64,000 bases of DNA from Marmoricola sp. Leaf446 (GTDB lineage: Bacteria > Actinomycetota > Actinomycetes > Propionibacteriales > Nocardioidaceae). Shown piece after piece: positions 1-64,000 of the stretch (position 1 is the first letter of the stretch; each line of letters begins with the position of its first letter). The translations under genes and the position numbers were made by a program. Where the stretch lies: contig NZ_LMRF01000004.1 in NCBI RefSeq assembly GCF_001424755.1, forward strand, positions 78,557 through 142,556, written 5' to 3'. Under the pieces are notes generated by a model. That model had not been told where the DNA came from and ran no database searches. It saw only the letters and a program-made list of their open reading frames with translations.

Positions 1-1
1 C

Positions 2-196
<195 letters not shown>

Positions 197-233
197 GCAC
201 CGTGCCGCGCGCGTCCCTGCCGGGGGCTCGCGC

Positions 234-2492
234 GTGACCGACGCGGAACGCGCCGCGCGGACCCGCTCGGCCGACGCGCTGTGCCTCGAGGCGTTCCGGA
301 CGGCCGGGTGCCCCGAGGCCGGGGTGGCCCTGGTGGCCGTCGGCGGCTACGGCCGGGGCGAGCTCGCGCCCCACAGCGACCTCGACGTCGTGCTGGTGCT
401 GGCCGACGACGTCGAGGTGGGGGACTGGGCCGGCGGCGTCTGGTACCCGCTCTGGGACTCCGGGTGGACCGTCGACCACTCGGTGCGCACGGTGAGCGAG
501 GTCCTGGAGCAGGCGGCGGCCGACCTGCGGGTGGCGGCCGGCATGCTCGACGTGCGCCACCTGGCCGGGGACCCCGGGCTGACGCTGCAGCTGCGCACCG
601 CCGTGCTGACGCAGTGGCGCCGCGACGCCCGCACCCGCCTCGGCGAGCTGCGCGAGCTGGTCCTGGAGCGCGGGAGGCGCAGCGGCGAGCTGGCGCACGC
701 CTCGGTGCCCGACCTCAAGGAGTCCGCCGGCGGCCTGCGCGACGCCACCGTGCTCAAGGCGCTGGTGGCCAGCTGGGTCGTCGACGTCCCCCACGGCGAG
801 CTCGAGCGCTGCCGGGTGGCCCTGCTCGACGTGCGCGACGCGGTCCACGCGGTGGCCGGGCGCGCGACCGACCGGGTGGTGCCGGAGTACTGGCCCGACG
901 TGGCCGAGGCGCTCGGCCTGCCCGGGCCCGACGCGGCGCAGGCCCACACCCGGGGGCTGGCCCGGCGGCTGACCCACCTCTCGCGCCTGGCCTGGCGCCG
1001 CGCCGAGGCCACGCTGCGCGAGCCCCATCCGACCCGGCGCCGCGCCCCGCAGCTGACGCGCGTGGCCCCCGGGGTGGCGCTGTCCTTCGAGGAGGTCGTC
1101 CTGGACCGGGGCGCCCGGGTGGCCGAGGACCCCCTGCTGCTGCTCCGGTGCGCGGCCGAGGCCGCGGAGCGCGACCTGGTGCTCGCGCCCCCGACCGTGG
1201 CCCGACTGGTGCGCGAGGGCGCCCCGCTGCCGGACCCGTGGCCCGACGGAGCGCGCGACCTGCTGGTGCGGCTCCTCGCCGCCGGACCGGGCCTGCTCGG
1301 CGTGTGGGAGACCCTCGACGAGACCGGGGCGCTGGAGTCGCTGCTGCCGGAGTGGGAGCGGGTGCGGCTGCTGCCCCACGCCTCGGCCATCCACCGGTTC
1401 ACCGTCGACCGGCATCTCGTGGAGACCTGCACCGAGGCGGCCGCGCTGATCCGCCGGGTGGCCCGGCCCGACGTGCTCATGGTGGCCGCGCTGCTCCACG
1501 ACATCGGCAAGGGCCAGCTCACCGAGCACTGCGTGGCCGGCGAGCCGATCGCGCGGCGGATCGCCCAGCGGATCGGCTTCGACGCCGACGAGGTCGACCT
1601 GGTCGGCGACCTGGTGCGCTGGCACCTGCTGCTGCCCGAGACCGCGACCACCCGCGACCCGGACGACCCGGCCACGGTCGCGCTGGTGACGGCCAAGGTG
1701 CGCGACCGCGAGGAGCTCGAGCTGCTCGCGGCCCTGACCGAGGCCGACGCCCGCGCGACCTCCGACAAGGCCTGGACCCGGTGGCGCGCCTCCCTGGTCG
1801 CCGGTCTCGTGCGCCGCGCCGGTGCGGTGCTGGCCGACGAGCCCCTGCCCGCCGACGAGGTCGACCGGGTCGAGGTGCCCGCCTCGGTCCGCGAGGACCC
1901 CCGTGCGGTGGCCGTGACCGTGGAGGAGGTCGCCGACGGGGCCCGGGTGCAGGTCGTCTCCGGCGACCGGACCGGCCTGCTGGCCGACGCGGCGGCGATG
2001 CTGGCGCTGCAGCGCGTCTCGGTGCGCGCCGCGCGGGCGTGGACCCAGGACGGCGTCGGGGTCTCGGTCTGGGACGTCGTGGAGTCCGGGCTCGACGAGA
2101 TCCTGCTGCGCCAGCGGCTCGAGGCCGTGGTCGACGGGCGCGTCGACGCCGCGGCCCGGCTGCGTCGACCCACGCCGGTGCGGCTCGAGCCCACGGTGGC
2201 CGTGCGCACCGATGCGTCCACGACCGCCACCGTCGTCGAGGTCCGCTCGGCCGACCGGCCCGGCCTGATCCACACCGTGTGCTCGGCCCTGGCGCGGATG
2301 GACGTCTCGGTGCGCTCGGCCCACGTCTCCACGCTCGGGCCCCAGGCCGTGGACGTCTTCTACGTGCAGGAGGCCTCGGCCGGGGCGCTCTCGGAGGAGC
2401 GGGCGGCCTCGGCGGCGCACGCGGTGCGCGAGGCCCTCGTCACGACGTACGCCGCCTCGGGCGCGGGAGCAGCGGGTCCGGGGCGGGGCTAG
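234..2492 (+). CDS. glnD: [Protein-PII] uridylyltransferase / uridylyl-removing enzyme GlnD
   Basis: A 752-residue GlnD that covalently modifies and de-modifies PII in response to nitrogen status; in actinobacteria the modification is often adenylylation. Domains in order: a nucleotidyltransferase with GGYGRGELAPHSDLD at residues 37-51 (two metal-binding Asp), a helical PII-uridylyltransferase domain, an HD hydrolase domain with LLHDIGKG near residue 422, and two ACT domains beginning near residues 571 (SGDRTGLLADAA) and 667 (SADRPGLIHTVC). It is shorter than the roughly 890-residue E. coli protein, as is usual in actinobacteria. The GTG start follows the PII gene closely, so the two are probably co-transcribed. 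Downstream is ffh. Confidence 0.96.
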   Translation: MTDAERAARTRSADALCLEAFRTAGCPEAGVALVAVGGYGRGELAPHSDLDVVLVLADDVEVGDWAGGVWYPLWDSGWTVDHSVRTVSEVLEQAAADLRVAAGMLDVRHLAGDPGLTLQLRTAVLTQWRRDARTRLGELRELVLERGRRSGELAHASVPDLKESAGGLRDATVLKALVASWVVDVPHGELERCRVALLDVRDAVHAVAGRATDRVVPEYWPDVAEALGLPGPDAAQAHTRGLARRLTHLSRLAWRRAEATLREPHPTRRRAPQLTRVAPGVALSFEEVVLDRGARVAEDPLLLLRCAAEAAERDLVLAPPTVARLVREGAPLPDPWPDGARDLLVRLLAAGPGLLGVWETLDETGALESLLPEWERVRLLPHASAIHRFTVDRHLVETCTEAAALIRRVARPDVLMVAALLHDIGKGQLTEHCVAGEPIARRIAQRIGFDADEVDLVGDLVRWHLLLPETATTRDPDDPATVALVTAKVRDREELELLAALTEADARATSDKAWTRWRASLVAGLVRRAGAVLADEPLPADEVDRVEVPASVREDPRAVAVTVEEVADGARVQVVSGDRTGLLADAAAMLALQRVSVRAARAWTQDGVGVSVWDVVESGLDEILLRQRLEAVVDGRVDAAARLRRPTPVRLEPTVAVRTDASTTATVVEVRSADRPGLIHTVCSALARMDVSVRSAHVSTLGPQAVDVFYVQEASAGALSEERAASAAHAVREALVTTYAASGAGAAGPGRG

Positions 2493-2495
2493 GCT
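2490..2495 (+). promoter_or_regulatory. Possible -10 box of the ffh promoter
   Basis: TAGGCT overlaps the glnD stop codon and precedes a 73-nt leader to ffh. It matches the TAnnnT actinobacterial -10 consensus; no clear -35 is visible. Confidence 0.35.
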
Positions 2496-2568
2496 GACAG
2501 TCCGGCGTACCCAGCCCTCCGCGGGCCCCGCCGCCCCCCCGACGTCGTCACCCGAGGAATCGCCCACC

Positions 2569-4122
2569 GTGTTCGCCACGCTCTCCGACCGCCTCTCCGA
2601 CACCTTCAAGAACCTCCGCGGGAAGGGTCGGCTCTCCGAGGCCGACATCGACGCGACCGCGCGCGAGATCCGGCTGGCGCTGCTCGAGGCCGACGTCGCG
2701 CTGCCGGTGGTCAAGCAGTTCGTGGCCTCGGTCAAGGAGCGGGCGCGCGGGTCCGAGGTCAGCGGAGCGCTCAACCCGGCCCAGCAGGTCATCAAGATCG
2801 TCAACGAGGAGCTCGTCGGGATCCTCGGCGGCGAGACCCGGCGGCTGCGGTTCGCCAAGCAGCCCCCGACCGTGATCATGCTCGCCGGCCTGCAGGGCGC
2901 CGGCAAGACGACCCTGGCGGCCAAGCTCGCGCTCTGGCTCAAGGGCCAGGGCACGAGCCCGATGCTCGTCGCGGCCGACCTGCAGCGCCCCAACGCGGTC
3001 AAGCAGCTCCAGGTCAACGGCGAGCGCGCGGGCGTCACAGTCTTCGCCCCCGAGCCCGGCAACGGCGTCGGCGACCCGGTCGCGGTGGCGCGGCGGGCGA
3101 TCGAGGAGGCCAGGCGCACGCTGCACGACGTCGTCATCGTCGACACCGCCGGCCGGCTCGGCATCGACGCCGAGCTGATGCAGCAGGCCGCCGACATCCG
3201 CGACGCGGTCCAGCCCGACGAGGTGCTCTTCGTCGTCGACGCGATGATCGGACAGGACGCCGTCAACACCGCGCAGGCCTTCCTCGACGGCGTCGGCTAC
3301 GACGCGGTCGTGCTGACCAAGCTCGACGGCGACGCCCGCGGCGGCGCGGCGCTGTCGATCGCCTCGATGACCGGCAAGCCGGTCATGTTCGCCTCCAACG
3401 GCGAGAAGCTCACCGACTTCGACCTCTTCCACCCCGACCGGATGGCCTCGCGCATCCTCGACATGGGCGACCTGCTCACCCTGATCGAGCAGGCCGAGAA
3501 GACCTTCGACGCCGACCAGGCCGCCAAGGCCGCAGCCAAGCTCCAGGGCCAGGGCGGCGAGTTCACCCTCGACGACTTCCTCGAGCAGATGCAGCAGGTC
3601 CGCAAGATGGGCTCGCTGACCAAGATGCTCGGGATGCTGCCCGGCATGGGCCAGTTCCGCGAGCAGCTGGAGAACTTCGACGAGCGCGAGATCGACCGCA
3701 TCCAGGCGATCATCCAGTCGATGACGCCGGCCGAGCGGGCCAACCCCAAGATGATCGACGGCTCCCGTCGCTCCCGCATCGCCAAGGGCTCCGGCCGGGC
3801 CGTGAGCGACGTCAACCAGCTCGTCGACCGGTTCTTCGAGGCGCGCAAGATGATGCAGCAGATGGCCCGCGGCGGTGCCCCGGCGATGCCCGGCATGCCC
3901 GGCGTCGGCATGGGCAAGAAGGCCAAGGGCCGCCAGGCGCCGCAGCCGCGCAAGGCCAAGGGCCGCCGTCAGTCCGGCAACCCCGCCAAGCGCACCCCGG
4001 CGCCCGCGGCCGACGCCACGCCCGAGGCGGCGCCCGGCGCGGCCTTCGGTCTCGGCGCCGGCAAGGGCGGCGAGGAGTTCGACCCCTCGCAGCTGCCGGA
4101 CCTGTCCAAGTACCTCAAGTAG
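2569..4122 (+). CDS. ffh: Signal recognition particle protein Ffh
   Basis: The 517-residue SRP54 GTPase binds signal sequences and 4.5S RNA and delivers ribosomes to FtsY and SecYEG. An N-terminal helical bundle is followed by the G domain, with G1 motif GLQGAGKTT at about residues 107-115, DTAGR near residue 192 and TKLDGDARGG. The methionine-rich M domain starts near residue 330 (MGSLTKMLGMLPGM). After the core there is a Gly/Met stretch and a basic Ala/Pro tail, common in actinobacteria. The GTG start has no strong ribosome-binding site. It runs convergently into the next gene, with 18 bases between the two stops. Confidence 0.97.
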   Translation: MFATLSDRLSDTFKNLRGKGRLSEADIDATAREIRLALLEADVALPVVKQFVASVKERARGSEVSGALNPAQQVIKIVNEELVGILGGETRRLRFAKQPPTVIMLAGLQGAGKTTLAAKLALWLKGQGTSPMLVAADLQRPNAVKQLQVNGERAGVTVFAPEPGNGVGDPVAVARRAIEEARRTLHDVVIVDTAGRLGIDAELMQQAADIRDAVQPDEVLFVVDAMIGQDAVNTAQAFLDGVGYDAVVLTKLDGDARGGAALSIASMTGKPVMFASNGEKLTDFDLFHPDRMASRILDMGDLLTLIEQAEKTFDADQAAKAAAKLQGQGGEFTLDDFLEQMQQVRKMGSLTKMLGMLPGMGQFREQLENFDEREIDRIQAIIQSMTPAERANPKMIDGSRRSRIAKGSGRAVSDVNQLVDRFFEARKMMQQMARGGAPAMPGMPGVGMGKKAKGRQAPQPRKAKGRRQSGNPAKRTPAPAADATPEAAPGAAFGLGAGKGGEEFDPSQLPDLSKYLK

Positions 4123-4140
4123 CCGCGACCGGGCGGTCGG

Positions 4141-5322
4141 TCACCGCAGGCGGACCCGGGTGACGGTGCCGCCGTCGGCGCAGACGCTGCAGGTCGTGAC
4201 GTACGCCGAGCCGCCGCGCACCGCCACGCCGTAGGGCGCCGCCAGCCCGGAGGCGACCGTCCTGGGCGACGTCGATCCGCGCGGCACGCGCACCAGCGAG
4301 CCGGTGGGCAGCTCGTCCTCGGGCGTGGTCAGCAGCCCGCCGGTGGCCAGCTGGACGGCGTACAGACGACCCCTGCTCCAGGTCAGGTCGGTGACGTTGG
4401 TCAGCCCGGTGGCCCACACCGTCGGCGCCCGGCCGGGCACGACCCGGAAGATCCTGGCCCCACCCCTCGGGAACGGGAAGCCGGTCAGCTGGCTGACGAA
4501 CCAGGACCCCCGCGGCCCCTTCGTGACCGAGGTGGGCACCGCGTCCATGGGGATGGTGCCGGCACCGAAGGGATCGGCGACCTGGGTCTGCGGGAAGACG
4601 GCCAGGGCGCTGACCCGGCCGGAGCGGACGCGCAGCAGGGTGTTGCCACCGGCGTCGGCGACGAGCAGGCCGCGCCCGGTGCGGGTCAGGCCGCCGGGGT
4701 TGCTGTCGGGGGCGCGCACCACGGTCCCGTCCTCCAGCTTCCGCGTACTGCCGTCGGGGTTCGCGTCCTGCTCGTACGCCGCCAGGTCGGCGTACACGTA
4801 GGGGGCGCCGCCGAGCCGGCCGGCCAGGACGGTGCCGAGCTGGCGTCGTGCGGGCGTCGGGAACTGGCCGCGGACCTCCTCGTCGCCCCCGAGACCCACC
4901 GAGATCCGGTAGTGCCCCCTCCGGTCGACCGAGACGTCCGTCGGCCCGCTCGCCTGGTTGCCGCTGCCCTCGCCGGCCAGCGACGGGAGCCCGGTGACCA
5001 CCCGGCGCTGCCGGCCGTTCGCGACCATGGTGACCGCGCCGCTGTAGCCCAGGCAGACGGTCTCCTGCTCGGGGCCGTCGACGCAGGGCCCGGCCCCTCC
5101 CTGCCCGGACTCCGCCACGAACAGCCGGCCGCGTCGGTCGAAGGACAGCTGGCGCGGGTTGTCGAGGCCGGTGGCGACCACGGCACGGCCCGGACGCTCC
5201 GCCCGCTCGGTGGCGGGGGTCGACCCCGCCGCGGTGGACGGCGGGGCCAGGGCCACGGCGGCGGTCGCGAGCGCGGTGCCGAGCAGGGCGGTCAGGTGGA
5301 GGGGTCGGACCAAGCGTGACAT
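4141..5322 (-). CDS. Secreted ScyD/ScyE-family beta-propeller protein
   Basis: A 393-residue exported protein. I chose the ATG at 5322 because AGGAG lies just upstream and it opens directly into a signal peptide (MSRLVRPLHLTALLG, then an Ala-rich core and STAAG). The body has repeated NHL/SMP-30-like blades, for example GLDNPRQLSFDRRGRLFVAE, GGLTRTGRGLLVADAGGN and APYGVAVRGG, the pattern annotated as ScyD/ScyE family in actinobacteria. ScyD and ScyE belong to the cyanobacterial scytonemin locus, but no scytonemin genes are nearby, so the substrate is unknown. It is transcribed toward ffh and divergently from the amidohydrolase at 5486. It may bind or hydrolyse an extracellular ligand; this is inferred from fold only. 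Confidence 0.8.
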   Translation of the reverse strand: MSRLVRPLHLTALLGTALATAAVALAPPSTAAGSTPATERAERPGRAVVATGLDNPRQLSFDRRGRLFVAESGQGGAGPCVDGPEQETVCLGYSGAVTMVANGRQRRVVTGLPSLAGEGSGNQASGPTDVSVDRRGHYRISVGLGGDEEVRGQFPTPARRQLGTVLAGRLGGAPYVYADLAAYEQDANPDGSTRKLEDGTVVRAPDSNPGGLTRTGRGLLVADAGGNTLLRVRSGRVSALAVFPQTQVADPFGAGTIPMDAVPTSVTKGPRGSWFVSQLTGFPFPRGGARIFRVVPGRAPTVWATGLTNVTDLTWSRGRLYAVQLATGGLLTTPEDELPTGSLVRVPRGSTSPRTVASGLAAPYGVAVRGGSAYVTTCSVCADGGTVTRVRLR

Positions 5323-5375
5323 CGGTGGCTCCTGGGACGGCGGCGTGACGTGGGTCTCACACCGTGGACACGCCA

Positions 5376-5411
5376 ATTTCGAGACCGCAACCCCGGTCTA
5401 GGTCGCGAAAT
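5376..5411. promoter_or_regulatory. Nested inverted repeat in divergent promoter region
   Basis: In the 163-bp gap between two divergent genes, ATTTCG (5376-5381) pairs with CGAAAT (5406-5411), and AGACC (5382-5386) pairs with GGTCT (5395-5399). The region is AT-richer than its surroundings. It could be an operator for either gene; function is unproven. Confidence 0.3.
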
Positions 5412-5472
5412 GCGGGCATAGCCACGCCAGTCGCGACACTTCGCCGGCGTCGTACGACGTCCCGGGTCGCGG

Positions 5473-5478
5473 TAGCGT
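5473..5478 (+). promoter_or_regulatory. -10 box of a leaderless promoter (amidohydrolase)
   Basis: TAGCGT ends 7 nt before the ATG at 5486, and there is no Shine-Dalgarno sequence between them, as expected for a leaderless actinobacterial mRNA. Confidence 0.6.
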
Positions 5479-5485
5479 CCCCGCC

Positions 5486-6559
5486 ATGGCAGCGCAGCGA
5501 TTCGCCGGGCCGGTGCTCCCCGACGGCGAGACCCGGGACCTCTACGTCGTGGACGGGCAGGTCACCTACGAGCGGCAGCCCGGCGCCGACACCGTCGCCC
5601 AGGGGTGGATCGTGCCCGGGCTGGTCGATGCCCACTGCCACCTCGGCCTCGACGACGACGGCGCCCTGGGCCAGGCCGAGACCGAGCAGCAGGCGATCGA
5701 CGACCGCGACGGCGGGGCGCTGCTGATCCGCGACTGCGGCTCGGCTGCCGACACCTCCTGGATCCACGACCGCGACGACCTGCCGCGGCTGGTCCGGGCC
5801 GGGCGCCACATCGCGCGCACCCGCCGCTACATCCGCAACTACGCCCACGAGGTCGAGCCCGAGGAGCTGTCGGCCTACGTCGCCCAGGAGGCGCAGCGCG
5901 GCGACGGCTGGGTCAAGCTCGTCGGCGACTGGATCTCCCGCGACAGCGGCGACCTCGCGCCCTCCTTCGGCCCCGAGGCGTTCGCCGACGCGATCCGCAC
6001 CGCGCACGAGCACGGCGCCAAGGTGACCGCGCACTGCTTCGGCCACGAGGTGCTCGGCGGCCTGATCGACGCGGGCATCGACTGCGTCGAGCACGGCACC
6101 GGGCTGACCCCCGACCTCGTCGAGCGGATGGTCGCCGGCTCGGTGGCGCTGGTGCCGACGGTGATGCAGCTGGAGAAGTTCCCGGAGTACGCCGAGGCCG
6201 GGGCCTCGAAGTTCCCCGACTACGCCGCCACCATGACCGACCTCCACGCCCGGCGCCGCGAGACCCTGATGAACGCCCACGAGGCCGGGGTGGCGCTCTA
6301 CGCCGGCTCCGACGGGGGCGGGCTGTCCCGGCACGGCAACCTCGCCGGCGAGGTGGTCGCCCTGCACGACCTCGGGCTGAGCACCGAGGAGGCGCTGGGC
6401 GCGGCGTCCTGGCGTGCGCGGGAGTGGCTCGGGCTGGACGGCCACCTGCGCGAGGGCACCTCGGCCGACTTCGTGGTCTACGACAGCGACCCGCGCCAGG
6501 ACCTCACCGTGCTGCGGCGCCCGACCGCCGTCGTGCTGCGTGGCCGCGTCGTCGCCTGA
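5486..6559 (+). CDS. Metal-dependent amidohydrolase (imidazolonepropionase-like)
   Basis: A 357-residue cytoplasmic amidohydrolase of the imidazolonepropionase/prolidase-like branch. The metal-binding motifs are in the expected order: DAHCHLG (HxH) near residue 49, WVKLVGDW with a possible carbamylated Lys, TAHCFGHE, CVEHGTGL and YAGSDGGG with the catalytic Asp. The C-terminus returns to the composite beta domain (SADFVVYDSDPRQDL). The natural substrate cannot be read from sequence; relatives act on cyclic amides, dipeptides or lactams. It starts with an apparently leaderless ATG and overlaps the proposed start of the downstream methyltransferase gene. Confidence 0.85.
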   Translation: MAAQRFAGPVLPDGETRDLYVVDGQVTYERQPGADTVAQGWIVPGLVDAHCHLGLDDDGALGQAETEQQAIDDRDGGALLIRDCGSAADTSWIHDRDDLPRLVRAGRHIARTRRYIRNYAHEVEPEELSAYVAQEAQRGDGWVKLVGDWISRDSGDLAPSFGPEAFADAIRTAHEHGAKVTAHCFGHEVLGGLIDAGIDCVEHGTGLTPDLVERMVAGSVALVPTVMQLEKFPEYAEAGASKFPDYAATMTDLHARRRETLMNAHEAGVALYAGSDGGGLSRHGNLAGEVVALHDLGLSTEEALGAASWRAREWLGLDGHLREGTSADFVVYDSDPRQDLTVLRRPTAVVLRGRVVA

Positions 6560-7340
6560 CCCCCCGCCCGGGCTGGTGGTCCGGCTCCGGGCCGCCGGCT
6601 GCGTGTACGCCGAGGAGGAGGCCGCGCTGCTGCACGGGACCGGCGCCACCGGGCCGGCCCTCGAGGCGCTGGTGGCGCGCCGGGTCGCGGGGGAGCCGCT
6701 CGAGCAGGTCCTCGGCTGGGCGGAGTTCGCGGGGCGCCGGGTCCGTGTTGTGCCCGGGGTCTTCGTGCCGCGCCGGCGCACCGAGGCGATGGCGGCGCTC
6801 GCGGTGCGGCTGCTGGCCGACCGCCCCGCGCCGGTCGTGGTCGACCTGTGCTGCGGCACGGGCGCGCTGGCGCTGGTGGTCGCCGAGCAGGTGCCCGGGG
6901 CCGAGGTCCACGCCGCCGACCTCGACCCCGACGCGGTGGCCTGCGCCCGGCTCAACCTGCCGTGCTCGGCGGTGCACGAGGGCGACCTGTTCGCCGCGCT
7001 GCCCCGCCGGCTGCGTGGCCGGGTCGACGTGGTGACCTGCAACGCGCCGTACGTGCCGACGGGGTCGATCGCGCTGCTGCCGCCCGAGGCCCGCGACCAC
7101 GAGCACCGGGTCGCGCTCGACGGCGGCGTCGACGGCCTCGACCTCCACCGCCGCGTGGCCGCCGCCGCCCCGGACTGGCTGGCGCCGGGCGGCGTGCTGC
7201 TCCTGGAGTCGAGCGAGGGTCAGGCCGCCGGGTCGGTGGCCGCCTGCACGGCCGCCGGGCTCGTGGTCGAGGTCGTCACCAGCCCGGGGACGGGCTCGAC
7301 GGTGGTGGCGGCGACCCGGCCGGACGCGGCGGTCGGCTGA
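6540..7340 (+). CDS. PrmC-like protein N5-glutamine methyltransferase
   Basis: A class I SAM-dependent methyltransferase of about 266 residues. It has an N-terminal helical domain (EEEAALLHGTG, GEPLEQVLGWAEFAGR), the SAM motif VVDLCCGTGALALVV near residue 99, and NAPY in place of the usual NPPY near residue 166, followed by ALDGGVDGLDLHRRV. This matches the actinobacterial PrmC paralogues called putative protein-(glutamine-N5) methyltransferase; true PrmC modifies release factors. The GTG at 6540 overlaps the amidohydrolase end by 20 bases; GTG at 6576 is an alternative start. The 3' end overlaps the convergent gene at 7276 by 65 bases. Confidence 0.8.
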   Translation: MAASSPDPPPGLVVRLRAAGCVYAEEEAALLHGTGATGPALEALVARRVAGEPLEQVLGWAEFAGRRVRVVPGVFVPRRRTEAMAALAVRLLADRPAPVVVDLCCGTGALALVVAEQVPGAEVHAADLDPDAVACARLNLPCSAVHEGDLFAALPRRLRGRVDVVTCNAPYVPTGSIALLPPEARDHEHRVALDGGVDGLDLHRRVAAAAPDWLAPGGVLLLESSEGQAAGSVAACTAAGLVVEVVTSPGTGSTVVAATRPDAAVG

Positions 7341-7872
7341 GCCACAGCACGGTGGTGACGACCAGGACCGCCAGGCCGGCGCCGCCGAGCAGCAGCGGGC
7401 CCAGGATCGTCAGCACCAGGCCGACGGCGAACCCCGCGCCCAGCGGGCTCCCGATCCGCAGCCGGTCGACCGGGGTCGCGCACTCGACCCGGACCTCCGC
7501 GGTGGGGCTGGTGAAGGTGGACACCCCGGTCCAGGTGACGCCCATGGTGGTGACCGTGGTGCCGACGGTGGTGGGCCGCACCGGCACGTCGCGGCCCTCG
7601 GCGTCGGTGACGCGGCACTGCGGCGCCGGCTCGCCCCGGGGCACGAACAGCATCCGCTCCTCGTCGACGGGCACCCCGGCGCCCACCGGCTGACCGGGCC
7701 CGCGCAGCAGGGCGACCACGTCGGTGTCGGTGCCGCGGCCGACGGTGGTGACCAGGCCGACCACGAACACCACCGCCGCCAGGGCCAGGAGGACGCCGCC
7801 GACCACGAACCACCGGCGGCGCGGACGGGGCCTGCCGGGTGCGGCGTACGGCGGGGCAGGGTGCTGGCTCAC
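7276..7872 (-). CDS. Small membrane protein, unknown function
   Basis: A 198-residue protein that I do not recognise. A Pro/Arg-rich cytoplasmic N-terminus (SQHPAPPYAAPGRPRPRRR) is followed by a membrane segment at about residues 22-43, an extracytoplasmic domain of about 100 residues rich in Val/Thr, and one or two further hydrophobic segments near residues 145-185. The topology suggests a cell-surface sensor or anchor; no catalytic motif is visible. I chose the GTG at 7872; the frame stays open further upstream, so the start is uncertain. It is convergent with and overlaps the methyltransferase gene, and divergent from rpsP. Confidence 0.65.
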   Translation of the reverse strand: MSQHPAPPYAAPGRPRPRRRWFVVGGVLLALAAVVFVVGLVTTVGRGTDTDVVALLRGPGQPVGAGVPVDEERMLFVPRGEPAPQCRVTDAEGRDVPVRPTTVGTTVTTMGVTWTGVSTFTSPTAEVRVECATPVDRLRIGSPLGAGFAVGLVLTILGPLLLGGAGLAVLVVTTVLWLSRPPRPAGSPPPPSSPSPGW

Positions 7873-7910
7873 CGTCGGATCGTCCCACTCCGCCGCGGTC
7901 GGGACGGCTC

Positions 7911-7943
7911 GATTCGGTCGCGGTGGGCAGGGCGTGGCAGAAT
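7911..7943 (+). promoter_or_regulatory. rpsP operon promoter, same architecture as rplS
   Basis: GATTCGG at 7911 and TGGCAGAAT ending at 7943 have exactly the same spacing (27 bases from GATT to CAGAAT) as the motif upstream of rplS at 11714-11746. A roughly 120-nt leader separates it from rpsP. Confidence 0.55.
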
Positions 7944-8073
7944 CACCGGCTGAGTCGTACGCCGACCGGACCCTCTCATCCGTCCGGTGCACGCCATCGG
8001 GTCCCACCGCCCTGTCCCCACGGGGTCGAGGAGGACCCACCACCACACGAACCGTCAAGGAGACACCACAGAC

Positions 8074-8568
8074 GTGGCCGTCAAGATTCGCCTCAAGCGC
8101 ATGGGCAAGATCCGTCAGCCGTTCTACCGCGTCGTCGTCGTCGACGCCCGCAAGAAGCGGGACGGGCGGGTCATCGAGGAGATCGGCAAGTACCACCCCA
8201 AGGAGGAGCCCTCGCTGATCGAGGTCACCTCCGACCGGGCGCAGTACTGGCTGGGCGTCGGCGCGCAGCCGACCGAGGCCGTCGAGGCCCTCCTGAAGGT
8301 GACCGGCGACTGGCAGACCTTCAAGGGCCTGCCGGGCACCGAGGGCACCCTGCGCGTCAAGGAGGCCAAGCGCGACAAGCAGGAGCTGTTCAACGAGGCC
8401 CTCAAGGACGCCGCCAACGAGCCCAAGGGCGCCGCGGTGACCAAGAAGTCCACCAAGAAGGCCGACAAGGCCGAGGAGACCCCGGCCGCGGAGACCCCCG
8501 CCGCCGAGGAGACCCCGGCCGCCGAGGCTCCCGCCGAGCAGGAGTCCGCCGAGAAGTCGGAGGCCTGA
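8074..8568 (+). CDS. rpsP: 30S ribosomal protein S16
   Basis: S16 of the 30S subunit, 164 residues. The conserved core starts [19 protein letters not shown] and ends near residue 110; the rest is an Ala/Glu/Pro/Lys tail ([14 protein letters not shown]) common in high-GC actinobacteria and absent from the roughly 85-residue E. coli protein. The GTG at 8074 is preceded by AAGGAGA at 8057-8063. It is the first gene of the rpsP-khpA-rimM-trmD operon, and khpA starts 4 bases after its stop. Confidence 0.97.
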
Positions 8569-8572
8569 GCCG

Positions 8573-8815
8573 ATGCTGGCCGACGCCCTCGAGCACCTCG
8601 TCCGCGGGATCGTGGAGCACCCCGACGACGTCGTGGTGCACGACAAGCAGCTGCGTCGCGGCTCGATCCTCGAGGTCCGGGTCCACCCCGACGACCTCGG
8701 CAAGGTGATCGGCCGCGGCGGCCGCACGGCCACCGCGTTCCGCACGGTCGTGTCGTCGCTGGCCGGCCGCGAGGGCGCCAGGATCGACTTCGTCGACGTC
8801 GACCGTCGGCGCTAG
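8573..8815 (+). CDS. khpA: KH-domain RNA-binding protein KhpA
   Basis: An 80-residue single-KH protein between rpsP and rimM, a strongly conserved position in Gram-positive bacteria. The GxxG loop is in GKVIGRGGRTATAFR, and the C-terminal strand ARIDFVDVD completes the fold. KhpA works with KhpB/Jag in post-transcriptional control of cell division and envelope growth in Firmicutes; in actinobacteria the role is inferred. It starts 4 bases after rpsP and is followed by a very stable hairpin before rimM. Confidence 0.92.
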   Translation: MLADALEHLVRGIVEHPDDVVVHDKQLRRGSILEVRVHPDDLGKVIGRGGRTATAFRTVVSSLAGREGARIDFVDVDRRR

Positions 8816-8825
8816 GACACCCACC

Positions 8826-8864
8826 GAAGGCACCATCCCGGACCTGGTCCGGGGTGGTGCCTTC
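8826..8864 (+). terminator. Strong hairpin between khpA and rimM
   Basis: An 18-bp stem (GAAGGCACCA paired with TGGTGCCTTC, then one G-U pair and seven more pairs) closes a 3-nt loop. There is no U-tract. It could attenuate transcription or protect the upstream rpsP-khpA mRNA. Confidence 0.65.
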
Positions 8865-8886
8865 GCCGTGCACGACAGGAGTGAGC

Positions 8887-9420
8887 GTGGTCCCCACCGC
8901 ATCCCACGACGACGCCGGTGACTGGGTGGTCGTCGGCCGCGTCGGCCGCGCGCACGGCATCCGCGGCGACGTCGCCGTCGACGTCCGCACCGACGAGCCG
9001 GAGCGCCGCTTCGCCGACGGCGCCGCGCTGCGCACCCCCACTGGGCAGCTGACGGTGGCGAGCTCCCGGATGCACTCCGGCCGCTTGCTGGTGCGCTTCG
9101 AGGAGCTCGCCGACCGCACCGCCGCCGAGGCGGCACGCGGGACCGAGCTGCGGGTCTTCGTCGACCCCGAGGAGACCCCGGCCGACCCCGAGGAGTTCTA
9201 CGACCACCAGCTGGTGGGCCTGCGCGTGGTCACCACCGACGGCGCGGCCGTCGGCGAGCTGCTGCGCGTGGAGCACCACGGCGCCCAGGACCTGCTGGTC
9301 ATCGGTACCGACCGCGGCGAGGTGCTGTTCCCCTTCGTCTCCGCGCTGGTGCCCGAGGTCGACCTCGACGAGGGCCGGCTCGTGGTCGACGACGCGCCCG
9401 GCCTGCTGGACCTGGAGTAG
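8887..9420 (+). CDS. rimM: Ribosome maturation factor RimM
   Basis: RimM, 177 residues, binds S19 and assists maturation of the 30S head. The N-terminal beta-barrel begins [20 protein letters not shown], and the C-terminal PRC-barrel contains [11 protein letters not shown] and [20 protein letters not shown] chose the GTG at 8887 because AGGAG (8877-8881) ends five bases upstream; in-frame GTGs at 8854 and 8857 lie inside the preceding hairpin. trmD starts 2 bases after the stop. Confidence 0.95.
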
Positions 9421-9422
9421 GC

Positions 9423-10595
9423 GTGCGCGTCGACGTCGTCTCGATCTTCCCCGCCTACCTCGACGCCCTGGACCTCTCGCTCCCGGGCCGGGCCCGGCGC
9501 GAGGGCCTGCTCGACCTGCACGTCCACGACCTGCGGACCTGGACCCACGACCGGCACCGCACCGTCGACGACACCCCCTACGGCGGCGGCGCCGGCATGG
9601 TGATGACGCCCGGCCCCTGGGGCGAGGCGCTCGACGCGGTCGCGCCCGACGGGGCCACGCTCGTCGTGCCGACCCCCTCCGGGCGGCCCCTCACCCAGGC
9701 CGTGGCCGCCGACCTCGCCACGCGCGAGCACCTCGTGGTGGCCTGCGGCCGCTACGAGGGCATCGACCAGCGGGTGGTCGACGACGCTGCCGGACGGCTC
9801 GAGGTGGTCGAGCTCTCGGTCGGCGACTACGTCCTCAACGGGGGCGAGGTCGCCGCGCTGGTGGTGGTCGAGGCCGTGGTGCGCCTGCTGCCGGGCTTCA
9901 TGGGCAACGCCGCGTCGCTGGCCGAGGAGTCGCACACCGACGGCCTGCTGGAGTACCCCGTCTACACCAAGCCCGCCTCCTGGCGCGGCCACGACGTCCC
10001 CGAGGTGCTGCTCTCGGGCGACCACGCGCGGATCGCCGCGTGGCGCCACGACCAGTCCGTACGCCGCACCGCCGAGCGTCGACCCGACCTCGCCCACCCG
10101 GCGCAGGCCCTGGCCGCCGCCGACCTCGACGGCCTGCTCCGCGCCGCCACCGTCGGCGACGCCGGGGAGCTGTTCACGCTCCAGCGCGCGTGCTGGGTGC
10201 AGGAGCAGCTGGCCAACCCCGACACCCGGATCCCCGCGCTGCACGAGGACCTCGACGACGTGCTGGCCTGGTTGGGGGAGTGGACGACCCTGGTGGCGCG
10301 CAGCGGCGGCCGGCTGGTGGCCGCGGTCCGCGGCCGCCTGGTCGACGGCTCCACCTGGGACGTCGGTCGGCTGATGGTGGCACCCGACCTCCAGGGCCGC
10401 GGCCTGGGGCGGGCGCTGCTCGCCGCCATCGAGGCCGCCGCCCCGGCCGAGGCGAAGGACCTCGTGCTCTTCACCGGTGCCGGCAGCGCCCGCAACCTCG
10501 CGATGTACCGCAAGGCCGGCTACCGACCGCGGCCCGACCTGACGGCGCCACCGGGTGCCGTCGTCCTCGGCAAGCGTCGGCGCAGCCGCTCCTAG
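9423..10595 (+). CDS. trmD: TrmD tRNA (m1G37) methyltransferase fused to a GNAT domain
   Basis: At 390 residues this is about 150 longer than ordinary TrmD. Residues 1 to about 232 are a complete SPOUT methyltransferase with YGGGAGMVM, the trefoil-knot segment [12 protein letters not shown], and [11 protein letters not shown]; it makes m1G37 in tRNAs and prevents +1 frameshifting. From about residue 245 to 388 a GNAT acetyltransferase fold follows, with acetyl-CoA site [20 protein letters not shown] and [14 protein letters not shown]. The reading frame is continuous through the junction ([15 protein letters not shown]). The acetyl acceptor is unknown. It overlaps the convergent gene by 4 bases. 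Confidence 0.93.
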
Positions 10596-11671
10596 CTGTC
10601 GGTGAACCCGCCGAAGCGCAGCCCGCGGTGCGCCGCGAGCCGCTCGGCCTGCTCGACGAGGTCGGTGCGGTCCGGCGACGGCTCCCACTCCTCCACGAGC
10701 AGCCGCAGCACACCGCCGCTCGCCCGGGGCCGCCAGCTGCCGCGCACCTCGTGGCCCACGAGCAGCGCGCCGGGGCGGCCCAGCGTGCGCCACAGGTCCT
10801 TGCGCGCCGCCTCCTCGGGCACCAGCAGGTCGCGGTCACGCGCCTGGAGGTGCAGGTCGAACGGCGCGAGCAGCCGCACGGCGTCACCGGACGGCGGGTC
10901 GGCAAGCAGGTCGCGGTCGCCCTCGAGCGCCCAGCGGCGCTCGCCGGCCACCGACACCTCGACGACGTCGTCGGGCCAGCGTCGGCGGACCTCGGCGACC
11001 GGGGCGTCGACGTAGCCCGCCACGAGCTGCGGGGTGGTCGGGCCGAGCAGGTGGAGCGCGGCCCGGACGGGGTCGAGCGCCGGGTCGGGGTCGCTCGCCG
11101 GGCCGGACCACCCCGGCACCGGCTCCAGGACGGGCGGCGAGGTGCCCGGTCGCAGCTCCAGGCCCGCCTGGAGGGCAGCCAACCGGAACGGCTGCTCGAA
11201 GACGTGCTCGGCGTCGCAGGGTCGGCACCAGCGCAGGTAGGGCGGCGGGAGCCGCCGCGTGAGCTCGGCCGACAGCTCGCCCTTGACCATCGGCTCGCGC
11301 ACCACGTCGGCCATCTCCTCGGCGACGCGCGCCAGCGCGCCGCGGACCTCGAGGCCCGCGGCGCGCAGCGGCCGGGCCGCGTCGAAGATCCGCTTGGCCG
11401 CGTCGGCCTCGGACCAGGGGGCCACGGCGGCGGCGACCTCGGCGACCTGGGCCCGCCGGAAGACGTGGGGGGCGCCCCGCAGCGTCCAGGCCGTGACCAG
11501 GTCGTCCGGGTCGGGCTCGCAGCCCCGCAGGGCCAGGGCCCAGCGCGCCCCGTCGGTGCCGGTGTCCTGGACGCCGAGGTCGAGCACGGCGGCGTCGGGG
11601 TGCGTCCCCGGGCGGTCCAGCTGCTGCACGTGGACGCGGTGGCGCAGCACCTGCGCGCGGGTCAGCTCCAT
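10592..11671 (-). CDS. Winged-helix protein of the HTH_42 / AlkZ-like family
   Basis: A 359-residue protein of the winged-helix DNA-binding family (HTH_42), whose characterised members AlkZ, AlkX and YcaQ are DNA glycosylases acting on alkylated or crosslinked bases. The N-terminus [18 protein letters not shown] and the region around [19 protein letters not shown] align with the family. The catalytic QxQ or QxD pair appears here as Q-D-T, so glycosylase activity is doubtful. Later landmarks are [16 protein letters not shown] and [19 protein letters not shown]. The ATG at 11671 has no evident ribosome-binding site. It is convergent with trmD and divergent from rplS. Confidence 0.75.
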
Positions 11672-11713
11672 GGGAGGGGGTCTACCAGGTCGGGCGGACA
11701 GCCCGGGTCCGCT

Positions 11714-11746
11714 GATTTCGTCGTACGCCGCCCCGCGTGGCAGAAT
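11714..11746 (+). promoter_or_regulatory. rplS promoter, same architecture as rpsP
   Basis: GATTTCG at 11714 and TGGCAGAAT ending at 11746 repeat the rpsP promoter with identical spacing. A leader of roughly 120 nt follows. Confidence 0.55.
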
Positions 11747-11829
11747 CTCCCGTTGGCCCGGCTGCCACGGTCACCTGCCACAGGGGGACGACCGGATCGG
11801 CGTACGACGGGTCGACCATTCATCCGAGA

Positions 11830-11845
11830 CACCTATCCGTGGGTG
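11830..11845 (+). promoter_or_regulatory. Small hairpin in the rplS leader
   Basis: CACC (11830-11833) pairs with GGTG (11842-11845) around a loop with ATCCGTG. The sequence resembles the hairpin at the start of the rpsB leader (21776-21793), which also carries ATCCGTGGGT and then TGAC. Confidence 0.3.
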
Positions 11846-11872
11846 ACCTGTGGCAGTCACGAGGAGACACAC

Positions 11873-12223
11873 ATGACCAACGTCATCGACACGCTCAGCA
11901 GCGCCGTCAAGCGCGACGACGTCCCCGCCTTCCGGGCCGGCGACACCATCAAGGTGCACGTCAACATCGTCGAGGGCAACCGGGCGCGCGTGCAGGTCTT
12001 CCAGGGCGTCGTGATCAAGGTGCAGGGCTCCGGCATCGGCCGCACCTTCACCGTCCGCAAGGTCTCCTTCGGTGTGGGCGTCGAGCGCACCTTCCCGCTG
12101 CACTCCCCGATCTTCGAGAAGATCGAGGTCGTGACCCGCGGTGACGTCCGTCGCGCCAAGCTCTACTACCTGCGCAACCTGCGCGGCAAGGCCGCCAAGA
12201 TCAAGGAGCGTCGCGAGTCCTGA
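11873..12223 (+). CDS. rplS: 50S ribosomal protein L19
   Basis: L19, 116 residues, sits at the 30S-50S interface. The sequence is canonical throughout: [53 protein letters not shown] and [17 protein letters not shown]. The ATG is preceded by GAGGAGA with good spacing. It has its own promoter, is separated from trmD by a gene on the opposite strand, and is followed by a GC-rich hairpin before lepB. Confidence 0.98.
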
Positions 12224-12239
12224 CCCGCGCGCGAGACCC

Positions 12240-12264
12240 CCGGCCGGCCCTGGTGGCCGGCCGG
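12240..12264 (+). terminator. GC-rich hairpin downstream of rplS
   Basis: CCGGCCGGCC (12240-12249) pairs perfectly with GGCCGGCCGG (12255-12264) around a 5-nt loop, 16 bases after the rplS stop. There is no U-tract. Confidence 0.5.
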
Positions 12265-12324
12265 TGGTGCGTCCGGACGACGACAGGAGCAGGCGTGAGG
12301 ACCCACCGCTTGCTCCCCGACGGT

Positions 12325-12330
12325 TAGGCT
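12325..12330 (+). promoter_or_regulatory. -10 box of a leaderless promoter (lepB)
   Basis: TAGGCT ends 7 nt before the GTG at 12338. Confidence 0.5.
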
Positions 12331-12337
12331 CCCGAAG

Positions 12338-13078
12338 GTGACCAACGTGGACGAGGCGGCCGCCGCCCCCGAGAGCCCGGGAGGTCGCCGGAGGCGGTCG
12401 CGGTCCCGCAAGCCGATGCCGCTGTGGCAGGAGAGCGTCCTGCTGCTCGGCCTGGCGCTGGTGCTGGCCATCGTCATCAAGACGTTGTTCTTGCAGGCCT
12501 TCTACATCCCCTCGCCGTCGATGGTGCCGCAGTTCGTGGAGAACGACCGGATCCTTGTCCAGAAGGTCTCCTACTGGGGCTCGGGCACCCCCGAGCGGGG
12601 CGACATCGTCGTCTTCGCCGACCCCGGCGGCTGGCTCGACCCGACGGACTCCGCCGGACCCACCAGCCCGGTGAGCAAGGCGCTGGAGCGCGTCGGGCTC
12701 TACCCCGCGGGCGGTCACCTGGTGAAGCGGGTGATGGCGGTCGGCGGCGACCACATCGTGTGCTGCGACGACGAGGGCCGCATCACCGTCAACGACCGGC
12801 CCCTCGACGAGCGGTCCTACCTGCCCGAGGGCACCGTCCCCTCCGACATCCCCTTCGACAAGACCGTGCCCGCGGGATTCATGTGGATGATGGGCGACAA
12901 CCGGGGCGCCTCGGCCGACTCGCGCGTCCACATGGGCGGCCCCGGCGGCGGCTTCGTCGACCAGGACCTCGTCGTGGGCAAGGTGTTCGCGCTGATCTGG
13001 CCCTGGGACCGCGCCGAGGTCATCCACCGTCCCGCCACCTTCGCCGACGTGCCCGACCGACGGTCGGGCACCTCCTGA
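12338..13078 (+). CDS. lepB: Signal peptidase I
   Basis: A 246-residue type I signal peptidase that releases exported proteins from the membrane. A basic cytoplasmic N-terminus (RRRRSRSRK) precedes one membrane segment at about residues 33-55. The catalytic Ser61 is in IPSPSMVP, Lys130 in LVKRVMAVGGD, and the conserved MMGDNRGASADSR follows near residue 185. The region between them carries the extra beta domain. The GTG start looks leaderless. rnhB begins 8 bases after the stop, so lepB-rnhB-DUF2469 probably form one transcript. Confidence 0.95.
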   Translation: MTNVDEAAAAPESPGGRRRRSRSRKPMPLWQESVLLLGLALVLAIVIKTLFLQAFYIPSPSMVPQFVENDRILVQKVSYWGSGTPERGDIVVFADPGGWLDPTDSAGPTSPVSKALERVGLYPAGGHLVKRVMAVGGDHIVCCDDEGRITVNDRPLDERSYLPEGTVPSDIPFDKTVPAGFMWMMGDNRGASADSRVHMGGPGGGFVDQDLVVGKVFALIWPWDRAEVIHRPATFADVPDRRSGTS

Positions 13079-13086
13079 GGCCTGCG

Positions 13087-13845
13087 GTGACGACCCTGCC
13101 CCGCGGAGCCACCGTCCGGCGCGACGCCGGTCTCTACGGCTACGAGCGCGCGCTGCGCCGGGTGGGGCTGACGCCCGTCGCCGGGGTCGACGAGGCGGGC
13201 CGGGGTGCCTGCGCGGGCCCTCTCGTGGCAGCCGCGGCGATCCTGCCGGAGGGGCGGGCGGGCATCGTGCCCGGGCTGGCCGACTCCAAGCTGCTCACCG
13301 CGCGGGCGCGCGAGCGGTGCTACGAGCAGGTGGTGCGCCGGGCCACCGCCTGGTCGGTGGTCGTCGTGCCGCCGGGGGAGTGCGACCGGCTCGGCATGCA
13401 CGTCGCCAACGTCGAGGCGCTGCGCCGTGCCCTCGCCCGGCTGACCACGCGTCCGGCGTACGTGCTGACCGACGGGTTCCCCGTGGACGGGCTCGAGGTG
13501 CCGGGCCTGGCGATGTGGAAGGGTGACCGGGTCGCCGCGTGCATCTCGGCCGCCTCGGTCCTCGCCAAGGTGACCCGGGACCGCATCATGGCCGAGTTGC
13601 ACGAGCACCACCCGGCGTACGACTTCGCCACGCACAAGGGCTACATCACCGACGAGCACGCCGCCGCGCTCACCGAGCACGGCCCCAGCGCGGTGCACCG
13701 GATGCGCTTCGTCAACGTACGGCGCGCCGCCGGGATCGTCGACGCACCACCGCTCACGCTGGAGCCGCAGCTGTTCGAGGCCGACGCCGGCTCCGCGACC
13801 GGACCCCGACCCACCCGTCACGACCTGCAGGAGGCAGCGCGATGA
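13087..13845 (+). CDS. rnhB: Ribonuclease HII
   Basis: RNase HII, 252 residues, nicks RNA-DNA hybrids and removes misincorporated ribonucleotides. Catalytic carboxylates are in AGVDEAGRGACAGP, LTDGFPVDGL and SVLAKVTRDRIM, followed by YDFATHKGYITDEHAAAL. A C-terminal extension of about 30 residues is not part of the catalytic fold. I chose the GTG at 13087, 8 bases after lepB. The stop overlaps the next ATG in ATGA. Confidence 0.95.
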   Translation: MTTLPRGATVRRDAGLYGYERALRRVGLTPVAGVDEAGRGACAGPLVAAAAILPEGRAGIVPGLADSKLLTARARERCYEQVVRRATAWSVVVVPPGECDRLGMHVANVEALRRALARLTTRPAYVLTDGFPVDGLEVPGLAMWKGDRVAACISAASVLAKVTRDRIMAELHEHHPAYDFATHKGYITDEHAAALTEHGPSAVHRMRFVNVRRAAGIVDAPPLTLEPQLFEADAGSATGPRPTRHDLQEAAR

Positions 13846-14153
13846 GCGCCGAGGATCTCGAGAAGTACGAGACCGAGATGGAGCTCACGCTCTACCGCGA
13901 GTACCGCGACGTCGTCGGCATCTTCAAGTACGTCGTGGAGACCGACCGCCGCTTCTACCTGTGCAACCAGGTCGACGTGAAGGCCCGCACCGAGGCCGGC
14001 GACGTGTTCTTCGAGGTGACGCTGACCGACGCCTGGGTCTGGGACATGTACCGCCCCGCACGGCGGCTGGCCAAGAACGTCAAGGTGCTGACCTTCAAGG
14101 ACGTCAACGTCGAGGAGATCAGCCACAGCGAGATCGAGCCGCCCAAGGTCTGA
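13842..14153 (+). CDS. DUF2469 family protein
   Basis: A 103-residue acidic protein, MSAEDLEKYETEMELTLYRE, with the conserved YRDVVGIFKYVVETDRRFYL and DAWVWDMYRPARR. It is nearly invariant in actinobacteria and always follows rnhB, here with a 4-base overlap, but its function is unknown. The linkage suggests translational coupling and a role near RNase HII or ribonucleotide handling; that is inference. Confidence 0.9.
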   Translation: MSAEDLEKYETEMELTLYREYRDVVGIFKYVVETDRRFYLCNQVDVKARTEAGDVFFEVTLTDAWVWDMYRPARRLAKNVKVLTFKDVNVEEISHSEIEPPKV

Positions 14154-14216
14154 GGGCTGGTCTGCACCAGTGGCACCCTCCCCCCGAAAACCCCTCTAAT
14201 CGGGCATAAGCCGCCT

Positions 14217-14222
14217 TACCCT
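14217..14222 (+). promoter_or_regulatory. Possible -10 box of the TadE/TadG operon
   Basis: TACCCT lies 46 nt before the TadE GTG, within a comparatively AT-rich intergenic stretch. Confidence 0.35.
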
Positions 14223-14268
14223 GGCACCGCAGGCCCCCCGCCTGCCCCAGGAGACGAGGCGGAGTCAG

Positions 14269-14727
14269 GTGCACCGAACCCGGCGCCCACGCGGCGAGCA
14301 CGGCGCTGCTGCCGTGGAGTTCGCCTTCGTCATGCTGCCGCTGCTCTACCTCGTGTTCGGGATCATGCAGTACGGCCTCTACTTCTGGTCGATGCAGGGT
14401 GGCGCCGACACCGCGAGGTACGCCGCGCGCCTGGCCGCCGTGGGCGATCCGAGCTCGTGCGCCGGCCTGCAGACGGCCGTGCGCAATGCGATCGGTGCCG
14501 TGACCTCGGATAAGGCTGGCCTGGAGGTCACACGAACCTTCACCAAGGCGGGCAGCACGGTCGCTGTCGGTGACACGGTCGAGGTCTCGGTGATCTTCGA
14601 CTCCTACGACCTGAACCTGCCCTTCATACCCATCCCCGACGACGGCGTGGTGACCTCCGGGGCCACAGCGCGCGTCGACTACCTCCCCGCGCCGCCCTAC
14701 CTGGATTGCGCCGATGCGACGCCGTGA
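14269..14727 (+). CDS. TadE-like pseudopilin
   Basis: A 152-residue TadE/TadF-type minor pseudopilin. A short basic leader MHRTRRPRGEHG is followed by GAAAVEFAFVMLPLLYLVFG, the prepilin-like hydrophobic helix with the conserved Glu, then a beta-rich domain with ARYAARLAA. Such proteins are usually processed by a prepilin peptidase and join Flp/Tad pili. No tadA, tadB, tadC or flp gene is in this window. The GTG is preceded by GGCGGAG. It overlaps the next gene by 14 bases. Confidence 0.82.
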   Translation: MHRTRRPRGEHGAAAVEFAFVMLPLLYLVFGIMQYGLYFWSMQGGADTARYAARLAAVGDPSSCAGLQTAVRNAIGAVTSDKAGLEVTRTFTKAGSTVAVGDTVEVSVIFDSYDLNLPFIPIPDDGVVTSGATARVDYLPAPPYLDCADATP

Positions 14728-16594
14728 CGAGAACGGGGCCACCGCGGTAATGGTGGGGGTGCTCGCCCTGCTGATGTTCATGATGGCCGGGCTGGCGGTT
14801 GACATGGGCAACGCCTGGGCACGCGGTCGCACCGTCCAGAAGCAGGTCGACGTGAGTGCCATCTCGGTCGGGTACCGCCTCCCGATGGGTCCCGTGGCCG
14901 GCCACACCCGCGACGAGGTCGTTGCAGACCTTGCGGGTCGCATGGTCAGCAACGCTGTCCTGGGCCAGTCCGACACGTTCGACAACACCCGGGACCGAGC
15001 GAGCCTGGTCACGGCGCTCACGGCCGACCTGAAGAATGGCGACCCCTCGGACGGGGACGTGAAGTTCTACAAGACGCGGTCGGACGCCACCAATGGCACG
15101 CCGGAGTGCACCGAGGCACTGGGGCCCTGCCCGGTCATGGTCGTCGTCGCGCCGGAGGCGGAGGTGCGGTTCGGCTTCGCCGGTGCGTTCGAAGGAGTAG
15201 GGGGCTCGACCACGGTCCAGCGGCGGGCAACTGTCGAGGTCCGCACGTCGGTCCCGCGCAACGAGGACATGCTGCCCTTCTGGCTACCCAGTGGCTGCGG
15301 TTACGGACCCACACACGCCGACACCACCCAGGGTGGCAAAGCAGGCCCCGTCGTGCCCTCGACGTGGACCCTTCCGCGCGCGGCCAACAACGGTCCGGAG
15401 GACCCGGCTCCGCTCACGCTCCTCGGGCCCGATGACAGCTTCGTGTATGCCGGAAGCACCACGAAGCTGAAGGGCTTTTCCGTCTCCGGCGTCCCCAGGC
15501 AGTACAACAAGGTGTCCCTGCGCGCCACCGCCCCCGACGGCACGTTCGTCGACTTCGTCGCACTGGCTTCCGGAGATGGTGCCCTGCCCGAGATCTCGCT
15601 CGGGCCGAGTGACGTGACGGGCAAGGTCGGGGCGTGGCGGGTCGTGGCGATGGCCCAGCAGAACCAGCAACACGTGATCACGTCTACGAACTACAAGACG
15701 ATCAAGGTCGAGGGACAACCGGTGACGCCGACTCCGGACCCTGTGCCCGACCCGGACCCTGCGACCGACCCTCCCACGACGCCGAGCGATCCGGCGACGA
15801 CAGCGCCTCCGGGAGTCGAGAGCGGCTGCGTGGGGCAGGACCGAGGAAATTTCGGACAGCTCGACAGCCCACGTGCGACCGGGCACAAGAACGACGACTT
15901 CCTTCTCAACGTCGCGCTGGGCCTCGACCACCGGTTAGCCGCCTACACCTTCCCCGCCAACGTGGCGGAGACCAAGGACTGCGGGTCCGCTTCCTCGCCG
16001 CTGCTAGGAGCGGTCTTCGACAACAACGAGGCAGGCCCGGGTGATGGCGCCAACTGCATCATCGGCGACCCCGGCAACGACGGCCCCAAGGCCTTCCAGG
16101 GGCTCGTCGAGGGCACGAGTTCGCATCCCGGTCGCCTCGACACCGACAACGGCCGGACCGTCTGCGAGGACAGGAACGACGTCGAGGTCGGCACGAAGAG
16201 CATCAACAACGACTACCTCCAGTGCTTCCTTCGCGGGAGCGGCAGCCTCGCGTCCATCTCCAGCGATGACACCGCGGACAGGACGATGCTCGACCCTGCG
16301 ATCAAGAAGTCACCGAGGTTCGTCTACCTGCCGGTCGTCTATCCCAGTGACCGTGCGCAGAAGGGTTTTCAACCGATCCGTAGCTTCGTTCCGGGTTTCA
16401 TCACGGAGGAGACGCTCACCAAGCCGATCTCCGGGGTGACCAGCGAGATCAACGGAGTTGAGATGCAGGGCAACTCGTTCAAGACACTGCACGTCTTCAC
16501 CTTCAGCCCCCGTGCGTTGCCCCTGGACGAGTCCGACGAGTCCGTGAGCTACGACCCGGCCAGTGGGGACAAGATCGTTCGACTCGTCGGCTGA
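14714..16594 (+). CDS. TadG-like membrane-anchored surface protein
   Basis: A 626-residue protein with a TadG-type N-terminus: DENGATAVMVGVLALLMFMM at about residues 5-24, then AGLAVDMGNAWARGR. The long extracellular part has a domain to about residue 335, a Pro/Thr/Asp-rich linker (TPTPDPVPDPDPATDPP, about 336-370) and a second domain with several Cys (GCVGQDRGNFGQLDSP). There is no von Willebrand MIDAS motif that I can see, unlike many TadG proteins. Third-position GC is visibly lower than in neighbouring genes. It forms an operon with the overlapping TadE gene and may sit in the cell wall or in a pilus tip. Confidence 0.75.
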   Translation: MRRRDENGATAVMVGVLALLMFMMAGLAVDMGNAWARGRTVQKQVDVSAISVGYRLPMGPVAGHTRDEVVADLAGRMVSNAVLGQSDTFDNTRDRASLVTALTADLKNGDPSDGDVKFYKTRSDATNGTPECTEALGPCPVMVVVAPEAEVRFGFAGAFEGVGGSTTVQRRATVEVRTSVPRNEDMLPFWLPSGCGYGPTHADTTQGGKAGPVVPSTWTLPRAANNGPEDPAPLTLLGPDDSFVYAGSTTKLKGFSVSGVPRQYNKVSLRATAPDGTFVDFVALASGDGALPEISLGPSDVTGKVGAWRVVAMAQQNQQHVITSTNYKTIKVEGQPVTPTPDPVPDPDPATDPPTTPSDPATTAPPGVESGCVGQDRGNFGQLDSPRATGHKNDDFLLNVALGLDHRLAAYTFPANVAETKDCGSASSPLLGAVFDNNEAGPGDGANCIIGDPGNDGPKAFQGLVEGTSSHPGRLDTDNGRTVCEDRNDVEVGTKSINNDYLQCFLRGSGSLASISSDDTADRTMLDPAIKKSPRFVYLPVVYPSDRAQKGFQPIRSFVPGFITEETLTKPISGVTSEINGVEMQGNSFKTLHVFTFSPRALPLDESDESVSYDPASGDKIVRLVG

Positions 16595-16699
16595 CCGCAC
16601 CGTCTGTCCCAGACTCCACAGCCGTTCTCACCGAGGGCTCCGTCCACAGGTCGACCTTCCTACCCGTCGCTGGCGTCGGCCCAGGTGTGTCGTGGCCCC

Positions 16700-17062
16700 A
16701 TGACCGGAGAGCGCAACAAGAGCCTGGGGCAGTACGGCGAGGGCCTGGCCGCCCGTCGCCTGGTCGAGGCGGGCATGACCGTGATCGACCGCAACTGGCG
16801 CTGCGACGCCGGCGAGCTCGACCTGGTGCTGCGCGACGGTGACGTGCTGGTGTTCTGCGAGGTCAAGACGCGGCGGTCCGCGGCGTACGGCCACCCGCTG
16901 GAGGCGGTCGACGCCGTCAAGGCCCAGCGGCTGAGGCGCCTCGCCGCGCGGTGGCTCGAGGCGCACGACGTGCGTCCGGTCGGCGTGCGCATCGACGTGG
17001 TCGGGGTGCTGATGCGCGACCGCGGCGTGGCCGACGTGGAGCACGTGCGGGGGATCGGCTGA
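16700..17062 (+). CDS. yraN: YraN-family endonuclease-fold protein (UPF0102)
   Basis: A 120-residue UPF0102 protein, [20 protein letters not shown], with the nuclease-like motifs [21 protein letters not shown] and RRLAARWL. It has the restriction-endonuclease-like fold (D..E-x-K); biochemical function is unsettled. I prefer the ATG at 16700 over an in-frame GTG at 16685 because it matches the family N-terminus. Its stop overlaps the comM start by one base (TGATG), and yraN-comM-dprA is a conserved block linked to DNA uptake and processing. Confidence 0.92.
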
Positions 17063-18681
17063 TGGTCGCCACCACGCACACCGTCTCGCTGCAGGGCACC
17101 GTCGGCCACGTCGTCGACGTGCAGGTCGACCTCGCCGCCGGGGTGGTCGGCACCTCCCTGGTGGGGCGGCCCGACACCTCCATCAACGAGGCGCGCGACC
17201 GCTGCAAGGCCGCGATCGGCAACACGGTCTTCGACAGCGACAAGCGACGCTGGCCCAACACCCGTCGCGTGACGATCCTGCTCTCGCCCACCGACCTGCC
17301 CAAGCGCGGTCCGCACTTCGACCTGGCCATCGCGGTGGCCGTGCTGGCGGCCGCCGACCCCACCATCCCCGCCGCGGCGCTGCGCGGCACCGCACTGGTG
17401 GGGGAGCTGACCCTCGACGGCCGGGTCCGCTGCGTGCCGGGCGTGCTGCCGATGGTGATGGCCGCCGCCGCCCGGGGCATCCACACCGTCTTCGTGCCCG
17501 AGCCCCAGGTCGAGGAGGCACGGATGGTGGAGGGCCTCAGCGTGTTCGGCATCCGCTCGCTCGGCCAGACGGTGGCGCTGCTGGCCGGTGAGGAGGTCCC
17601 CGACGCCCCGCCGGTCGAGGCGATGACCGGGTCACCGCTGCTGACCTGGCGCGGGGAGCAGCGCCTCGACGACCTCGACCTCGCCGACGTGCTCGGCATC
17701 CCCGACACGCGGTACGCCGTGGAGGTCGCGGCCGCGGGTGGGCACCACCTGCTCCTCACCGGCCCCAAAGGGTCCGGCAAGACCACCATCGCCGAGCGCA
17801 TCCCCGGGCTGCTGCCCGACCTGACCGACGCCGAGTCGCTCGAGCTGACGGCCGTCCACTCGCTCTGCGGCTCGCTGCCACCGGGCTCGACGCGCATCAC
17901 GCGCCCGCCGTTCCGCAACCCCCACCACTCGGCCTCGCGCAGCGGGATCCTCGGCGGCGGCACGGGACGGGTGCGCCCCGGTGACGTCAGCAAGGCCCAC
18001 CTGGGCGTGCTGTTCCTCGACGAGTTCCCGCTGTTCCCCTCCGACGTCGTCGACGCGTTGCGCGAGCCCCTGGAGGCGGGCGAGATCTCGATCTCGCGGG
18101 GAGAGGACGACGCCACCTTCCCGGCCCGGGCGATGTTCGTCTTCGCCTCCAACCCCTGCCGGTGCGGGGAGTACCACCCCTGGGCGCGCGACCACCGGTG
18201 CACCTGCTCCGAGCAGGCCCGCCGGGAGTACCGCGCCAAGGTCTCCGGCCCGGTCGCCGACCGCATCGACATCACGCGCTTCGTCGAGCCCGTCCGCGAC
18301 GGGTCCGCCGGCAGCCTGCCCTTCGAGCGCCCCGAGTCCTCGGCGGAGGTCCGCGTCCGGGTGGCCGCGGCGCGCGATCGGCAGGGCGAGCGCTACGCCG
18401 GCCTCCCGTGGCGCCTCAACGCCCACGCACCCGGTCCGGCGCTGCGGGAGGAGTGGCCGCTGGCACCCCTGGCCGCGGCCCGGCTCGAGGACGAGGTGAT
18501 GCGCACCCGCCTCACCCGGCGCGGGGCGGTGCGCGCCCATCGCGTCGCCTGGTCGGTGGCCGACCTGGCCGGGCTCGAGCGTCCCGGCCCCGAGGAGCTC
18601 GACGTCGCGCTGCGGCTGCGCTCGGCGGCACCGCTGCTCATGGGCAGCCTGCCGCGGATGGTGCGGGGGAGGACCGCGTGA
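17062..18681 (+). CDS. comM: ComM/YifB-family magnesium-chelatase-like AAA+ ATPase
   Basis: A 539-residue ATPase related to ComM, a hexameric helicase that promotes branch migration during integration of transformed DNA. The N-terminal Lon-like domain holds ATTHTVSLQGTVGHVVDVQV and LPKRGPHFDLAIA; the AAA+ core has Walker A GPKGSGKTT near residue 234, Walker B LGVLFLDEF, and the Cys-rich insert NPCRCGEYHP..CTCS. The C-terminal Mg-chelatase domain ends with RAHRVAWSVADLAG. It overlaps dprA by 4 bases. No com pseudopilin or uptake genes are in the window, so competence cannot be claimed. Confidence 0.94.
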   Translation: MVATTHTVSLQGTVGHVVDVQVDLAAGVVGTSLVGRPDTSINEARDRCKAAIGNTVFDSDKRRWPNTRRVTILLSPTDLPKRGPHFDLAIAVAVLAAADPTIPAAALRGTALVGELTLDGRVRCVPGVLPMVMAAAARGIHTVFVPEPQVEEARMVEGLSVFGIRSLGQTVALLAGEEVPDAPPVEAMTGSPLLTWRGEQRLDDLDLADVLGIPDTRYAVEVAAAGGHHLLLTGPKGSGKTTIAERIPGLLPDLTDAESLELTAVHSLCGSLPPGSTRITRPPFRNPHHSASRSGILGGGTGRVRPGDVSKAHLGVLFLDEFPLFPSDVVDALREPLEAGEISISRGEDDATFPARAMFVFASNPCRCGEYHPWARDHRCTCSEQARREYRAKVSGPVADRIDITRFVEPVRDGSAGSLPFERPESSAEVRVRVAAARDRQGERYAGLPWRLNAHAPGPALREEWPLAPLAAARLEDEVMRTRLTRRGAVRAHRVAWSVADLAGLERPGPEELDVALRLRSAAPLLMGSLPRMVRGRTA

Positions 18682-19868
18682 GCGCCGACGAGGACGAGCG
18701 GCTGGCCCGGGTGGTGCTCTCGCGCATCGGCGAGCCCGGCGACCCGCGCCTGACCGACCTCGTGCACGAGCTCGGGGCCGTGACCGTGCTGGGCGCGCTG
18801 CAGGACCAGGCGGCCGCGGGCGACCTGGCGACCGACCTGCGCGACCGGCTCGCCTCGGTCGACCCGGCCCGTGAGCTCCAGACGGCCGCCGGCCGCGGCC
18901 TGCGGTTCGTGGTCCCGGGGGACGACGAGTGGCCCGCGGGTCTGGACGCGCTCGCGCTCGCCCCGCACCTGCACGAGCGCGGCGGGGTCCCCGTCGGCCT
19001 GTGGTGCCGCGGCCCGCTGCGGCTGGCCGAGACGGTGGAGCGGTCGGTCGCGGTCGTCGGCTCGCGCTCCGCCACGACGTACGGCGCGGCCGTGGCCACC
19101 GACGTCGCCGCGGTCCTGGCGCGCGAGGACTGGACGGTCGTCTCGGGTGCCGCCTTCGGGATCGACCAGGCCGCCCACCGGGGCAGCCTGGCGGCCCGCG
19201 GGCCGACCGTGGCGGTGCTCGCCTGCGGGGCCGACCGGGCCTACCCGACCGCGCACCGCGCGCTGATCGACTACGTCGCCGACGTCGGCCTGGTCGTCTC
19301 CGAGGCCGCCCCCGGCGCCGCCCCGACGCGCATCCGGTTCCTCGCCCGCAACCGTCTGATCGCTGCTCTCGCCCGAGGGACGGTCGTGGTCGAGGCGGCG
19401 GTGCGCAGCGGCGCCCTCAACACGGCCAGCTGGACGCAGGGGCTCGGCCGCGTCGTGATGGGGGTGCCCGGCCCCGTGACCAGCGCCCCGTCCGCCGGCG
19501 TGCACCAGCTGGTCCGGGCCCGCGACGCGCTGCTCGTCACCTGCGGGGAGGAGGTGCTCGAGGCGGTGAGCCCCGTCGGCAGCTTCGCGCTCGCCGACCC
19601 GCGCGCGCCGGAGTCTGCCCGTGACCGGCTCACCGCGCGTGAGCGCCAGGTGCTCGACGCGGTGCCGCTGGTGCGTGGCGCCGACGCCCGCTCGGTCGGA
19701 CGCACCGCCGGGCTGTCCCTCACCCGCACGCAGGAGGCGCTGCTGGTGCTCCACCGCGCCGGCCTGGTCGAGCACGGGCTCGGCCGCTGGCGGGTGCGCG
19801 ACGGCGATCACGCGCTGCCCGGCCTCGACGCGCCTGCAGGGCCGCCGGCTCCGTCCTCCCTACCCTGA
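18678..19868 (+). CDS. dprA: DNA-processing protein DprA
   Basis: A 396-residue DprA/Smf protein that binds single-stranded DNA and loads RecA. The Rossmann-like core contains [45 protein letters not shown] and [22 protein letters not shown]-terminal winged-helix domain starts near residue 315 ([18 protein letters not shown]). The GTG start lies inside comM in GTGA, so translation is coupled. xerC follows within 4 bases, although xerC also has its own leaderless promoter inside the dprA 3' end. Confidence 0.95.
19861..19866 (+). promoter_or_regulatory. -10 box of a leaderless promoter (xerC)
   Basis: TACCCT overlaps the last codons of dprA and ends 6 nt before the xerC GTG at 19873. Confidence 0.55.
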
Positions 19869-19872
19869 GGCG

Positions 19873-20832
19873 GTGGCCGGTCACGACGAGGACGAGCAGC
19901 GGGAGCAGGACGAGCCCGGGCTGCCCGAGCCCTTCGCCCGGGTCCTGGGCGACTACGAGCGGCACCTGCGGGCCGAGCGCGACCTGACGGCCCACACCGT
20001 CCGCGCCTACCTCAGCGACGTCACGAGCCTGCTCGAGCACGCCGCCGCCCTCGGCCACGACGAGCTCGACCAGCTGCAGCTGCGCACGCTGCGCAGCTGG
20101 TTGGCCAAGCAGCAGACCCTCGGTCGGGCCCGCACGACGATCGCCCGCCGCGCGACCGCGGTGCGCGTGTTCACGGCGTGGGCGCGGCGCACCGGTCGGA
20201 CCGCCGACGACGTCGGTGCCTCGCTGGGGTCGCCCAGGGCGCACCGCACGCTGCCGGCCGCCCTGAGCGCCGAGCAGGCCCGGCTGCTGCTCGACGCCGC
20301 CGCCGAGCGGGCCGACGACGGCAGCCCGGTCGGGCTCCGCGACGTCGCGGTCCTCGAGCTGCTCTACGCCTCCGGCATCCGGGTCGGGGAGCTGGCCGGA
20401 CTCGACGTCGACGACCTCGACCGGGAGCGTCGGGTGGTGCGGGTGCTCGGCAAGGGCCGCAAGGAGCGGACCGTGCCCTACGGGCTGCCGGCCGACCGGG
20501 CGCTCGGACGGTGGCTCGAGGCGGGTCGCCCCGCGCTGGCCGTGAGCGGTTCCGGGGCGGCGCTCTTCCTGGGGGCACGGGGTGGCCGAGTCGACCAGCG
20601 CGCCGTGCGCACGCTGGTGCACGCCCGCCTCGCCGACGTGCCGCACGCGCCCGACATGGGCCCGCACGGGCTGCGCCACACGGCGGCGACGCACCTGCTG
20701 GAGGGCGGCGCCGACCTGCGCACCGTGCAGGAGCTGCTCGGTCACGCCTCGCTGGCGACGACGCAGATCTACACCCACGTCAGCAGCGAGCGGCTGCGTT
20801 CGGCGTACCGGCTGGCGCACCCGCGCGCCTGA
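19873..20832 (+). CDS. xerC: Tyrosine recombinase XerC
   Basis: A 319-residue tyrosine recombinase that resolves chromosome dimers at dif. An N-terminal SAM-like core-binding domain ([20 protein letters not shown]) is followed by the catalytic domain. Active-site residues are Arg170 in ASGIRVGEL, Lys in [13 protein letters not shown], His265 and Arg268 in [11 protein letters not shown], His in [13 protein letters not shown] and the nucleophile Tyr300. The context after dprA and before rpsB is the standard housekeeping position, so it is not a phage integrase. An acidic extension ([13 protein letters not shown]) precedes the core. Confidence 0.95.
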
Positions 20833-20847
20833 GCCTGCCCGCCGCCC

Positions 20848-21045
20848 GGGACGTCATACGACCTGGTCGTCCGGGGAGCCATCTCGTATGACGTTCCACG
20901 TCGCCGCTTGGTCCCGGGGCGGGACGTCATACGACCTGGTCGTCCGGGGAGGCATCTCGTATGACGTCCCACCTCGCCGCTTGGTCCCGGGGCGGGACGT
21001 CATACGACCTGGTCGTGCGGGGAGCCATCTCGTATGACGTCCCAC
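20848..21045. repeat. 73-bp tandem repeat, three copies, with internal inverted arms
   Basis: Copies begin at 20848, 20921 and 20994 (the third is partial, ending near 21045), a strict 73-bp period. Each unit contains GACGTCATACGA, a 22-nt spacer and TCGTATGACGT(C): arms at 20850-20861/20884-20895, 20923-20934/20957-20968 and 20996-21007/21030-21041. In the first copy the last base of the right arm differs. The array lies between the convergent xerC and M23 genes, where a bidirectional terminator would be expected. A hairpin at 40789-40834 shares the TCGTATGACG core. Confidence 0.9.
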
Positions 21046-21108
21046 GGCGGACCGGCCCACGGCGGACCGCAGGTCGGGGAGGGCCGGGAAAGGGTCGGGG
21101 AGGGCCGG

Positions 21109-21648
21109 TCAGACTGCTCCGTCGAAGAACGGCAGCAGCCGCACCGGGCCACCGCCGACCAGTGTCAGCGGGTCGAGGTAGTCCTCGCCCCGACGCAGTC
21201 CCCAGTGCAGGCAGGCGGCGGGCAGGCAGTGGCTCCCCGCGAGCGCGAGCCGGCCCACGACCTCGCCGCGCGCGACCTGCTGGTCGACGGGGATCCGAGC
21301 GGCCACGGGCTGGTAGGTCGTGCGCACGCCCCCGTGGTCGACCACGACCACGCCGCGGCCCGCGACCGTCCCGGAGAACGAGACCCGGCCCGGCAGCGCC
21401 GCCCGTACGGCCGCGCCGGGCGAGCCGGCGAGGTCGACCCCGCGGTGCCCCGACCCCCAGCGCACCTCCGGCGGGTCGAAGCCCTCCGCGATGCGGGGCC
21501 GGGGGAGCAGCGGCCAGGCGCCGTCGCGGGCGGTAGCGGGTGCCGGGTCCCACCACGCCGCCCCGGCGGTCGGAGCCGGGCCGACGAGCAGGGCGGCCAG
21601 GACGCAGAGGGCGAGCGCGCGGGGGAGGATGCGGGTGCGGGACGTCAT
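21109..21648 (-). CDS. Secreted M23/LytM-like protein
   Basis: A 179-residue exported protein. A signal peptide (MTSRTRILPRALALCVLAALL, then a PTAGA-type cleavage region) is followed by one LytM domain. The metal-ligand motif GHRGVDLAGSPG and FSGTVAGRGVVVVDHG are intact, but the HxH motif reads CLHWGLRRGEDYLDP, so the first His is Cys. This variant occurs in an actinobacterial subfamily; whether it still cleaves peptidoglycan is uncertain. The ATG at 21648 directly opens the signal peptide. It is divergent from rpsB and convergent with xerC across the repeat array. Confidence 0.82.
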   Translation of the reverse strand: MTSRTRILPRALALCVLAALLVGPAPTAGAAWWDPAPATARDGAWPLLPRPRIAEGFDPPEVRWGSGHRGVDLAGSPGAAVRAALPGRVSFSGTVAGRGVVVVDHGGVRTTYQPVAARIPVDQQVARGEVVGRLALAGSHCLPAACLHWGLRRGEDYLDPLTLVGGGPVRLLPFFDGAV

Positions 21649-21738
21649 GCGTGCCAGGCTCGGCCCCGTCGTCGGGCGACGCCAGGGCCCGGGCCCGGGC
21701 TGTGGACGAACGGCGCCGCAGGGCGCCCTGTGGACGTT

Positions 21739-21767
21739 TCGACATCCCTGTGGCCCCGGCCTAGACT
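21739..21767 (+). promoter_or_regulatory. rpsB-tsf promoter
   Basis: TCGACA (21739-21744) and TAGACT (21762-21767) are separated by 17 bp, the best -35/-10 pair in the window. The predicted start near 21774 gives a leader of about 228 nt. Confidence 0.65.
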
Positions 21768-21773
21768 GACCCC

Positions 21774-22001
21774 AGCAACCCATCCGTGGGTTGACTTCGC
21801 ACGCTCGTCGACCGTGCCACCGGTGCCTTTCCGCTCCGGTGGAGCACCACGGGCGAGGCCCTCGGTCCCACCGCAGCCCGCTGCGGTGGGTGGGGTCCCG
21901 CACGAGCGTCAGGGCAGGCCACCCCGCACCCGCGGGCCCCTGCGAGAACTGACCACGGCCCACGCGCGCCCGCGTGCGGGGCCACGACAGGAAAGAAGCA
22001 G
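21774..22001 (+). promoter_or_regulatory. Structured 5' leader of rpsB
   Basis: The 353-base gap between the M23 start and rpsB contains no gene. Its leader opens with a perfect hairpin, CAACCCA/TGGGTTG at 21776-21793 with loop TCCG, and carries a second, CCCACCGCA paired with TGCGGTGGG around 21870-21893. It ends with AGGAAAGAAG before the ATG. The length and structure suggest r-protein autoregulation; I cannot assign a known family. Confidence 0.45.
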
Positions 22002-23042
22002 ATGGCAGTCGTCACCATGCGCCAGCTCCTCGAGAGCGGCGTCCACTTCGGGCACCAGACCCGTCGCTGGAACCCCAAGATGAAGCGCTTCATCATGACC
22101 GAGCGCAACGGCATCTACATCATCGACCTGCAGCAGTCGCTGTCCTACATCGACACGAGCTTCGCGTTCATCAAGGACACCGTCGCCAAGGGCGGCACGA
22201 TCATGTTCGTCGGCACCAAGAAGCAGGCCCAGCAGGCGATCGCCGAGCAGGCCACCCGCGTCGGGATGCCCTACGTCAACCAGCGCTGGCTCGGCGGCAT
22301 GCTCACCAACTTCCAGACCGTGCACCAGCGGATCAACCGCCTCAAGGAGCTCGACGACGTCGACTTCGACGCGGTGGCCGGCTCCGGTCGCACCAAGAAG
22401 GAGCTGCTCCACATGCGTCGCGAGCAGGTCAAGCTCGACAAGACGCTCGGCGGCATCCGTGACATGACCCGCACCCCCTCGGCGGTGTGGATCGTGGACA
22501 CCAACAAGGAGCACCTGGCCGTCGAGGAGGCGCGCAAGCTCCGGATCCCGATCATCGCGATCCTGGACTCCAACTGCGACCCCGACCTGGTCGACTTCCC
22601 GATCCCGGGCAACGACGACGCGATCCGCGCCGTCTCGCTGCTGACCCGCGTGGTCGCCGACGCCGTCGCCGACGGCCTCATCTCCCGCTCCGGCGCCAAG
22701 ACCGGCACCGACGCGGGCGTGGGTGCCGACGAGCCGCTGGCCGACTGGGAGCGCGACCTGCTGCAGGGCCAGGACGGTGACAAGGTCGAGAAGGCCGCCG
22801 TCGCCGCGACCGGTGGCGACACCGCCACCGAGGCCACCCCCGCGACCGAGGCCACCGGCGCCAGCAGCGAGGCCGTCGAGGCTCCCGCCGCCGCGACCGA
22901 GGCCCCCGCCGCGGAGTCGGCCGCCGCCGAGTCCGCCGCCGTGGAGAACACCGCCGAGACCTCGACCGAGGCCTCGACCGAGAACACCGCCGACGCGGCC
23001 GCCGAGGCCGCCCCCGCGGAGACCGAGAAGAAGGAGGACTGA
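22002..23042 (+). CDS. rpsB: 30S ribosomal protein S2
   Basis: S2, 346 residues. The core starts [20 protein letters not shown] and has [25 protein letters not shown] and [18 protein letters not shown]. From about residue 255 an Ala/Glu/Thr-rich acidic tail of about 90 residues is added ([17 protein letters not shown] and similar), an actinobacterial feature. tsf follows after 2 bases, the near-universal rpsB-tsf operon. Confidence 0.97.
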
Positions 23043-23044
23043 GC

Positions 23045-23857
23045 GTGGCGATCACCGCCGCCGACGTCAAGAAGCTCCGCGACCAGACCGGCGCGGGCAT
23101 GATGGACAGCAAGAAGGCCCTCACCGAGGCCGACGGCGACTTCGACAAGGCCGCCGAGCTGCTCCGCATCAAGCTGGGCAAGAAGGCCGCCGAGCGCGGC
23201 GCCGAGCGCGAGGCCACCTCCGGCCTCGTGGTCTCCTCCGGGGGCGCGCTGGTCGAGCTCAAGAGCGAGACCGACTTCGTCGCCAAGAACGCCGACTTCG
23301 TCGCCACCGCCCAGCGCATCGCCGAGGCGGCCGACCAGGCCCGCGCCGGCGACGTCGAGACCCTCAAGGGTGTCGAGCTGGACGGCAAGACCGTGGGTGA
23401 GGTCGTCGCCGACCTCGCCGCCACCATCGGCGAGAAGATCGAGCTCGGCGAGGTCGCGCACTTCGACGGCCAGTCCGTGGTCTACCTGCACAAGCGTGCG
23501 GCCGACCTGCCGCCCGCCGTCGGCGTGCTCGTGGAGTACGACGGCAGCAACGCCGAGGCCGCCCGCGGTGCCGCGATGCAGATCGCGGCGATGAAGCCGC
23601 AGTACCTCAGCCGCGACGAGGTGCCCGCCGAGGTGGTCGACAAGGAGCGCGAGATCGGCGCTGCCATCGCCCGCGAGGAGGGCAAGCCCGACCAGGTGAT
23701 CGACAAGATCGCCGAGGGTCGCCTCAACGGCTTCTTCAAGGACGTCGTCCTGCTCGACCAGGCGTCGGTCTCGGAGAACAAGAAGACGGTCAAGGCCGTC
23801 CTCGACGCCGCCGGCGTCACCGTGAAGCGGTTCGCCCGCTTCGAGGTCGGCGCCTGA
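23045..23857 (+). CDS. tsf: Elongation factor Ts
   Basis: EF-Ts, 270 residues, the GDP exchange factor for EF-Tu. The N-terminal UBA-like domain reads [20 protein letters not shown] and [14 protein letters not shown]; the core has [19 protein letters not shown] and [14 protein letters not shown]. The GTG start is preceded by AAGGAGG overlapping the end of rpsB. A strong hairpin follows the stop. Confidence 0.97.
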
Positions 23858-23872
23858 CGCACTGACCCATCC

Positions 23873-23907
23873 ACGAAGGGCGTCGTCCACCGGACGGCGC
23901 CCTTCGT
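23873..23907 (+). terminator. Terminator hairpin after rpsB-tsf
   Basis: ACGAAGGGCGTCGTCC pairs with GGACGGCGCCCTTCGT (16-bp stem with one G-U pair, 3-nt loop), 15 bases after the tsf stop. No long U-tract, as is common in high-GC actinobacteria. Confidence 0.75.
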
Positions 23908-23995
23908 CGTGCTCGGGCACCGGGTTTCCCGCCCGCCGGGACCGTCGAGTAGGTTCCGGGGGTCGGACGACGGGGCACGCGGAAGGGGATCGGAC

Positions 23996-24733
23996 ATGGC
24001 GTACGAACGGGTGCTCCTCAAGCTCTCCGGCGAGGTCTTCGGGGGCGGCAAGGTCGGGGTCGACCCCGACGTGGTGCGCGGGATCGCGCGGGAGGTCGCC
24101 TCGGTGCAGCAGGCCGGGGTCCAGGTCGCGATCGTCACCGGCGGCGGCAACTTCTTCCGCGGTGCCGAGCTCCAGCAGCACGGCATGGACCGGGCCCGCG
24201 CCGACTACATGGGCATGCTCGGCATCGTGATGAACTGCCTGGCCCTCCAGGACTTCCTGGAGAAGGAGGGCGTGGAGACCCGCGTGCAGACCGCCATCAC
24301 CATGGGCCAGGTCGCCGAGCCCTACATCCCGCGCAAGGCGATCCGCCACCTCGAGAAGGGCCGCGTCGTCATCTTCGGCGCCGGCGCGGGCCTGCCCTAC
24401 TTCTCCACCGACACGGTCGCCGCCCAGCGGGCTCTGGAGACCAAGTGCGAGGTCGTGCTGATGGGCAAGAACGGCGTGGACGGGGTGTACGACGCGGACC
24501 CCCGCACCCACCCCGACGCGGTGAAGTACGACGAGCTCAGCTTCGACGACGCGCTGCGCCAGGGCCTCAAGGTCGCCGACGCCACCGCGTTCGCGCTCTG
24601 CATGGAGAACAAGCTGCCCATGGTCGTGTTCGGCATGAGCCCGGAAGGCAACATCCTGCGCGTCGTCCAGGGTGAGAAGATCGGAACGCTCGTCAGCGCC
24701 GGACCCGGCAGCGACGGGCGCCACCCACGCTAG
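23996..24733 (+). CDS. pyrH: UMP kinase
   Basis: UMP kinase, 245 residues, phosphorylates UMP to UDP. Motifs: [40 protein letters not shown] and [17 protein letters not shown] chose the ATG at 23996, which starts [13 protein letters not shown]; the open frame upstream lacks family similarity. TAGGTT about 45 bases upstream may be its -10. frr follows 14 bases later, the conserved pyrH-frr pair. Confidence 0.96.
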
Positions 24734-24747
24734 GAGAGAAGAACCCC

Positions 24748-25308
24748 GTGACGATCAACCAGTCCCTGTCCGACGCCGACCAGCGCATGGCGAAGGCCGT
24801 CGAGGTCACCCGCGAGGAGTTCGCCGCCATCCGCGCCGGCCGGGCCAACCCGCAGATGTTCTCCAAGCTCACCGCGGACTACTACGGCACGCCCACGCCC
24901 GTGCAGCAGATCGCCTCGTTCACCGCGCCCGAGGCCCGGATCATCCTGGTCGCGCCGTACGACATGAGCGCGCTGCCGGCGATCGAGCGCGCCATCCGCG
25001 ACAGCGACCTGGGCGTGAACCCCTCCAACGACGGCAAGGTCATCCGCTGCGTCTTCCCCGAGCTGACCGAGGAGCGCCGCAAGGAGTACATCAAGATCGC
25101 CCGCGCGAAGGCCGAGGACGGCAAGGTCTCGGTGCGCAACATCCGGCGCAACACCAAGCAGGCGCTGGAGAAGCTGGAGAAGGACGGCGAGGTCGGCAAG
25201 GACGACGTCACCGGCGCGGAGAAGAAGCTGGACGGGACCACCAAGAAGCACGTCGACCAGATCGACGAGATGCTCAAGACCAAGGAAGCCGAGCTGCTCG
25301 AGGTCTGA
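24748..25308 (+). CDS. frr: Ribosome recycling factor
   Basis: RRF, 186 residues, splits post-termination ribosomes with EF-G. The sequence is canonical: RMAKAVEVTREEFAAIRAGR, ANPQMFSKLTADYYGTPTPV and TEERRKEYIKIARAKAEDG. The GTG start follows AGGAGAGAAG. A 38-base gap separates it from cdsA. Confidence 0.97.
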   Translation: MTINQSLSDADQRMAKAVEVTREEFAAIRAGRANPQMFSKLTADYYGTPTPVQQIASFTAPEARIILVAPYDMSALPAIERAIRDSDLGVNPSNDGKVIRCVFPELTEERRKEYIKIARAKAEDGKVSVRNIRRNTKQALEKLEKDGEVGKDDVTGAEKKLDGTTKKHVDQIDEMLKTKEAELLEV

Positions 25309-25346
25309 GGACCTCCGAGCACCTCGCCCGTCCGGCCCGTCTCCCC

Positions 25347-26252
25347 GTGACCCAGCCGCCGTCGCCGCAGCACCAGCCCCCGCAGCCGACCGACCCCGTC
25401 GTCCACCCGCCCGCCGAGGCGGTCAAGACCTCGCGCGCGGGCCGCAACCTGCCCGCCGCCATCGGCTCGGGGGTCGGGCTGGGCGCGGCGATCATCCTCT
25501 CGCTGGTGATCTGGAAGCCGGCGTTCATGCTCATCGTGGTCGCCGCCGTGCTGGTGGCGGTCTGGGAGATGCACCGGGGCCTGCAGGCGCGCGGGATCGA
25601 CCTGCCGCAGGAGCCGCTGATGCTCGGCGGCTCGGTCATGGTGGTCGTGGCCTTTCTGGGCGGGCGTGACGACGGCCCCGACGCGCTGATCACGGCCACC
25701 GCCGTCACCGCACTGGTGACGATGCTGTGGCTGCTGCGCCGCGGGGTCGACGGCTACGTCAAGAACGCCACCGCGTCGGTGTTCACCCTCATCTACATCC
25801 CCTTCCTGGGCTCCTTCGTGGCGCTGCTGCTCGCCGAGGACGGCAGCGACGGCGTCAAGGGCATCGTCACCTTCGTGGTGATCACCATCGCCTCCGACAT
25901 CGGGGGGTACGTCGCCGGCGTGCTGTTCGGCAAGCACCCGATGGCGCCGGTGATCTCGCCCAAGAAGTCGTGGGAGGGGTTCGCCGGGTCGGCGATCGCC
26001 TGCGTCGCTGCGGGCGTGCTGCTCGTGGTGCTGCTGCTCGGGGCCGACTGGTGGATCGGCGTCGTGCTCGGCCTGATCGCCGTGGTCATGGCGACGCTGG
26101 GCGACCTGTGCGAGTCGGTGATGAAGCGCGACCTCGGCATCAAGGACATGAGCCAGATCATCCCCGGCCACGGCGGGCTGATGGACCGGCTCGACTCGCT
26201 GCTCGCGACCATCGCCCCGATCTGGCTGGTGCTGCACTACCTCGTCTTCTGA
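25347..26252 (+). CDS. cdsA: Phosphatidate cytidylyltransferase (CDP-diglyceride synthase)
   Basis: CdsA, 301 residues, makes CDP-diacylglycerol from phosphatidate and CTP. A Pro/Gln-rich cytoplasmic N-terminus of about 40 residues precedes about eight membrane segments. The family signature is complete near the C-terminus: SVMKRDLGIKDMSQIIPGHG followed by GLMDRLDS. The frr-cdsA order is conserved, and rlmN lies downstream beyond an inserted accessory region. I chose the GTG at 25347; the upstream frame overlaps frr and shows no similarity. Confidence 0.95.
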   Translation: MTQPPSPQHQPPQPTDPVVHPPAEAVKTSRAGRNLPAAIGSGVGLGAAIILSLVIWKPAFMLIVVAAVLVAVWEMHRGLQARGIDLPQEPLMLGGSVMVVVAFLGGRDDGPDALITATAVTALVTMLWLLRRGVDGYVKNATASVFTLIYIPFLGSFVALLLAEDGSDGVKGIVTFVVITIASDIGGYVAGVLFGKHPMAPVISPKKSWEGFAGSAIACVAAGVLLVVLLLGADWWIGVVLGLIAVVMATLGDLCESVMKRDLGIKDMSQIIPGHGGLMDRLDSLLATIAPIWLVLHYLVF

Positions 26253-26272
26253 GGCGGCCCACGGGACCGCGG

Positions 26273-27346
26273 TCAGGGACTGCCGCGGCGGCCATGGGTG
26301 CGCGGCGGGTCGTAGCCGCCCTCGGGCGGCTCCATCTCGGCGCGCACGCCGAGCAGGCGGACGGCCCGGTCGTCGTCCAGGGCGGCGAGCAGGTCACCGG
26401 CCGTGGCGGCGACCACCTGCGCGTCGTACGTCGGCGCGGGGAGCTTGCGCGAGCGGTTGACGGTGAAGAACGGGGCGAACCTGACCTTGAGGTGCACCCG
26501 CACGCAGGCCCGGCCCTCGGCGCGGATGTCGGCCACCACCTGGGTCGCGAGCTCGAGCAGCGCCGCGTCGACCTCGGGCCCGCGCTGCAGGTCGCGCTGG
26601 TAGGTCGTCTCACGGCCGTGGGCCCGGGCCACCCACGGGGTGTCGTCGACGACGTCGGTGCTCACCCCGCGTCCCAGCCGGCCCAGGTGGGGGCCGGTGG
26701 CCGGCCCGAACTCGGCCGCCAGCACCGCGTCGTCCGCCGCAGCGAGGTCGTGGACGGTGGCGATGCCGAGCGCGGCCAGCCGCGCCGCGATCCGGCTGCC
26801 CACGCCCCACAGGTCGCGGGTGGGACGGCCTCCCATCACCGCGAACCAGTTCTCCCGGGTCAGCCGGAAGGTGCCGCGCGGCTTGCCGAAGTCGGTGGCG
26901 GTCTTGGCGCGCACGGTGGTGTCGCCGATCCCGACGCTGCAGTGCAGCCCGGTCGCGGCGAGCACGGCCGCCTGTGCGGACCGGGCCCAGGACTCGGGGT
27001 CGTCGGCGCTGACCCCGACGAACGCCTCGTCCCAGCCGAGCACCTGCACCACGGCGCCCGGCTGTGCGCGGAGCGTGTCCATCACGACCGCCGAGGCCGC
27101 GTCGTACGCCGCGTGGTCGCTGGGCAGGAACACCGCGTCCGGGCAGCGTCGTACGGCGACCTTGAGCGGCATCCCCGACCGGACGCCGTGCTCGCGCGCC
27201 TCGTAGCTCGCCGTCGCGACCACCGCCCGCTCCGTCGGGTCGCCGCGCCCGCCGACGACCACGGGCCGGCCGGCCAGCTCGGGACGGCGCAGGACCTCGA
27301 CCGCGGCGATGAACTGGTCCATGTCGACGTGCAGCACCCAGGGCAC
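26273..27346 (-). CDS. dinB: DNA polymerase IV (Y-family, DinB)
   Basis: A 357-residue translesion polymerase. The palm motif VLHVDMDQFIAAVEVLRR carries the metal-binding Asp and the Phe steric gate; GWDEAFVGV is the second acidic motif; RDLWGVGSRIAARLAALGI is the helix-hairpin-helix-like thumb. The little-finger domain follows. There is no visible beta-clamp motif at the C-terminus, which ends in Pro/Arg-rich residues. I chose the GTG at 27346, which gives the family N-terminus VPWVLHVDMD; an ATG at 27412 would add 22 dissimilar residues. Convergent with cdsA. Confidence 0.88.
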   Translation of the reverse strand: MPWVLHVDMDQFIAAVEVLRRPELAGRPVVVGGRGDPTERAVVATASYEAREHGVRSGMPLKVAVRRCPDAVFLPSDHAAYDAASAVVMDTLRAQPGAVVQVLGWDEAFVGVSADDPESWARSAQAAVLAATGLHCSVGIGDTTVRAKTATDFGKPRGTFRLTRENWFAVMGGRPTRDLWGVGSRIAARLAALGIATVHDLAAADDAVLAAEFGPATGPHLGRLGRGVSTDVVDDTPWVARAHGRETTYQRDLQRGPEVDAALLELATQVVADIRAEGRACVRVHLKVRFAPFFTVNRSRKLPAPTYDAQVVAATAGDLLAALDDDRAVRLLGVRAEMEPPEGGYDPPRTHGRRGSP

Positions 27347-27449
27347 GGTCCATGATGACCCGCGAGGACCCGAGATGGCGCGTCGTACCCGGGTCGGACT
27401 GAGTACCTGCACCCATGACGGCGCCCCCCGACCCCGGAAGGATCACGGC

Positions 27450-28190
27450 ATGGATCCCGCCGACGCCCGCTTCCAGGCATTCGGCCCCGACCACCTCGCG
27501 TGGCTCGCGGTCTGCCTGGTCGGGTGCGCGGGAGCCGTGTGGCTGGGACGACGGCTCCGTGCTCGGGGGGTGGAGCCGTCGTTCCGGCGCGCGGTGGCGG
27601 TGCTGCTGGTCGTCACCACGGTGCCGCTCCAGCTGCTGCAGCTGCTGCCCGGCGACTTCCGGCTGGGCACCTCGCTGCCGCTGCAGATCTGCGACCTCGC
27701 CTGGATGCTGGCGGCGTGGGCGCTGTGGACCGGTCGGCGGCGGCCCGCGCAGGTGCTGCTGCTGTGGGGCGTCACGCTGGTGCCGCAGGCGGTGGTGACG
27801 CCCGCGCTGGTGGAGACCTTCCCGGACCCGCGCTACCTGATGTTCTGGTCGATGCACCTGCTGACCATCTGGTCGGCGGTCCACCTCGGCGCCACCGGCC
27901 AGGGACGGCCGAGCTGGCGCGGGCTGCGCGTCGCGGTCGTGGTGACCCTGGCCTGGGTGGCGTTCCTGATGACCTTCAACGCCGTGGTCGGCACCAACTA
28001 CGGCTACCTCAACGGCAAGCCCTCGGGCGGGTCGGCGCTCGACCTGCTCGGTCCCTGGCCGACGTACGTCGCGGCGGAGGTCGGGATCGTGCTCGTGGTG
28101 TGGCTGGTGATCACCGCGGCCGTGGCAGGGTGTCGCCCACGCGGCGGACGCGTCCCGGAAGGAGCGGCGGTTGTTCCCTACCCTCGGTGA
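27450..28190 (+). CDS. TIGR02206/YwaF-family integral membrane protein
   Basis: A 246-residue protein with about six membrane segments. It matches the TIGR02206 (YwaF) family by FQAFGPDHLAWLAVCL, LPLQICDLAWMLAAWAL and the region FNAVVGTNYGYLNGKPSGGS before ALDLLGPWPTY. The biochemical role is unknown. The ATG at 27450 is preceded by GGAAGGA. It overlaps the next gene by 20 bases, so it starts a four-gene membrane and lipid-like operon ending at 30802. Confidence 0.85.
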   Translation: MDPADARFQAFGPDHLAWLAVCLVGCAGAVWLGRRLRARGVEPSFRRAVAVLLVVTTVPLQLLQLLPGDFRLGTSLPLQICDLAWMLAAWALWTGRRRPAQVLLLWGVTLVPQAVVTPALVETFPDPRYLMFWSMHLLTIWSAVHLGATGQGRPSWRGLRVAVVVTLAWVAFLMTFNAVVGTNYGYLNGKPSGGSALDLLGPWPTYVAAEVGIVLVVWLVITAAVAGCRPRGGRVPEGAAVVPYPR

Positions 28191-28908
28191 CCTGCTGGGC
28201 GTGCCGCTGCCGGTCGACACCCACGGCACCTTCGTCGCACTGGGGGTCGCCGTGGCCGTCGGAGTCTTCGTCGTCGAGGCCCGCCGGCGGGGGCACACCG
28301 ACGACCGGCTGCTCGTCGTGGTCACCGGCGCCCTGGTCGGTGGCGCGCTGTTCATGCGGCTCGGCACCTGGCTGCAGCACGCAGACCTGCGCGACAACGC
28401 GACGCTGGTCGAGCAGTGGCTGCGTGGCAACCGCAGCGTCCTGGGCGGTCTCGTCGGGGCCTGGCTGGGGGTGCACGTGGCCAAGCGGCTGGTGGGCTAC
28501 CGGGTGCGCACCGGCGACCTGTTCGCCCCCGCGGTGGCGCTCGGGATGGCCGTCGGGCGGGTCGGCTGCCTGCTGACCGAGCCCCGGCCCGACGGGGGCA
28601 CCAACTTCTCCTTCGTCCCGGAGATCGCCTTCCACGCCGCGAGCTTCGCGGTGATCTGGTGGTGGCTGCGGCACCGCCCGCTGCCCCCGGGCGAGCTGTT
28701 CGTGTGGTGGGTGGCGGCGTACGGCGTCTTCCGCTTCGTCATCGAGCTCTCCCGCGGCAACGAGGTGGTGTGGGCCGGCCTGACCCGCCCCCAGCTGTTC
28801 CTCGCCGTCACCGTCCCGCTGGTGCTGCTGCGCATCGGTGTCCGCTGGCGCTCGGGTGCCTACCGCGCCGTCCGCCCGTCCACGTCCGAGGAGCTGGTCG
28901 CCCGATGA
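28171..28908 (+). CDS. Lgt-like (prolipoprotein diacylglyceryl transferase family) membrane protein
   Basis: A 245-residue polytopic protein with the Lgt fold, about seven membrane segments. It keeps GRVGC (the conserved Arg of the Lgt signature) and RFVIELSRG, the C-terminal R-F-x-x-E-x-x-R motif. It lacks the catalytic HGG of true Lgt; the equivalent reads NRSVLGGLVGAWLG, with Leu in place of the essential His, and the Asn after the signature Arg is Cys. It is therefore probably not the housekeeping lipoprotein enzyme. The TTG start is supported by AAGGAG at 28159-28164. It overlaps the radical SAM gene by 4 bases. Confidence 0.78.
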   Translation: MFPTLGDLLGVPLPVDTHGTFVALGVAVAVGVFVVEARRRGHTDDRLLVVVTGALVGGALFMRLGTWLQHADLRDNATLVEQWLRGNRSVLGGLVGAWLGVHVAKRLVGYRVRTGDLFAPAVALGMAVGRVGCLLTEPRPDGGTNFSFVPEIAFHAASFAVIWWWLRHRPLPPGELFVWWVAAYGVFRFVIELSRGNEVVWAGLTRPQLFLAVTVPLVLLRIGVRWRSGAYRAVRPSTSEELVAR

Positions 28909-30500
28909 CCGCCGCGCCCGCCCGGGGCCCGGGGATGCCGCTGCGCGGCGACCGGATCCACCGCTACGTCAACGCCTTCTGCCCGCTGTGCCACGAGGAG
29001 CGTCCCGATCGGCCGCTCGCCGAGGTGCAGCGGCTCTCGGGCTGGCTGGTCGAGCGGGAGGGGCGCATCTGGCTCGAGCGGGGCTGCGCGAGCCACGGCC
29101 TCGTCCGCACGCTGTACGACGAGTCGCCGGAGATCCTGTCCTACCTCGAGCAGTGGACGGCACCGACCAAGGTCCACACGCCCGACCTGGTCGGCAACTT
29201 CGCGCCCGTGCCGGCGGCGTACGAGCACGGGCTGCCGGAGATGCAGACCCAGCACACCTGCATCCTGCTCGAGGACCTGCTCGACCACTGCAACCTCAAG
29301 TGCCCGACCTGCTTCGCCGCTTCCGCGCCGGCGCTGGCCTCGGTGGCGCCGCTGGAGCAGGTGCTGGCCTCGATCGACGCGCGGCTGGCCCGCGAGCGCG
29401 GTCGCATCGACGTGCTGATGCTCAGCGGCGGCGAGCCGACGCTCTACCCCTGGCTGGCCGAGCTGCTCGAGGCCGTCGCCGCCCGCCCCGTCGTGCGGGT
29501 GCTGGTCAACACCAACGGCCTGGCCATCGCCCAGGACGACGACCTGCTGGCGCTGCTGACGCAGCACCGCGAGCGCGTCGAGGTCTACCTGCAGTACGAC
29601 GGGGAGTCGGCCCAGGCCTCGGTCCACCACCGCGGCGCCGACATCCGCCGCTTCAAGGAGCGCGCCGTCGAGCGGCTCTCGGGCGCCGGCGTCTTCACCA
29701 CGCTGACCATGACCGCGGCGCTCGGCGTCAACGACGACGAGATCGGCGCGGTGCTCAAGCGGGCGCTGGACACGCCGTACGTCGGGGGCGTGACCATCCA
29801 GCCGGTCTTCGGCTCAGGCCGCTCGGCCGGCCTGGACCCGCTGGACCGGCTCACCCACACCGGGGTGCTGGCGCGGCTGGAGGAGCAGACGGCCGGGGTG
29901 GTGACCTGGCGCGACCTGACCGCGCTGCCGTGCTCGCACCCGCACTGCTGCTCGGTGGGCTACCTGCTGCGCGACGACTCCGGGTCCTGGCGCTCGCTGG
30001 TCTCCCTGATCGGCCACGAGCGGCTCAAGCAGTGGCTCGACCTCGAGCCCGACGTGCTGGCCAACCGGATCGCCGACGACGCCGTCCCCGATCAGCTCCG
30101 CGGGGTGGTCAGGCAGTCGCTGCTCGACCTGCTCTCGGAGCAGTCGTCGCTGTCGCACCCGAGCATGGGCTCGATCTGGAAGGACATCTGCACCACCTGC
30201 GACCTCGGCATCGGGACGCTCACGACGCTGGCGGCCTCGCGCCTGCCCGGCGGCCACCAGCGGCTGCGGCGGCTGCTGGGGGAGCGGGTGCTGCGGGTGA
30301 CGGTCAAGCCCTTCATGGACATGAACACGATGATCGAGGAGCGGCTCACGCAGTGTTGCGTGCACGTCGCCACCGTCGGGCGCGACGACGCGGGGGAGCC
30401 CGCCCACCAGTGCGCGCCGTTCTGCGCGGTGCAGGCGTGGGCGCCGCTGTCGCGCAGCCGGATCTCGAGCGCGGCCGGGCTGCCGCTGGTGCAGCGGTGA
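28905..30500 (+). CDS. Radical SAM enzyme, COG1964 (MJ0619/Tes-like) family
   Basis: A 531-residue radical SAM protein. The N-terminus has a zinc-ribbon-like CPLCHEERPD..CASHG, and the 4Fe-4S SAM cluster is bound by Cys129, Cys133 and Cys136 in DHCNLKCPTCFA, followed by LSGGEPTLYPWL. The C-terminal half has further Cys groups suggesting extra clusters: PCSHPHCCSVGYLL, DICTTCDLGIG and QCCVHVA..HQCAPFCAVQAW. This architecture is COG1964, which includes the archaeal tetraether lipid synthase Tes, a C-C coupling enzyme acting on lipid tails. The substrate here is unknown; the adjacent Lgt-like gene makes a lipid plausible. Confidence 0.82.
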   Translation: MTAAPARGPGMPLRGDRIHRYVNAFCPLCHEERPDRPLAEVQRLSGWLVEREGRIWLERGCASHGLVRTLYDESPEILSYLEQWTAPTKVHTPDLVGNFAPVPAAYEHGLPEMQTQHTCILLEDLLDHCNLKCPTCFAASAPALASVAPLEQVLASIDARLARERGRIDVLMLSGGEPTLYPWLAELLEAVAARPVVRVLVNTNGLAIAQDDDLLALLTQHRERVEVYLQYDGESAQASVHHRGADIRRFKERAVERLSGAGVFTTLTMTAALGVNDDEIGAVLKRALDTPYVGGVTIQPVFGSGRSAGLDPLDRLTHTGVLARLEEQTAGVVTWRDLTALPCSHPHCCSVGYLLRDDSGSWRSLVSLIGHERLKQWLDLEPDVLANRIADDAVPDQLRGVVRQSLLDLLSEQSSLSHPSMGSIWKDICTTCDLGIGTLTTLAASRLPGGHQRLRRLLGERVLRVTVKPFMDMNTMIEERLTQCCVHVATVGRDDAGEPAHQCAPFCAVQAWAPLSRSRISSAAGLPLVQR

Positions 30501-30802
30501 GCGACCCGCGCCAGGTCGCGCCTCCCCACCAGGAGGCGTCGGCGCACGAGTCGTTCGACCCGCTGCGGCTGTGCGTCTACGCCACCGTGGCGCTGCTCGC
30601 CTGGCTGCTGGGTCCCGTGGCGTTGCTCGGCTTCGCGGTGCTGGGCGCCGTCGGCTACACCCGGGCCCGCCGCGCCGGGCTGCTCCGGTCGCGCTGCAGG
30701 CTCGGCGACACCCGGCTGGTGATCGCCTACCTGGTCGCGCTGGCCGTCGCCGGAGCGGCCGGCACGGCGTACGCCCTGACGGGTGGGCACGTCGGTGTCT
30801 GA
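30497..30802 (+). CDS. Small membrane protein coupled to the radical SAM gene
   Basis: A 101-residue protein that I do not recognise. A polar N-terminus (SDPRQVAPPHQEASAHESFD) is followed by a membrane segment at about residues 26-50, a basic loop (RARRAGLLRSRCRLGDTR) and a second segment at about 73-95. The GTG lies in GTGA over the radical SAM stop, so translation is coupled. It may recruit or anchor the radical SAM enzyme at the membrane; this rests on context only. Confidence 0.7.
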   Translation: MSDPRQVAPPHQEASAHESFDPLRLCVYATVALLAWLLGPVALLGFAVLGAVGYTRARRAGLLRSRCRLGDTRLVIAYLVALAVAGAAGTAYALTGGHVGV

Positions 30803-30835
30803 CCCCGCCCACCGTCCCCACCACCGGGAGGTCCG

Positions 30836-31222
30836 ATGAGCCAGCCGCCACCCCCGCCGTACGCCGGCCCGCCGCACGGCCCGCCCGGCCCGCCCGGCCC
30901 CGCGGGTCGTCCGGGACCCAGCAACAAGGCGAAGTTCTGGATCGGCTTCGCCCTCGCCGGCCCGCTCATGTTCGTGCTGGCCTTCCTCACCTCGATCCCG
31001 TCCGCCGTGCTGTCGGAGATCTCCTCGCTGGATCCCGCGTTCGGCGGCGTGGCCCAGCTGGCGATCGTCGTGCTCGAGCTGGTCGGGCTGGTGGCCGCGC
31101 TGGTGGTCGAGCGGACCCGCTGGTGGGCCATCGGCTTCGTCGCCGGCGCGGCGACCGTGCTGATCGTGCTGGCGGGGGCGTGCGTGGTGATCCTGGTCGC
31201 CCTGGTGGGCGCATCGGGCTGA
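30836..31222 (+). CDS. Membrane protein with proline-rich N-terminus
   Basis: A 128-residue protein: a Pro/Gly-rich cytoplasmic N-terminus of about 30 residues, then three membrane segments near residues 36-58, 74-95 and 100-124. GGGAGG precedes the ATG. No family is recognised and no catalytic motif is visible. It lies 33 bases downstream of the radical SAM operon and may be its last member. Confidence 0.72.
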   Translation: MSQPPPPPYAGPPHGPPGPPGPAGRPGPSNKAKFWIGFALAGPLMFVLAFLTSIPSAVLSEISSLDPAFGGVAQLAIVVLELVGLVAALVVERTRWWAIGFVAGAATVLIVLAGACVVILVALVGASG

Positions 31223-31284
31223 GCGCGTGACCCAGGTCGCTCGATTGGGGCGCGGCACGGGTCCGGTGGGAGGATGGAGGGGCC

Positions 31285-32412
31285 ATGAGTGAACCCGTCA
31301 AGACCCTGCCCCTCGTCTTCGAGGAGCCCCCGCGCCGCGGCAAGCCGCCGCGCCACCTCGCCGACCTCACGGCCGCCGAGCGCAAGGCGCGCCTGGAGGA
31401 GCTCGGCCTGCCCGGCTTCCGCGCCAAGCAGCTCTCCGCCCACTACTTCTCCCGGCTCGTGGACGACCCGGCGCAGATGACCGACCTGCCGGCCGGCCAG
31501 CGCCAGGAGCTCGTCGACGGGCTGCTGCCCCACCTGATGACGCCGCTGCGCACCCTCGAGGCCGACAAGGGCACCACGGTCAAGACGCTGTGGAAGCTCT
31601 TCGACGGGGCGCTCGTGGAGTCGGTGCTGATGCGCTACCCCGGCCGCGTGACGATGTGCGTCTCCAGCCAGGCCGGCTGCGGCATGGCGTGCCCGTTCTG
31701 CGCCACCGGCCAGGGCGGCCTGCAGCGCAACATGTCCACCGCCGAGATCGTCGAGCAGGTCGTGGCCGGTGCCCGGGCGCTGGCCCGCGGCGAGGTCGCC
31801 GGCGGTCCCGGCCGCGTCTCCAACGTCGTGTTCATGGGCATGGGCGAGCCGATGGCCAACTACAAGGCCGTCATCGGCGCGGTGCGCCGGCTCACCGACC
31901 CCACCCCCGACGGCCTGGGCATGTCGGCCCGCGGCATCACGGTCTCCACCGTCGGCCTGGTCCCGCGGATCGACCAGCTGACCGAGGAGGGCATCCCGGT
32001 CACGCTCGCGCTGAGCCTGCACGCCCCCGACGACGAGCTGCGTGACGAGCTGGTGCCCGTCAACACCCGCTGGAAGGTCGCCGAGGCCGTCGAGGCGGCC
32101 TGGAACTACGCCCGCGTGACCAAGCGCCGCGTCTCCATCGAGTACGCCATGATGCGCGGCATCAACGACCAGGCCTGGCGCGCCGACCTGCTCGGCGACC
32201 TGCTCAACTCCTACGGCGACTGGGGCTGGGTGCACGTCAACCTGATCCCGCTCAACCCCACGCCGGGCTCGAAGTGGACCGCCAGCGACCCCGCCGACGA
32301 GCGCGAGTTCGTGCGTCGCCTCGAGGCCAAGGGCGTCCCCACCACCGTGCGCGACACGCGCGGCAGCGAGATCGACGGCGCCTGCGGCCAGCTGGCCGCG
32401 GTCGACGACTGA
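31285..32412 (+). CDS. rlmN: 23S rRNA (A2503-C2) / tRNA (A37-C2) methyltransferase RlmN
   Basis: RlmN, 375 residues, a radical SAM methyltransferase that methylates C2 of A2503 in 23S rRNA and A37 in some tRNAs. The cluster motif is CGMACPFC at Cys132, Cys136 and Cys139; [10 protein letters not shown] is the SAM-binding motif, and a catalytic Cys lies in the C-terminal EIDGACGQL. The N-terminal [19 protein letters not shown] is typical. GGAGG lies very close to the ATG. Confidence 0.96.
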
Positions 32413-32514
32413 GGCCTCCTGCGCCGACCGGGCGTCGTGCGTGCCGTGCCCCTCGTGGGGTACGACCGCAGCAGGCCCGGTGACGTGCCGGGTGCTGCCC
32501 GTCGAGGAGGTCCC

Positions 32515-33540
32515 ATGCGCGCCGTACGCCTGCACGACTACCACCAGGAGCCCGTGGTCGAGGAGGTGCCCGACCCGCACGTGTCCGGTCCGCTGGACGT
32601 CGTGGTGCGGATCGGCGGCGCCGGTGTCTGCCGCACCGACCTGCACGTCATGGAGGGCCAGTGGGCCGACGCGATGGGGCCGACGCTGCCCTACACGCTC
32701 GGCCACGAGAACGCCGGCTGGGTGGAGGAGGTCGGCTCTGCGGTGACCAACGTCGCCGTGGGCGACACCGTGATCCTGCACCCGACGCCGACCTGCGGCC
32801 TGTGCCGCGCCTGCCGGGCCGGGCAGGACATGCACTGCGTGGCCAGCAGCTTCCCCGGGCTCGACACCGACGGCGGCATGGCCGACTACCTGCTCACCTC
32901 GGCGCGCGCGTGCGTCAAGCTCGACCCGTCGGTGCAGCCGCAGGACGTCGCGGCGCTGGCGGACGCCGGCATCACGGCGTACCACGCGGTCCGCAAGGCG
33001 GTGCCGCTCCTGCACCCCGGCACCACCGCGGTCGTGGTCGGCGCCGGCGGACTGGGCCACATCGGCATCCAGTGCCTGCTCGCGCTCACCGCGACCGAGG
33101 TCGTCGTGGTCGACCCCAACCCCGCGGCGCTGGAGCTGGCGTCCGAGCTCGGCGCCCACCACACCCTGCTCGCCGACGAGCACGTCGTCGGCGCGGTGCA
33201 GGACCTGACCGGGGGAGAGGGTGCCGACGTGGTGCTCGACTTCGTCGCCGAGCAGGGCGCCGAGGCAACCTCGTGGGAGATGACGCGTCCCGGCGGCTCG
33301 GACTACGTGATCGGGTACGGCGGCACGCTCTCCATCCCCACGCTCGACGTCATCTCCACCGAGCGCAACGTCGTCGGCAACATCGTCGGCACCTACAACG
33401 AGCTGGCGGAGCTGATGGTCCTCGCCCGTCGCGGCCTGGTCACGCTCCACACCCGCAGCTACCCCCTCGACGACGCCGTCCAGGCGCTGCGCGACCTCGA
33501 CGCGGGCGGGGTGCGGGGCCGGGCGATCCTGGTGCCGTGA
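32515..33540 (+). CDS. Zinc-dependent NAD(P)-binding alcohol dehydrogenase
   Basis: A 341-residue medium-chain dehydrogenase. Catalytic zinc ligands are in GVCRTDLHVMEG, GHENAG and the later Asp region; the structural zinc is bound by CGLCRACRAGQDMHC. The cofactor motif is VVVGAGGLGHIGIQ, and Asp in VVVVDPNP suggests NAD over NADP. AGGAGG is 4 bases before the ATG. The last codons, DAGGVRGRAILVP, are part of a tandem 185-bp duplication that extends downstream, so the 3' end has been copied. Substrate is not evident; relatives reduce or oxidise aromatic or short-chain alcohols. Confidence 0.88.
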   Translation: MRAVRLHDYHQEPVVEEVPDPHVSGPLDVVVRIGGAGVCRTDLHVMEGQWADAMGPTLPYTLGHENAGWVEEVGSAVTNVAVGDTVILHPTPTCGLCRACRAGQDMHCVASSFPGLDTDGGMADYLLTSARACVKLDPSVQPQDVAALADAGITAYHAVRKAVPLLHPGTTAVVVGAGGLGHIGIQCLLALTATEVVVVDPNPAALELASELGAHHTLLADEHVVGAVQDLTGGEGADVVLDFVAEQGAEATSWEMTRPGGSDYVIGYGGTLSIPTLDVISTERNVVGNIVGTYNELAELMVLARRGLVTLHTRSYPLDDAVQALRDLDAGGVRGRAILVP

Positions 33541-33682
33541 GGCGGGGGCTGTCGCTCGGGTCGTCGGGTCGGACATCTCGGGCGGCTCGGCAGGCTTTCC
33601 TGGTGCTCGGCAGGCATCGCGACGCCTGCCAGGTACCAGATTCCCCGGACGTCCGGGGAACCAGCAGCGGCCGACCGGAGAT
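33498..33682. repeat. Tandem 185-bp repeat, copy A (includes the ADH 3' end)
   Basis: Copy A covers the last 14 codons of the alcohol dehydrogenase plus about 140 bp of non-coding DNA. It contains the perfect 20-bp palindrome at 33641-33660 (TTCCCCGGAC followed by its reverse complement) and a second hairpin, GGCAGGC/GCCTGCC. Confidence 0.88.
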
Positions 33683-33860
33683 CGACGCCGGTGAGGTGCG
33701 GGGCCGGGCGATCCTGACGCCCTGAGGCGGGGGCTGTCGCTCGGGTTGTCGGGTCGGACATCTCGGGCAGCTCGGCAGGCTTTCCTGCTGCTCGGCAGGC
33801 ATCGCGACGCCTGCCAGGCACCAGATTCCCCGGACGTCCGGGGAACCAGCAGCGCCCACC
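33683..33860. repeat. Tandem 185-bp repeat, copy B
   Basis: Copy B lies exactly 185 bp further, diverged at scattered bases. It keeps an in-frame remnant of the ADH end (DAGEVRGRAILTP then stop at 33723-33725) and the same palindrome at 33826-33845. This and copy A fill most of the 375-base gap before the next gene. Confidence 0.88.
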
Positions 33861-33915
33861 GAGACGAACCCCACGCTCGGGAATGCGGCAGCAGGTTGGT
33901 CTGGTTGAAACGTGC

Positions 33916-34584
33916 ATGACCACACTCGCCATCATCGGAGCAGGCAAGGGGCTCGGCGCTGCCGTCGCCCGTCGTTTCGGCAAGGAGGGCTTCGCCGTGG
34001 CCCTGATCTCGCGGCACCAGGGACGGCTCGACGCGCTGGCCGCGGAGCTGGAGCAGGACGGGGTGCAGGCCAAGGGCTTCACCGCCGACGTCCGCGACCC
34101 CGACAGCATCGCCGCCGCGCTGGAGAAGGCGACCGAGACGCTCGGTCCGATCGAGGTCCTGCAGTACAGCCCGCTGCCGCAGAAGGACTTCATGCGGCCC
34201 GTCCTGGAGACCACCCCGGCCGACCTCCGCGGTCCGGTCGAGTTCTCGATCTACGGCCCCGTCGCCGCGGTCCACCAGGTCGTCCCCGGCATGCGCTTCC
34301 TGCCCGAGGGCGCCAAGCCCAGCATCCTGTTCGTCAACGGCGGCTCGGCGGTCAAGCCGGGTCGCAACGTGACCGGCACCTCGATCGCGTTCGCCGGCCA
34401 GAAGGCCTACGTCGACCTGCTGCACGAGGTGCTCGGTGAGGAGGACATCTACGTCGGCCAGCTCATCATCGGCGGCGCGATCGTCGCCGGTGACGCGGAG
34501 AAGGACCCCGACGTCCTCGCCGACCGCATCTGGAAGCTCCACGAGGAGCGCGACACCCTGCGCGACCAGGTCTCGGAGGACTGA
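33916..34584 (+). CDS. Short-chain dehydrogenase/reductase family protein, atypical
   Basis: A 222-residue Rossmann protein: MTTLAIIGAGKGLGAAVARR has the glycine-rich cofactor motif, and SRHQGRLDALAAEL follows strand 2, suggesting NADP. The catalytic YxxxK is not clear: the expected region reads SIAFAGQKAYVDLLHE, without the usual Tyr at that spacing, so it may not be an active oxidoreductase. The ATG at 33916 matches the family N-terminus. It is preceded by the 185-bp duplication and followed by a terminator-like hairpin. Confidence 0.8.
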   Translation: MTTLAIIGAGKGLGAAVARRFGKEGFAVALISRHQGRLDALAAELEQDGVQAKGFTADVRDPDSIAAALEKATETLGPIEVLQYSPLPQKDFMRPVLETTPADLRGPVEFSIYGPVAAVHQVVPGMRFLPEGAKPSILFVNGGSAVKPGRNVTGTSIAFAGQKAYVDLLHEVLGEEDIYVGQLIIGGAIVAGDAEKDPDVLADRIWKLHEERDTLRDQVSED

Positions 34585-34620
34585 GCGGCCCGCACCACCC
34601 GGCGCCACCTCGCTCGACCC

Positions 34621-34655
34621 ACGCCACCCCGCCGCTGTGTCCGGCGGGGTGGCGT
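34621..34655 (+). terminator. Terminator hairpin after the SDR gene
   Basis: ACGCCACCCCGCCG (34621-34634) pairs with CGGCGGGGTGGCGT (34642-34655), a perfect 14-bp stem with a 7-nt loop. Confidence 0.65.
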
Positions 34656-34738
34656 GCCGCGTCCGCACGCTCCGTGACGGCCACCGGTCGTTCACCGGCA
34701 CGTCCTCGCGGCCGGACGGTCCGGACACCCGGGGTTCC

Positions 34739-34744
34739 TAGCGT
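34739..34744 (+). promoter_or_regulatory. -10 box of a leaderless promoter (GT4 gene)
   Basis: TAGCGT ends 8 nt before the GTG at 34753. Confidence 0.45.
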
Positions 34745-34752
34745 CCGGGTCC

Positions 34753-35934
34753 GTGGACACCGTCGTACGTCTCCCCGCTGCCCGGATCCCCGCCCTCCCT
34801 CCCGCCGCCCGGCCGCTACGCGTGCTGGTCGTCACCGAGTCGTTCCTGCCGCAGGTCAACGGCGTCACCAACTCCGTGCGCCGCGTCCTGGAGCACCTGC
34901 ACGCCCACGGCCACGAGGCGCACCTCGTCGCCCCCTCCGGGCCCGTGTCGTACGCCGGGGCGCCGCTCCACCGCGTCCGCAGCGTGGCCATGCCCACCTA
35001 CCGTGACTTCCCGGTGGGGGTCGCCACCCGGGCACACCTGCGCCGCCTGGTCGACGAGGTGATGCCCGACGTGGTCCACCTGGCCTCCCCGGCGTGGCTG
35101 GGCCACCAGGCGGGCGAGGCGGCCCGCAGCCTCGGCGTGCCCGTCGTCGCGGTCTACCAGACCGACCTCGTCGGGTTCGCCGAGCGCTACCCGTTCCCGG
35201 GTGCCGCGTCGCTGATGCGGGCGCTCACCCGACGGGTGCACGGCCCGGCCGACCGCACCCTGGCCCCGAGCAGCGCCAGCCTCGAGCAGCTCGCGGGCCT
35301 CGGGGTCGAGCGGGTGCACCGCTGGGGCCGGGGCGTCGACACCGACCTGTTCGACCCGCGCCGGCGGACCGGCACGCTGCGGGCCGAGCTGCAGGCGGGC
35401 GACGACCTCCTCGTGGGGTACGTCGGCCGGCTGGCCGCCGAGAAGGAGCTGGAGCTGCTCCGGGGGGTGCACGCGCTGGCCGGCGTACGACTGGTGCTGG
35501 TGGGGGGAGGGCCCGAGGAGGCCAGGCTGCGCCAGCTGCTGCCGCGGGCGTCGTTCCTCGGCGTGCGCCACGGCGAGGACCTCGCCCGGGTGGTGGCCTC
35601 GCTGGACGTCTTCGCCCACACGGGCAGCACCGAGACCTTCTGCCAGTCGGCGCAGGAGGCGCTGGCCAGCGGGGTGCCGGTGGTGGCGCCGCGCGCGGGC
35701 GGTCCGCTCGACCTGGTGGTCGAGGGCCGCAACGGGTTCCTCTTCGACCCCGGGTCCGCGGCCGGCCTGGCCGGCGTCGTCGAGGCGCTGGGCGCCCGCC
35801 CCGCCCTGCGGGCGCGGCTGGCCCGCGCGGCCCGGCCGAGCGTCGTGCGCCGCTCGTGGGACGCCGTCAACGCCGAGCTGCTGGAGCACTACCGCGCGGT
35901 GTCGCTCGCGCCGAGCCACCGGGCGAGTGCGTAG
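34753..35934 (+). CDS. GT4-family glycosyltransferase, MgtA/PimB'-like
   Basis: A 393-residue GT-B fold glycosyltransferase. The N-terminal acceptor domain reads VLVVTESFLPQVNGVTNSVR and the nucleotide-sugar domain holds VGYVGRLAAEKELELL, VLVGGGPEE and the GT4 EX7E region TETFCQSAQEALASGVPVVA. This combination is typical of the GDP-mannose-dependent alpha-mannosyltransferases of mycobacteria and corynebacteria, such as MgtA (Rv0557). It probably builds a mannosylated envelope lipid. The GTG at 34753 looks leaderless. An N-terminal Pro/Ala stretch precedes the fold. Confidence 0.85.
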   Translation: MDTVVRLPAARIPALPPAARPLRVLVVTESFLPQVNGVTNSVRRVLEHLHAHGHEAHLVAPSGPVSYAGAPLHRVRSVAMPTYRDFPVGVATRAHLRRLVDEVMPDVVHLASPAWLGHQAGEAARSLGVPVVAVYQTDLVGFAERYPFPGAASLMRALTRRVHGPADRTLAPSSASLEQLAGLGVERVHRWGRGVDTDLFDPRRRTGTLRAELQAGDDLLVGYVGRLAAEKELELLRGVHALAGVRLVLVGGGPEEARLRQLLPRASFLGVRHGEDLARVVASLDVFAHTGSTETFCQSAQEALASGVPVVAPRAGGPLDLVVEGRNGFLFDPGSAAGLAGVVEALGARPALRARLARAARPSVVRRSWDAVNAELLEHYRAVSLAPSHRASA

Positions 35935-36049
35935 GTCCTCGGCCCGACGTGAGCCTCGTCTCGGGGCCCCGCGATTCGGTGGACACGGCCCTCACGGTCA
36001 CGGGAGACTCACCGGTAACACGTTCGTCGACGAGTGAGGAGGCCCCCGG

Positions 36050-36460
36050 ATGGCCGAGGAGCTGGACCCCAGGAAGCTCGGATCGCTGAACCGGCTGGAG
36101 AGCCTGAGCGAGAAGGACCTGAAGAAGGTCGTCAGCAAGGGCCGCCACGTCAAGCTGCCGGCCAACTGGTCGCTGATCTGGGAGAAGACCCCGGGCGACA
36201 AGGCCTACCTGATCGTCGAGGGCGAGGTCTCGGTCCGCAAGGGCAAGGAGGAGGTCACCCGGCTCGGTCCGGGCGACGTCATCGGCGAGATGGCGATCGT
36301 GGGCCACAAGCTGCGCTCGGCGAGCGTGGTCAGCCTGACCCCCGTCGAGGTCGTGCACTTCACCAAGGAGGCGCTGACCGACCTGCTCGACGACGTACCG
36401 GCCTTCGGCGAGGCGCTGCGCGGCACCACCGAGGACCGCCTGGGCCCCGCGGCCGGATGA
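36050..36460 (+). CDS. Stand-alone cyclic-nucleotide-binding domain protein
   Basis: A 136-residue protein consisting of one cNMP-binding beta-roll: KLPANWSLIWEKTPGDKAYL, IVEGEVSVRKGKEEVTRLGP and GDVIGEMAIVGHKLRSASV, which corresponds to the phosphate-binding cassette with Glu and Arg. It has no DNA-binding or kinase domain. GAGGAGG lies upstream of the ATG. A class III cyclase starts 19 bases downstream, so the pair probably makes and senses a cyclic nucleotide. Confidence 0.85.
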   Translation: MAEELDPRKLGSLNRLESLSEKDLKKVVSKGRHVKLPANWSLIWEKTPGDKAYLIVEGEVSVRKGKEEVTRLGPGDVIGEMAIVGHKLRSASVVSLTPVEVVHFTKEALTDLLDDVPAFGEALRGTTEDRLGPAAG

Positions 36461-36479
36461 CCCGCCCGTCGGACCTCCG

Positions 36480-37607
36480 GTGAGCGAGCGTCCCGACCGG
36501 CGTGAGCTGGTCGACCTCTTCGAGGTGTTCCTGCTCGGGGAGGAGCCGTCGCTGACCGGTGCCCAGATCGCCGAGCAGGTCGGCATCCCCTACGAGGACG
36601 CCCGTGTGCGCTGGCGCTCGCTCGGCTTCACCGCCGTCGACCCCGACGAGGTGGCGTTCACCCACGCCGACCTCGACGCGCTGCGGCTCACCCAGGAGCT
36701 CGTCGAGCTCGGGGTCGTCGACGAGGAGGACCAGTCGGCGCTGGTGCGCACGATGGGCCGCAGCTTCGCGCGGCTCACCGAGTGGCAGCTCGGCCTGCTC
36801 GCCCGGGTCGTCGACGTCGACGCGATGGACGTCGAGGAGCTGACGGCGGTGATGGAGCGGATCACGCCCGCGGTCGAGCAGCTGCAGAGCTACGTCTGGC
36901 GCCGGCACACCGTCGCCACCGCGAGCCGGCTGCTGCTGGCCGACGCCTCCCCGGCCGAGGGGTCGGAGGGGGACGCGACCGGCGACGGGAGCGCCGTCGA
37001 CGCCGAGGGCGTGCTCATGGGCGTGGGGTTCGCCGACATCGTCGGGTTCACCCGGCAGAGCCGCTCGTTGAGCCGTCGCGAGACCGCCCGGCTGGTCGAC
37101 CGCTTCGAGGAGCGGGCGCTGGAGATCGTCAGCGGGCACGGCGGTCGCATCATCAAGTCGATCGGCGACGAGGTGCTCTTCGTCGCCGACCGGCCCGAGG
37201 ACGTCGCCGCGATCGCGCTCGAGCTGGTCGAGGAGGCCGACCGCGACGGCGACTTCCCCGAGCTGCGGGTGGGCCTGGCCTGGGGACGCGCGCTGGCCCG
37301 CTTCGGCGACGTGCTGGGCCCGGTCGTCAACCTGGCCTCGCGGCTCACCGGCACCTCCCGGCCCGGGCGCGTGCTCGTCGACCGGTCGCTGGCCGAGGAG
37401 CTGCAGGACCGCGAGGAGCTCAAGCTGCGCCGGGTGCGGCGTACGTCGGTCAAGGGCTACCGCCGCCTCGAGCCGTGGTCGCTGCGACGCGGCGACCGCT
37501 CAGCCGAGCAGGACCGAGGCGGCGTCGGCGGGGTCGTCGACGAGGACGACGGAGCGGGCCATGGGGCGGCCGTCGGCGAGGGCGCGCAGGAGCGGCCAGA
37601 CCGGTAG
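36480..37607 (+). CDS. Class III adenylate/guanylate cyclase
   Basis: A 375-residue soluble cyclase. An N-terminal regulatory part of about 165 residues begins with a MerR/helix-turn-helix-like stretch (LTGAQIAEQVGIPYEDARVR) and includes a region similar to pH-sensing domains of mycobacterial cyclases. The catalytic domain has GFADIVGFTRQSRSL, with the first metal Asp near residue 185, GRIIKSIGDEVLFV with the substrate Lys and second Asp, and VNLASRLTGTSRPGRVLV with the transition-state Arg. The GTG start is 19 bases after the cNMP-binding gene. Its last 36 codons overlap the convergent LOG gene. Confidence 0.87.
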   Translation: MSERPDRRELVDLFEVFLLGEEPSLTGAQIAEQVGIPYEDARVRWRSLGFTAVDPDEVAFTHADLDALRLTQELVELGVVDEEDQSALVRTMGRSFARLTEWQLGLLARVVDVDAMDVEELTAVMERITPAVEQLQSYVWRRHTVATASRLLLADASPAEGSEGDATGDGSAVDAEGVLMGVGFADIVGFTRQSRSLSRRETARLVDRFEERALEIVSGHGGRIIKSIGDEVLFVADRPEDVAAIALELVEEADRDGDFPELRVGLAWGRALARFGDVLGPVVNLASRLTGTSRPGRVLVDRSLAEELQDREELKLRRVRRTSVKGYRRLEPWSLRRGDRSAEQDRGGVGGVVDEDDGAGHGAAVGEGAQERPDR

Positions 37608-38618
37608 CACCTGGGTCCAGTGGTGCTCGCCCACGAACACCATCGGCGCCACGTCCTCGGCCGGCGCGTAGTAGTTGGTGCACGCCGCCTGGAAGACCTC
37701 CTGCACCGTGCCCGCGGCGCCGGGGAGGTAGACGATGCCGTCGCGGCACTTCTCCAGCAGCACGTCCTCGCGGATGGCGTTGCGGAAGTACTTCGCGGTG
37801 CTCGTCGCGAACACGTTGGGCGGCTCGTGGCCGTAGTGCCAGGTCGGGATGCCCACCGAGCGGCCGCTGTCGGGCCGGTCGTCGTGGCCGGTGACGGCGG
37901 CCAGGCCGCTGCGGGCCCAGGCCCCGACGTCGGGGGAGTACGACGGGACGGCGGACACCTCGGCCAGGGCGGCGTCGAGAACCTCGGGCGGGCTGTCGCC
38001 GAGCCTGGCTCCCAGGTTGGCCGCCTCCATCGCGCCCGGTCCGCCTCCTGTCGCGACGGTCAGCCCGCCGGCCGCGAGCCGGTGGGCGAGGCGGGCCGCG
38101 GCGGCGTACACCTCGTCGGTGCGGGTGACGGCGTGGCCGCCCATCAGGCCGACGACGCGGCGGCCGCGCAGCCGCTCCTCCAGCGCGTCGTCGACCGACG
38201 CGTCGTGGATCGCCATCGCCAGCTGGTCGGCGAGCCGGCCGCGGTGGGAGCGTCGCGACCAGCCGTAGACGAGGGCGTCGAGGGTCCCGGGGTAGCCGCC
38301 CTCCTCCAGGCCGGCAAAGAGCTCCTCGGGGGTGTAGAGGTGCGGGCGCCACGGGTCGAAGGGCACGTGCGGCAGGTCGGGGAAGACCAGCGCGCCACCG
38401 GTGCGGAGGTGCTCCTCGAGCGCGGCCGACATGGTGCCGCCCAGCACCAGGGCGCCGGCGGGGTCGAGCGCCAGCAGCGCGGCCTCCTGGCTGCCGAGGT
38501 CGACGTCCTGCAGCTGCCAGCCGGCCATCGACCCGCCGCTCCCCACCCGCTGCACCGCCAGGGCCAGCTCGTCGGGGGACTCGATCTCGTGCCAGTTCCG
38601 GCTGCCGCTGCGGGTCAC
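37500..38618 (-). CDS. LOG-family (TIGR00730-like) protein
   Basis: A 372-residue protein with a C-terminal LOG/lysine-decarboxylase-like domain, recognised by TGGGPGAMEAANLGA and LPGAAGTVQEVFQA, the latter a variant of the PGGxGTxxE motif that defines phosphoribohydrolases such as cytokinin-activating LOG. An N-terminal part of about 120 residues (WHEIESPDELALAVQRVG) is extra compared with 190-residue LOG proteins. The product is likely a nucleotide 5'-monophosphate hydrolase; substrate is unknown. GTG start at 38618. Its 3' end overlaps the cyclase gene by 108 bases. Confidence 0.82.
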   Translation of the reverse strand: MTRSGSRNWHEIESPDELALAVQRVGSGGSMAGWQLQDVDLGSQEAALLALDPAGALVLGGTMSAALEEHLRTGGALVFPDLPHVPFDPWRPHLYTPEELFAGLEEGGYPGTLDALVYGWSRRSHRGRLADQLAMAIHDASVDDALEERLRGRRVVGLMGGHAVTRTDEVYAAAARLAHRLAAGGLTVATGGGPGAMEAANLGARLGDSPPEVLDAALAEVSAVPSYSPDVGAWARSGLAAVTGHDDRPDSGRSVGIPTWHYGHEPPNVFATSTAKYFRNAIREDVLLEKCRDGIVYLPGAAGTVQEVFQAACTNYYAPAEDVAPMVFVGEHHWTQVLPVWPLLRALADGRPMARSVVLVDDPADAASVLLG

Positions 38619-38661
38619 CGGCCGATCATGCCGCAGCGGTGGTGGCCGGAGCGGGCCCGGC

Positions 38662-38667
38662 TAGCGT
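38662..38667 (+). promoter_or_regulatory. -10 box of a leaderless promoter
   Basis: TAGCGT ends 6 nt before the ATG at 38674; the whole divergent gap to the LOG gene is only 55 bp. Confidence 0.5.
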
Positions 38668-38673
38668 TGTCCC

Positions 38674-39234
38674 ATGCGCAGCCGCTCGGTGACCAACGTC
38701 AGCTGGGACCTCCTCGACGCCCCCGTGATCCACGGCCGCGGCGAGGAGCCCGTGATCCAGGCGCCCGCCGGCCGCACCTGGACCCACGCCCGGCTGCTGG
38801 AGGAGGTCGCCGCCCTCGGTGGCCTGCTGCACCACCTCGGCGTCGGCCCCGGCGTCCCCGTGGTCGTCGACCTCGCCGAGGACCACGCCGTCGAGGCCGT
38901 CGTGGCCGCGCTCGCCACGGCGCGGGTGGGGGGCGTGGTGCGGACCGACGAGGACCCCGCGGCGCCGGTCACGGTGGTCTCCGGCGGCGTCGACCCGGCT
39001 CCCGACGGACGCACCCGCCTGGTGCGGACCCGGGGCGGCGAGGTCGTGGTCGAGCCCGACCTCGACTGGTCGGTGATGCTGCGCGCGGGGCGCACCGACC
39101 CGGCGGCGTGCGAGGTGCTCGAGCCCGGTGCGGCGTACTCCCCGACGCGGAGCGTGGTCGAGCAGGCCGAGGCCCTGGCGGCCGAGCCGGCGCCGTACGC
39201 CCCCGAGGCGCTGCGGCGGCTGCTGCAGGTCTGA
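38674..39234 (+). CDS. Short protein resembling the N-terminus of acyl-CoA synthetases
   Basis: A 186-residue protein resembling the first part of AMP-forming acyl-CoA synthetases: SWDLLDAPVIHGRG, TWTHARLLEEVAALGG and VVDLAEDHAVEAVVAALAT followed by ARVGGVV. It stops before the P-loop-like motif, the A5/A8 cores and the catalytic Lys. The frame is clean, without internal stops or frameshift, and it appears to have its own promoter. It may be a decayed fragment or a stand-alone regulatory domain. Confidence 0.7.
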   Translation: MRSRSVTNVSWDLLDAPVIHGRGEEPVIQAPAGRTWTHARLLEEVAALGGLLHHLGVGPGVPVVVDLAEDHAVEAVVAALATARVGGVVRTDEDPAAPVTVVSGGVDPAPDGRTRLVRTRGGEVVVEPDLDWSVMLRAGRTDPAACEVLEPGAAYSPTRSVVEQAEALAAEPAPYAPEALRRLLQV

Positions 39235-39310
39235 GCGCCGGTCCTAGGGTGGGAGCCGGGCCGCGTGCACACGGGCCCGTGACGACGTCGTCCACCCGGA
39301 AGGACCCCGC

Positions 39311-40777
39311 ATGAGCACCCACCCCGACGCCCGACGCGTCCTGGACGCCGCCCCGCGACAGCTCTACGTGGGCGGCGCCTGGCGTGACGCCGAGGGGGGC
39401 GCGACCATGCCGGTCGAGGACCCCGCCACCGGCGAGACGCTGTGCGAGGTGGCCGACGCGAGCGTCGCCGACGGTGCGGCTGCCCTGGACGCCGCCGTCG
39501 CCGCCCAGCGCGACTGGGCCGCGACCCCGCCCAACGAGCGCTCGGAGGTCCTGCACCGCGCGTTCACGCTGATGCAGGAGCGCAGCGACGACCTGGCGCT
39601 GCTGATGACGCTCGAGATGGGCAAGTCGCTGGCGGAGTCCAAGGGCGAGATCGCCTATGCCGCGGAGTTCTTCCGGTGGTTCACCGGCGAGGCGCTGCGC
39701 ATCGACGGCTACTTCAAGCAGGCCGGCAACGGGCAGTCGCGGGTGCTCGTGATGAAGCAGCCGGTCGGCCCCTGCCTGTTCATCACGCCGTGGAACTTCC
39801 CGGCCGCGATGGGCACCCGCAAGATCGCCCCGGCCATCGCCGCCGGCTGCACGATGGTCGTCAAGCCCGCGGAGCAGACGCCGCTGTCGATGCTGGCGCT
39901 GGCGAGGCTGCTCGAGGACGCCGGGCTGCCGCCGGGCGTGCTCAACGTGGTGCCGACCTCCGCCTCCAGCGAGCTGGCCAAGCCGCTCATCGCCGACCCG
40001 CGGCTGCGCAAGCTCAGCTTCACCGGCTCGACCGAGGTCGGCCGCACCCTGATCGCCCAGGCCTCCGAGCAGGTGCTCAAGACCTCGATGGAGCTCGGCG
40101 GCAACGCGCCGTTCGTGGTCTTCGAGGACGCCGACCTCGACGCGGCCGTCGAGCAGGCGATGGTGGCCAAGATGCGCAACATGGGGGAGGCCTGCACCTC
40201 GGCCAACCGCTTCCACGTGCAGGCGTCCGTCGCCGAGGAGTTCGCCGCCAGGCTGACCGAGAAGATGCAGGCGCTCACGCTCGGCCACGGCGCTGACGAG
40301 GGCACCGACGTCGGTCCGCTCATCGACGCCGACCAGCGCGGCAAGGTCGCCGAGCTCGTCGACGACGCCGTCGCCAAGGGCGCCACGGCCGTGACCGGCG
40401 GCGGTGTCCGCGACGGGGCGGGCTACTTCTTCGAGCCGACCGTGCTGACCGGCGTACCCACGGACGCGCGGCTGCTCAAGGAGGAGATCTTCGGCCCCGT
40501 CGCGCCCATCGCCACCTTCGAGACCGAGGAGGAGGCGGTCGCGGCGGCCAACGACACCGAGTTCGGCCTCGTCGCCTACCTCTTCACCCGTGACCTGTCC
40601 CGCGCGCTGCGGGTCAGCGAGGCGCTGGAGACCGGCATGATCGGCCTCAACCAGGGCCTGGTCTCCAACGCCGGCGCCCCCTTCGGCGGCGTCAAGCAGT
40701 CGGGCCTGGGCCGCGAGGGCGGCAACGAGGGGATCGCGGAGTACCTCGAGACCAAGTACGTCGCCGTCAAGCTCTGA
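39311..40777 (+). CDS. gabD: Succinate-semialdehyde dehydrogenase (NAD(P)+)
   Basis: A 488-residue aldehyde dehydrogenase of the GabD branch. Motifs: ITPWNFPAAMGTRKIAPAI, the cofactor-site FTGSTEVGRTL, catalytic Glu in SMELGGNAPFVVFEDAD and catalytic Cys in MGEACTSANRFHV. The C-terminal GLNQGLVSNAGAPFGGVKQS and GLGREGGNEGI are typical of succinate-semialdehyde dehydrogenases of the GABA shunt, although related semialdehydes cannot be excluded. GGAAGGA precedes the ATG. A terminator-like hairpin follows. Confidence 0.87.
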   Translation: MSTHPDARRVLDAAPRQLYVGGAWRDAEGGATMPVEDPATGETLCEVADASVADGAAALDAAVAAQRDWAATPPNERSEVLHRAFTLMQERSDDLALLMTLEMGKSLAESKGEIAYAAEFFRWFTGEALRIDGYFKQAGNGQSRVLVMKQPVGPCLFITPWNFPAAMGTRKIAPAIAAGCTMVVKPAEQTPLSMLALARLLEDAGLPPGVLNVVPTSASSELAKPLIADPRLRKLSFTGSTEVGRTLIAQASEQVLKTSMELGGNAPFVVFEDADLDAAVEQAMVAKMRNMGEACTSANRFHVQASVAEEFAARLTEKMQALTLGHGADEGTDVGPLIDADQRGKVAELVDDAVAKGATAVTGGGVRDGAGYFFEPTVLTGVPTDARLLKEEIFGPVAPIATFETEEEAVAAANDTEFGLVAYLFTRDLSRALRVSEALETGMIGLNQGLVSNAGAPFGGVKQSGLGREGGNEGIAEYLETKYVAVKL

Positions 40778-40788
40778 GGTCGCCCGGG

Positions 40789-40834
40789 TGCGTCATGCGA
40801 GACGGTCGCTCAGGCGCCCGTCTCGTATGACGCA
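40789..40834. terminator. Bidirectional terminator-like inverted repeat
   Basis: A 17-bp stem (TGCGTCATGCGAGACGG with CCGTCTCGTATGACGCA, one G-U) around a 12-nt loop, between convergent gabD and SDR genes. The right arm contains TCGTATGACG, the same core as the 73-bp repeat array at 20848. Confidence 0.7.
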
Positions 40835-40854
40835 TCGCTGTGTCCGCTCTCCGG

Positions 40855-41667
40855 TCACTGGCCGCGGCGGCGGGAGACCAGCTCGAAGGCGGGGCCGACG
40901 GTGCGGTCCCAGACGGCCGGGGCGAGGTTGAAGGCGAGCAGCATCGCGTAGTTGCTCCAGGCCGTCTGCACCGAGCGCGTCGGCGTACGACGCCCGTGGG
41001 CGTGGCGCAGCACGGCCCGGGCGGCGCGCTCGGGGGAGATGGTCGGCGGGGGCGGGGTGTTGACGCCGCCGGCGGAGTCGAGTGCGCTGCCGTAGATCGG
41101 GGTGTCCACGCTGCCGGGGGCGACGTGGACGATGCGGACGCCGGGGGTGTCGAGGTTCTCGATGTGGAGCTGGCGCGCCAGGGCCCGGACGCCCCACTTG
41201 CTCACGACGTACGGCGTCATCTCGGGCACGTTGATGTGGCCGAGCAGCGAGCCGACGAGGACGAGGGTGCCCTCGCCCTGCTCCCGGAGGACGGGTACGA
41301 CGTGGCGCGCGACGTTGGCGGCCCCGAGCAGGTTGGTCGAGACCACCGAGTCGAAGTCCTCCGGCGTCGTGTCCTCGGTGCGGCCGTAGCTGACGACGCC
41401 GGCGCAGTGCAGCACCGCATCGAGCCGGCCGGTGGCGCGGACCACCTCGTCGACGGCGTCGCCGACGGCGGTGTCGTCGGCGACGTCGGCCGCGACGACG
41501 GTGGTGCCGGAGGCGCCGGCGGCCGCGCACTCCTCGGCGACCTCCTCCAGCTTCTCCTTGCGCCGCGCGAGCAGGGCGACGTGGTCGCCGGCCTCCGCGG
41601 CCTGGATGGCGGTGGCGCGGCCGATGCCGCTGGAGGCGCCGGTGACGAGGACCGTGCGTGAGGTCAT
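40855..41667 (-). CDS. Short-chain dehydrogenase/reductase
   Basis: A classical 270-residue SDR: VLVTGASSGIGRATAIQAAE (cofactor motif), LHCAGVV (NAG variant), VGSLLG with the catalytic Ser and YVVSKWGVRA with Tyr and Lys. The C-terminal part, APAVWDRTVGPAFELVSRR, is shared with the divergent gene at 41699, so the two are paralogues. The C-terminal extension suggests a membrane-associated subfamily. The true start is the ATG at 41667; the frame stays open upstream into its neighbour. Substrate unknown. Confidence 0.88.
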   Translation of the reverse strand: MTSRTVLVTGASSGIGRATAIQAAEAGDHVALLARRKEKLEEVAEECAAAGASGTTVVAADVADDTAVGDAVDEVVRATGRLDAVLHCAGVVSYGRTEDTTPEDFDSVVSTNLLGAANVARHVVPVLREQGEGTLVLVGSLLGHINVPEMTPYVVSKWGVRALARQLHIENLDTPGVRIVHVAPGSVDTPIYGSALDSAGGVNTPPPPTISPERAARAVLRHAHGRRTPTRSVQTAWSNYAMLLAFNLAPAVWDRTVGPAFELVSRRRGQ

Positions 41668-41685
41668 GGCTGATCTACCTGTCCG

Positions 41686-41691
41686 TAGTGT
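41686..41691 (+). promoter_or_regulatory. -10 box of a leaderless promoter (SDR at 41699)
   Basis: TAGTGT ends 7 nt before the GTG at 41699, within the 31-bp divergent gap. Confidence 0.5.
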
Positions 41692-41698
41692 GCGAGGG

Positions 41699-42637
41699 GT
41701 GACGACTGACGAGGGTGTGGCGGGTCCGGGGCGCGTGCTGATGGTCGTGGGCGGGACGTCCGGCATCGGCCTGGCCGTGGCGCGTGCCGCGACCGCCCGC
41801 GGCGACGTCGTCGCCGTGGTGGCCCGCGACGCCGGCCGGGTGGCCGAGGTCGCCGCGGCGCTGCCGGGCCGGGCGCTGGGCATCGCCGCCGACGTGGTAG
41901 ACGGCGCGGCCGTGGAGCGGGCGGTGGCCGAGGTGCTCGAGCGTCACGGCCGGCTGGACGCGGTGGTGACGACGGCCCAGGTGATGGCCTACGGCGACGT
42001 CGACGAGGTGCCGACCGAGGTCGTGCAGCGGGTGGTCGACACCGCCGTGATGGGCACCCACCACCTGGCCCGGCACGTGCTGCCGGTGTTCCGCCGCCAG
42101 GGCGGCGGCACGCTCGTGGTGGTCAGCTCGCTGCTCGCCGAGATCGCGGTGCCCTCGATGGGCATCTACAGCGCCGCCAAGTGGGGCCAGCTGGGCCTGG
42201 TGCGAGCGATGCAGGCCGAGACCCGTCACGAGCGCGGCATCCACGTCTGCCTGGTCAAGCCCGGTGCCATCGACACGCCGATCTACCACCAGGCCGCCTC
42301 CTACGCCGGGAGCCGCGGGTCGGCGCCGCCGCCGGTGATCACGCCCGAGGCGGTGGCCACGAAGTGCCTGGCGATGCTCGACCGGCCGCGCCGGGCCTCC
42401 GACGCGGGGCCCGTCAACAAGCTCGCCGTGCTCGGCTTCCGCTACCTGCCGTTCGTCTACGACCGCATCTCCGGCCCGCTGGTCGACCGGGTGGCCCTGC
42501 GCGGTCCGAGCACCGAGGACGGCCCCGGCAACGTGTTCGCGGCCGACACCGGGCGCGAGGGGCTCCGCGGCGGCTGGACGCCCGTGGGCCGGCTGCGCCG
42601 GGCCGACGGCCGGGCACGCTGGCGCCGCCGTCGCTGA
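41699..42637 (+). CDS. Short-chain dehydrogenase/reductase, paralogue of the divergent gene
   Basis: A 312-residue SDR: VLMVVGGTSGIGLAVARAAT, VVSSLLAE with the catalytic Ser and YSAAKWGQLG with Tyr and Lys. The NAG motif is replaced by TTAQVMAYG. The C-terminal LPFVYDRISGPLVDRVALRG resembles that of the divergent SDR. A further basic tail (RRADGRARWRRRR) follows. The GTG at 41699 has no Shine-Dalgarno sequence. It probably shares substrate class and control with its partner; this is inferred from arrangement. Confidence 0.85.
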   Translation: MTTDEGVAGPGRVLMVVGGTSGIGLAVARAATARGDVVAVVARDAGRVAEVAAALPGRALGIAADVVDGAAVERAVAEVLERHGRLDAVVTTAQVMAYGDVDEVPTEVVQRVVDTAVMGTHHLARHVLPVFRRQGGGTLVVVSSLLAEIAVPSMGIYSAAKWGQLGLVRAMQAETRHERGIHVCLVKPGAIDTPIYHQAASYAGSRGSAPPPVITPEAVATKCLAMLDRPRRASDAGPVNKLAVLGFRYLPFVYDRISGPLVDRVALRGPSTEDGPGNVFAADTGREGLRGGWTPVGRLRRADGRARWRRRR

Positions 42638-42848
42638 GGCGGCGTACGGGTGGGTCACGGGGTCGCTCGCTCCTGTCGGGAGCCGCAGACGACGGAGCGC
42701 CGTCCCGGGCGGGCCGGGTCGGCCGGCGGTGCAGGGTGGTGCGGTGCTCCGTCGCGTCTGGGGCCGCGGGGGTGGAGCGGGGCTGGACCGTCCAGCGTAG
42801 CCAGCGGTGCGTGAGGCTCCTGTCGGCGTCGGCTGCCACCATGGGCCG

Positions 42849-43961
42849 GTGAACCAGCGCCGCGACGTCGTCATCCTCGGGTCCACCGGCTCGATCGGCA
42901 CCCAGGCCCTCGACGTGGTCCGGGCCCACCCCGACCGGTTCCGGGTGGTCGCGCTGACCGCCGGGGGGTCGCAGGAGGAGCTCTTCGAGCAGCAGGTCGC
43001 CGAGCTCGGCCCCGCCTTCCACGGGCTGGGGGAGGACGCCTCGGTCGAGGCGGCCGGGCTGGAGTGCGACGTGGTCCTCAACGGCGTCACCGGCGCGGTC
43101 GGGCTGCGACCGACCGTGGCCGCGCTCGAGGCCGGCAACGTGCTGGCGCTGGCCAACAAGGAGTCGCTGATCATCGGCGGCCCCGTCGTCACCGACCTCG
43201 CGGCGCCGGGGCAGATCGTGCCGGTCGACAGCGAGCACAGCGCGCTCGCGCAGTGCCTGCGGGGCGGCAGCGCCTCCGAGGTACGCCGCCTGGTGCTCAC
43301 CGCCAGCGGGGGACCGTTCCGCGGCCGCACCCGCGACGAGCTCGCCGAGGTGACCCCGGAGCAGGCGCTGGACCACCCCACCTGGGCGATGGGCCCGGTC
43401 GTGACCATCAACTCCGCCACCCTGGTCAACAAGGGCCTGGAGGTGATCGAGGCCCACCTGCTCTTCGGCATCCCGTTCGAGGACATCGAGGTGGTGGTGC
43501 ACCCCACGAGCGTCGTGCACTCGATGGTGGAGTTCACCGACGGCTCGACCCTGGCCCAGGCCAGCCCGCCGACCATGCTGATCCCGATCGCCCTCGGCCT
43601 GGCCTGGCCCGACCGGGTGCCCGGCACGGCGCCGGCGGTGGACTGGACGACCGCGCAGACGTGGGAGTTCTCCCCGCTCGACGACGAGGCCTTCCCCGCC
43701 GTGCGTCTCGCCCGCGAGGCCGGCACCCGCGGTGGCACCGCCCCGGCCGTCTACAACGCCGCCAACGAGGTGTGCGTGGAGGCGTTCCGGCAGGGCCGGC
43801 TGCGGTTCGTCGACATCGTCGACACGGTGGCGCGGGTGCTGACCGCGCACGACGTACCCTCGCAGCAGCCAGCGGCCCGGCTCACCGTCGACGACGTGCT
43901 CGCCGCCGACCGCTGGGCCCGCGACCACACCCAGAGCCTGCTGAAGGACGCCCCTGCATGA
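42849..43961 (+). CDS. dxr: 1-deoxy-D-xylulose 5-phosphate reductoisomerase
   Basis: DXR, 370 residues, converts DXP to MEP in the non-mevalonate isoprenoid pathway. Motifs: [18 protein letters not shown] (NADPH), [38 protein letters not shown] and [13 protein letters not shown] chose the GTG at 42849, matching the family N-terminus; CACCAT 6 nt upstream could be its -10. The stop overlaps the protease ATG in ATGA. With ispG at 45304 it forms the conserved dxr-rip-ispG cluster. Confidence 0.96.
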
Positions 43962-45283
43962 CCGTGCTCCTCTTCGTCCTCGGCGTCCTCGTCTTCGTGG
44001 TCGGGCTGCTGGGCTCGGTGGCCCTGCACGAGGCCGGGCACCTGGTCCCGGGCAAGCTGTTCCGCGTCAAGGTCACCCAGTTCATGATCGGCTTCGGCCG
44101 CACGCTGTGGTCGCGGCAGCGCGGCGAGACCGAGTACGGCCTCAAGGCCATCCCGCTCGGCGGCTACTGCAAGCTCGTCGGGATGGTCCCGCCCAACGCC
44201 GACGCGGGCGCCACGGCGACGATGGTCCGCAGCCGGCCGACCGGCATGTTCGCCCAGCTGGCCAGCGACGCCCGGGACGCGGAGTACGAGCACGTCGACC
44301 CCGCCGACCACGGCCGGCTGTTCTACGACAAGCCGTGGTGGCAGCGGCTGGTCATCCTGGGCTCCGGCGTGGCCATCAACCTGGTGCTGGCGTTCGGGCT
44401 GTTCGCGATGACCTTCATGGGCTACGGCGTCTACCAGGCCACCACCACGGTCTCCGGGGTCTCGGAGTGCGTGATCGCGGTGACCGCGGCGACGGCCGAC
44501 CAGCCGCAGCGTGACTGCACCCCCGACGACCCGGCCTCGCCCGCCCGCGAGGCCGGGTTCCGCTCCGGCGACCGGTTCGTCTCGATCAACGGCGAGCCGG
44601 TGCGCACCTGGTCGCAGACCCAACGGGCGATCCGCGGCAACGGCGAGCGGACGGCCACGGTCGTGGTCGAGCGCGCCGGCCGCGAGGTCACGCTGCGGCC
44701 CACCACCACGGTCACCACCCAGGTCACGGACGCCGAGAAGCCCACCGAGGTCTCCGAGGTCGGGTTCCTCGGCGTGGTGCCCACGCAGGAGCGCGAGCGC
44801 CAGGACCTCGGCTACGTCGTCACGGTGATGGCCGACGGCACCTGGCAGACGCTGAAGACCATCGGGACCCTGCCGGCGCGGGTCTGGGACGCCGGCCAGG
44901 CCGCACTCGGGCTGGAGGAGCGCGACCCCAACGGCCCGATGAGCGTCGTCGGCGCCGGCCGGGTCGCGGGCGAGCTGGCCTCGGAGGAACGCGTGCCCGG
45001 GCTCGACCGGTTCTTCGCGATCATCACGCTGCTGGCCGGGCTCAACCTGTTCCTCGGCCTGGTCAACCTGGTGCCGCTGCCGCCCTTCGACGGCGGCCAG
45101 ATGGCGACCACCCTCTACGAGACGGTCCGCCGGGCGCTCGCGCGGCTGCGCGGCCGGCCGGACCCGGGAGGGGTCGACGCGGCCAAGCTGCTGCCCGTCA
45201 CCTACGTGATGGCCTCGGTGATCCTCGTCGTCAGCGTCGTCCTGGTGGTCGCCGACGTGCTGGCCCCGATCAGCCTCTCGTGA
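43958..45283 (+). CDS. Site-2 intramembrane metalloprotease (RseP/Rip1-like)
   Basis: A 441-residue M50 protease that cleaves anti-sigma factors and other membrane proteins. The zinc motif [13 protein letters not shown] starts near residue 23 in the first membrane segment; [19 protein letters not shown] carries the third ligand Asp. A PDZ domain lies between ([20 protein letters not shown]). About four membrane segments are expected. The position dxr-rip-ispG matches mycobacterial Rip1 (Rv2869c). Translation is coupled to dxr. Confidence 0.94.
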
Positions 45284-45291
45284 CCCGCTCC

Positions 45292-45297
45292 TAGACT
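45292..45297 (+). promoter_or_regulatory. -10 box of a leaderless promoter (ispG)
   Basis: TAGACT ends 6 nt before the ATG at 45304, in the 20-bp gap after the protease gene. Confidence 0.6.
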
Positions 45298-45303
45298 GGG
45301 TCC

Positions 45304-46455
<1,152 letters not shown>

Positions 46456-46463
46456 GCTCCCGA

Positions 46464-46522
46464 TAGTCCGAGACAGGAAGCACCGCCGGAGGCCCTCCGG
46501 CGGTGCTTTTCGTCTCGGACTA
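46464..46522. terminator. Nested bidirectional terminator after ispG
   Basis: An inner 14-bp stem (46478-46491 with 46495-46508, AAGCACCGCCGGAG arm) is followed by TTTT, and an outer 11-bp repeat, TAGTCCGAGAC (46464-46474) and GTCTCGGACTA (46512-46522), encloses it. It separates convergent genes and may stop transcription from both sides. Confidence 0.8.
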
Positions 46523-46524
46523 CC

Positions 46525-47919
46525 TCACCAGACGGTGTAGAAGAGGTGCTGCACCACCAGGGCGGTGAGCAGCTGCAGGGTCAGGCCCCAGCGGCGCCAG
46601 CGGTCGGGCAGCAGGGCGCAGCCGACCAGCAGCCACGGCATGAACGGCAGCCAGATGCGCTCCACCTCGGCCTTGCTCATCCCCGAGGCGTCGGCGGTCG
46701 CCACCATGACGGCGCCCGCGGCCGTCAGCAGCACGGGCGCCCGGTAGAGCCGCCAGGTCGCCCGGGTCGTGGCCAGCAGGTTCGCCACGGCGGCCCCGAC
46801 GAGCGGGCCGGCGCTGAGGAACAGCAGGGCCAGGTTGGCCCAGCGCCAGTAGTCCTCGGGCCGGTCCTTGGCGATGCCCTCCTCGTAGCGGTCGACCAGC
46901 ACGGGGTAGTAGTCCCACCAGGCCCAGCCGGCCGCGGCGAACCCGAGCACCACCACCAGGGCCGTGGCCGCGGCGACCGGCAGCGGCAGCCACGACCGCG
47001 CGGCGAGGAGCACGGCCACGGCGACGACGCCGAGCAGCGGCAGCCCGTAGGACATCATCACGACAGTCCCGAGCAGCAGCCCCGCCAGCGCCGACCAGGC
47101 CAGGGCCGGTCCGCGCCGGGTGCGGGTGGCGCCGAGCGCGAGGCAGGCGATGCCCCACGCCCCGATCGCCGCGAACAGCGCGTCGCCGGAGACGGCCATG
47201 AACACCGCAGTCGGGGCGAGCACCAGGAACGGCGCCGCTCGCCGTGCCGTGGTCTCCGCGCCGAGCGCCCGCAGCGCCACCAGCACGGCCGGGGCGGTGC
47301 TGGCGGCGAGGAGCACCACCACGAGGCTCGCGGCCAGGTCGCCTCCCAGCCCGATCCGCACCAGCCCGACGAAGAACAGCAGGGCGGCGGGCGGGTGGCC
47401 CGCGACGTGGGTGGGGAAGGCGTCCTCGGAGTACAGCGGCATCCGCTCGCGCCAGGTCGTCAGCAGCTGCGGGACGTCGGTCACCTCGCGGGCGGTGGTG
47501 AGGTACTCGAAGGGGTTGCCGAGCTGCCGGGTCAGGCCCTCCACCCCGTCGACGAGGGCGAGCGAGACCATCCACCCCAGCCCCACGGCGTACGACGCCA
47601 GCAGCAGCGCGCGCCAGGGCAGCCGGTCGGCGACCGCGGCGGCGTACCTCCAGCCGAGCAGGGCCAGCAGCACCGCCGGGGCGGTGCCGGGTCCCCACCA
47701 CTTCGGCTCCCACAGCCCGTGCAGCGGCGGCACCTCGCGGTCGGAGGCGTTGCGCGGTGCTCGCGGGTAGACCTGCTCGCCGCTGTGGCCCGGCCACCAG
47801 AACGCCCACACCACGACGCCCACCGCGGCCGCGAGGCCGAGCCAGGGGAGCAGCCGGGTCAGCCGGGGCCGCCGGCCGCCGGCCCGGTCGTGGTCGGGGT
47901 GCGTGGCGCGGTCGGTCAC
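46525..47919 (-). CDS. Polytopic membrane protein, possible GT-C glycosyltransferase
   Basis: A 464-residue protein with about ten or more hydrophobic segments. The first extracytoplasmic loop contains EDAFPTHVAGHPPAALLFF, with an acidic residue and a His-Pro-Pro element similar in placement to loop motifs of GT-C polyprenyl-dependent glycosyltransferases; this is suggestive only. A loop near residue 340 is rich in aromatic and acidic residues (WAWWDYYPVLVDRYEEG). I chose the GTG at 47919 (VTDRATHPDHDR). Downstream lipoprotein gene on the same strand is 40 bases away. Confidence 0.65.
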   Translation of the reverse strand: MTDRATHPDHDRAGGRRPRLTRLLPWLGLAAAVGVVVWAFWWPGHSGEQVYPRAPRNASDREVPPLHGLWEPKWWGPGTAPAVLLALLGWRYAAAVADRLPWRALLLASYAVGLGWMVSLALVDGVEGLTRQLGNPFEYLTTAREVTDVPQLLTTWRERMPLYSEDAFPTHVAGHPPAALLFFVGLVRIGLGGDLAASLVVVLLAASTAPAVLVALRALGAETTARRAAPFLVLAPTAVFMAVSGDALFAAIGAWGIACLALGATRTRRGPALAWSALAGLLLGTVVMMSYGLPLLGVVAVAVLLAARSWLPLPVAAATALVVVLGFAAAGWAWWDYYPVLVDRYEEGIAKDRPEDYWRWANLALLFLSAGPLVGAAVANLLATTRATWRLYRAPVLLTAAGAVMVATADASGMSKAEVERIWLPFMPWLLVGCALLPDRWRRWGLTLQLLTALVVQHLFYTVW

Positions 47920-47959
47920 GGCCGAAGCATGGCAGGACCCCGGTGAGGGACGCGCGGGG

Positions 47960-48649
47960 TCAGCCCGCGGCGCGGAGGCCGCGCTCGATGGTGCGCTGGG
48001 CGGCGCTCGCCCTGCGCCAGGCGGCGCTCTCCTGCGACAGGAACGCGAGGTCCTTCTTGGCCTTGGCGACCGACTTCTTCTCGGTGGGGTCGATGGCGGT
48101 GGCCTGCTGCCACCCGGCGAGCTGGTCCTTCTCGGCCCGCGGCGCCTGCTCCTCCAGCGTGCCGAGGGCGGCGCGGACGGCCTTGCGGCTCGGCGGCTCG
48201 TCCTGCCCCTTGCGCGCCTTCGGCGGGGTGTACGCCGCGGCGTCCTCGGCCAGCCGGTCGTGCTGGTAGAGCACGTCGTAGCGCCGGAGCGCGGTGCCCA
48301 GCTCCTCCAGGGCGGCCACCTGGGCACGCTGGGCGTCCAGCGTCTTCTCGCAGTCCGAGGCCGACCCGCTGACCGCGTAGTAGTCGATGGTGGCCGACAC
48401 GCTGGTCCAGCGGCCGGCGAGCGTCGAGGGGTGCTCGTCCTGCGACCGGTCACCGACCTCGTCGGCGAGCGCGCGCCACCGCGTGCGGCACGCCGCGTCC
48501 TGCGGGTCCACCTCCTCCGCAGCGGGCTCGGCGCTGCCGTCGCGGCCGTCGTCACCGCCTCCGCACCCGGCGAGGACGGTGCCCGTCAGGGCCAGGGCCA
48601 GCAGCGTGACCGGCAACCGGTGGCGGGGACGAGGCCGGGGGTGCGACAT
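47960..48649 (-). CDS. Putative lipoprotein, unknown function
   Basis: A 229-residue lipoprotein. The signal peptide (PRHRLPVTLLALALTGTV) ends in lipobox LAGC, followed by a Gly/Asp/Glu-rich linker and a mostly helical body rich in Ala/Glu/Arg (TLEEQAPRAEKDQLAGW). There are conserved-looking Cys at AACRTRW and SDCEKT that may pair. No domain is recognised. I chose the ATG at 48649 because it places the lipobox about residue 30. Upstream is the divergent GNAT gene. Confidence 0.75.
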   Translation of the reverse strand: MSHPRPRPRHRLPVTLLALALTGTVLAGCGGGDDGRDGSAEPAAEEVDPQDAACRTRWRALADEVGDRSQDEHPSTLAGRWTSVSATIDYYAVSGSASDCEKTLDAQRAQVAALEELGTALRRYDVLYQHDRLAEDAAAYTPPKARKGQDEPPSRKAVRAALGTLEEQAPRAEKDQLAGWQQATAIDPTEKKSVAKAKKDLAFLSQESAAWRRASAAQRTIERGLRAAG

Positions 48650-48710
48650 GGCCACACCGTAGACCTGGCGCCGGTCCGCTGACTCCCGAACCCGACGACC
48701 CCCGTTGCCG

Positions 48711-48716
48711 TAGGCT
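48711..48716 (+). promoter_or_regulatory. -10 box of a leaderless promoter (GNAT gene)
   Basis: TAGGCT ends 6 nt before the GTG at 48723. Confidence 0.6.
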
Positions 48717-48722
48717 CCCCGC

Positions 48723-49568
48723 GTGGTCCGGACGAGCCAAGGCGTGCGCGTGCTGGGGCCCTCCGACGTGACCGCCGCGCTGGCCGTGGTCGCCCGCGAC
48801 CCGGTCGCCAACGTCTTCGCCGACTACCGCACCCGCATCACCCAGCTCGACCCCCGCTGGCTCGGGGGCGAGATGTGGGGCTACCACGAGGGCGACGAGC
48901 TGGTCTCGCTGTGCCACGTCGGCGCCAACCTGGTGCCGGTGAGCGCCAGCCCGGCGGCGTGCGAGGCGTTCGCCGAGCGGGCCACCCGCAACAGCCCCCG
49001 CAGCTCGACCATCGTGGGTCCGCGCGACGCCGTCGAGGTGCTCTGGGCCGGGTTGGAGGACAGCTGGCCCCGGCCACGCGAGCTGCGCTGGGACCAGCCC
49101 CACCTCGTCACGACCAGGCCGGCCGACATCGCCTGCGACCAGCAGGTCCGGCGTACGACGCGCGAGGAGGCGGCCGTGCTCTACCCCGCCTGCGTGGCGA
49201 TGTACACCGAGGAGGTCGGGGTCTCGCCCGAGGTCGACGGCGGCCGCGACCTCTACCGCGCCCGCGTCAACCAGCTCGTCGGCCGCGGCTGGTCGTTCTC
49301 GCGCATCGAGGACGGCCGGGTGCTGTTCAAGGCCGAGGTCGCGTGCGCCGGCCCCAGCGCCTGCCAGATCCAGGGCGTGTACGTCGACCCCGAGCTGCGC
49401 GGACAGGGGCTGGCCGCCGCCGGGATGGCGACCGTGGTCGCCACCTGCCTGCGCGAGATCGCCCCGGCGGTCTCGCTCTACGTCAACGCCCACAACACCG
49501 CTGCGCGGGCCGCCTACGCCCGCGCCGGGTTCGAGCAGACCGACACCTTCTCCACCATCATGTTCTGA
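48723..49568 (+). CDS. GNAT acetyltransferase with DUF4081 N-terminal domain
   Basis: A 281-residue protein of the actinobacterial family in which an N-terminal DUF4081 region (VANVFADYRTRITQLDPRWL and LVSLCHVGANLVPVSA) precedes a GNAT domain. The acetyl-CoA site is IQGVYVDPELRGQGLAAAGM, followed by YVNAHNTAARAAYARAGFEQ. Location between ispG and proS is typical. The acceptor substrate is unknown. The GTG start looks leaderless, and a DoxX-like gene follows 15 bases later. Confidence 0.88.
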   Translation: MVRTSQGVRVLGPSDVTAALAVVARDPVANVFADYRTRITQLDPRWLGGEMWGYHEGDELVSLCHVGANLVPVSASPAACEAFAERATRNSPRSSTIVGPRDAVEVLWAGLEDSWPRPRELRWDQPHLVTTRPADIACDQQVRRTTREEAAVLYPACVAMYTEEVGVSPEVDGGRDLYRARVNQLVGRGWSFSRIEDGRVLFKAEVACAGPSACQIQGVYVDPELRGQGLAAAGMATVVATCLREIAPAVSLYVNAHNTAARAAYARAGFEQTDTFSTIMF

Positions 49569-49583
49569 CGCGAGGAGCGCGAC

Positions 49584-50012
49584 GTGACCCACCTCGGCCC
49601 GCTGCTGACCGGCCCCACCCACCGGCGCGACCGCGGTCGCCCCGACCCCGGCGTGCTCGGGCTGGCCGCGGCGTTCGCGTCCTCGGGCGTGGTGCACCTG
49701 GTGCGGCCGCAGACCTTCGAGCCGATGGTGCTGCGCGTGCTGCCCGCCCACCGCGGCATCGTCTACGTCAGCGGCGTCGCCGAGCTGGTGTGCGCCGCCG
49801 GCCTGCTGCACCCGCGCACGCGTCCCGCCGCCGGCTGGGCGAGCGCCGCGCTGCTGCTCGCCGTCTACCCCGCCAACCTCAAGATGGCCGGCGACGCCCG
49901 CCGCAGCGACAGCACGGCCGTGAAGGCCGCGGCCTGGGCCCGGCTGCCGCTGCAGCTCCCGCCGCTGCGGGTCGCGCTCAGGGCCGCCCGCGCGGGACGG
50001 CCGGTCCGGTAG
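49584..50012 (+). CDS. DoxX-like small membrane protein
   Basis: A 142-residue membrane protein with about four hydrophobic segments and the DoxX-like pattern GLAAAFASSGVVHLVRP and YVSGVAELVCAAGLLHP. Function is not known for this subfamily; DoxX relatives are linked to oxidative-stress complexes. GAGGAG precedes the GTG, 15 bases after the GNAT gene. Confidence 0.8.
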   Translation: MTHLGPLLTGPTHRRDRGRPDPGVLGLAAAFASSGVVHLVRPQTFEPMVLRVLPAHRGIVYVSGVAELVCAAGLLHPRTRPAAGWASAALLLAVYPANLKMAGDARRSDSTAVKAAAWARLPLQLPPLRVALRAARAGRPVR

Positions 50013-50083
50013 CGCCGCGCCGCCCGCTCGGCCCGGCGCTCGTCGTGGTCCACCTCGCCCGGCCCGCGACCCGCTCCGGTCGT

Positions 50084-50089
50084 TAGCCT
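50084..50089 (+). promoter_or_regulatory. -10 box of a leaderless promoter (proS)
   Basis: TAGCCT ends 6 nt before the GTG at 50096 and overlaps an in-frame earlier GTG at 50090, which argues for the later start. Confidence 0.6.
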
Positions 50090-50095
50090 GTGCCG

Positions 50096-51874
50096 GTGAC
50101 AACACCCCACGTCCTCCGCATGTCCTCGCTGTTCGTCCGCACGCTGCGCGAGGACCCCGTCGACGCCGAGGTGCCCAGCCACCGCCTGATGGTCCGCGCC
50201 GGCTACGTCCGTCGCGCCGCCCCCGGCATCTACACCTGGCTGCCGCTGGGCCTGCGGGTGCTGCGCAAGGTCGAGGGGATCGTGCGCGAGGAGATGGACG
50301 CGATCGGGGCCCAGGAGCTGTCGTTCCCGGCGCTGCTGCCGCGGGAGCCCTACGAGGCCAGCAACCGCTGGACGACCTACGGCGACGGCATCTTCCGGCT
50401 CCAGGACCGCAAGGGCGGCGACTACCTGCTCGGTCCGACCCACGAGGAGATGTTCACCCTCGCGGTGAAGGACCTCTACTCCTCCTACAAGGACCTGCCG
50501 GTCTGGCTCTACCAGATCCAGACCAAGTACCGCGACGAGGCGCGTCCCCGCGCCGGGGTGCTGCGCGGCCGCGAGTTCATCATGAAGGACTCCTACTCCT
50601 TCGACGTCACCGACGAGGGCCTCGACCGCTCCTACGCCGCCCACCGCGCGGCGTACGTGAAGACCTTCGACCGGCTCGGCTTCGACTACGCGATCGTCAA
50701 GGCGACCAGCGGCGCGATGGGCGGCTCGCGTTCCGAGGAGTTCCTCGCCAAGGCCGAGGTCGGGGAGGACACCTACGTCCGCTGCACGAACTGCGACTAC
50801 GCCGCGAACGTCGAGGCCGTCGCCGTCCCGACCCCCGCGCCCGTGCCGTACGACGACGCGCCGGCCGCCCACGCCGAGCAGACCCCCGACACCCCGACCA
50901 TCGCCACCCTGGTCGCCCACCTCGACGAGGCCTTCCCCCGCGATGACCGCCCCTGGCAGGCGGGCGACACCCTCAAGAACGTCCTGGTGGTGCTCAAGCA
51001 CCCCGACGGCACCCGCGAGCCGCTGGCCATCGGCCTGCCCGGTGACCGCGAGGTCGACCAGAAGCGGCTCGAGGGTCAGCTCGAGCCGATCGAGGTCGAG
51101 CCGATGGACGAGGAGGAGCTGCGCAAGCACCCGGCGCTGGTCAAGGGCTACATCGGTCCCGGCGCCCTGGGGGAGGCGTCGGCCTCCGGGATCCGCTACG
51201 TCGTGGACCCCCGGGTCTCCGAGGGCACCCGCTGGGTCACCGGTGCCGACGTGCAGGGCAGCCACGTCCTGGACCTGGTCGTCGGCCGCGACTTCACCCC
51301 CGACGGCACCATCGAGGCCGCCGAGGTCCGCGACGGCGACGCCTGCCCCCAGTGCGCCGACGGCACCCTGGAGTCCGCCCGGGGCATCGAAATGGGCCAC
51401 ATCTTCCAGCTCGGTCGCTGGTTCGCCGAGGCGCTCGACCTCCGGGTGCTCGACGAGAACGGCAAGCTCGTGACCGTCACGATGGGCTCCTACGGCATCG
51501 GCGTGACGCGCGCGGTGGCCGCCATCGCCGAGGCCAACCACGACGAGCTCGGCCTGATCTGGCCCCGCGAGGTCGCCCCGGCCGCCGTGCACGTCGTCGC
51601 GACCGGCAAGGACGCCGCCGTCTTCGAGGCCGCGACCACGCTCGCCGAGGGGCTCTCGGCCCGGGGCGTCGAGGTGATCTACGACGACCGGCCCAAGGTC
51701 AGCCCCGGGGTGAAGTTCAAGGACGCCGAGCTGATCGGGGTGCCCACCATCGTCACCGTCGGCCGCGGCCTGGTCGACGGCAACGTCGAGGTCAAGGACC
51801 GTCGCACGGGCGAGCGCACCGAGGTGCCCGTCGGCGAGGCCGTGGACCACCTGGTGGGGGTCGTGCGCGGGTAG
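50096..51874 (+). CDS. proS: Prolyl-tRNA synthetase
   Basis: A bacterial-type (class IIa) ProRS of 592 residues with an editing insertion. Motif 1 region: [20 protein letters not shown]; motif 2 region: [20 protein letters not shown]; the INS editing domain is between about residues 220 and 400; motif 3 reads [14 protein letters not shown]. The C-terminal anticodon domain ends [13 protein letters not shown] chose GTG 50096 over GTG 50090 because of the -10 position. Upstream is the DoxX-like gene. Confidence 0.95.
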
Positions 51875-51881
51875 CCCGGGA

Positions 51882-51901
51882 CCCGCCGCGGTTGCGGCGG
51901 G
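51882..51901 (+). terminator. Small GC hairpin after proS
   Basis: CCCGCCGC (51882-51889) pairs with GCGGCGGG (51894-51901) around GGTT, 7 bases after the stop. Confidence 0.4.
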
Positions 51902-51978
51902 CAACGATCTGGTCTCGGGGTCTGGTGCCGGCCGTGCGCCGCGGCATACGGTCGAGGTCCTCTCGGGAAGGAAGACCC

Positions 51979-52956
51979 ATGACACGCACGCTCCTGCGCG
52001 CCGCCTTCGCGGCCGCGCTGGCCACCACCCTCACCGCCGGAGCCGCCTCCACGGCCGCCGCCCCCGTGGCCGCGTCCTCGGCCCGCCAGGCCGCCGACTG
52101 CGTCGAGCAGACCGACCACGCCGACCACGTGGACCAGGCCGGCGCCTCGGCGCGGGTCCGTCCCGGACAGGCCGGCTCCAAGGCCGACACCCGCGAGGTC
52201 AGCCGCGCCGAGCAGCGGCGCATCGACGCCTCCACCAGGCAGATCGTGCGCCAGAAGCGCGCCGACCGGACCAGCGCCGCGGCGGGCAACAGCATCGCGA
52301 GCATCCCGGTCTACGTCCACGTGATGATCGGCAAGGGCGGTGCGGGCGACGTCACCGACGCCCAGATCGCCCAGCAGGTCACCGTGCTCAACCAGACCTA
52401 CGGCGGCGCCGACGTCAACGGCGCCGGGCTCGACACGGGCGTGGGCTTCCGGCTCGCGGGCACCGACCGCATCGTCAACGACGCCTACCACCAGGACAAG
52501 CAGAGCTCGAAGTACCGGGCGGCGACCCGGCAGGGCGGCAAGAACGCCCTCAACATCTGGCTCGTCGACTTCGACTACCTCGGCATCGCCACCTTCCCGT
52601 GGGACTACTCCAAGCAGCCCCGGATCGACGGCATCCGGGTGCAGTACTCCTCGTTGCCCGGCGGGTCGGCCACCAACTACGACCTCGGTGAGACCGCCAC
52701 CCACGAGGCCGGCCACTGGCTCGGGCTCTACCACACCTTCCAGGGCGGGTGCGCCGACCCGGGCGACTCCGTGAGCGACACCCCGGCCCAGGCCTCGCCG
52801 TCGTCGGGGTGCCCCACCGGCCGCGACTCCTGCCCCGCCCCGGGCCTCGACCCGATCCACAACTACATGGACTACAGCTACGACAGCTGCTACACCACGT
52901 TCAGCGCCGGCCAGGACAGCCGGATGGACCAGATGTGGACGGCCTACCGGGCCTGA
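51979..52956 (+). CDS. Secreted zinc metalloprotease, M43 (pappalysin-like) family
   Basis: A 325-residue secreted metzincin. The signal peptide (MTRTLLRAAFAAALATTLTA) is followed by a pro-region of about 80 residues, then the catalytic domain. The zinc motif HEAGHWLGLYH begins at His242 and the Met-turn is in NYMDYSYDSC. Cys residues (GGCADPGDS, SSGCPTGRDSCPAPG) suggest disulfides, as in M43B enzymes such as cytophagalysin. Substrate is probably extracellular protein. GGAAGGA precedes the ATG. Downstream is a HAD gene with its own promoter. Confidence 0.88.
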   Translation: MTRTLLRAAFAAALATTLTAGAASTAAAPVAASSARQAADCVEQTDHADHVDQAGASARVRPGQAGSKADTREVSRAEQRRIDASTRQIVRQKRADRTSAAAGNSIASIPVYVHVMIGKGGAGDVTDAQIAQQVTVLNQTYGGADVNGAGLDTGVGFRLAGTDRIVNDAYHQDKQSSKYRAATRQGGKNALNIWLVDFDYLGIATFPWDYSKQPRIDGIRVQYSSLPGGSATNYDLGETATHEAGHWLGLYHTFQGGCADPGDSVSDTPAQASPSSGCPTGRDSCPAPGLDPIHNYMDYSYDSCYTTFSAGQDSRMDQMWTAYRA

Positions 52957-53017
52957 GCCGACCCGTCCGCCCGGCCCCGTGGACCCACCGCGGACCGGGC
53001 GGGCGACGCCGCCCCAC

Positions 53018-53023
53018 TAGCCT
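53018..53023 (+). promoter_or_regulatory. -10 box of a leaderless promoter (HAD gene)
   Basis: TAGCCT ends 6 nt before the ATG at 53030. Confidence 0.6.
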
Positions 53024-53029
53024 CCCGTC

Positions 53030-53728
53030 ATGCACCCCGAGGCCGTGATCTTCGACTGGGGCGGGACGCTGACCCGCTGGCACGACATCGACTTCCACGC
53101 CGAGGCGCTCGCCCTGGCCCACGCGGTGACCGGCTCCAGCCACCCACCGCACGTCCACGTCGACACGCTCCAGCGCGCCAACCAGGTGATCTGGGGGCGC
53201 AGCCGCGACCACCAGCGCAGCTCGACCGTGGCCGACCTGTTCGACGAGGCCGGGCTGCCGCACGACCCGGACCTGCTGAGCCACTACCGGGAGTTCTGGG
53301 AGCCCCACACCGCCACCGACCCGCAGGTGGTGCCGTTGCTCACCGGGCTGCGCGAGGCCGGGGTCCGGGTCGGGGTGCTGTCCAACACGATCTGGCCGCG
53401 CGCCTGGCACGAGGACTTCTTCCGGCGCGACGGCGTGCTGGACCTCCTCGACGGCGCCGTCTACACCAGCGAGGTGCCGTGGACCAAGCCGTCGCCGGAG
53501 GTGTTCCGGGCGGCGATGACGGCGGTCGGTGCCTCCGACCCGGCGCGCTGCGTCTACGTCGGCGACCGGCTCTACGACGACGTCTGGGGGGCCCAGAACG
53601 CCGGGCTGCGCGCCGTCCACGTGCCCCACAGCGTCATCCCGGCCGAGCAGGTCGGCCACTCCGAGGGCGTCCCCGACGCGGTGGCGCACGAGCTCGCCGA
53701 CCTCCCCGGGATCATCGCCGGCCTCTGA
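53030..53728 (+). CDS. HAD-superfamily hydrolase
   Basis: A 232-residue HAD protein. Motif I is VIFDWGGTLTRW: the nucleophilic Asp is present but the usual second Asp (DxD) is Gly, as in a known FDWGGT subfamily. Motif II is VGVLSNTIWP, Lys is in WTKPSPEVF and motif IV in YVGDRLYDDVWGAQNAGLR. The missing general acid/base Asp makes ordinary phosphatase activity uncertain. The ATG looks leaderless. Substrate unknown. Confidence 0.85.
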   Translation: MHPEAVIFDWGGTLTRWHDIDFHAEALALAHAVTGSSHPPHVHVDTLQRANQVIWGRSRDHQRSSTVADLFDEAGLPHDPDLLSHYREFWEPHTATDPQVVPLLTGLREAGVRVGVLSNTIWPRAWHEDFFRRDGVLDLLDGAVYTSEVPWTKPSPEVFRAAMTAVGASDPARCVYVGDRLYDDVWGAQNAGLRAVHVPHSVIPAEQVGHSEGVPDAVAHELADLPGIIAGL

Positions 53729-53857
53729 GCGCCGCAGCCGCGGTGCGTCGTACGCCGGGGGACGACGTGTGACCTCCCCGACATCTGGCGTCGTCGGGAC
53801 GAAACCTCCCCCTGCTTCGGTGGCGTGGACCCGTCACCGAGACAGAGGAGCACCCCC

Positions 53858-55132
53858 GTGCCCGCTCACCCCGCCCTCCCCTCCCCGGCCGCCGCCCTGG
53901 CCCGCCGCTCGATGCTGCGCGCCGCAGCGGCCGGTGCCCTCGGAGCCGCCCTCGTCACCGGGGAGCAGGGCGCGGCGAGCGCCGCGCCCGCGACCCGCGC
54001 GCGACCGCTGCAGGTGCTGCAGCCCGGCGTCGGTCGCACCCGGGGCCGTTACGTCCGGGCGAAGGCCGACGAGGTGCTGTGGGGCCGGCTGCCCAACCGC
54101 GACTCCGAGCCCGTGGCCGTGGTGCGCTCCGGCGACGTGGTCACCCTCGACACCATCTCCCACGAGGGCCTGCTCGAGGACCAGGGCAAGGACCCCCGCC
54201 AGTTCTTCGAGCAGTACGGCGTGGCCGAGCGCGCCGTGCTCCGCGACGCCGTCGCCGTGGCCGCGCGCACGCCGCACGACGGACCCGGCCCGCACGTCGT
54301 GACCGGCCCGATCGCGGTGCGCGGCGCCGAGCCCGGCGACGTGCTGAAGATCGAGGTGCTCGACCTCCCGCTGCGGGTGCCGTACGGCGTGATCTCCAAC
54401 CGCCACGGCAAGGGCGCGCTGCCAGGGGAGTACCCCGAGAAGTTCGAGGGCGACCCCCGGGCGCGGCCGTACTTCAACGAGGGCGGCAACATCAGCGTCT
54501 TCGCCGCCGCCGAGCGCTCCCGGGGCGGCCTGCGCGGCCGGCTGCCCGGGGCGGTGCCCGTCGGGTTCGACCTGCACCCGTTCATGGGGATGATGGGCGT
54601 CGCCCGCGACACCTCGGCCCTCGTGGACTCGGTGCCGCCCACGGACGCGGGCGGCAACATCGACATCAACGACCTGACGGTCGGCTCCACGCTGTACCTG
54701 CCGGTGCAGGTGCCCGGCGCGATGTTCTACAGCGGCGACCCCCACATGGCGCAGGGCGACGGCGAGGTGGCGCTGACGGCGATGGAGGGGTCGCTGCGGC
54801 CGACCTTCCGGCTGACGGTGGTCAAGCGGGGCTTGCGGGGCGCGCCCCGGCCGGCCTTCGACGCGCCGTTCGCCGAGACCCCCGACCACTGGATCCCGAT
54901 CGGGCTCAGCGACCCCGACGGCCCGGAGAACGGCGGCAACGCCACCAGCCTCGACCTGGCGATGAAGGCGGCGGTGCGGCAGGCGCTGGCGTTCCTCACC
55001 GACGAGCTGGGCGTGGCCGGACCCGTGGCCTACGCCTACCTCTCGGCGGCGGCGGACTTCCAGTGCTCGCAGGTCGTCGACCGCACGACCGGGATCCACG
55101 CCCTCATCACCAAGGCCGACTTCGGACGCTGA
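53858..55132 (+). CDS. Exported acetamidase/formamidase family protein
   Basis: A 424-residue FmdA/AmdA-type amidase. A twin-arginine-like signal peptide (ARRSMLRAAAAGALGAALVT) precedes the fold, implying export of the folded enzyme. Family landmarks: GPIAVRGAEPGDVLKIEVLD, VGFDLHPFMGMMGVA and GGNIDINDLTVGSTLYLPVQ then SGDPHMAQGDGEVALTAMEG. The usual formamidases are cytoplasmic, so the signal is notable. I chose the GTG at 53858, which has GAGGAG 7 bases upstream; the frame begins at 53825. Substrate is probably an amide. Confidence 0.84.
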   Translation: MPAHPALPSPAAALARRSMLRAAAAGALGAALVTGEQGAASAAPATRARPLQVLQPGVGRTRGRYVRAKADEVLWGRLPNRDSEPVAVVRSGDVVTLDTISHEGLLEDQGKDPRQFFEQYGVAERAVLRDAVAVAARTPHDGPGPHVVTGPIAVRGAEPGDVLKIEVLDLPLRVPYGVISNRHGKGALPGEYPEKFEGDPRARPYFNEGGNISVFAAAERSRGGLRGRLPGAVPVGFDLHPFMGMMGVARDTSALVDSVPPTDAGGNIDINDLTVGSTLYLPVQVPGAMFYSGDPHMAQGDGEVALTAMEGSLRPTFRLTVVKRGLRGAPRPAFDAPFAETPDHWIPIGLSDPDGPENGGNATSLDLAMKAAVRQALAFLTDELGVAGPVAYAYLSAAADFQCSQVVDRTTGIHALITKADFGR

Positions 55133-55145
55133 GGCGCGGGGAGCC

Positions 55146-55565
55146 TCAGGCCAGGCCGGGGAAGGCGGTCGGGGGCTCCCCGAACCCCAGGCCGCGGACG
55201 GCGGCCGCGTCGAGCGCGTCGATCGCCGCGAGCCGGTCCTCGCCCGAGGTGTGGGCCACGGTCTCGCCGTAGGTCAGCGCCACCCGGCGCTCCAGGGTGC
55301 GGGCGACGGCCTCGATCTGCGCCGGGGTCGACACCGGCCCCGGCGGGGCGTAGTCGGTCTCGCTCGCGACGGGGTCGACGTCACGACGGGCCAGTCGGGC
55401 GACGAGGTCGTCGCGGGCGGTGCGGTGGTCGGCGTACGCCTGCTGGAGCCGGTCGAAGAGCACCGGCTGGGCCGACGCCGAGGCCCGGGCCCCGAGCAGG
55501 CCGTAGAGGTAGACCGACGCGTGCTCGGCGGCGAGCGCGTTCTGCAGCGCCTCGACCGGGGTCAC
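55146..55565 (-). CDS. DUF4439 ferritin-like domain protein
   Basis: A 139-residue helical protein: ALQNALAAEHASVYLYGLLG, VLFDRLQQAYADHRTARDDL and LERRVALTYGETVAHTSGED. Glu/His residues are spaced as in a ferritin-like four-helix bundle (DUF4439), although metal binding is not proven. GTG start at 55565 overlaps the upstream lipoprotein gene by 4 bases, so the two are co-translated and likely interact. Confidence 0.85.
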   Translation of the reverse strand: MTPVEALQNALAAEHASVYLYGLLGARASASAQPVLFDRLQQAYADHRTARDDLVARLARRDVDPVASETDYAPPGPVSTPAQIEAVARTLERRVALTYGETVAHTSGEDRLAAIDALDAAAVRGLGFGEPPTAFPGLA

Positions 55566-56083
55566 GACACCGGCCAGGTGGCGAGTCGCTGCTGCACCCC
55601 GGCGCCCATGCTCGCCAGCAGCCGCGCGAACTCGCCGCTCTGGGCCCGGGCGGCCAGGGTGGCCAGCCGCTCGTGCAGCTCCTGCTCGCGCTGCTGCAGG
55701 GCCCGCAGCGCGGCGGGACGGCGGCGGGGCACGGCGTACGGCGTGACGGGGGTGCTGGGGTCGGCGCCGCGGGGCACCGCGTCGACCAGCGACGCCTCGT
55801 GGGCCCGGTGCATCGACCCGACGGGGTCCAGCGCGGCCCGTAGCGCGGGGAAGCGGCGCGTGGTCGCGGCCACCGCGCGTCGGGCGGCCCGCAGCTCGGC
55901 GAGGGCGGTGGTGGCCACGGCGACGTCGGGGGCGAGCGGGCGCGGCCGGGGGGAGTCGTCGCGCCGCAGCGGCGTGTCGACCGAGCAGCCGGGCAGCACG
56001 GTCGCCGCGGCCCCGACGGCGAGCCCGCCGGTGACCAGGGTGCGGCGCGAGAGCGTGCGCCGCGTCGGGCTCGGGTCGACCAC
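55562..56083 (-). CDS. Tat-type lipoprotein, helical
   Basis: A 173-residue protein with a twin-arginine motif (SRRTLVTGG) and lipobox VLPGC in the signal, so probably exported folded and lipid-anchored. The mature part is mostly helical (LRALQQREQELHERLATLAA). It is translationally coupled to the DUF4439 gene. Function unknown; a lipid-anchored partner of the ferritin-like protein is one possibility. Confidence 0.8.
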   Translation of the reverse strand: MVDPSPTRRTLSRRTLVTGGLAVGAAATVLPGCSVDTPLRRDDSPRPRPLAPDVAVATTALAELRAARRAVAATTRRFPALRAALDPVGSMHRAHEASLVDAVPRGADPSTPVTPYAVPRRRPAALRALQQREQELHERLATLAARAQSGEFARLLASMGAGVQQRLATWPVS

Positions 56084-56191
56084 CCGAGCATCCTAGGGGC
56101 GGCGGCCCCCCGCCCGACGCAGTCGCGGAGCGCGCCCCGCCGGGGCGTTAGGGTGGCACTCCACAACAGCACAGCTTGGAGGGTCTGGGAC

Positions 56192-56662
56192 ATGACTGCG
56201 TCCGACACCAGGGATCGCCTCGCTGAGGAGCTCGTCGCCCCGATGCTCGCGCTGGGGCTCGACCTCGAGGCCGTGGACGTCTCCGCCGCCGGCAAGCGCC
56301 GCGTGCTGCGGGTGGCCGTCGACAAGGACGGCGGCGTCACCATGGACGAGATCGCGGAGGCGACCCGCGAGGTCTCCCGCGTGCTCGACGAGCGCGACCT
56401 CATGGGCGAGCGTGCCTACACCCTCGAGGTGTCCTCGCGCGGCGTCGACCGCCCGCTCACCCTGCCGCGTCACTGGCGCCGCAACGTGGGCCGGCTGGTC
56501 AAGGTCACGCTGCCCGGCGAGGAGGACGTCACCGGCCGGCTGGTCGGTGCCGACGAGCAGGGCGCCGACCTCGACGTCGGCGGCACCGCCCGCCGTGTCG
56601 GGTTCGACGAGGTCACCAAGGCCAAGGTCCAGATCGAGTTCACCAAGCACGAGGAGTCCTGA
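56192..56662 (+). CDS. rimP: Ribosome maturation factor RimP
   Basis: RimP, 156 residues, needed for early 30S maturation. Motifs: [40 protein letters not shown] and [20 protein letters not shown]. The ATG at 56192 follows GGAGG; an in-frame earlier GTG at 56153 adds a non-conserved stretch. A TAGGGT -10-like box lies about 38 bases upstream. The stop overlaps nusA by one base. This starts rimP-nusA-ylxR-infB-rbfA-truB-ribF. Confidence 0.95.
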
Positions 56663-57636
56663 TGGACATCGACATGAACCTGCTGCGCATGCTCGAGCGC
56701 GAGAAGGAGATCCCCTTCGAGGTGCTGGTCGAGGCCATCGAGCAGGCGCTGCTGACGGCGTACCAGAAGAGCAACGAGGCGCAGGAGCACGCCCGCGTCC
56801 AGCTCGACCGCAAGTCCGGCCACGTCACGGTCGTGGCGCAGGAGCGCGACGCCGAGGGCGAGGTCGTGGGGGAGTACGACGACACCCCGGCGGGCTTCGG
56901 CCGGATCGCCGCGACGACCGCCAAGCAGATCATGCTGCAGCGGCTGCGCGACGCCGAGGACGAGCGCAAGTTCGGGGAGTTCGCCGGCAAGGAGGGCGAC
57001 ATCGTCTCCGGCGTCATCCAGCAGGGCCGCAACCCCGACGACGTCATGGTCGACCTGGGGTCGCTCGAGGCGCTGCTGCCCGCCGGCGAGCGGGTCCCGG
57101 GGGAGGACTACTCCCACGGCACCCGCATCAAGTGCCTGGTGGTCAGCGTCCGCAAGGGGATGCGCGGCCCGCAGGTGATGCTCTCGCGCACCCACCCCAG
57201 CCTGGTCAAGAAGCTCTTCGCGCTCGAGGTGCCCGAGATCGCCGACGGCACCGTCGAGATCGCCGGCATCGCCCGTGAGGCCGGCCACCGCACCAAGCTG
57301 GCCGTCCACACGCGGGTGCCGGGCGTCAACGCCAAGGGCTCGTGCATCGGCCCGATGGGCCAGCGCGTGCGCAACGTCATGAACGAGCTGCACGGCGAGA
57401 AGATCGACATCGTCGACTGGTCCGACGACCCGGCGACGCTGGTCGGCAACGCGCTCAGCCCGGCCCGCGTCTCCTCGGTCACCGTGGTGGACCTAGCCGC
57501 CCGCTCCGCCCGCGTCGTGGTGCCCGACTTCCAGCTGTCGCTGGCGATCGGCAAGGAGGGGCAGAACGCCCGCCTCGCCGCCCGCCTCACCGGCTGGCGC
57601 ATCGACATCCGCTCCGACGAGGCGCCCGCGGACTGA
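56662..57636 (+). CDS. nusA: Transcription termination/antitermination factor NusA
   Basis: NusA, 324 residues, binds RNA polymerase and RNA at pauses and terminators. The N-terminal domain begins [20 protein letters not shown], the S1 domain holds [20 protein letters not shown], and the two KH domains hold [20 protein letters not shown] and [20 protein letters not shown]. The C-terminal acidic repeats of E. coli NusA are missing, as in other actinobacteria. Confidence 0.96.
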
Positions 57637-57682
57637 CCGAGCGGGGTCCGAGATCCGGTTAGGGCTGGGGCGAGCCGCCCGG

Positions 57683-57688
57683 TAGAGT
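57683..57688 (+). promoter_or_regulatory. -10 box upstream of ylxR
   Basis: TAGAGT ends 8 nt before the GTG at 57697; an internal leaderless promoter of the nusA operon. Confidence 0.45.
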
Positions 57689-57696
57689 GGCCCACG

Positions 57697-58071
57697 GTGG
57701 TTTTCCAGCAGGACACGCAGCGCGGCGACGGACCCGTCCGGACCTGTGTCGGGTGTCGGCGGAAGGCCCCCAAGCGCGAGCTGTTGCGGGTGGTCGTCCG
57801 TGCGGGTCCCGATGGCCAGGCCCCCTGGCACGTCGAGCCCGACCCGGTCGGCTCCGCACCGGGCCGTGGGGCGCACCTGCACCCCACGGTCGCGTGCCTG
57901 GCGCTGGCCGAGCGCAAACGTGCTTTCACCCGGGCCCTGCGGCATGATGCTCAGGCCCGAGGAGCACTCAGCCTCGACCGGCTGCGCCGGCACCTCGCGG
58001 ACCTGCAACTCCCAGCACCACCAGCACCGACCCAGTCAGCACCCATCCGGAACGGGAGCACGAGCTCATGA
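57697..58071 (+). CDS. ylxR: YlxR family RNA-binding protein (DUF448)
   Basis: A 124-residue YlxR protein with the family signature PVRTCVGCRRKAPKRELLRV and GRGAHLHPTVACLALAERKR. It lies between nusA and infB as in nearly all Gram-positives. YlxR has been linked to RNase P binding and transcription regulation in Firmicutes. It is longer than the common 90 residues because of a C-terminal Pro/Ser extension. GTG start looks leaderless. Confidence 0.93.
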   Translation: MVFQQDTQRGDGPVRTCVGCRRKAPKRELLRVVVRAGPDGQAPWHVEPDPVGSAPGRGAHLHPTVACLALAERKRAFTRALRHDAQARGALSLDRLRRHLADLQLPAPPAPTQSAPIRNGSTSS

Positions 58072-58172
58072 GCCTGCGATGAGACACCTCGCACTGAGTA
58101 CCGCGCGATGAGCAAGCACATCAACTAGCGGTTCGTTGCCCTCCTGGACGGGCTCGGACCAGGAGGAAATCC

Positions 58173-61112
58173 GTGGCAAACACGAGAGTCAGCGATCTCG
58201 CCAAGAAGTACGGCGTGCCGAGCAAGGAGGTCATCACCCTCCTCGGCGACCTGGGCGAGTTCGTCAAGGCGCCGTCGTCGGGCATCAACCCGCTCGTCGA
58301 GAAGCGCTTCAACGACACCTACGGCAGCGAGCTGAAGGCCAAGGCCGACGCCGCTGCCGCCAAGAAGGCCGCCAAGAAGTCGCCGTCGGCGACCCCGTCG
58401 GCCCCCGCCGCGCCCGCGGCAGCGGCCCCCACCGAGGCCCCGGCCCCGGAGGCTCCCGCCGCCCCCACGGCTCCCGCCGCGCCGGCCGCCGAGGCACCCG
58501 CCCCCGAGGCTCCTGCCGCCGAGGCCCCCGCGGCCCCGGCCGCCCAGGCCCCGTCGGCCGCCCCGGCCCGACCGGGCCCGCGTCCCGGTCCCCGGTCCAA
58601 GCCCGCCCCCGAGCCCGCCGCCCCGGAGGCACCCGCCCCCGCGGCGAGCGCCCCCAGCGCCCCCAGTGCTCCGGCCGCCCCCGAGAGCCCTGCGGCTCCC
58701 GAGGCGCCGGCCGCCCGTGAGGGTGGCGAGGAGGAGCGTCCCTCCGGTGGCGCCGGCTTCAAGCCCGGCCCCCGGCCGCCCCGTCCCGGCGCGCCGCGCC
58801 CGGGCAACAACCCGTTCAGCTCGACCCAGGGCATGGGTCGCCGTCCGGCGCCCCGCCCGCAGTCGGGCGCGCCCGCCGCTGCGGGCGACGACGCGCAGCG
58901 TCCGCCCCGGCCCCCGGCCGGTCGCGACGGCATGCCGCGCCCCAACCCGGCGATGATGCCCAAGTCCCCGGCCGCCTTCGGTGCCGGTCCCGGCCGTGGT
59001 GGCCCCGGCGGCCCCGGCCGTGGTGGTCCCGGCGGCCCGGGTCGCGGTGGTCCCGGTGGCGCCCCGGCGCGCGGCGGCCCTCCCGGCCGCGGCGGCTTCG
59101 GCGGCGGTCCGGGCGGTGCGCCCGGCGGCGGTGCCCCCGGTCGTCCCGGTGGTCCCGGTCGGGGTCGTCCCGGCCAGCGCGGCAGCACGCAGGGTGCCTT
59201 CGGTCGCCCCGGCGGCCCGTCGCGTCGCGGTCGCAAGAGCAAGCGCGCCCGTCGTCAGGAGTTCGAGGCCATGCAGGCCCCGACGATCGGCGGCGTCCGC
59301 GTCCGCAAGGGCGACGGCGAGACCGTCCGCCTGGCGCGTGGCGCCTCGCTGACCGACTTCGCCGAGAAGATCGGCGTCGACGCCGCCTCGCTGGTGCAGA
59401 TGTTGTTCCACCTGGGCGAGATGGTCACCGCGACCGAGTCGGTCAACGAGGACACCCTGCAGCTGATCGGCGACGAGCTCAACTACGTCGTCGAGGTCGT
59501 CTCCCCCGAGGACGAGGACCGCGAGCTGCTCGACTCCTTCGACGTCCAGTTCGGCTCCGACGAGGGCGACGAGGACATGCTCGAGGCGCGGCCGCCGGTC
59601 GTCACCGTCATGGGCCACGTCGACCACGGAAAGACCAAGCTGCTCGACGCGCTGCGCAGCGCCAACGTCGTCGACAAGGAGGCCGGTGGCATCACGCAGC
59701 ACATCGGCGCCTACCAGGTCGCGGCGGAGGTCGACGGCGACGAGCGTCGCATCACCCTCATCGACACCCCCGGTCACGAGGCGTTCACCGCCATGCGTGC
59801 CCGTGGTGCCCAGGCCACCGACATCGCGATCCTCGTGGTCGCGGCGGACGACGGCGTGATGCCGCAGACGGTCGAGGCGCTCAACCACGCCAAGGCTGCC
59901 AACGTGCCGATCGTGGTCGCCGTCAACAAGATCGACGTGCCTGCGGCGGACCCGACCAAGGTCCGTGGCCAGCTCAGCGAGTACGGCCTGGTCCCCGAGG
60001 AGTACGGCGGCGACACCATGTTCGTCGACGTCTCCGCCCGGGAGCAGCTGCACCTCGACAAGCTGCTCGAGGCCGTCGTGCTCACCGCCGACGCGTCGCT
60101 CGACCTGCGCGCCAACCCCGAGCAGGACGCCCAGGGCCTGGTCGTCGAGGCGCACCTGGACCGCGGTCGCGGCCCGGTCGCCACGATCCTGGTCCAGCGC
60201 GGCACGCTGCGCGTGGGCGACTCGATCGTCGCCGGTCCGGCCCACGGCCGGGTCCGCGCGATGATCGACGAGCACGGCGACAACATCGAGGAGGCCTACC
60301 CCTCGCGTCCCGCGATGGTGCTCGGTCTCTCCGGCGTCCCCGGCGCAGGGCAGAACTTCATCGTGGTCGAGGACGACCGGATGGCGCGCCAGATCGCCGA
60401 GAAGCGCGAGTCGCGCGAGCGGGCGGCCATGCAGGCCAAGCGTCGCGTGCGTCGCAGCCTCGAAGACTTCATGGCCTCCATGGAGAAGGGCAAGAGCCAG
60501 GAGCTCAACCTCATCCTCAAGGGCGACGTGTCCGGTTCGGTCGAGGCCCTCGAGGACTCGCTGGCCCAGATCGACGTCGGCGACGAGGTCTCGCTGCGCG
60601 TCATCGACCGCGGTGTCGGTGCGATCACCGAGACCAACGTCGACCTGGCCGCGGCCTCCGACGCGATCATCATCGGCTTCAACGTCCGCCCGCAGGGCAA
60701 GGTGACGGAGATGGCCGACAAGGAGGGCGTGGAGATCCGCTACTACTCGGTGATCTACCAGGCCATCGAGGAGATCGAGGCGGCGCTCAAGGGCCTGCTC
60801 AAGCCGGAGTACGAGGAGTCGACCCTGGGGCAGGCGGAGATCCGTGCGATCTTCCGCAGCTCCAAGATCGGCAACATCGCGGGCTGCATGGTCACCGGCG
60901 GCGTCATCCGACGCAACGCCAAGGTGCGCCTGATCCGCGACGGCTCCGTGATCCAGGACAACCTGGACCTGGCCTCGCTCAAGCGGGAGAAGGACGACGC
61001 CTCCGAGGTCCGCGAGGGCTTCGAGTGCGGTCTGGTACTGCGCGGGTTCAACGACATCAAGGAGGGCGACATCGTCGAGGCCTTCGAGATGAAGGAGATC
61101 CCGCGGGGCTGA
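58173..61112 (+). CDS. infB: Translation initiation factor IF-2
   Basis: IF-2, 979 residues. The N-terminal IF2_N subdomain reads [21 protein letters not shown] long Ala/Pro/Glu-rich region (residues about 65-190) and a Gly/Pro/Arg-rich region (about 200-350) follow. After a second small domain ([20 protein letters not shown]) the GTPase has [14 protein letters not shown] near residue 482, [20 protein letters not shown] and NKID. The C-terminal tRNA-binding domain is intact. GGAGG precedes the GTG. The Gly-rich part ([10 protein letters not shown] repeats) is conspicuous. Confidence 0.97.
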
Positions 61113-61140
61113 TCCCGCGGCACGACGTACGACGGACCGG

Positions 61141-61176
61141 GCTGCGGTTTCACAGGGTCCCCTGTGAAACCGCAGC
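61141..61176. repeat. 17-bp-arm perfect inverted repeat after infB
   Basis: GCTGCGGTTTCACAGGG pairs with CCCTGTGAAACCGCAGC, with only 2 nt between. It begins 28 bases after the infB stop and shares its core with a second, weaker repeat downstream. Confidence 0.8.
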
Positions 61177-61208
61177 TTCCCGGGCAGAACTTCGCACGGG
61201 GAGCGTGA

Positions 61209-61232
61209 GTTTCACAAGGTCCCCTGTGAAAC
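61209..61232. repeat. Second, imperfect copy of the inverted repeat
   Basis: GTTTCACA pairs with TGTGAAAC around a short inner part with one mismatch. It repeats the TTTCACA...TGTGAAAC core of 61141-61176, 68 bases downstream, before rbfA. Confidence 0.7.
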
Positions 61233-61275
61233 CGACAGTGACCCGTCCGGCCCCAGGCACAGAACAGGACCCACC

Positions 61276-61758
61276 ATGGCAAGCCCCCGCGTGCGCAAGA
61301 TCGCCGACCGCATCAAGGTGGTCGTGGCGGAGATGCTCGAGCGCCGGATCAAGGACCCCCGGCTGGGGTTCGTCACCGTGACCGACGTCCGCGTCTCCGG
61401 CGACACCCAGCACGCCTCGATCTTCTACACCGTCCTCGGCGAGGAGTCCGACCACGAGGGCACGGCCGCGGCGCTGGAGTCGGCCCGCGGGCTGATCCGC
61501 TCCGAGGTGGGCAAGCAGCTCGGCATCCGGCAGGTGCCGACGCTGGAGTTCGTGCGCGACGCGCTGCCCGAGACCGCGCGCGAGATCGACGACCTCCTCG
61601 AGCGCGTGCGTGCGGCCGACGCCGAGGCGGCGCGCCGCGCCGCCGAAGGGGCGTACGCCGGGGACGCCGACCCCTACAAGAAGCCCCGCGAGCCCGAGCC
61701 CGACGAGGACGACCTCGAGGACGGGCTGGACGACCGCGCGGACGACCCGCGGGCGTGA
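61276..61758 (+). CDS. rbfA: Ribosome-binding factor A
   Basis: RbfA, 160 residues, assists late 30S maturation. Motifs: [40 protein letters not shown] and [20 protein letters not shown]. The C-terminal tail is long and acidic ([15 protein letters not shown]). GTG of truB overlaps its stop by 4 bases. Confidence 0.96.
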
Positions 61759-62645
61759 GCCGTCCCGACGGCCCCCACGGCCTGGTCGTCGTCGACAAGG
61801 CCGGGGGGATGACCTCCCACGACGTGGTCTCCCGGACCCGCCGCATCCTCGGCACCCGCAAGGTCGGGCACGCCGGCACGCTCGACCCGATGGCGACCGG
61901 CGTGCTGGTCCTCGGGGTCGGTCGGGCCACCCGGCTGCTCGGCCACCTGCAGCTCAGCGACAAGACCTACGACGCGACGATCCGTCTCGGGGCCTCCACG
62001 ACCACCGACGACGCCGAGGGCGAGGTGTTGACCACGTCGTTCGTCGCCGCCAGCGAGGACGACGTCCGTACGGCTCTGGCCGGCTTCGTCGGCGAGCTCG
62101 ACCAGGTGCCCTCCGCGGTCTCCGCGATCAAGGTCGACGGCCGCCGTGCCTACGACCGGGTCCGGGCCGGTGAGCAGGTCGAGCTCGCCTCCCGGCGGGT
62201 GACCATCCACGAGCTCGTCGTCCACGACGTACGCCGCACCAACCACACCCGCCGCGAGATGAGCGACGTCGACCTCACCCTGCACTGCTCGACCGGCACC
62301 TACGTCCGCGCCGTGGCGCGCGACCTGGGGGAGCAGCTGGGCACCGGGGGCCACCTCACCGCGCTCCGGCGTACGACGGTCGGCCCGTTCGCGCTCGACG
62401 TCGCCCGCACCCTCGAGCAGCTGGAGGCCGAGCCCGGCGTGGTGCCGATCGCCGTGGCCGCCCGCGCGGCGTTCGCCTCGGTGGACCTCGACGAGAGCCA
62501 GGCACTGGACGTGCGCGTCGGCCGCAAGCTCGACCTGGAGCTCGGCAGCCCGGGCCCGGTGGCGCTGTTCGCGCCCGACGGCACCTTCCTGGCGCTCTAC
62601 GAGCAGGCGGGGCCGCAGGCCCGGGCCGTGGCCGTCTTCGTCTGA
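61755..62645 (+). CDS. truB: tRNA pseudouridine(55) synthase TruB
   Basis: TruB, 296 residues, makes pseudouridine 55 in the T-loop. Catalytic Asp44 is in [19 protein letters not shown]; other motifs are [20 protein letters not shown] and [18 protein letters not shown]. The C-terminal region is a small RNA-binding extension. GTG start in GTGA over rbfA. Confidence 0.96.
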
Positions 62646-62656
62646 GCGGGCGCCAG

Positions 62657-62662
62657 TAGGGT
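62657..62662 (+). promoter_or_regulatory. -10 box of a leaderless promoter (ribF)
   Basis: TAGGGT ends 6 nt before the GTG at 62669. Confidence 0.6.
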
Positions 62663-62668
62663 TCGTCC

Positions 62669-63622
62669 GTGCGCATCTGGCGATCCCTGGACGACGTCCC
62701 CGCCGACCTCGCCGCCACCGTGGTGACCATCGGCAACTTCGACGGCGTGCACCTCGGCCACCGGGCGGTGCTGCGGCGTACGCGTGAGCTGGCCGACGAG
62801 CTCGGCCACCGCGTCGTCGCCGTCACCTTCGACCCGCACCCGATCGCGGTGCTGCGGCCCGACCACGCGCCCCAGACGCTGACCGAGGTCGGCACCCGCT
62901 GCGCCCTGCTCGCCGACGCCGGGGTCGACGACGTGTTCGTGCTGCCCTTCGACCGTGAGGTCGCGGCGTGGACGCCCGAGGAGTTCGTGCGGCGCGTGGT
63001 CGTGGACGGGCTGCACGCGAGGGCGGTCGTGGTCGGCGCGAACTTCCGCTTCGGCGCCCGCGCTGCCGGCGACGTGGCGTTCCTGCGCGAGTTCGGCCGC
63101 GAGCACGGCTTCACCGCCGAGGGCATCGAGCTCGACGGCGGCCCGCAGGTCTGGTCCTCGACCTACGTCCGCACCTGCCTGGCCGCCGGCGACGTCGAGG
63201 GTGCCGCCGAGGCGCTCGGCCGCCCGTTCTCGCTGGTGGGCCAGGTCGTCCGCGGCGACCAGCGTGGGCGCGAGCTCGGCTACCCCACGGCCAACGTGCC
63301 CACCCACGGCCTCGCCGCCCCCGCCGACGGGGTGTACGCCGGCCGGTTGCGCGTCCTCGACGAGGGCGACCCGCTGCAGGGCCAGTGGCTGCCGGCCGCG
63401 ATCAGCGTCGGTACCAACCCGACCTTCGAGGGCGAGCGCGACCGCCGCGTGGAGTCCTACGTCCTGGACCGGGAGGGGATCGAGCTCTACGACCGCACCG
63501 TCGAGGTGACCTTCACCGCGCGGATCCGCGGCATGGTCCGCTTCGACGGCGTCGAGGAGCTGCTGGAGCGGATGACCCTCGACGTCGAGCGCACCCGCGA
63601 GCTGCTGGAGGGCACCGCGTGA
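62669..63622 (+). CDS. ribF: Bifunctional riboflavin kinase / FAD synthetase
   Basis: RibF, 317 residues, makes FMN and FAD. The N-terminal FMN adenylyltransferase has VTIGNFDGVHLGHR and VTFDPHPIAVLRPDHAP; the C-terminal riboflavin kinase has GRELGYPTANVPT and GTNPTFEGERDRRVESYVLD. The order truB-ribF is conserved in actinobacteria. The GTG looks leaderless, and the stop overlaps the next gene by 4 bases. Confidence 0.96.
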   Translation: MRIWRSLDDVPADLAATVVTIGNFDGVHLGHRAVLRRTRELADELGHRVVAVTFDPHPIAVLRPDHAPQTLTEVGTRCALLADAGVDDVFVLPFDREVAAWTPEEFVRRVVVDGLHARAVVVGANFRFGARAAGDVAFLREFGREHGFTAEGIELDGGPQVWSSTYVRTCLAAGDVEGAAEALGRPFSLVGQVVRGDQRGRELGYPTANVPTHGLAAPADGVYAGRLRVLDEGDPLQGQWLPAAISVGTNPTFEGERDRRVESYVLDREGIELYDRTVEVTFTARIRGMVRFDGVEELLERMTLDVERTRELLEGTA

Positions 63623-64000
63623 GCGAGGAGCAGCCGCCCACCGTCCCGTTCGCAGCCGGACCCGACCAGTCGGACCGGCCCGACCAGGGTCAGCCCGACC
63701 AGCCGCGTCAGCCCGACCAGTCCGACCAGCCGCGTCAGCCCGACCAGCGCGACCAGCCCGGCCGGCCGGCCCAGCCCGGCCTCCTCCGCGGCCGGCCGCG
63801 CGCCACCTCGCCCGAGGACGACCGCTGGTTCGTCGAGCACGGCTTGCCGTGGTTCGTGCCCGAGCGTCGCGAGCGGGCCCACCGGGCGCTGCGCGACCCC
63901 CGCCTGCTCGTGGGGCTGGTCGGCGTCGCGCTGCTCAGCCTGCTCGGCGGCATCGCACTGGCGTGGCTGGCCGGCACGCCCAGCCTGGCGCCCGCCTCGC
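63619..64000 (+). CDS. Membrane protein with Pro-Asp-Gln repeats, 5' part
   Basis: The window ends inside this gene; 127 residues are visible. A hydrophilic N-terminus has repeated Q/D-P-D-Q units (DQPRQPDQSDQPRQPDQRDQ), encoded by repeats of CAGCCCGACCAG. After DDRWFVEHGLPWFVPERRER a hydrophobic segment follows at about residues 96-118. Family is not recognised; the repeat may act as a flexible cytoplasmic or surface linker. The GTG overlaps the ribF stop. Confidence 0.75.
   Translation, partial: MSEEQPPTVPFAAGPDQSDRPDQGQPDQPRQPDQSDQPRQPDQRDQPGRPAQPGLLRGRPRATSPEDDRWFVEHGLPWFVPERRERAHRALRDPRLLVGLVGVALLSLLGGIALAWLAGTPSLAPAS

Follow-up and report, generated by a model that had tools for sequence, protein, structure and literature searches.

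The closest described relative of the radical SAM enzyme considered here is the archaeal tetraether synthase Tes (GDGT-MAS, MJ0619; PDB 7TOL and 7TOM; NCBIfam NF045702). Its Met439 and Tyr459 are reported to be invariant among 1000 archaeal homologues, and its variants M439A, Y459F and Y459L are reported to be active. In the part of the Tes structure paper that we cite, the pterin methylase annotation of MJ0619 is judged incorrect (PMC9433317). Bacterial Tes homologues have been named as possible makers of membrane-spanning lipids, and the passages in question give no partner genes that reveal the target of these homologues (PMC8941075, PMC11868695). The bacterial membrane-spanning lipid synthase Mss is reported, in the sections used here, to share the architecture of Tes and is argued to act once the head group is on, with phosphatidylglycerol (PG) as a candidate (PMC13274423). 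As for Lgt, the section of PMC4728403 on which we draw describes Arg143, Glu151, Tyr235, Arg239, Glu243 and Arg246 as a network that handles PG. Excerpts of PMC13251419 report a second Lgt homologue in M. smegmatis, MSMEG_5408, which carries Y26H and N146C and is presumed to have low Lgt activity. A literature search that covered open-licence papers found no report of a pairing of Lgt and Tes genes.

The window, that is, the whole stretch of DNA that was analysed, comprises 64,000 nt of Marmoricola sp. Leaf446 (GCF_001424755.1, contig NZ_LMRF01000004.1, positions 78,557-142,556, forward strand). Five genes follow one another on its forward strand: a TMEM164-related integral membrane protein (27450..28190); LGTL, an Lgt-fold membrane protein with a TTG start (28171..28908); a Tes-like radical SAM enzyme of 531 aa (28905..30500); SMTM, a 101-aa protein with a GTG start (30497..30802); and PRTM (30836..31222; profile match 3.9e-8 in the window). 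The reading frames agree with a previous sequence-only reading of this DNA, which had called the first four genes with overlaps of 20, 4 and 4 bases. Because these four genes (27450-30802) have dN/dS values of 0.06-0.38 when compared with their closest relatives, and three of them are conserved throughout the phylum, the four-gene observation exceeds chance. The first protein had been called a TIGR02206 membrane protein and is a member of that family of TMEM164-related putative acyltransferases (174.9 bits against a cut-off of 75 bits, 1.4e-51; PF14808, 6.6e-48), with a dN/dS of 0.24 between the window and locus L085. We rejected it as a core part of the cassette, since its gene was matched beside the cassette in only 2 of 118 loci, the window itself (L084) and L085; it is a local addition that overlaps the cassette and lies outside the conserved unit. 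Of the four-gene unit proposed earlier, LGTL, the radical SAM gene and SMTM remain, while the TMEM164 gene drops out and the fifth gene, PRTM, had been overlooked.

LGTL and the radical SAM gene are co-oriented neighbours in 116 of the 118 loci (110 distinct at 98%, 8 repeating another), and the other two, L065 and L101, are cut by the locus end. Within the class, LGTL and the cassette enzyme occur in the identical 21 of 345 genomes; outside it, the pairing holds in all five genomes bearing an ortholog of the enzyme. LGTL was beside distant Tes-like genes in 0 of 18 loci. The pairing is close to obligatory and is conserved far beyond this strain. Four cassette genomes belong to one genus and all of them have PE-family proteins, so they are probably mycobacteria.

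The two small membrane proteins are frequent in these cassettes and not universal among them. SMTM has the two hydrophobic regions that had been taken for two transmembrane segments and a conserved motif, DPLRLC ... ARRxGLxxSxCxLxDxR (alignment A3, 26 rows); it lies near 104 of 116 cassettes and is present in 15 of the 345 class genomes, all 15 cassette-bearing. PRTM shows a Pro-rich start, membrane segments and a G-x-C end; 103 of 116 cassette loci have a copy of it close to the enzyme gene (E<=0.01, 15 seeds counted in). Its best match genome-wide falls inside the cassette in 20 of the 21 cassette genomes (1.4e-6 or better), from which five rows of its alignment derive; in the remaining one, G286, the cassette copy is just second best (0.003). 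A generic membrane protein matched by chance was rejected, given 0 matches in the 7590 far-flank segments (595 kb) used as control and a best match of 1e-4 in 10 cassette-free genomes.

The radical SAM enzyme matches Tes (7TOL) over its full length, with 8.7e-30 for the single sequence and 1.4e-38 for the profile. In Foldseek its predicted model, with a pLDDT of only 65.8, aligns to 7TOM over 528 columns (E 6e-20; 20% identity along the structural alignment), and the remaining matches at E<=0.001 span just 188-281 columns. The Cys129/133/136 cluster and the further Cys groups noted previously are all present, the complete sets being C26/C29 with C61/H64, C129/133/136, C343/C348, C429/C432, C484/C485 and C503/C507. 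In an alignment for which 35 rows were chosen from the 118 loci, all 38 family rows match the rubredoxin-type site of Tes (CX2C...CX2H, C9/C12/C33/H36), whose first half in the window is C26-x2-C29 (28980..28991, partners C61 and H64), and all 38 carry the radical SAM cluster C129-x3-C133-x2-C136 (29289..29312). The residues F106, R210, Q268 and R275 of Tes are preserved in 38/38 rows, as are C338, C455, C456 and C470, and C438 is not (Val or Ile). Going by this alignment, C348, C484, C485 and C507 are probably the C-terminal cluster ligands of the window enzyme, C484-C485 (30354..30359) matching C455-C456 of Tes. The place of the N-terminal auxiliary cluster ligands (29208..29246) holds V102, H108, P111 and Q114 in the window: no Cys stands at C73/C77/C80 in any of the 38 cassette rows, whereas these are kept in 18/18 non-cassette homologues, and the cluster His, taken as H83, is Gln in 37 rows and His in one. 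Furthermore, Met439 is Lys in 38/38 rows, Tyr459 is Val in 37 and Ala in one, and Ser271, which contacts adenine in Tes, is Phe.

The cassette enzymes form a single group of 38 (100/100) in the tree, which is read as unrooted and has MJ0619 on a long branch. We rejected the protein as a true Tes, as it reaches 142.1 bits against the NF045702 cut-off of 450 (two relatives, 152.7 and 144.3 bits) and has lost the N-terminal auxiliary-cluster Cys. It was likewise rejected as a true TrsS: NF045646 gives its top NCBIfam score, 180.8 bits, far under the cut-off of 490. The enzyme groups with Tes and not in a known non-lipid subfamily, as the relation to Tes suspected earlier would have it, although it is not Tes itself and the TrsS model scores higher.

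LGTL matches Pfam LGT (PF01790) at 2.2e-20, above the cut-off, and falls short of the NCBIfam Lgt equivalogs (43.8 bits against a cut-off of 334 and 43.1 against 118.9). Its AlphaFold model (pLDDT 89.5) has E. coli Lgt 5azb as sole PDB match at E<=1e-3 (prob 1.00, TM 0.63). The sequence-only reading had singled out the Leu that replaces the catalytic His of the HGG motif. Fold and residue were right, Leu91 standing at Lgt His103 (Leu in 34/36 rows, Ile in 2/36), but the loss of this His does not diagnose an atypical Lgt. We rejected it as a mark of a non-Lgt, since the separate, canonical Lgt of the same genome has Trp at that position; Trp there is also described for actinobacterial Lgts in the part cited of a 2026 paper (PMC13251419). 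Judging from alignment A2 (36 rows from 116) and from aligning LGTL with the true Lgt of this genome, the family marks of LGTL are instead His for Tyr26, Cys for Asn146 and the retained phospholipid-binding residues. His18 (28222..28224) and Cys133 are found in 36/36 rows, where the true Lgt has the Tyr and Asn that are essential in Lgt; Cys133 ends the segment from Arg130 (28558..28569; GRVGC, Lgt GRLGN). Arg130 and Arg188, the essential Arg143 and Arg239 of Lgt, are likewise in 36/36 rows, and Glu137, Tyr184, Glu192 and Arg195 preserve Glu151, Tyr235, Glu243 and Arg246. At a locus present twice (L023/L095), LGTL is broken across two frames, owing either to gene decay or to an error in sequencing.

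From the cassette, its near-obligate linkage, its fold relationships and its kept and lost metal- and lipid-binding residues, we infer a substrate, a C-C coupling, a complex and roles for the small proteins. We propose, with a probability of about 0.5, that the cassette modifies membrane lipids, with LGTL holding PG while the Tes-like enzyme modifies, and perhaps joins, its acyl tails. LGTL would hold a glycerophospholipid, probably PG, in the cavity that it owes to its Lgt ancestry. The Tes-like enzyme would cleave S-adenosylmethionine, abstract hydrogen at an unactivated acyl-tail carbon and park the tail radical on its C-terminal [Fe4S4] cluster until the last bond is made. A phospholipid with C-C joined tails, macrocyclic or tail-to-tail, would be the most likely product. 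SMTM and PRTM may dock the enzyme to LGTL and, the N-terminal auxiliary cluster being gone, could aid electron or substrate delivery.

The full-length match to Tes, the kept Tes ligands, the linkage to LGTL and its kept PG-handling network count for this proposal, and so do the binding of bacterial phosphatidic acid in Tes crystals, described in the portion of PMC9433317 that bears on it, and the published argument on Mss and PG (PMC13274423). Against it we count the failure at the Tes cut-off, the loss of the N-cluster Cys, the changes at Met439, Tyr459 and Ser271 (although the Tes variants at the first two are reported active), the higher TrsS score, the modest pLDDT of the enzyme model, the split LGTL of L023/L095 and the incomplete spread of SMTM and PRTM. 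A literature search also brought up no description of membrane-spanning lipids in cultured strains of cassette-bearing genera. Tes is cytosolic. Lgt, by contrast, opens to the outer face, according to the relevant section of PMC4728403. We count this difference against the proposal, the sharing of one lipid by both proteins being unexplained. The earlier idea of a lipid-modifying system in which the Lgt-like protein binds the phospholipid stays the best reading after placement and neighbourhood analysis, either of which could have refuted it, with cassette composition, the His mark and the identity with Tes all revised. That common actinobacteria, probably including environmental mycobacteria, make tail-joined phospholipids through a relative of Tes and an Lgt put to new use is an extension that we regard as less likely than not. 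In its boldest form, the invariant active-site Cys133, beside the PG-activating Arg, would accept the Lgt-like reaction of LGTL itself, and the diacylglyceryl group would stay covalently on LGTL while the radical enzyme works its tails.

Alternatively, LGTL could be catalytically active and transfer diacylglyceryl from PG to a new acceptor (a sugar, lipid or peptide), the product then being altered by the radical SAM enzyme with no joining of tails. The invariant network equivalent to the PG-activating Arg143/Arg239/Glu243/Arg246 of Lgt agrees with this, as do His18 and Cys133, new invariant residues expected to lie in the same cavity, and the same two substitutions in MSMEG_5408 with its presumed low Lgt activity (PMC13251419, in part). 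However, neighbour clustering, in which minor clusters were only partly identified, gave no further family travelling with the cassette beyond single lineages, and in the window lineage LGTL lacks some 23 residues of its periplasmic head loop through loss while still being under purifying selection; we consider a transferase unlikely. Radical SAM enzymes perform many reactions on unactivated carbons. A simpler change of the tail (desaturation, methylation, methylthiolation or ring formation), in which LGTL would be the partner that binds the substrate, would suit this broad repertoire and the replacement of Met439 and Tyr459; it is improbable to a similar degree, given the full-length Tes-like fold, the retained C-terminal cluster Cys and the finding by Pfam and NCBIfam searches of no cobalamin-binding or other extra domain in the window enzyme. 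Least probable is a non-lipid cassette with a TrsS-like or pterin-type enzyme and LGTL as mere membrane anchor, for which speak the TrsS score and the Pfam name of the N-terminal ribbon, taken from the pterin methylase annotation judged incorrect for MJ0619 (PMC9433317, part cited above), but which would have no need of the invariant phospholipid-binding network of LGTL.

In summary, our results describe a lineage of Tes homologues that is almost always accompanied by one membrane protein, in which the kept residues point to PG, and the pairing suggests an undescribed route of membrane-lipid modification. If tail joining is true, common soil actinobacteria would make membrane-spanning or macrocyclic lipids, with consequences both for membrane biology and for the use of tetraether-type biomarkers. 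The cassette may also give a place to the odd second Lgt homologue of mycobacteria.

Compared with known systems, the cassette enzyme is like Tes in its fold, rubredoxin-type site, SAM cluster and four C-terminal Cys, and unlike it in the absent N-terminal auxiliary Cys, in the replacement of Met439, Tyr459 and Cys438, and in its Lgt-like partner. Cassette hosts are bacteria with ester lipids, unlike the hosts of Tes. TrsS, the best-scoring NCBIfam model, lies far from the window enzyme by its own cut-off. To our knowledge TrsS has no established function. It is included among the selenoproteins in a review. The other Tes-like proteins of actinobacteria (L164-L177, L184-L187) are of the same superfamily, with about 30% identity and the same C-terminal Cys; they differ in keeping the N-terminal auxiliary ligands (18/18) and in having neither LGTL nor SMTM adjacent, and the three that were scored reach 288-331 bits with the Tes model. 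The likeness to Mss is one of published description. LGTL shares with Lgt the fold and the six residues of the PG-handling network, and departs from it in Tyr26, Asn146 and His103 (Leu/Ile) and in adjoining a radical SAM gene. MSMEG_5408 shares both LGTL family marks, Y26H and N146C, a likeness drawn from those reported residues.

Five genes make up the studied stretch of the window. The sequence-only reading had described four overlapping genes on the + strand, and the sequence bears this out. The first (27450-28190) encodes a TMEM164-related membrane protein (PF14808, 6.6e-48; TIGR02206, 1.4e-51), the second (28171-28908) a protein of the Lgt fold, LGTL (PF01790, 2.2e-20), the third (28905-30500) a radical SAM enzyme, and the fourth (30497-30802) SMTM, a protein of 101 residues with two hydrophobic regions that reached the cut-off of no Pfam or NCBIfam family. 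The fifth gene, PRTM (30836-31222), came to light through the genes that separate LGTL from the enzyme elsewhere; a profile of 15 such genes matches it at 3.9e-8. Against the nearest relatives, dN/dS is 0.15-0.24 for the TMEM164, LGTL and radical SAM genes, and 0.06 and 0.38 for SMTM. A TMEM164 gene match beside the cassette was seen only in the window and in one other locus, L085. At 11 of 80 loci, frr-cdsA and rlmN flank the cassette, which there adjoins a phospholipid gene, cdsA; in the window (24748-27412) a gene resembling a Y-family DNA polymerase intervenes on the opposite strand. The window also holds a tandem pair of 176-nt repeats (33497-33857), 94% identical and 185 nt apart start to start, which begins inside the end of an ORF stopping at 33540.

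LGTL and the enzyme travel together. Enzyme orthologues were collected at 118 loci, 110 of them distinct (80 retained out of 459 from contigs, 18 from 149 family genomes and 20 from 345 class genomes). LGTL is found on the enzyme's strand in 116, with a median gap of 359 bases and a maximum of 1098, LGTL being first in 79 and the enzyme in 37; the two remaining loci, L020 and L074, are cut by the locus end. In the class sample (n=345), enzyme orthologues (>880 bits) and LGTL (E<=1e-25) each occur in 21 genomes, and the two sets are identical. In twelve more genomes of this sample the sole Tes-like proteins are distant ones (146-210 bits). Neither LGTL nor SMTM was found at the 18 distant loci examined, of which 14 belong to class or family genomes and 4 came out of the phylum search; four of the 18 are contigs of <6 kb. 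Outside the class, five genomes of a phylum sample (n=346) have orthologues, one split over two contigs and another over two profile stretches, and LGTL and SMTM adjoin in all five. The distribution is patchy (21/345 class and 18/149 family genomes). Four cassette genomes belong to one genus and all have PE-family proteins, which suggests mycobacteria, although the PE search also matched the E. coli control. Upstream of one such probable mycobacterial cassette (L153, 3082-6696) lie a P-type ATPase gene and, by eye, ArsR-type regulator-like and ZIP transporter-like genes, the latter without a Pfam match.

SMTM is near 104 of 116 cassettes and in 15/345 class genomes, every one cassette-bearing; it is absent from the four probable mycobacteria and two other cassette genomes. 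Across its 26 aligned rows the DPL-LC motif does not vary, and neither does a second Cys, which lies in a basic loop. PRTM evolves fast (mean column identity 28%) and lies near the enzyme in 103/116 loci at E<=0.01, seeds included. Its profile had no match in 595 kb of far flank, nor at E 0.01 in the five outside-class genomes.

The AlphaFold model of LGTL (pLDDT 89.5) had E. coli Lgt (5azb) as its sole PDB match at E<=0.001. In Lgt, Tyr26, His103 and Asn146 are reported as essential, and phosphatidylglycerol (PG) is handled by Arg143 and Arg239 (PMC4728403, PMC13251419). Mapping by Pfam and profile alignments, and by alignment to the genome's own true Lgt, places His at Tyr26 and Cys at Asn146 in 36/36 LGTL members, and Leu (34/36) or Ile (2/36) at His103; Arg143, Glu151, Tyr235, Arg239, Glu243 and Arg246 are retained in all 36. 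That canonical Lgt, encoded on another contig (1.3e-63), has Tyr, Asn and Trp at the Tyr26, Asn146 and His103 places. M. smegmatis MSMEG_5408 is described with Y26H and N146C (PMC13251419); MSMEG_5406, near it by number, is reported to drop 9-fold when zinc is scarce (PMC7174638). In the window (28582-28608), L085 and L086, the periplasmic head loop of LGTL is about 23 residues shorter and lacks the HPS motif kept in >90% of aligned relatives; despite this loss, LGTL is still constrained in the window lineage (dN/dS ~0.19). At one locus present in two collections (L023, 6846-7624, and L095), LGTL is split over two reading frames, either by sequencing error or by decay.

Searched against the PDB, the radical SAM enzyme had Tes (GDGT-MAS, 7TOL) as top match, at 8.7e-30 with the single sequence, and a 35-row profile matched Tes at 1.4e-38. 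Its predicted model is mediocre (pLDDT 65.8); Foldseek aligned it to 7TOM over 528 columns (E 6e-20), and the matches at E<=0.001 other than 7TOL span just 188-281 columns. MJ0619 was aligned to 56 actinobacterial proteins, 38 of them cassette enzymes and 18 distant homologues. All 56 rows share with it the rubredoxin ligands C9/C12/C33/H36, the radical SAM cysteines, F106, G145, R210, Q268, R275 and, towards the C terminus, C338/C455/C456/C470. The N-terminal auxiliary cluster cysteines C73, C77 and C80 are present in 18/18 distant homologues and 0/38 cassette enzymes. Tes H83, which we took as the His ligand of this cluster that the paper leaves unnumbered, is His in 18/18 distant homologues; the cassette enzymes have Gln (37/38) or His (1/38). 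They also have Lys at Met439 (38/38), Val at Tyr459 (37/38) and Phe at Ser271 (38/38). According to Lloyd et al., Met439 and Tyr459 do not vary among archaeal Tes, and the variants M439A and Y459F/L are still active (PMC9433317).

Modification of a lipid tail is likely, with C-C joining as its leading form; to this statement as a whole, with its putative product, we give a probability of roughly 0.5. Tes takes hydrogen from the tail terminus, its authors propose that the radical is stored on the C-terminal cluster, and its crystals contained bacterial phosphatidic acid (PMC9433317); four cysteines of that domain are conserved in the window enzyme family. Bacterial Mss has been argued to work once the head group is on, PG being a candidate (PMC13274423). 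LGTL, an Lgt-derived partner with its PG network intact, would fit a PG supplier. The surface N-terminal cluster is lost only in the LGTL-paired enzymes, which suggests that some of its function, perhaps electron entry, may have passed to the partner proteins.

Tes homologues are already known in bacteria: Zeng et al. list 456 and suggest that they act in branched tetraether formation (PMC8941075), and a Black Sea metagenomic study reports them in 281 bacterial MAGs, naming Actinobacteria among possible producers via Mss and Ger, not Tes (PMC11868695). In the open-licence literature we found no paper linking Lgt with Tes. A second actinobacterial Tes-like group, not linked to the cassette (L164-L177, L184-L187), retains the checked Tes metal ligands except Cys438 and Met439; its three tested members score 288-331 bits to Tes, under its cut-off. 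The NCBIfam models for TrsS and Tes, with cut-offs of 490 and 450 bits, give the window enzyme 180.8 and 142.1 bits respectively. Because both scores fall under their cut-offs and Tes residues are lost or replaced, despite the Tes-like match, the window enzyme is a relative of Tes and not Tes itself.
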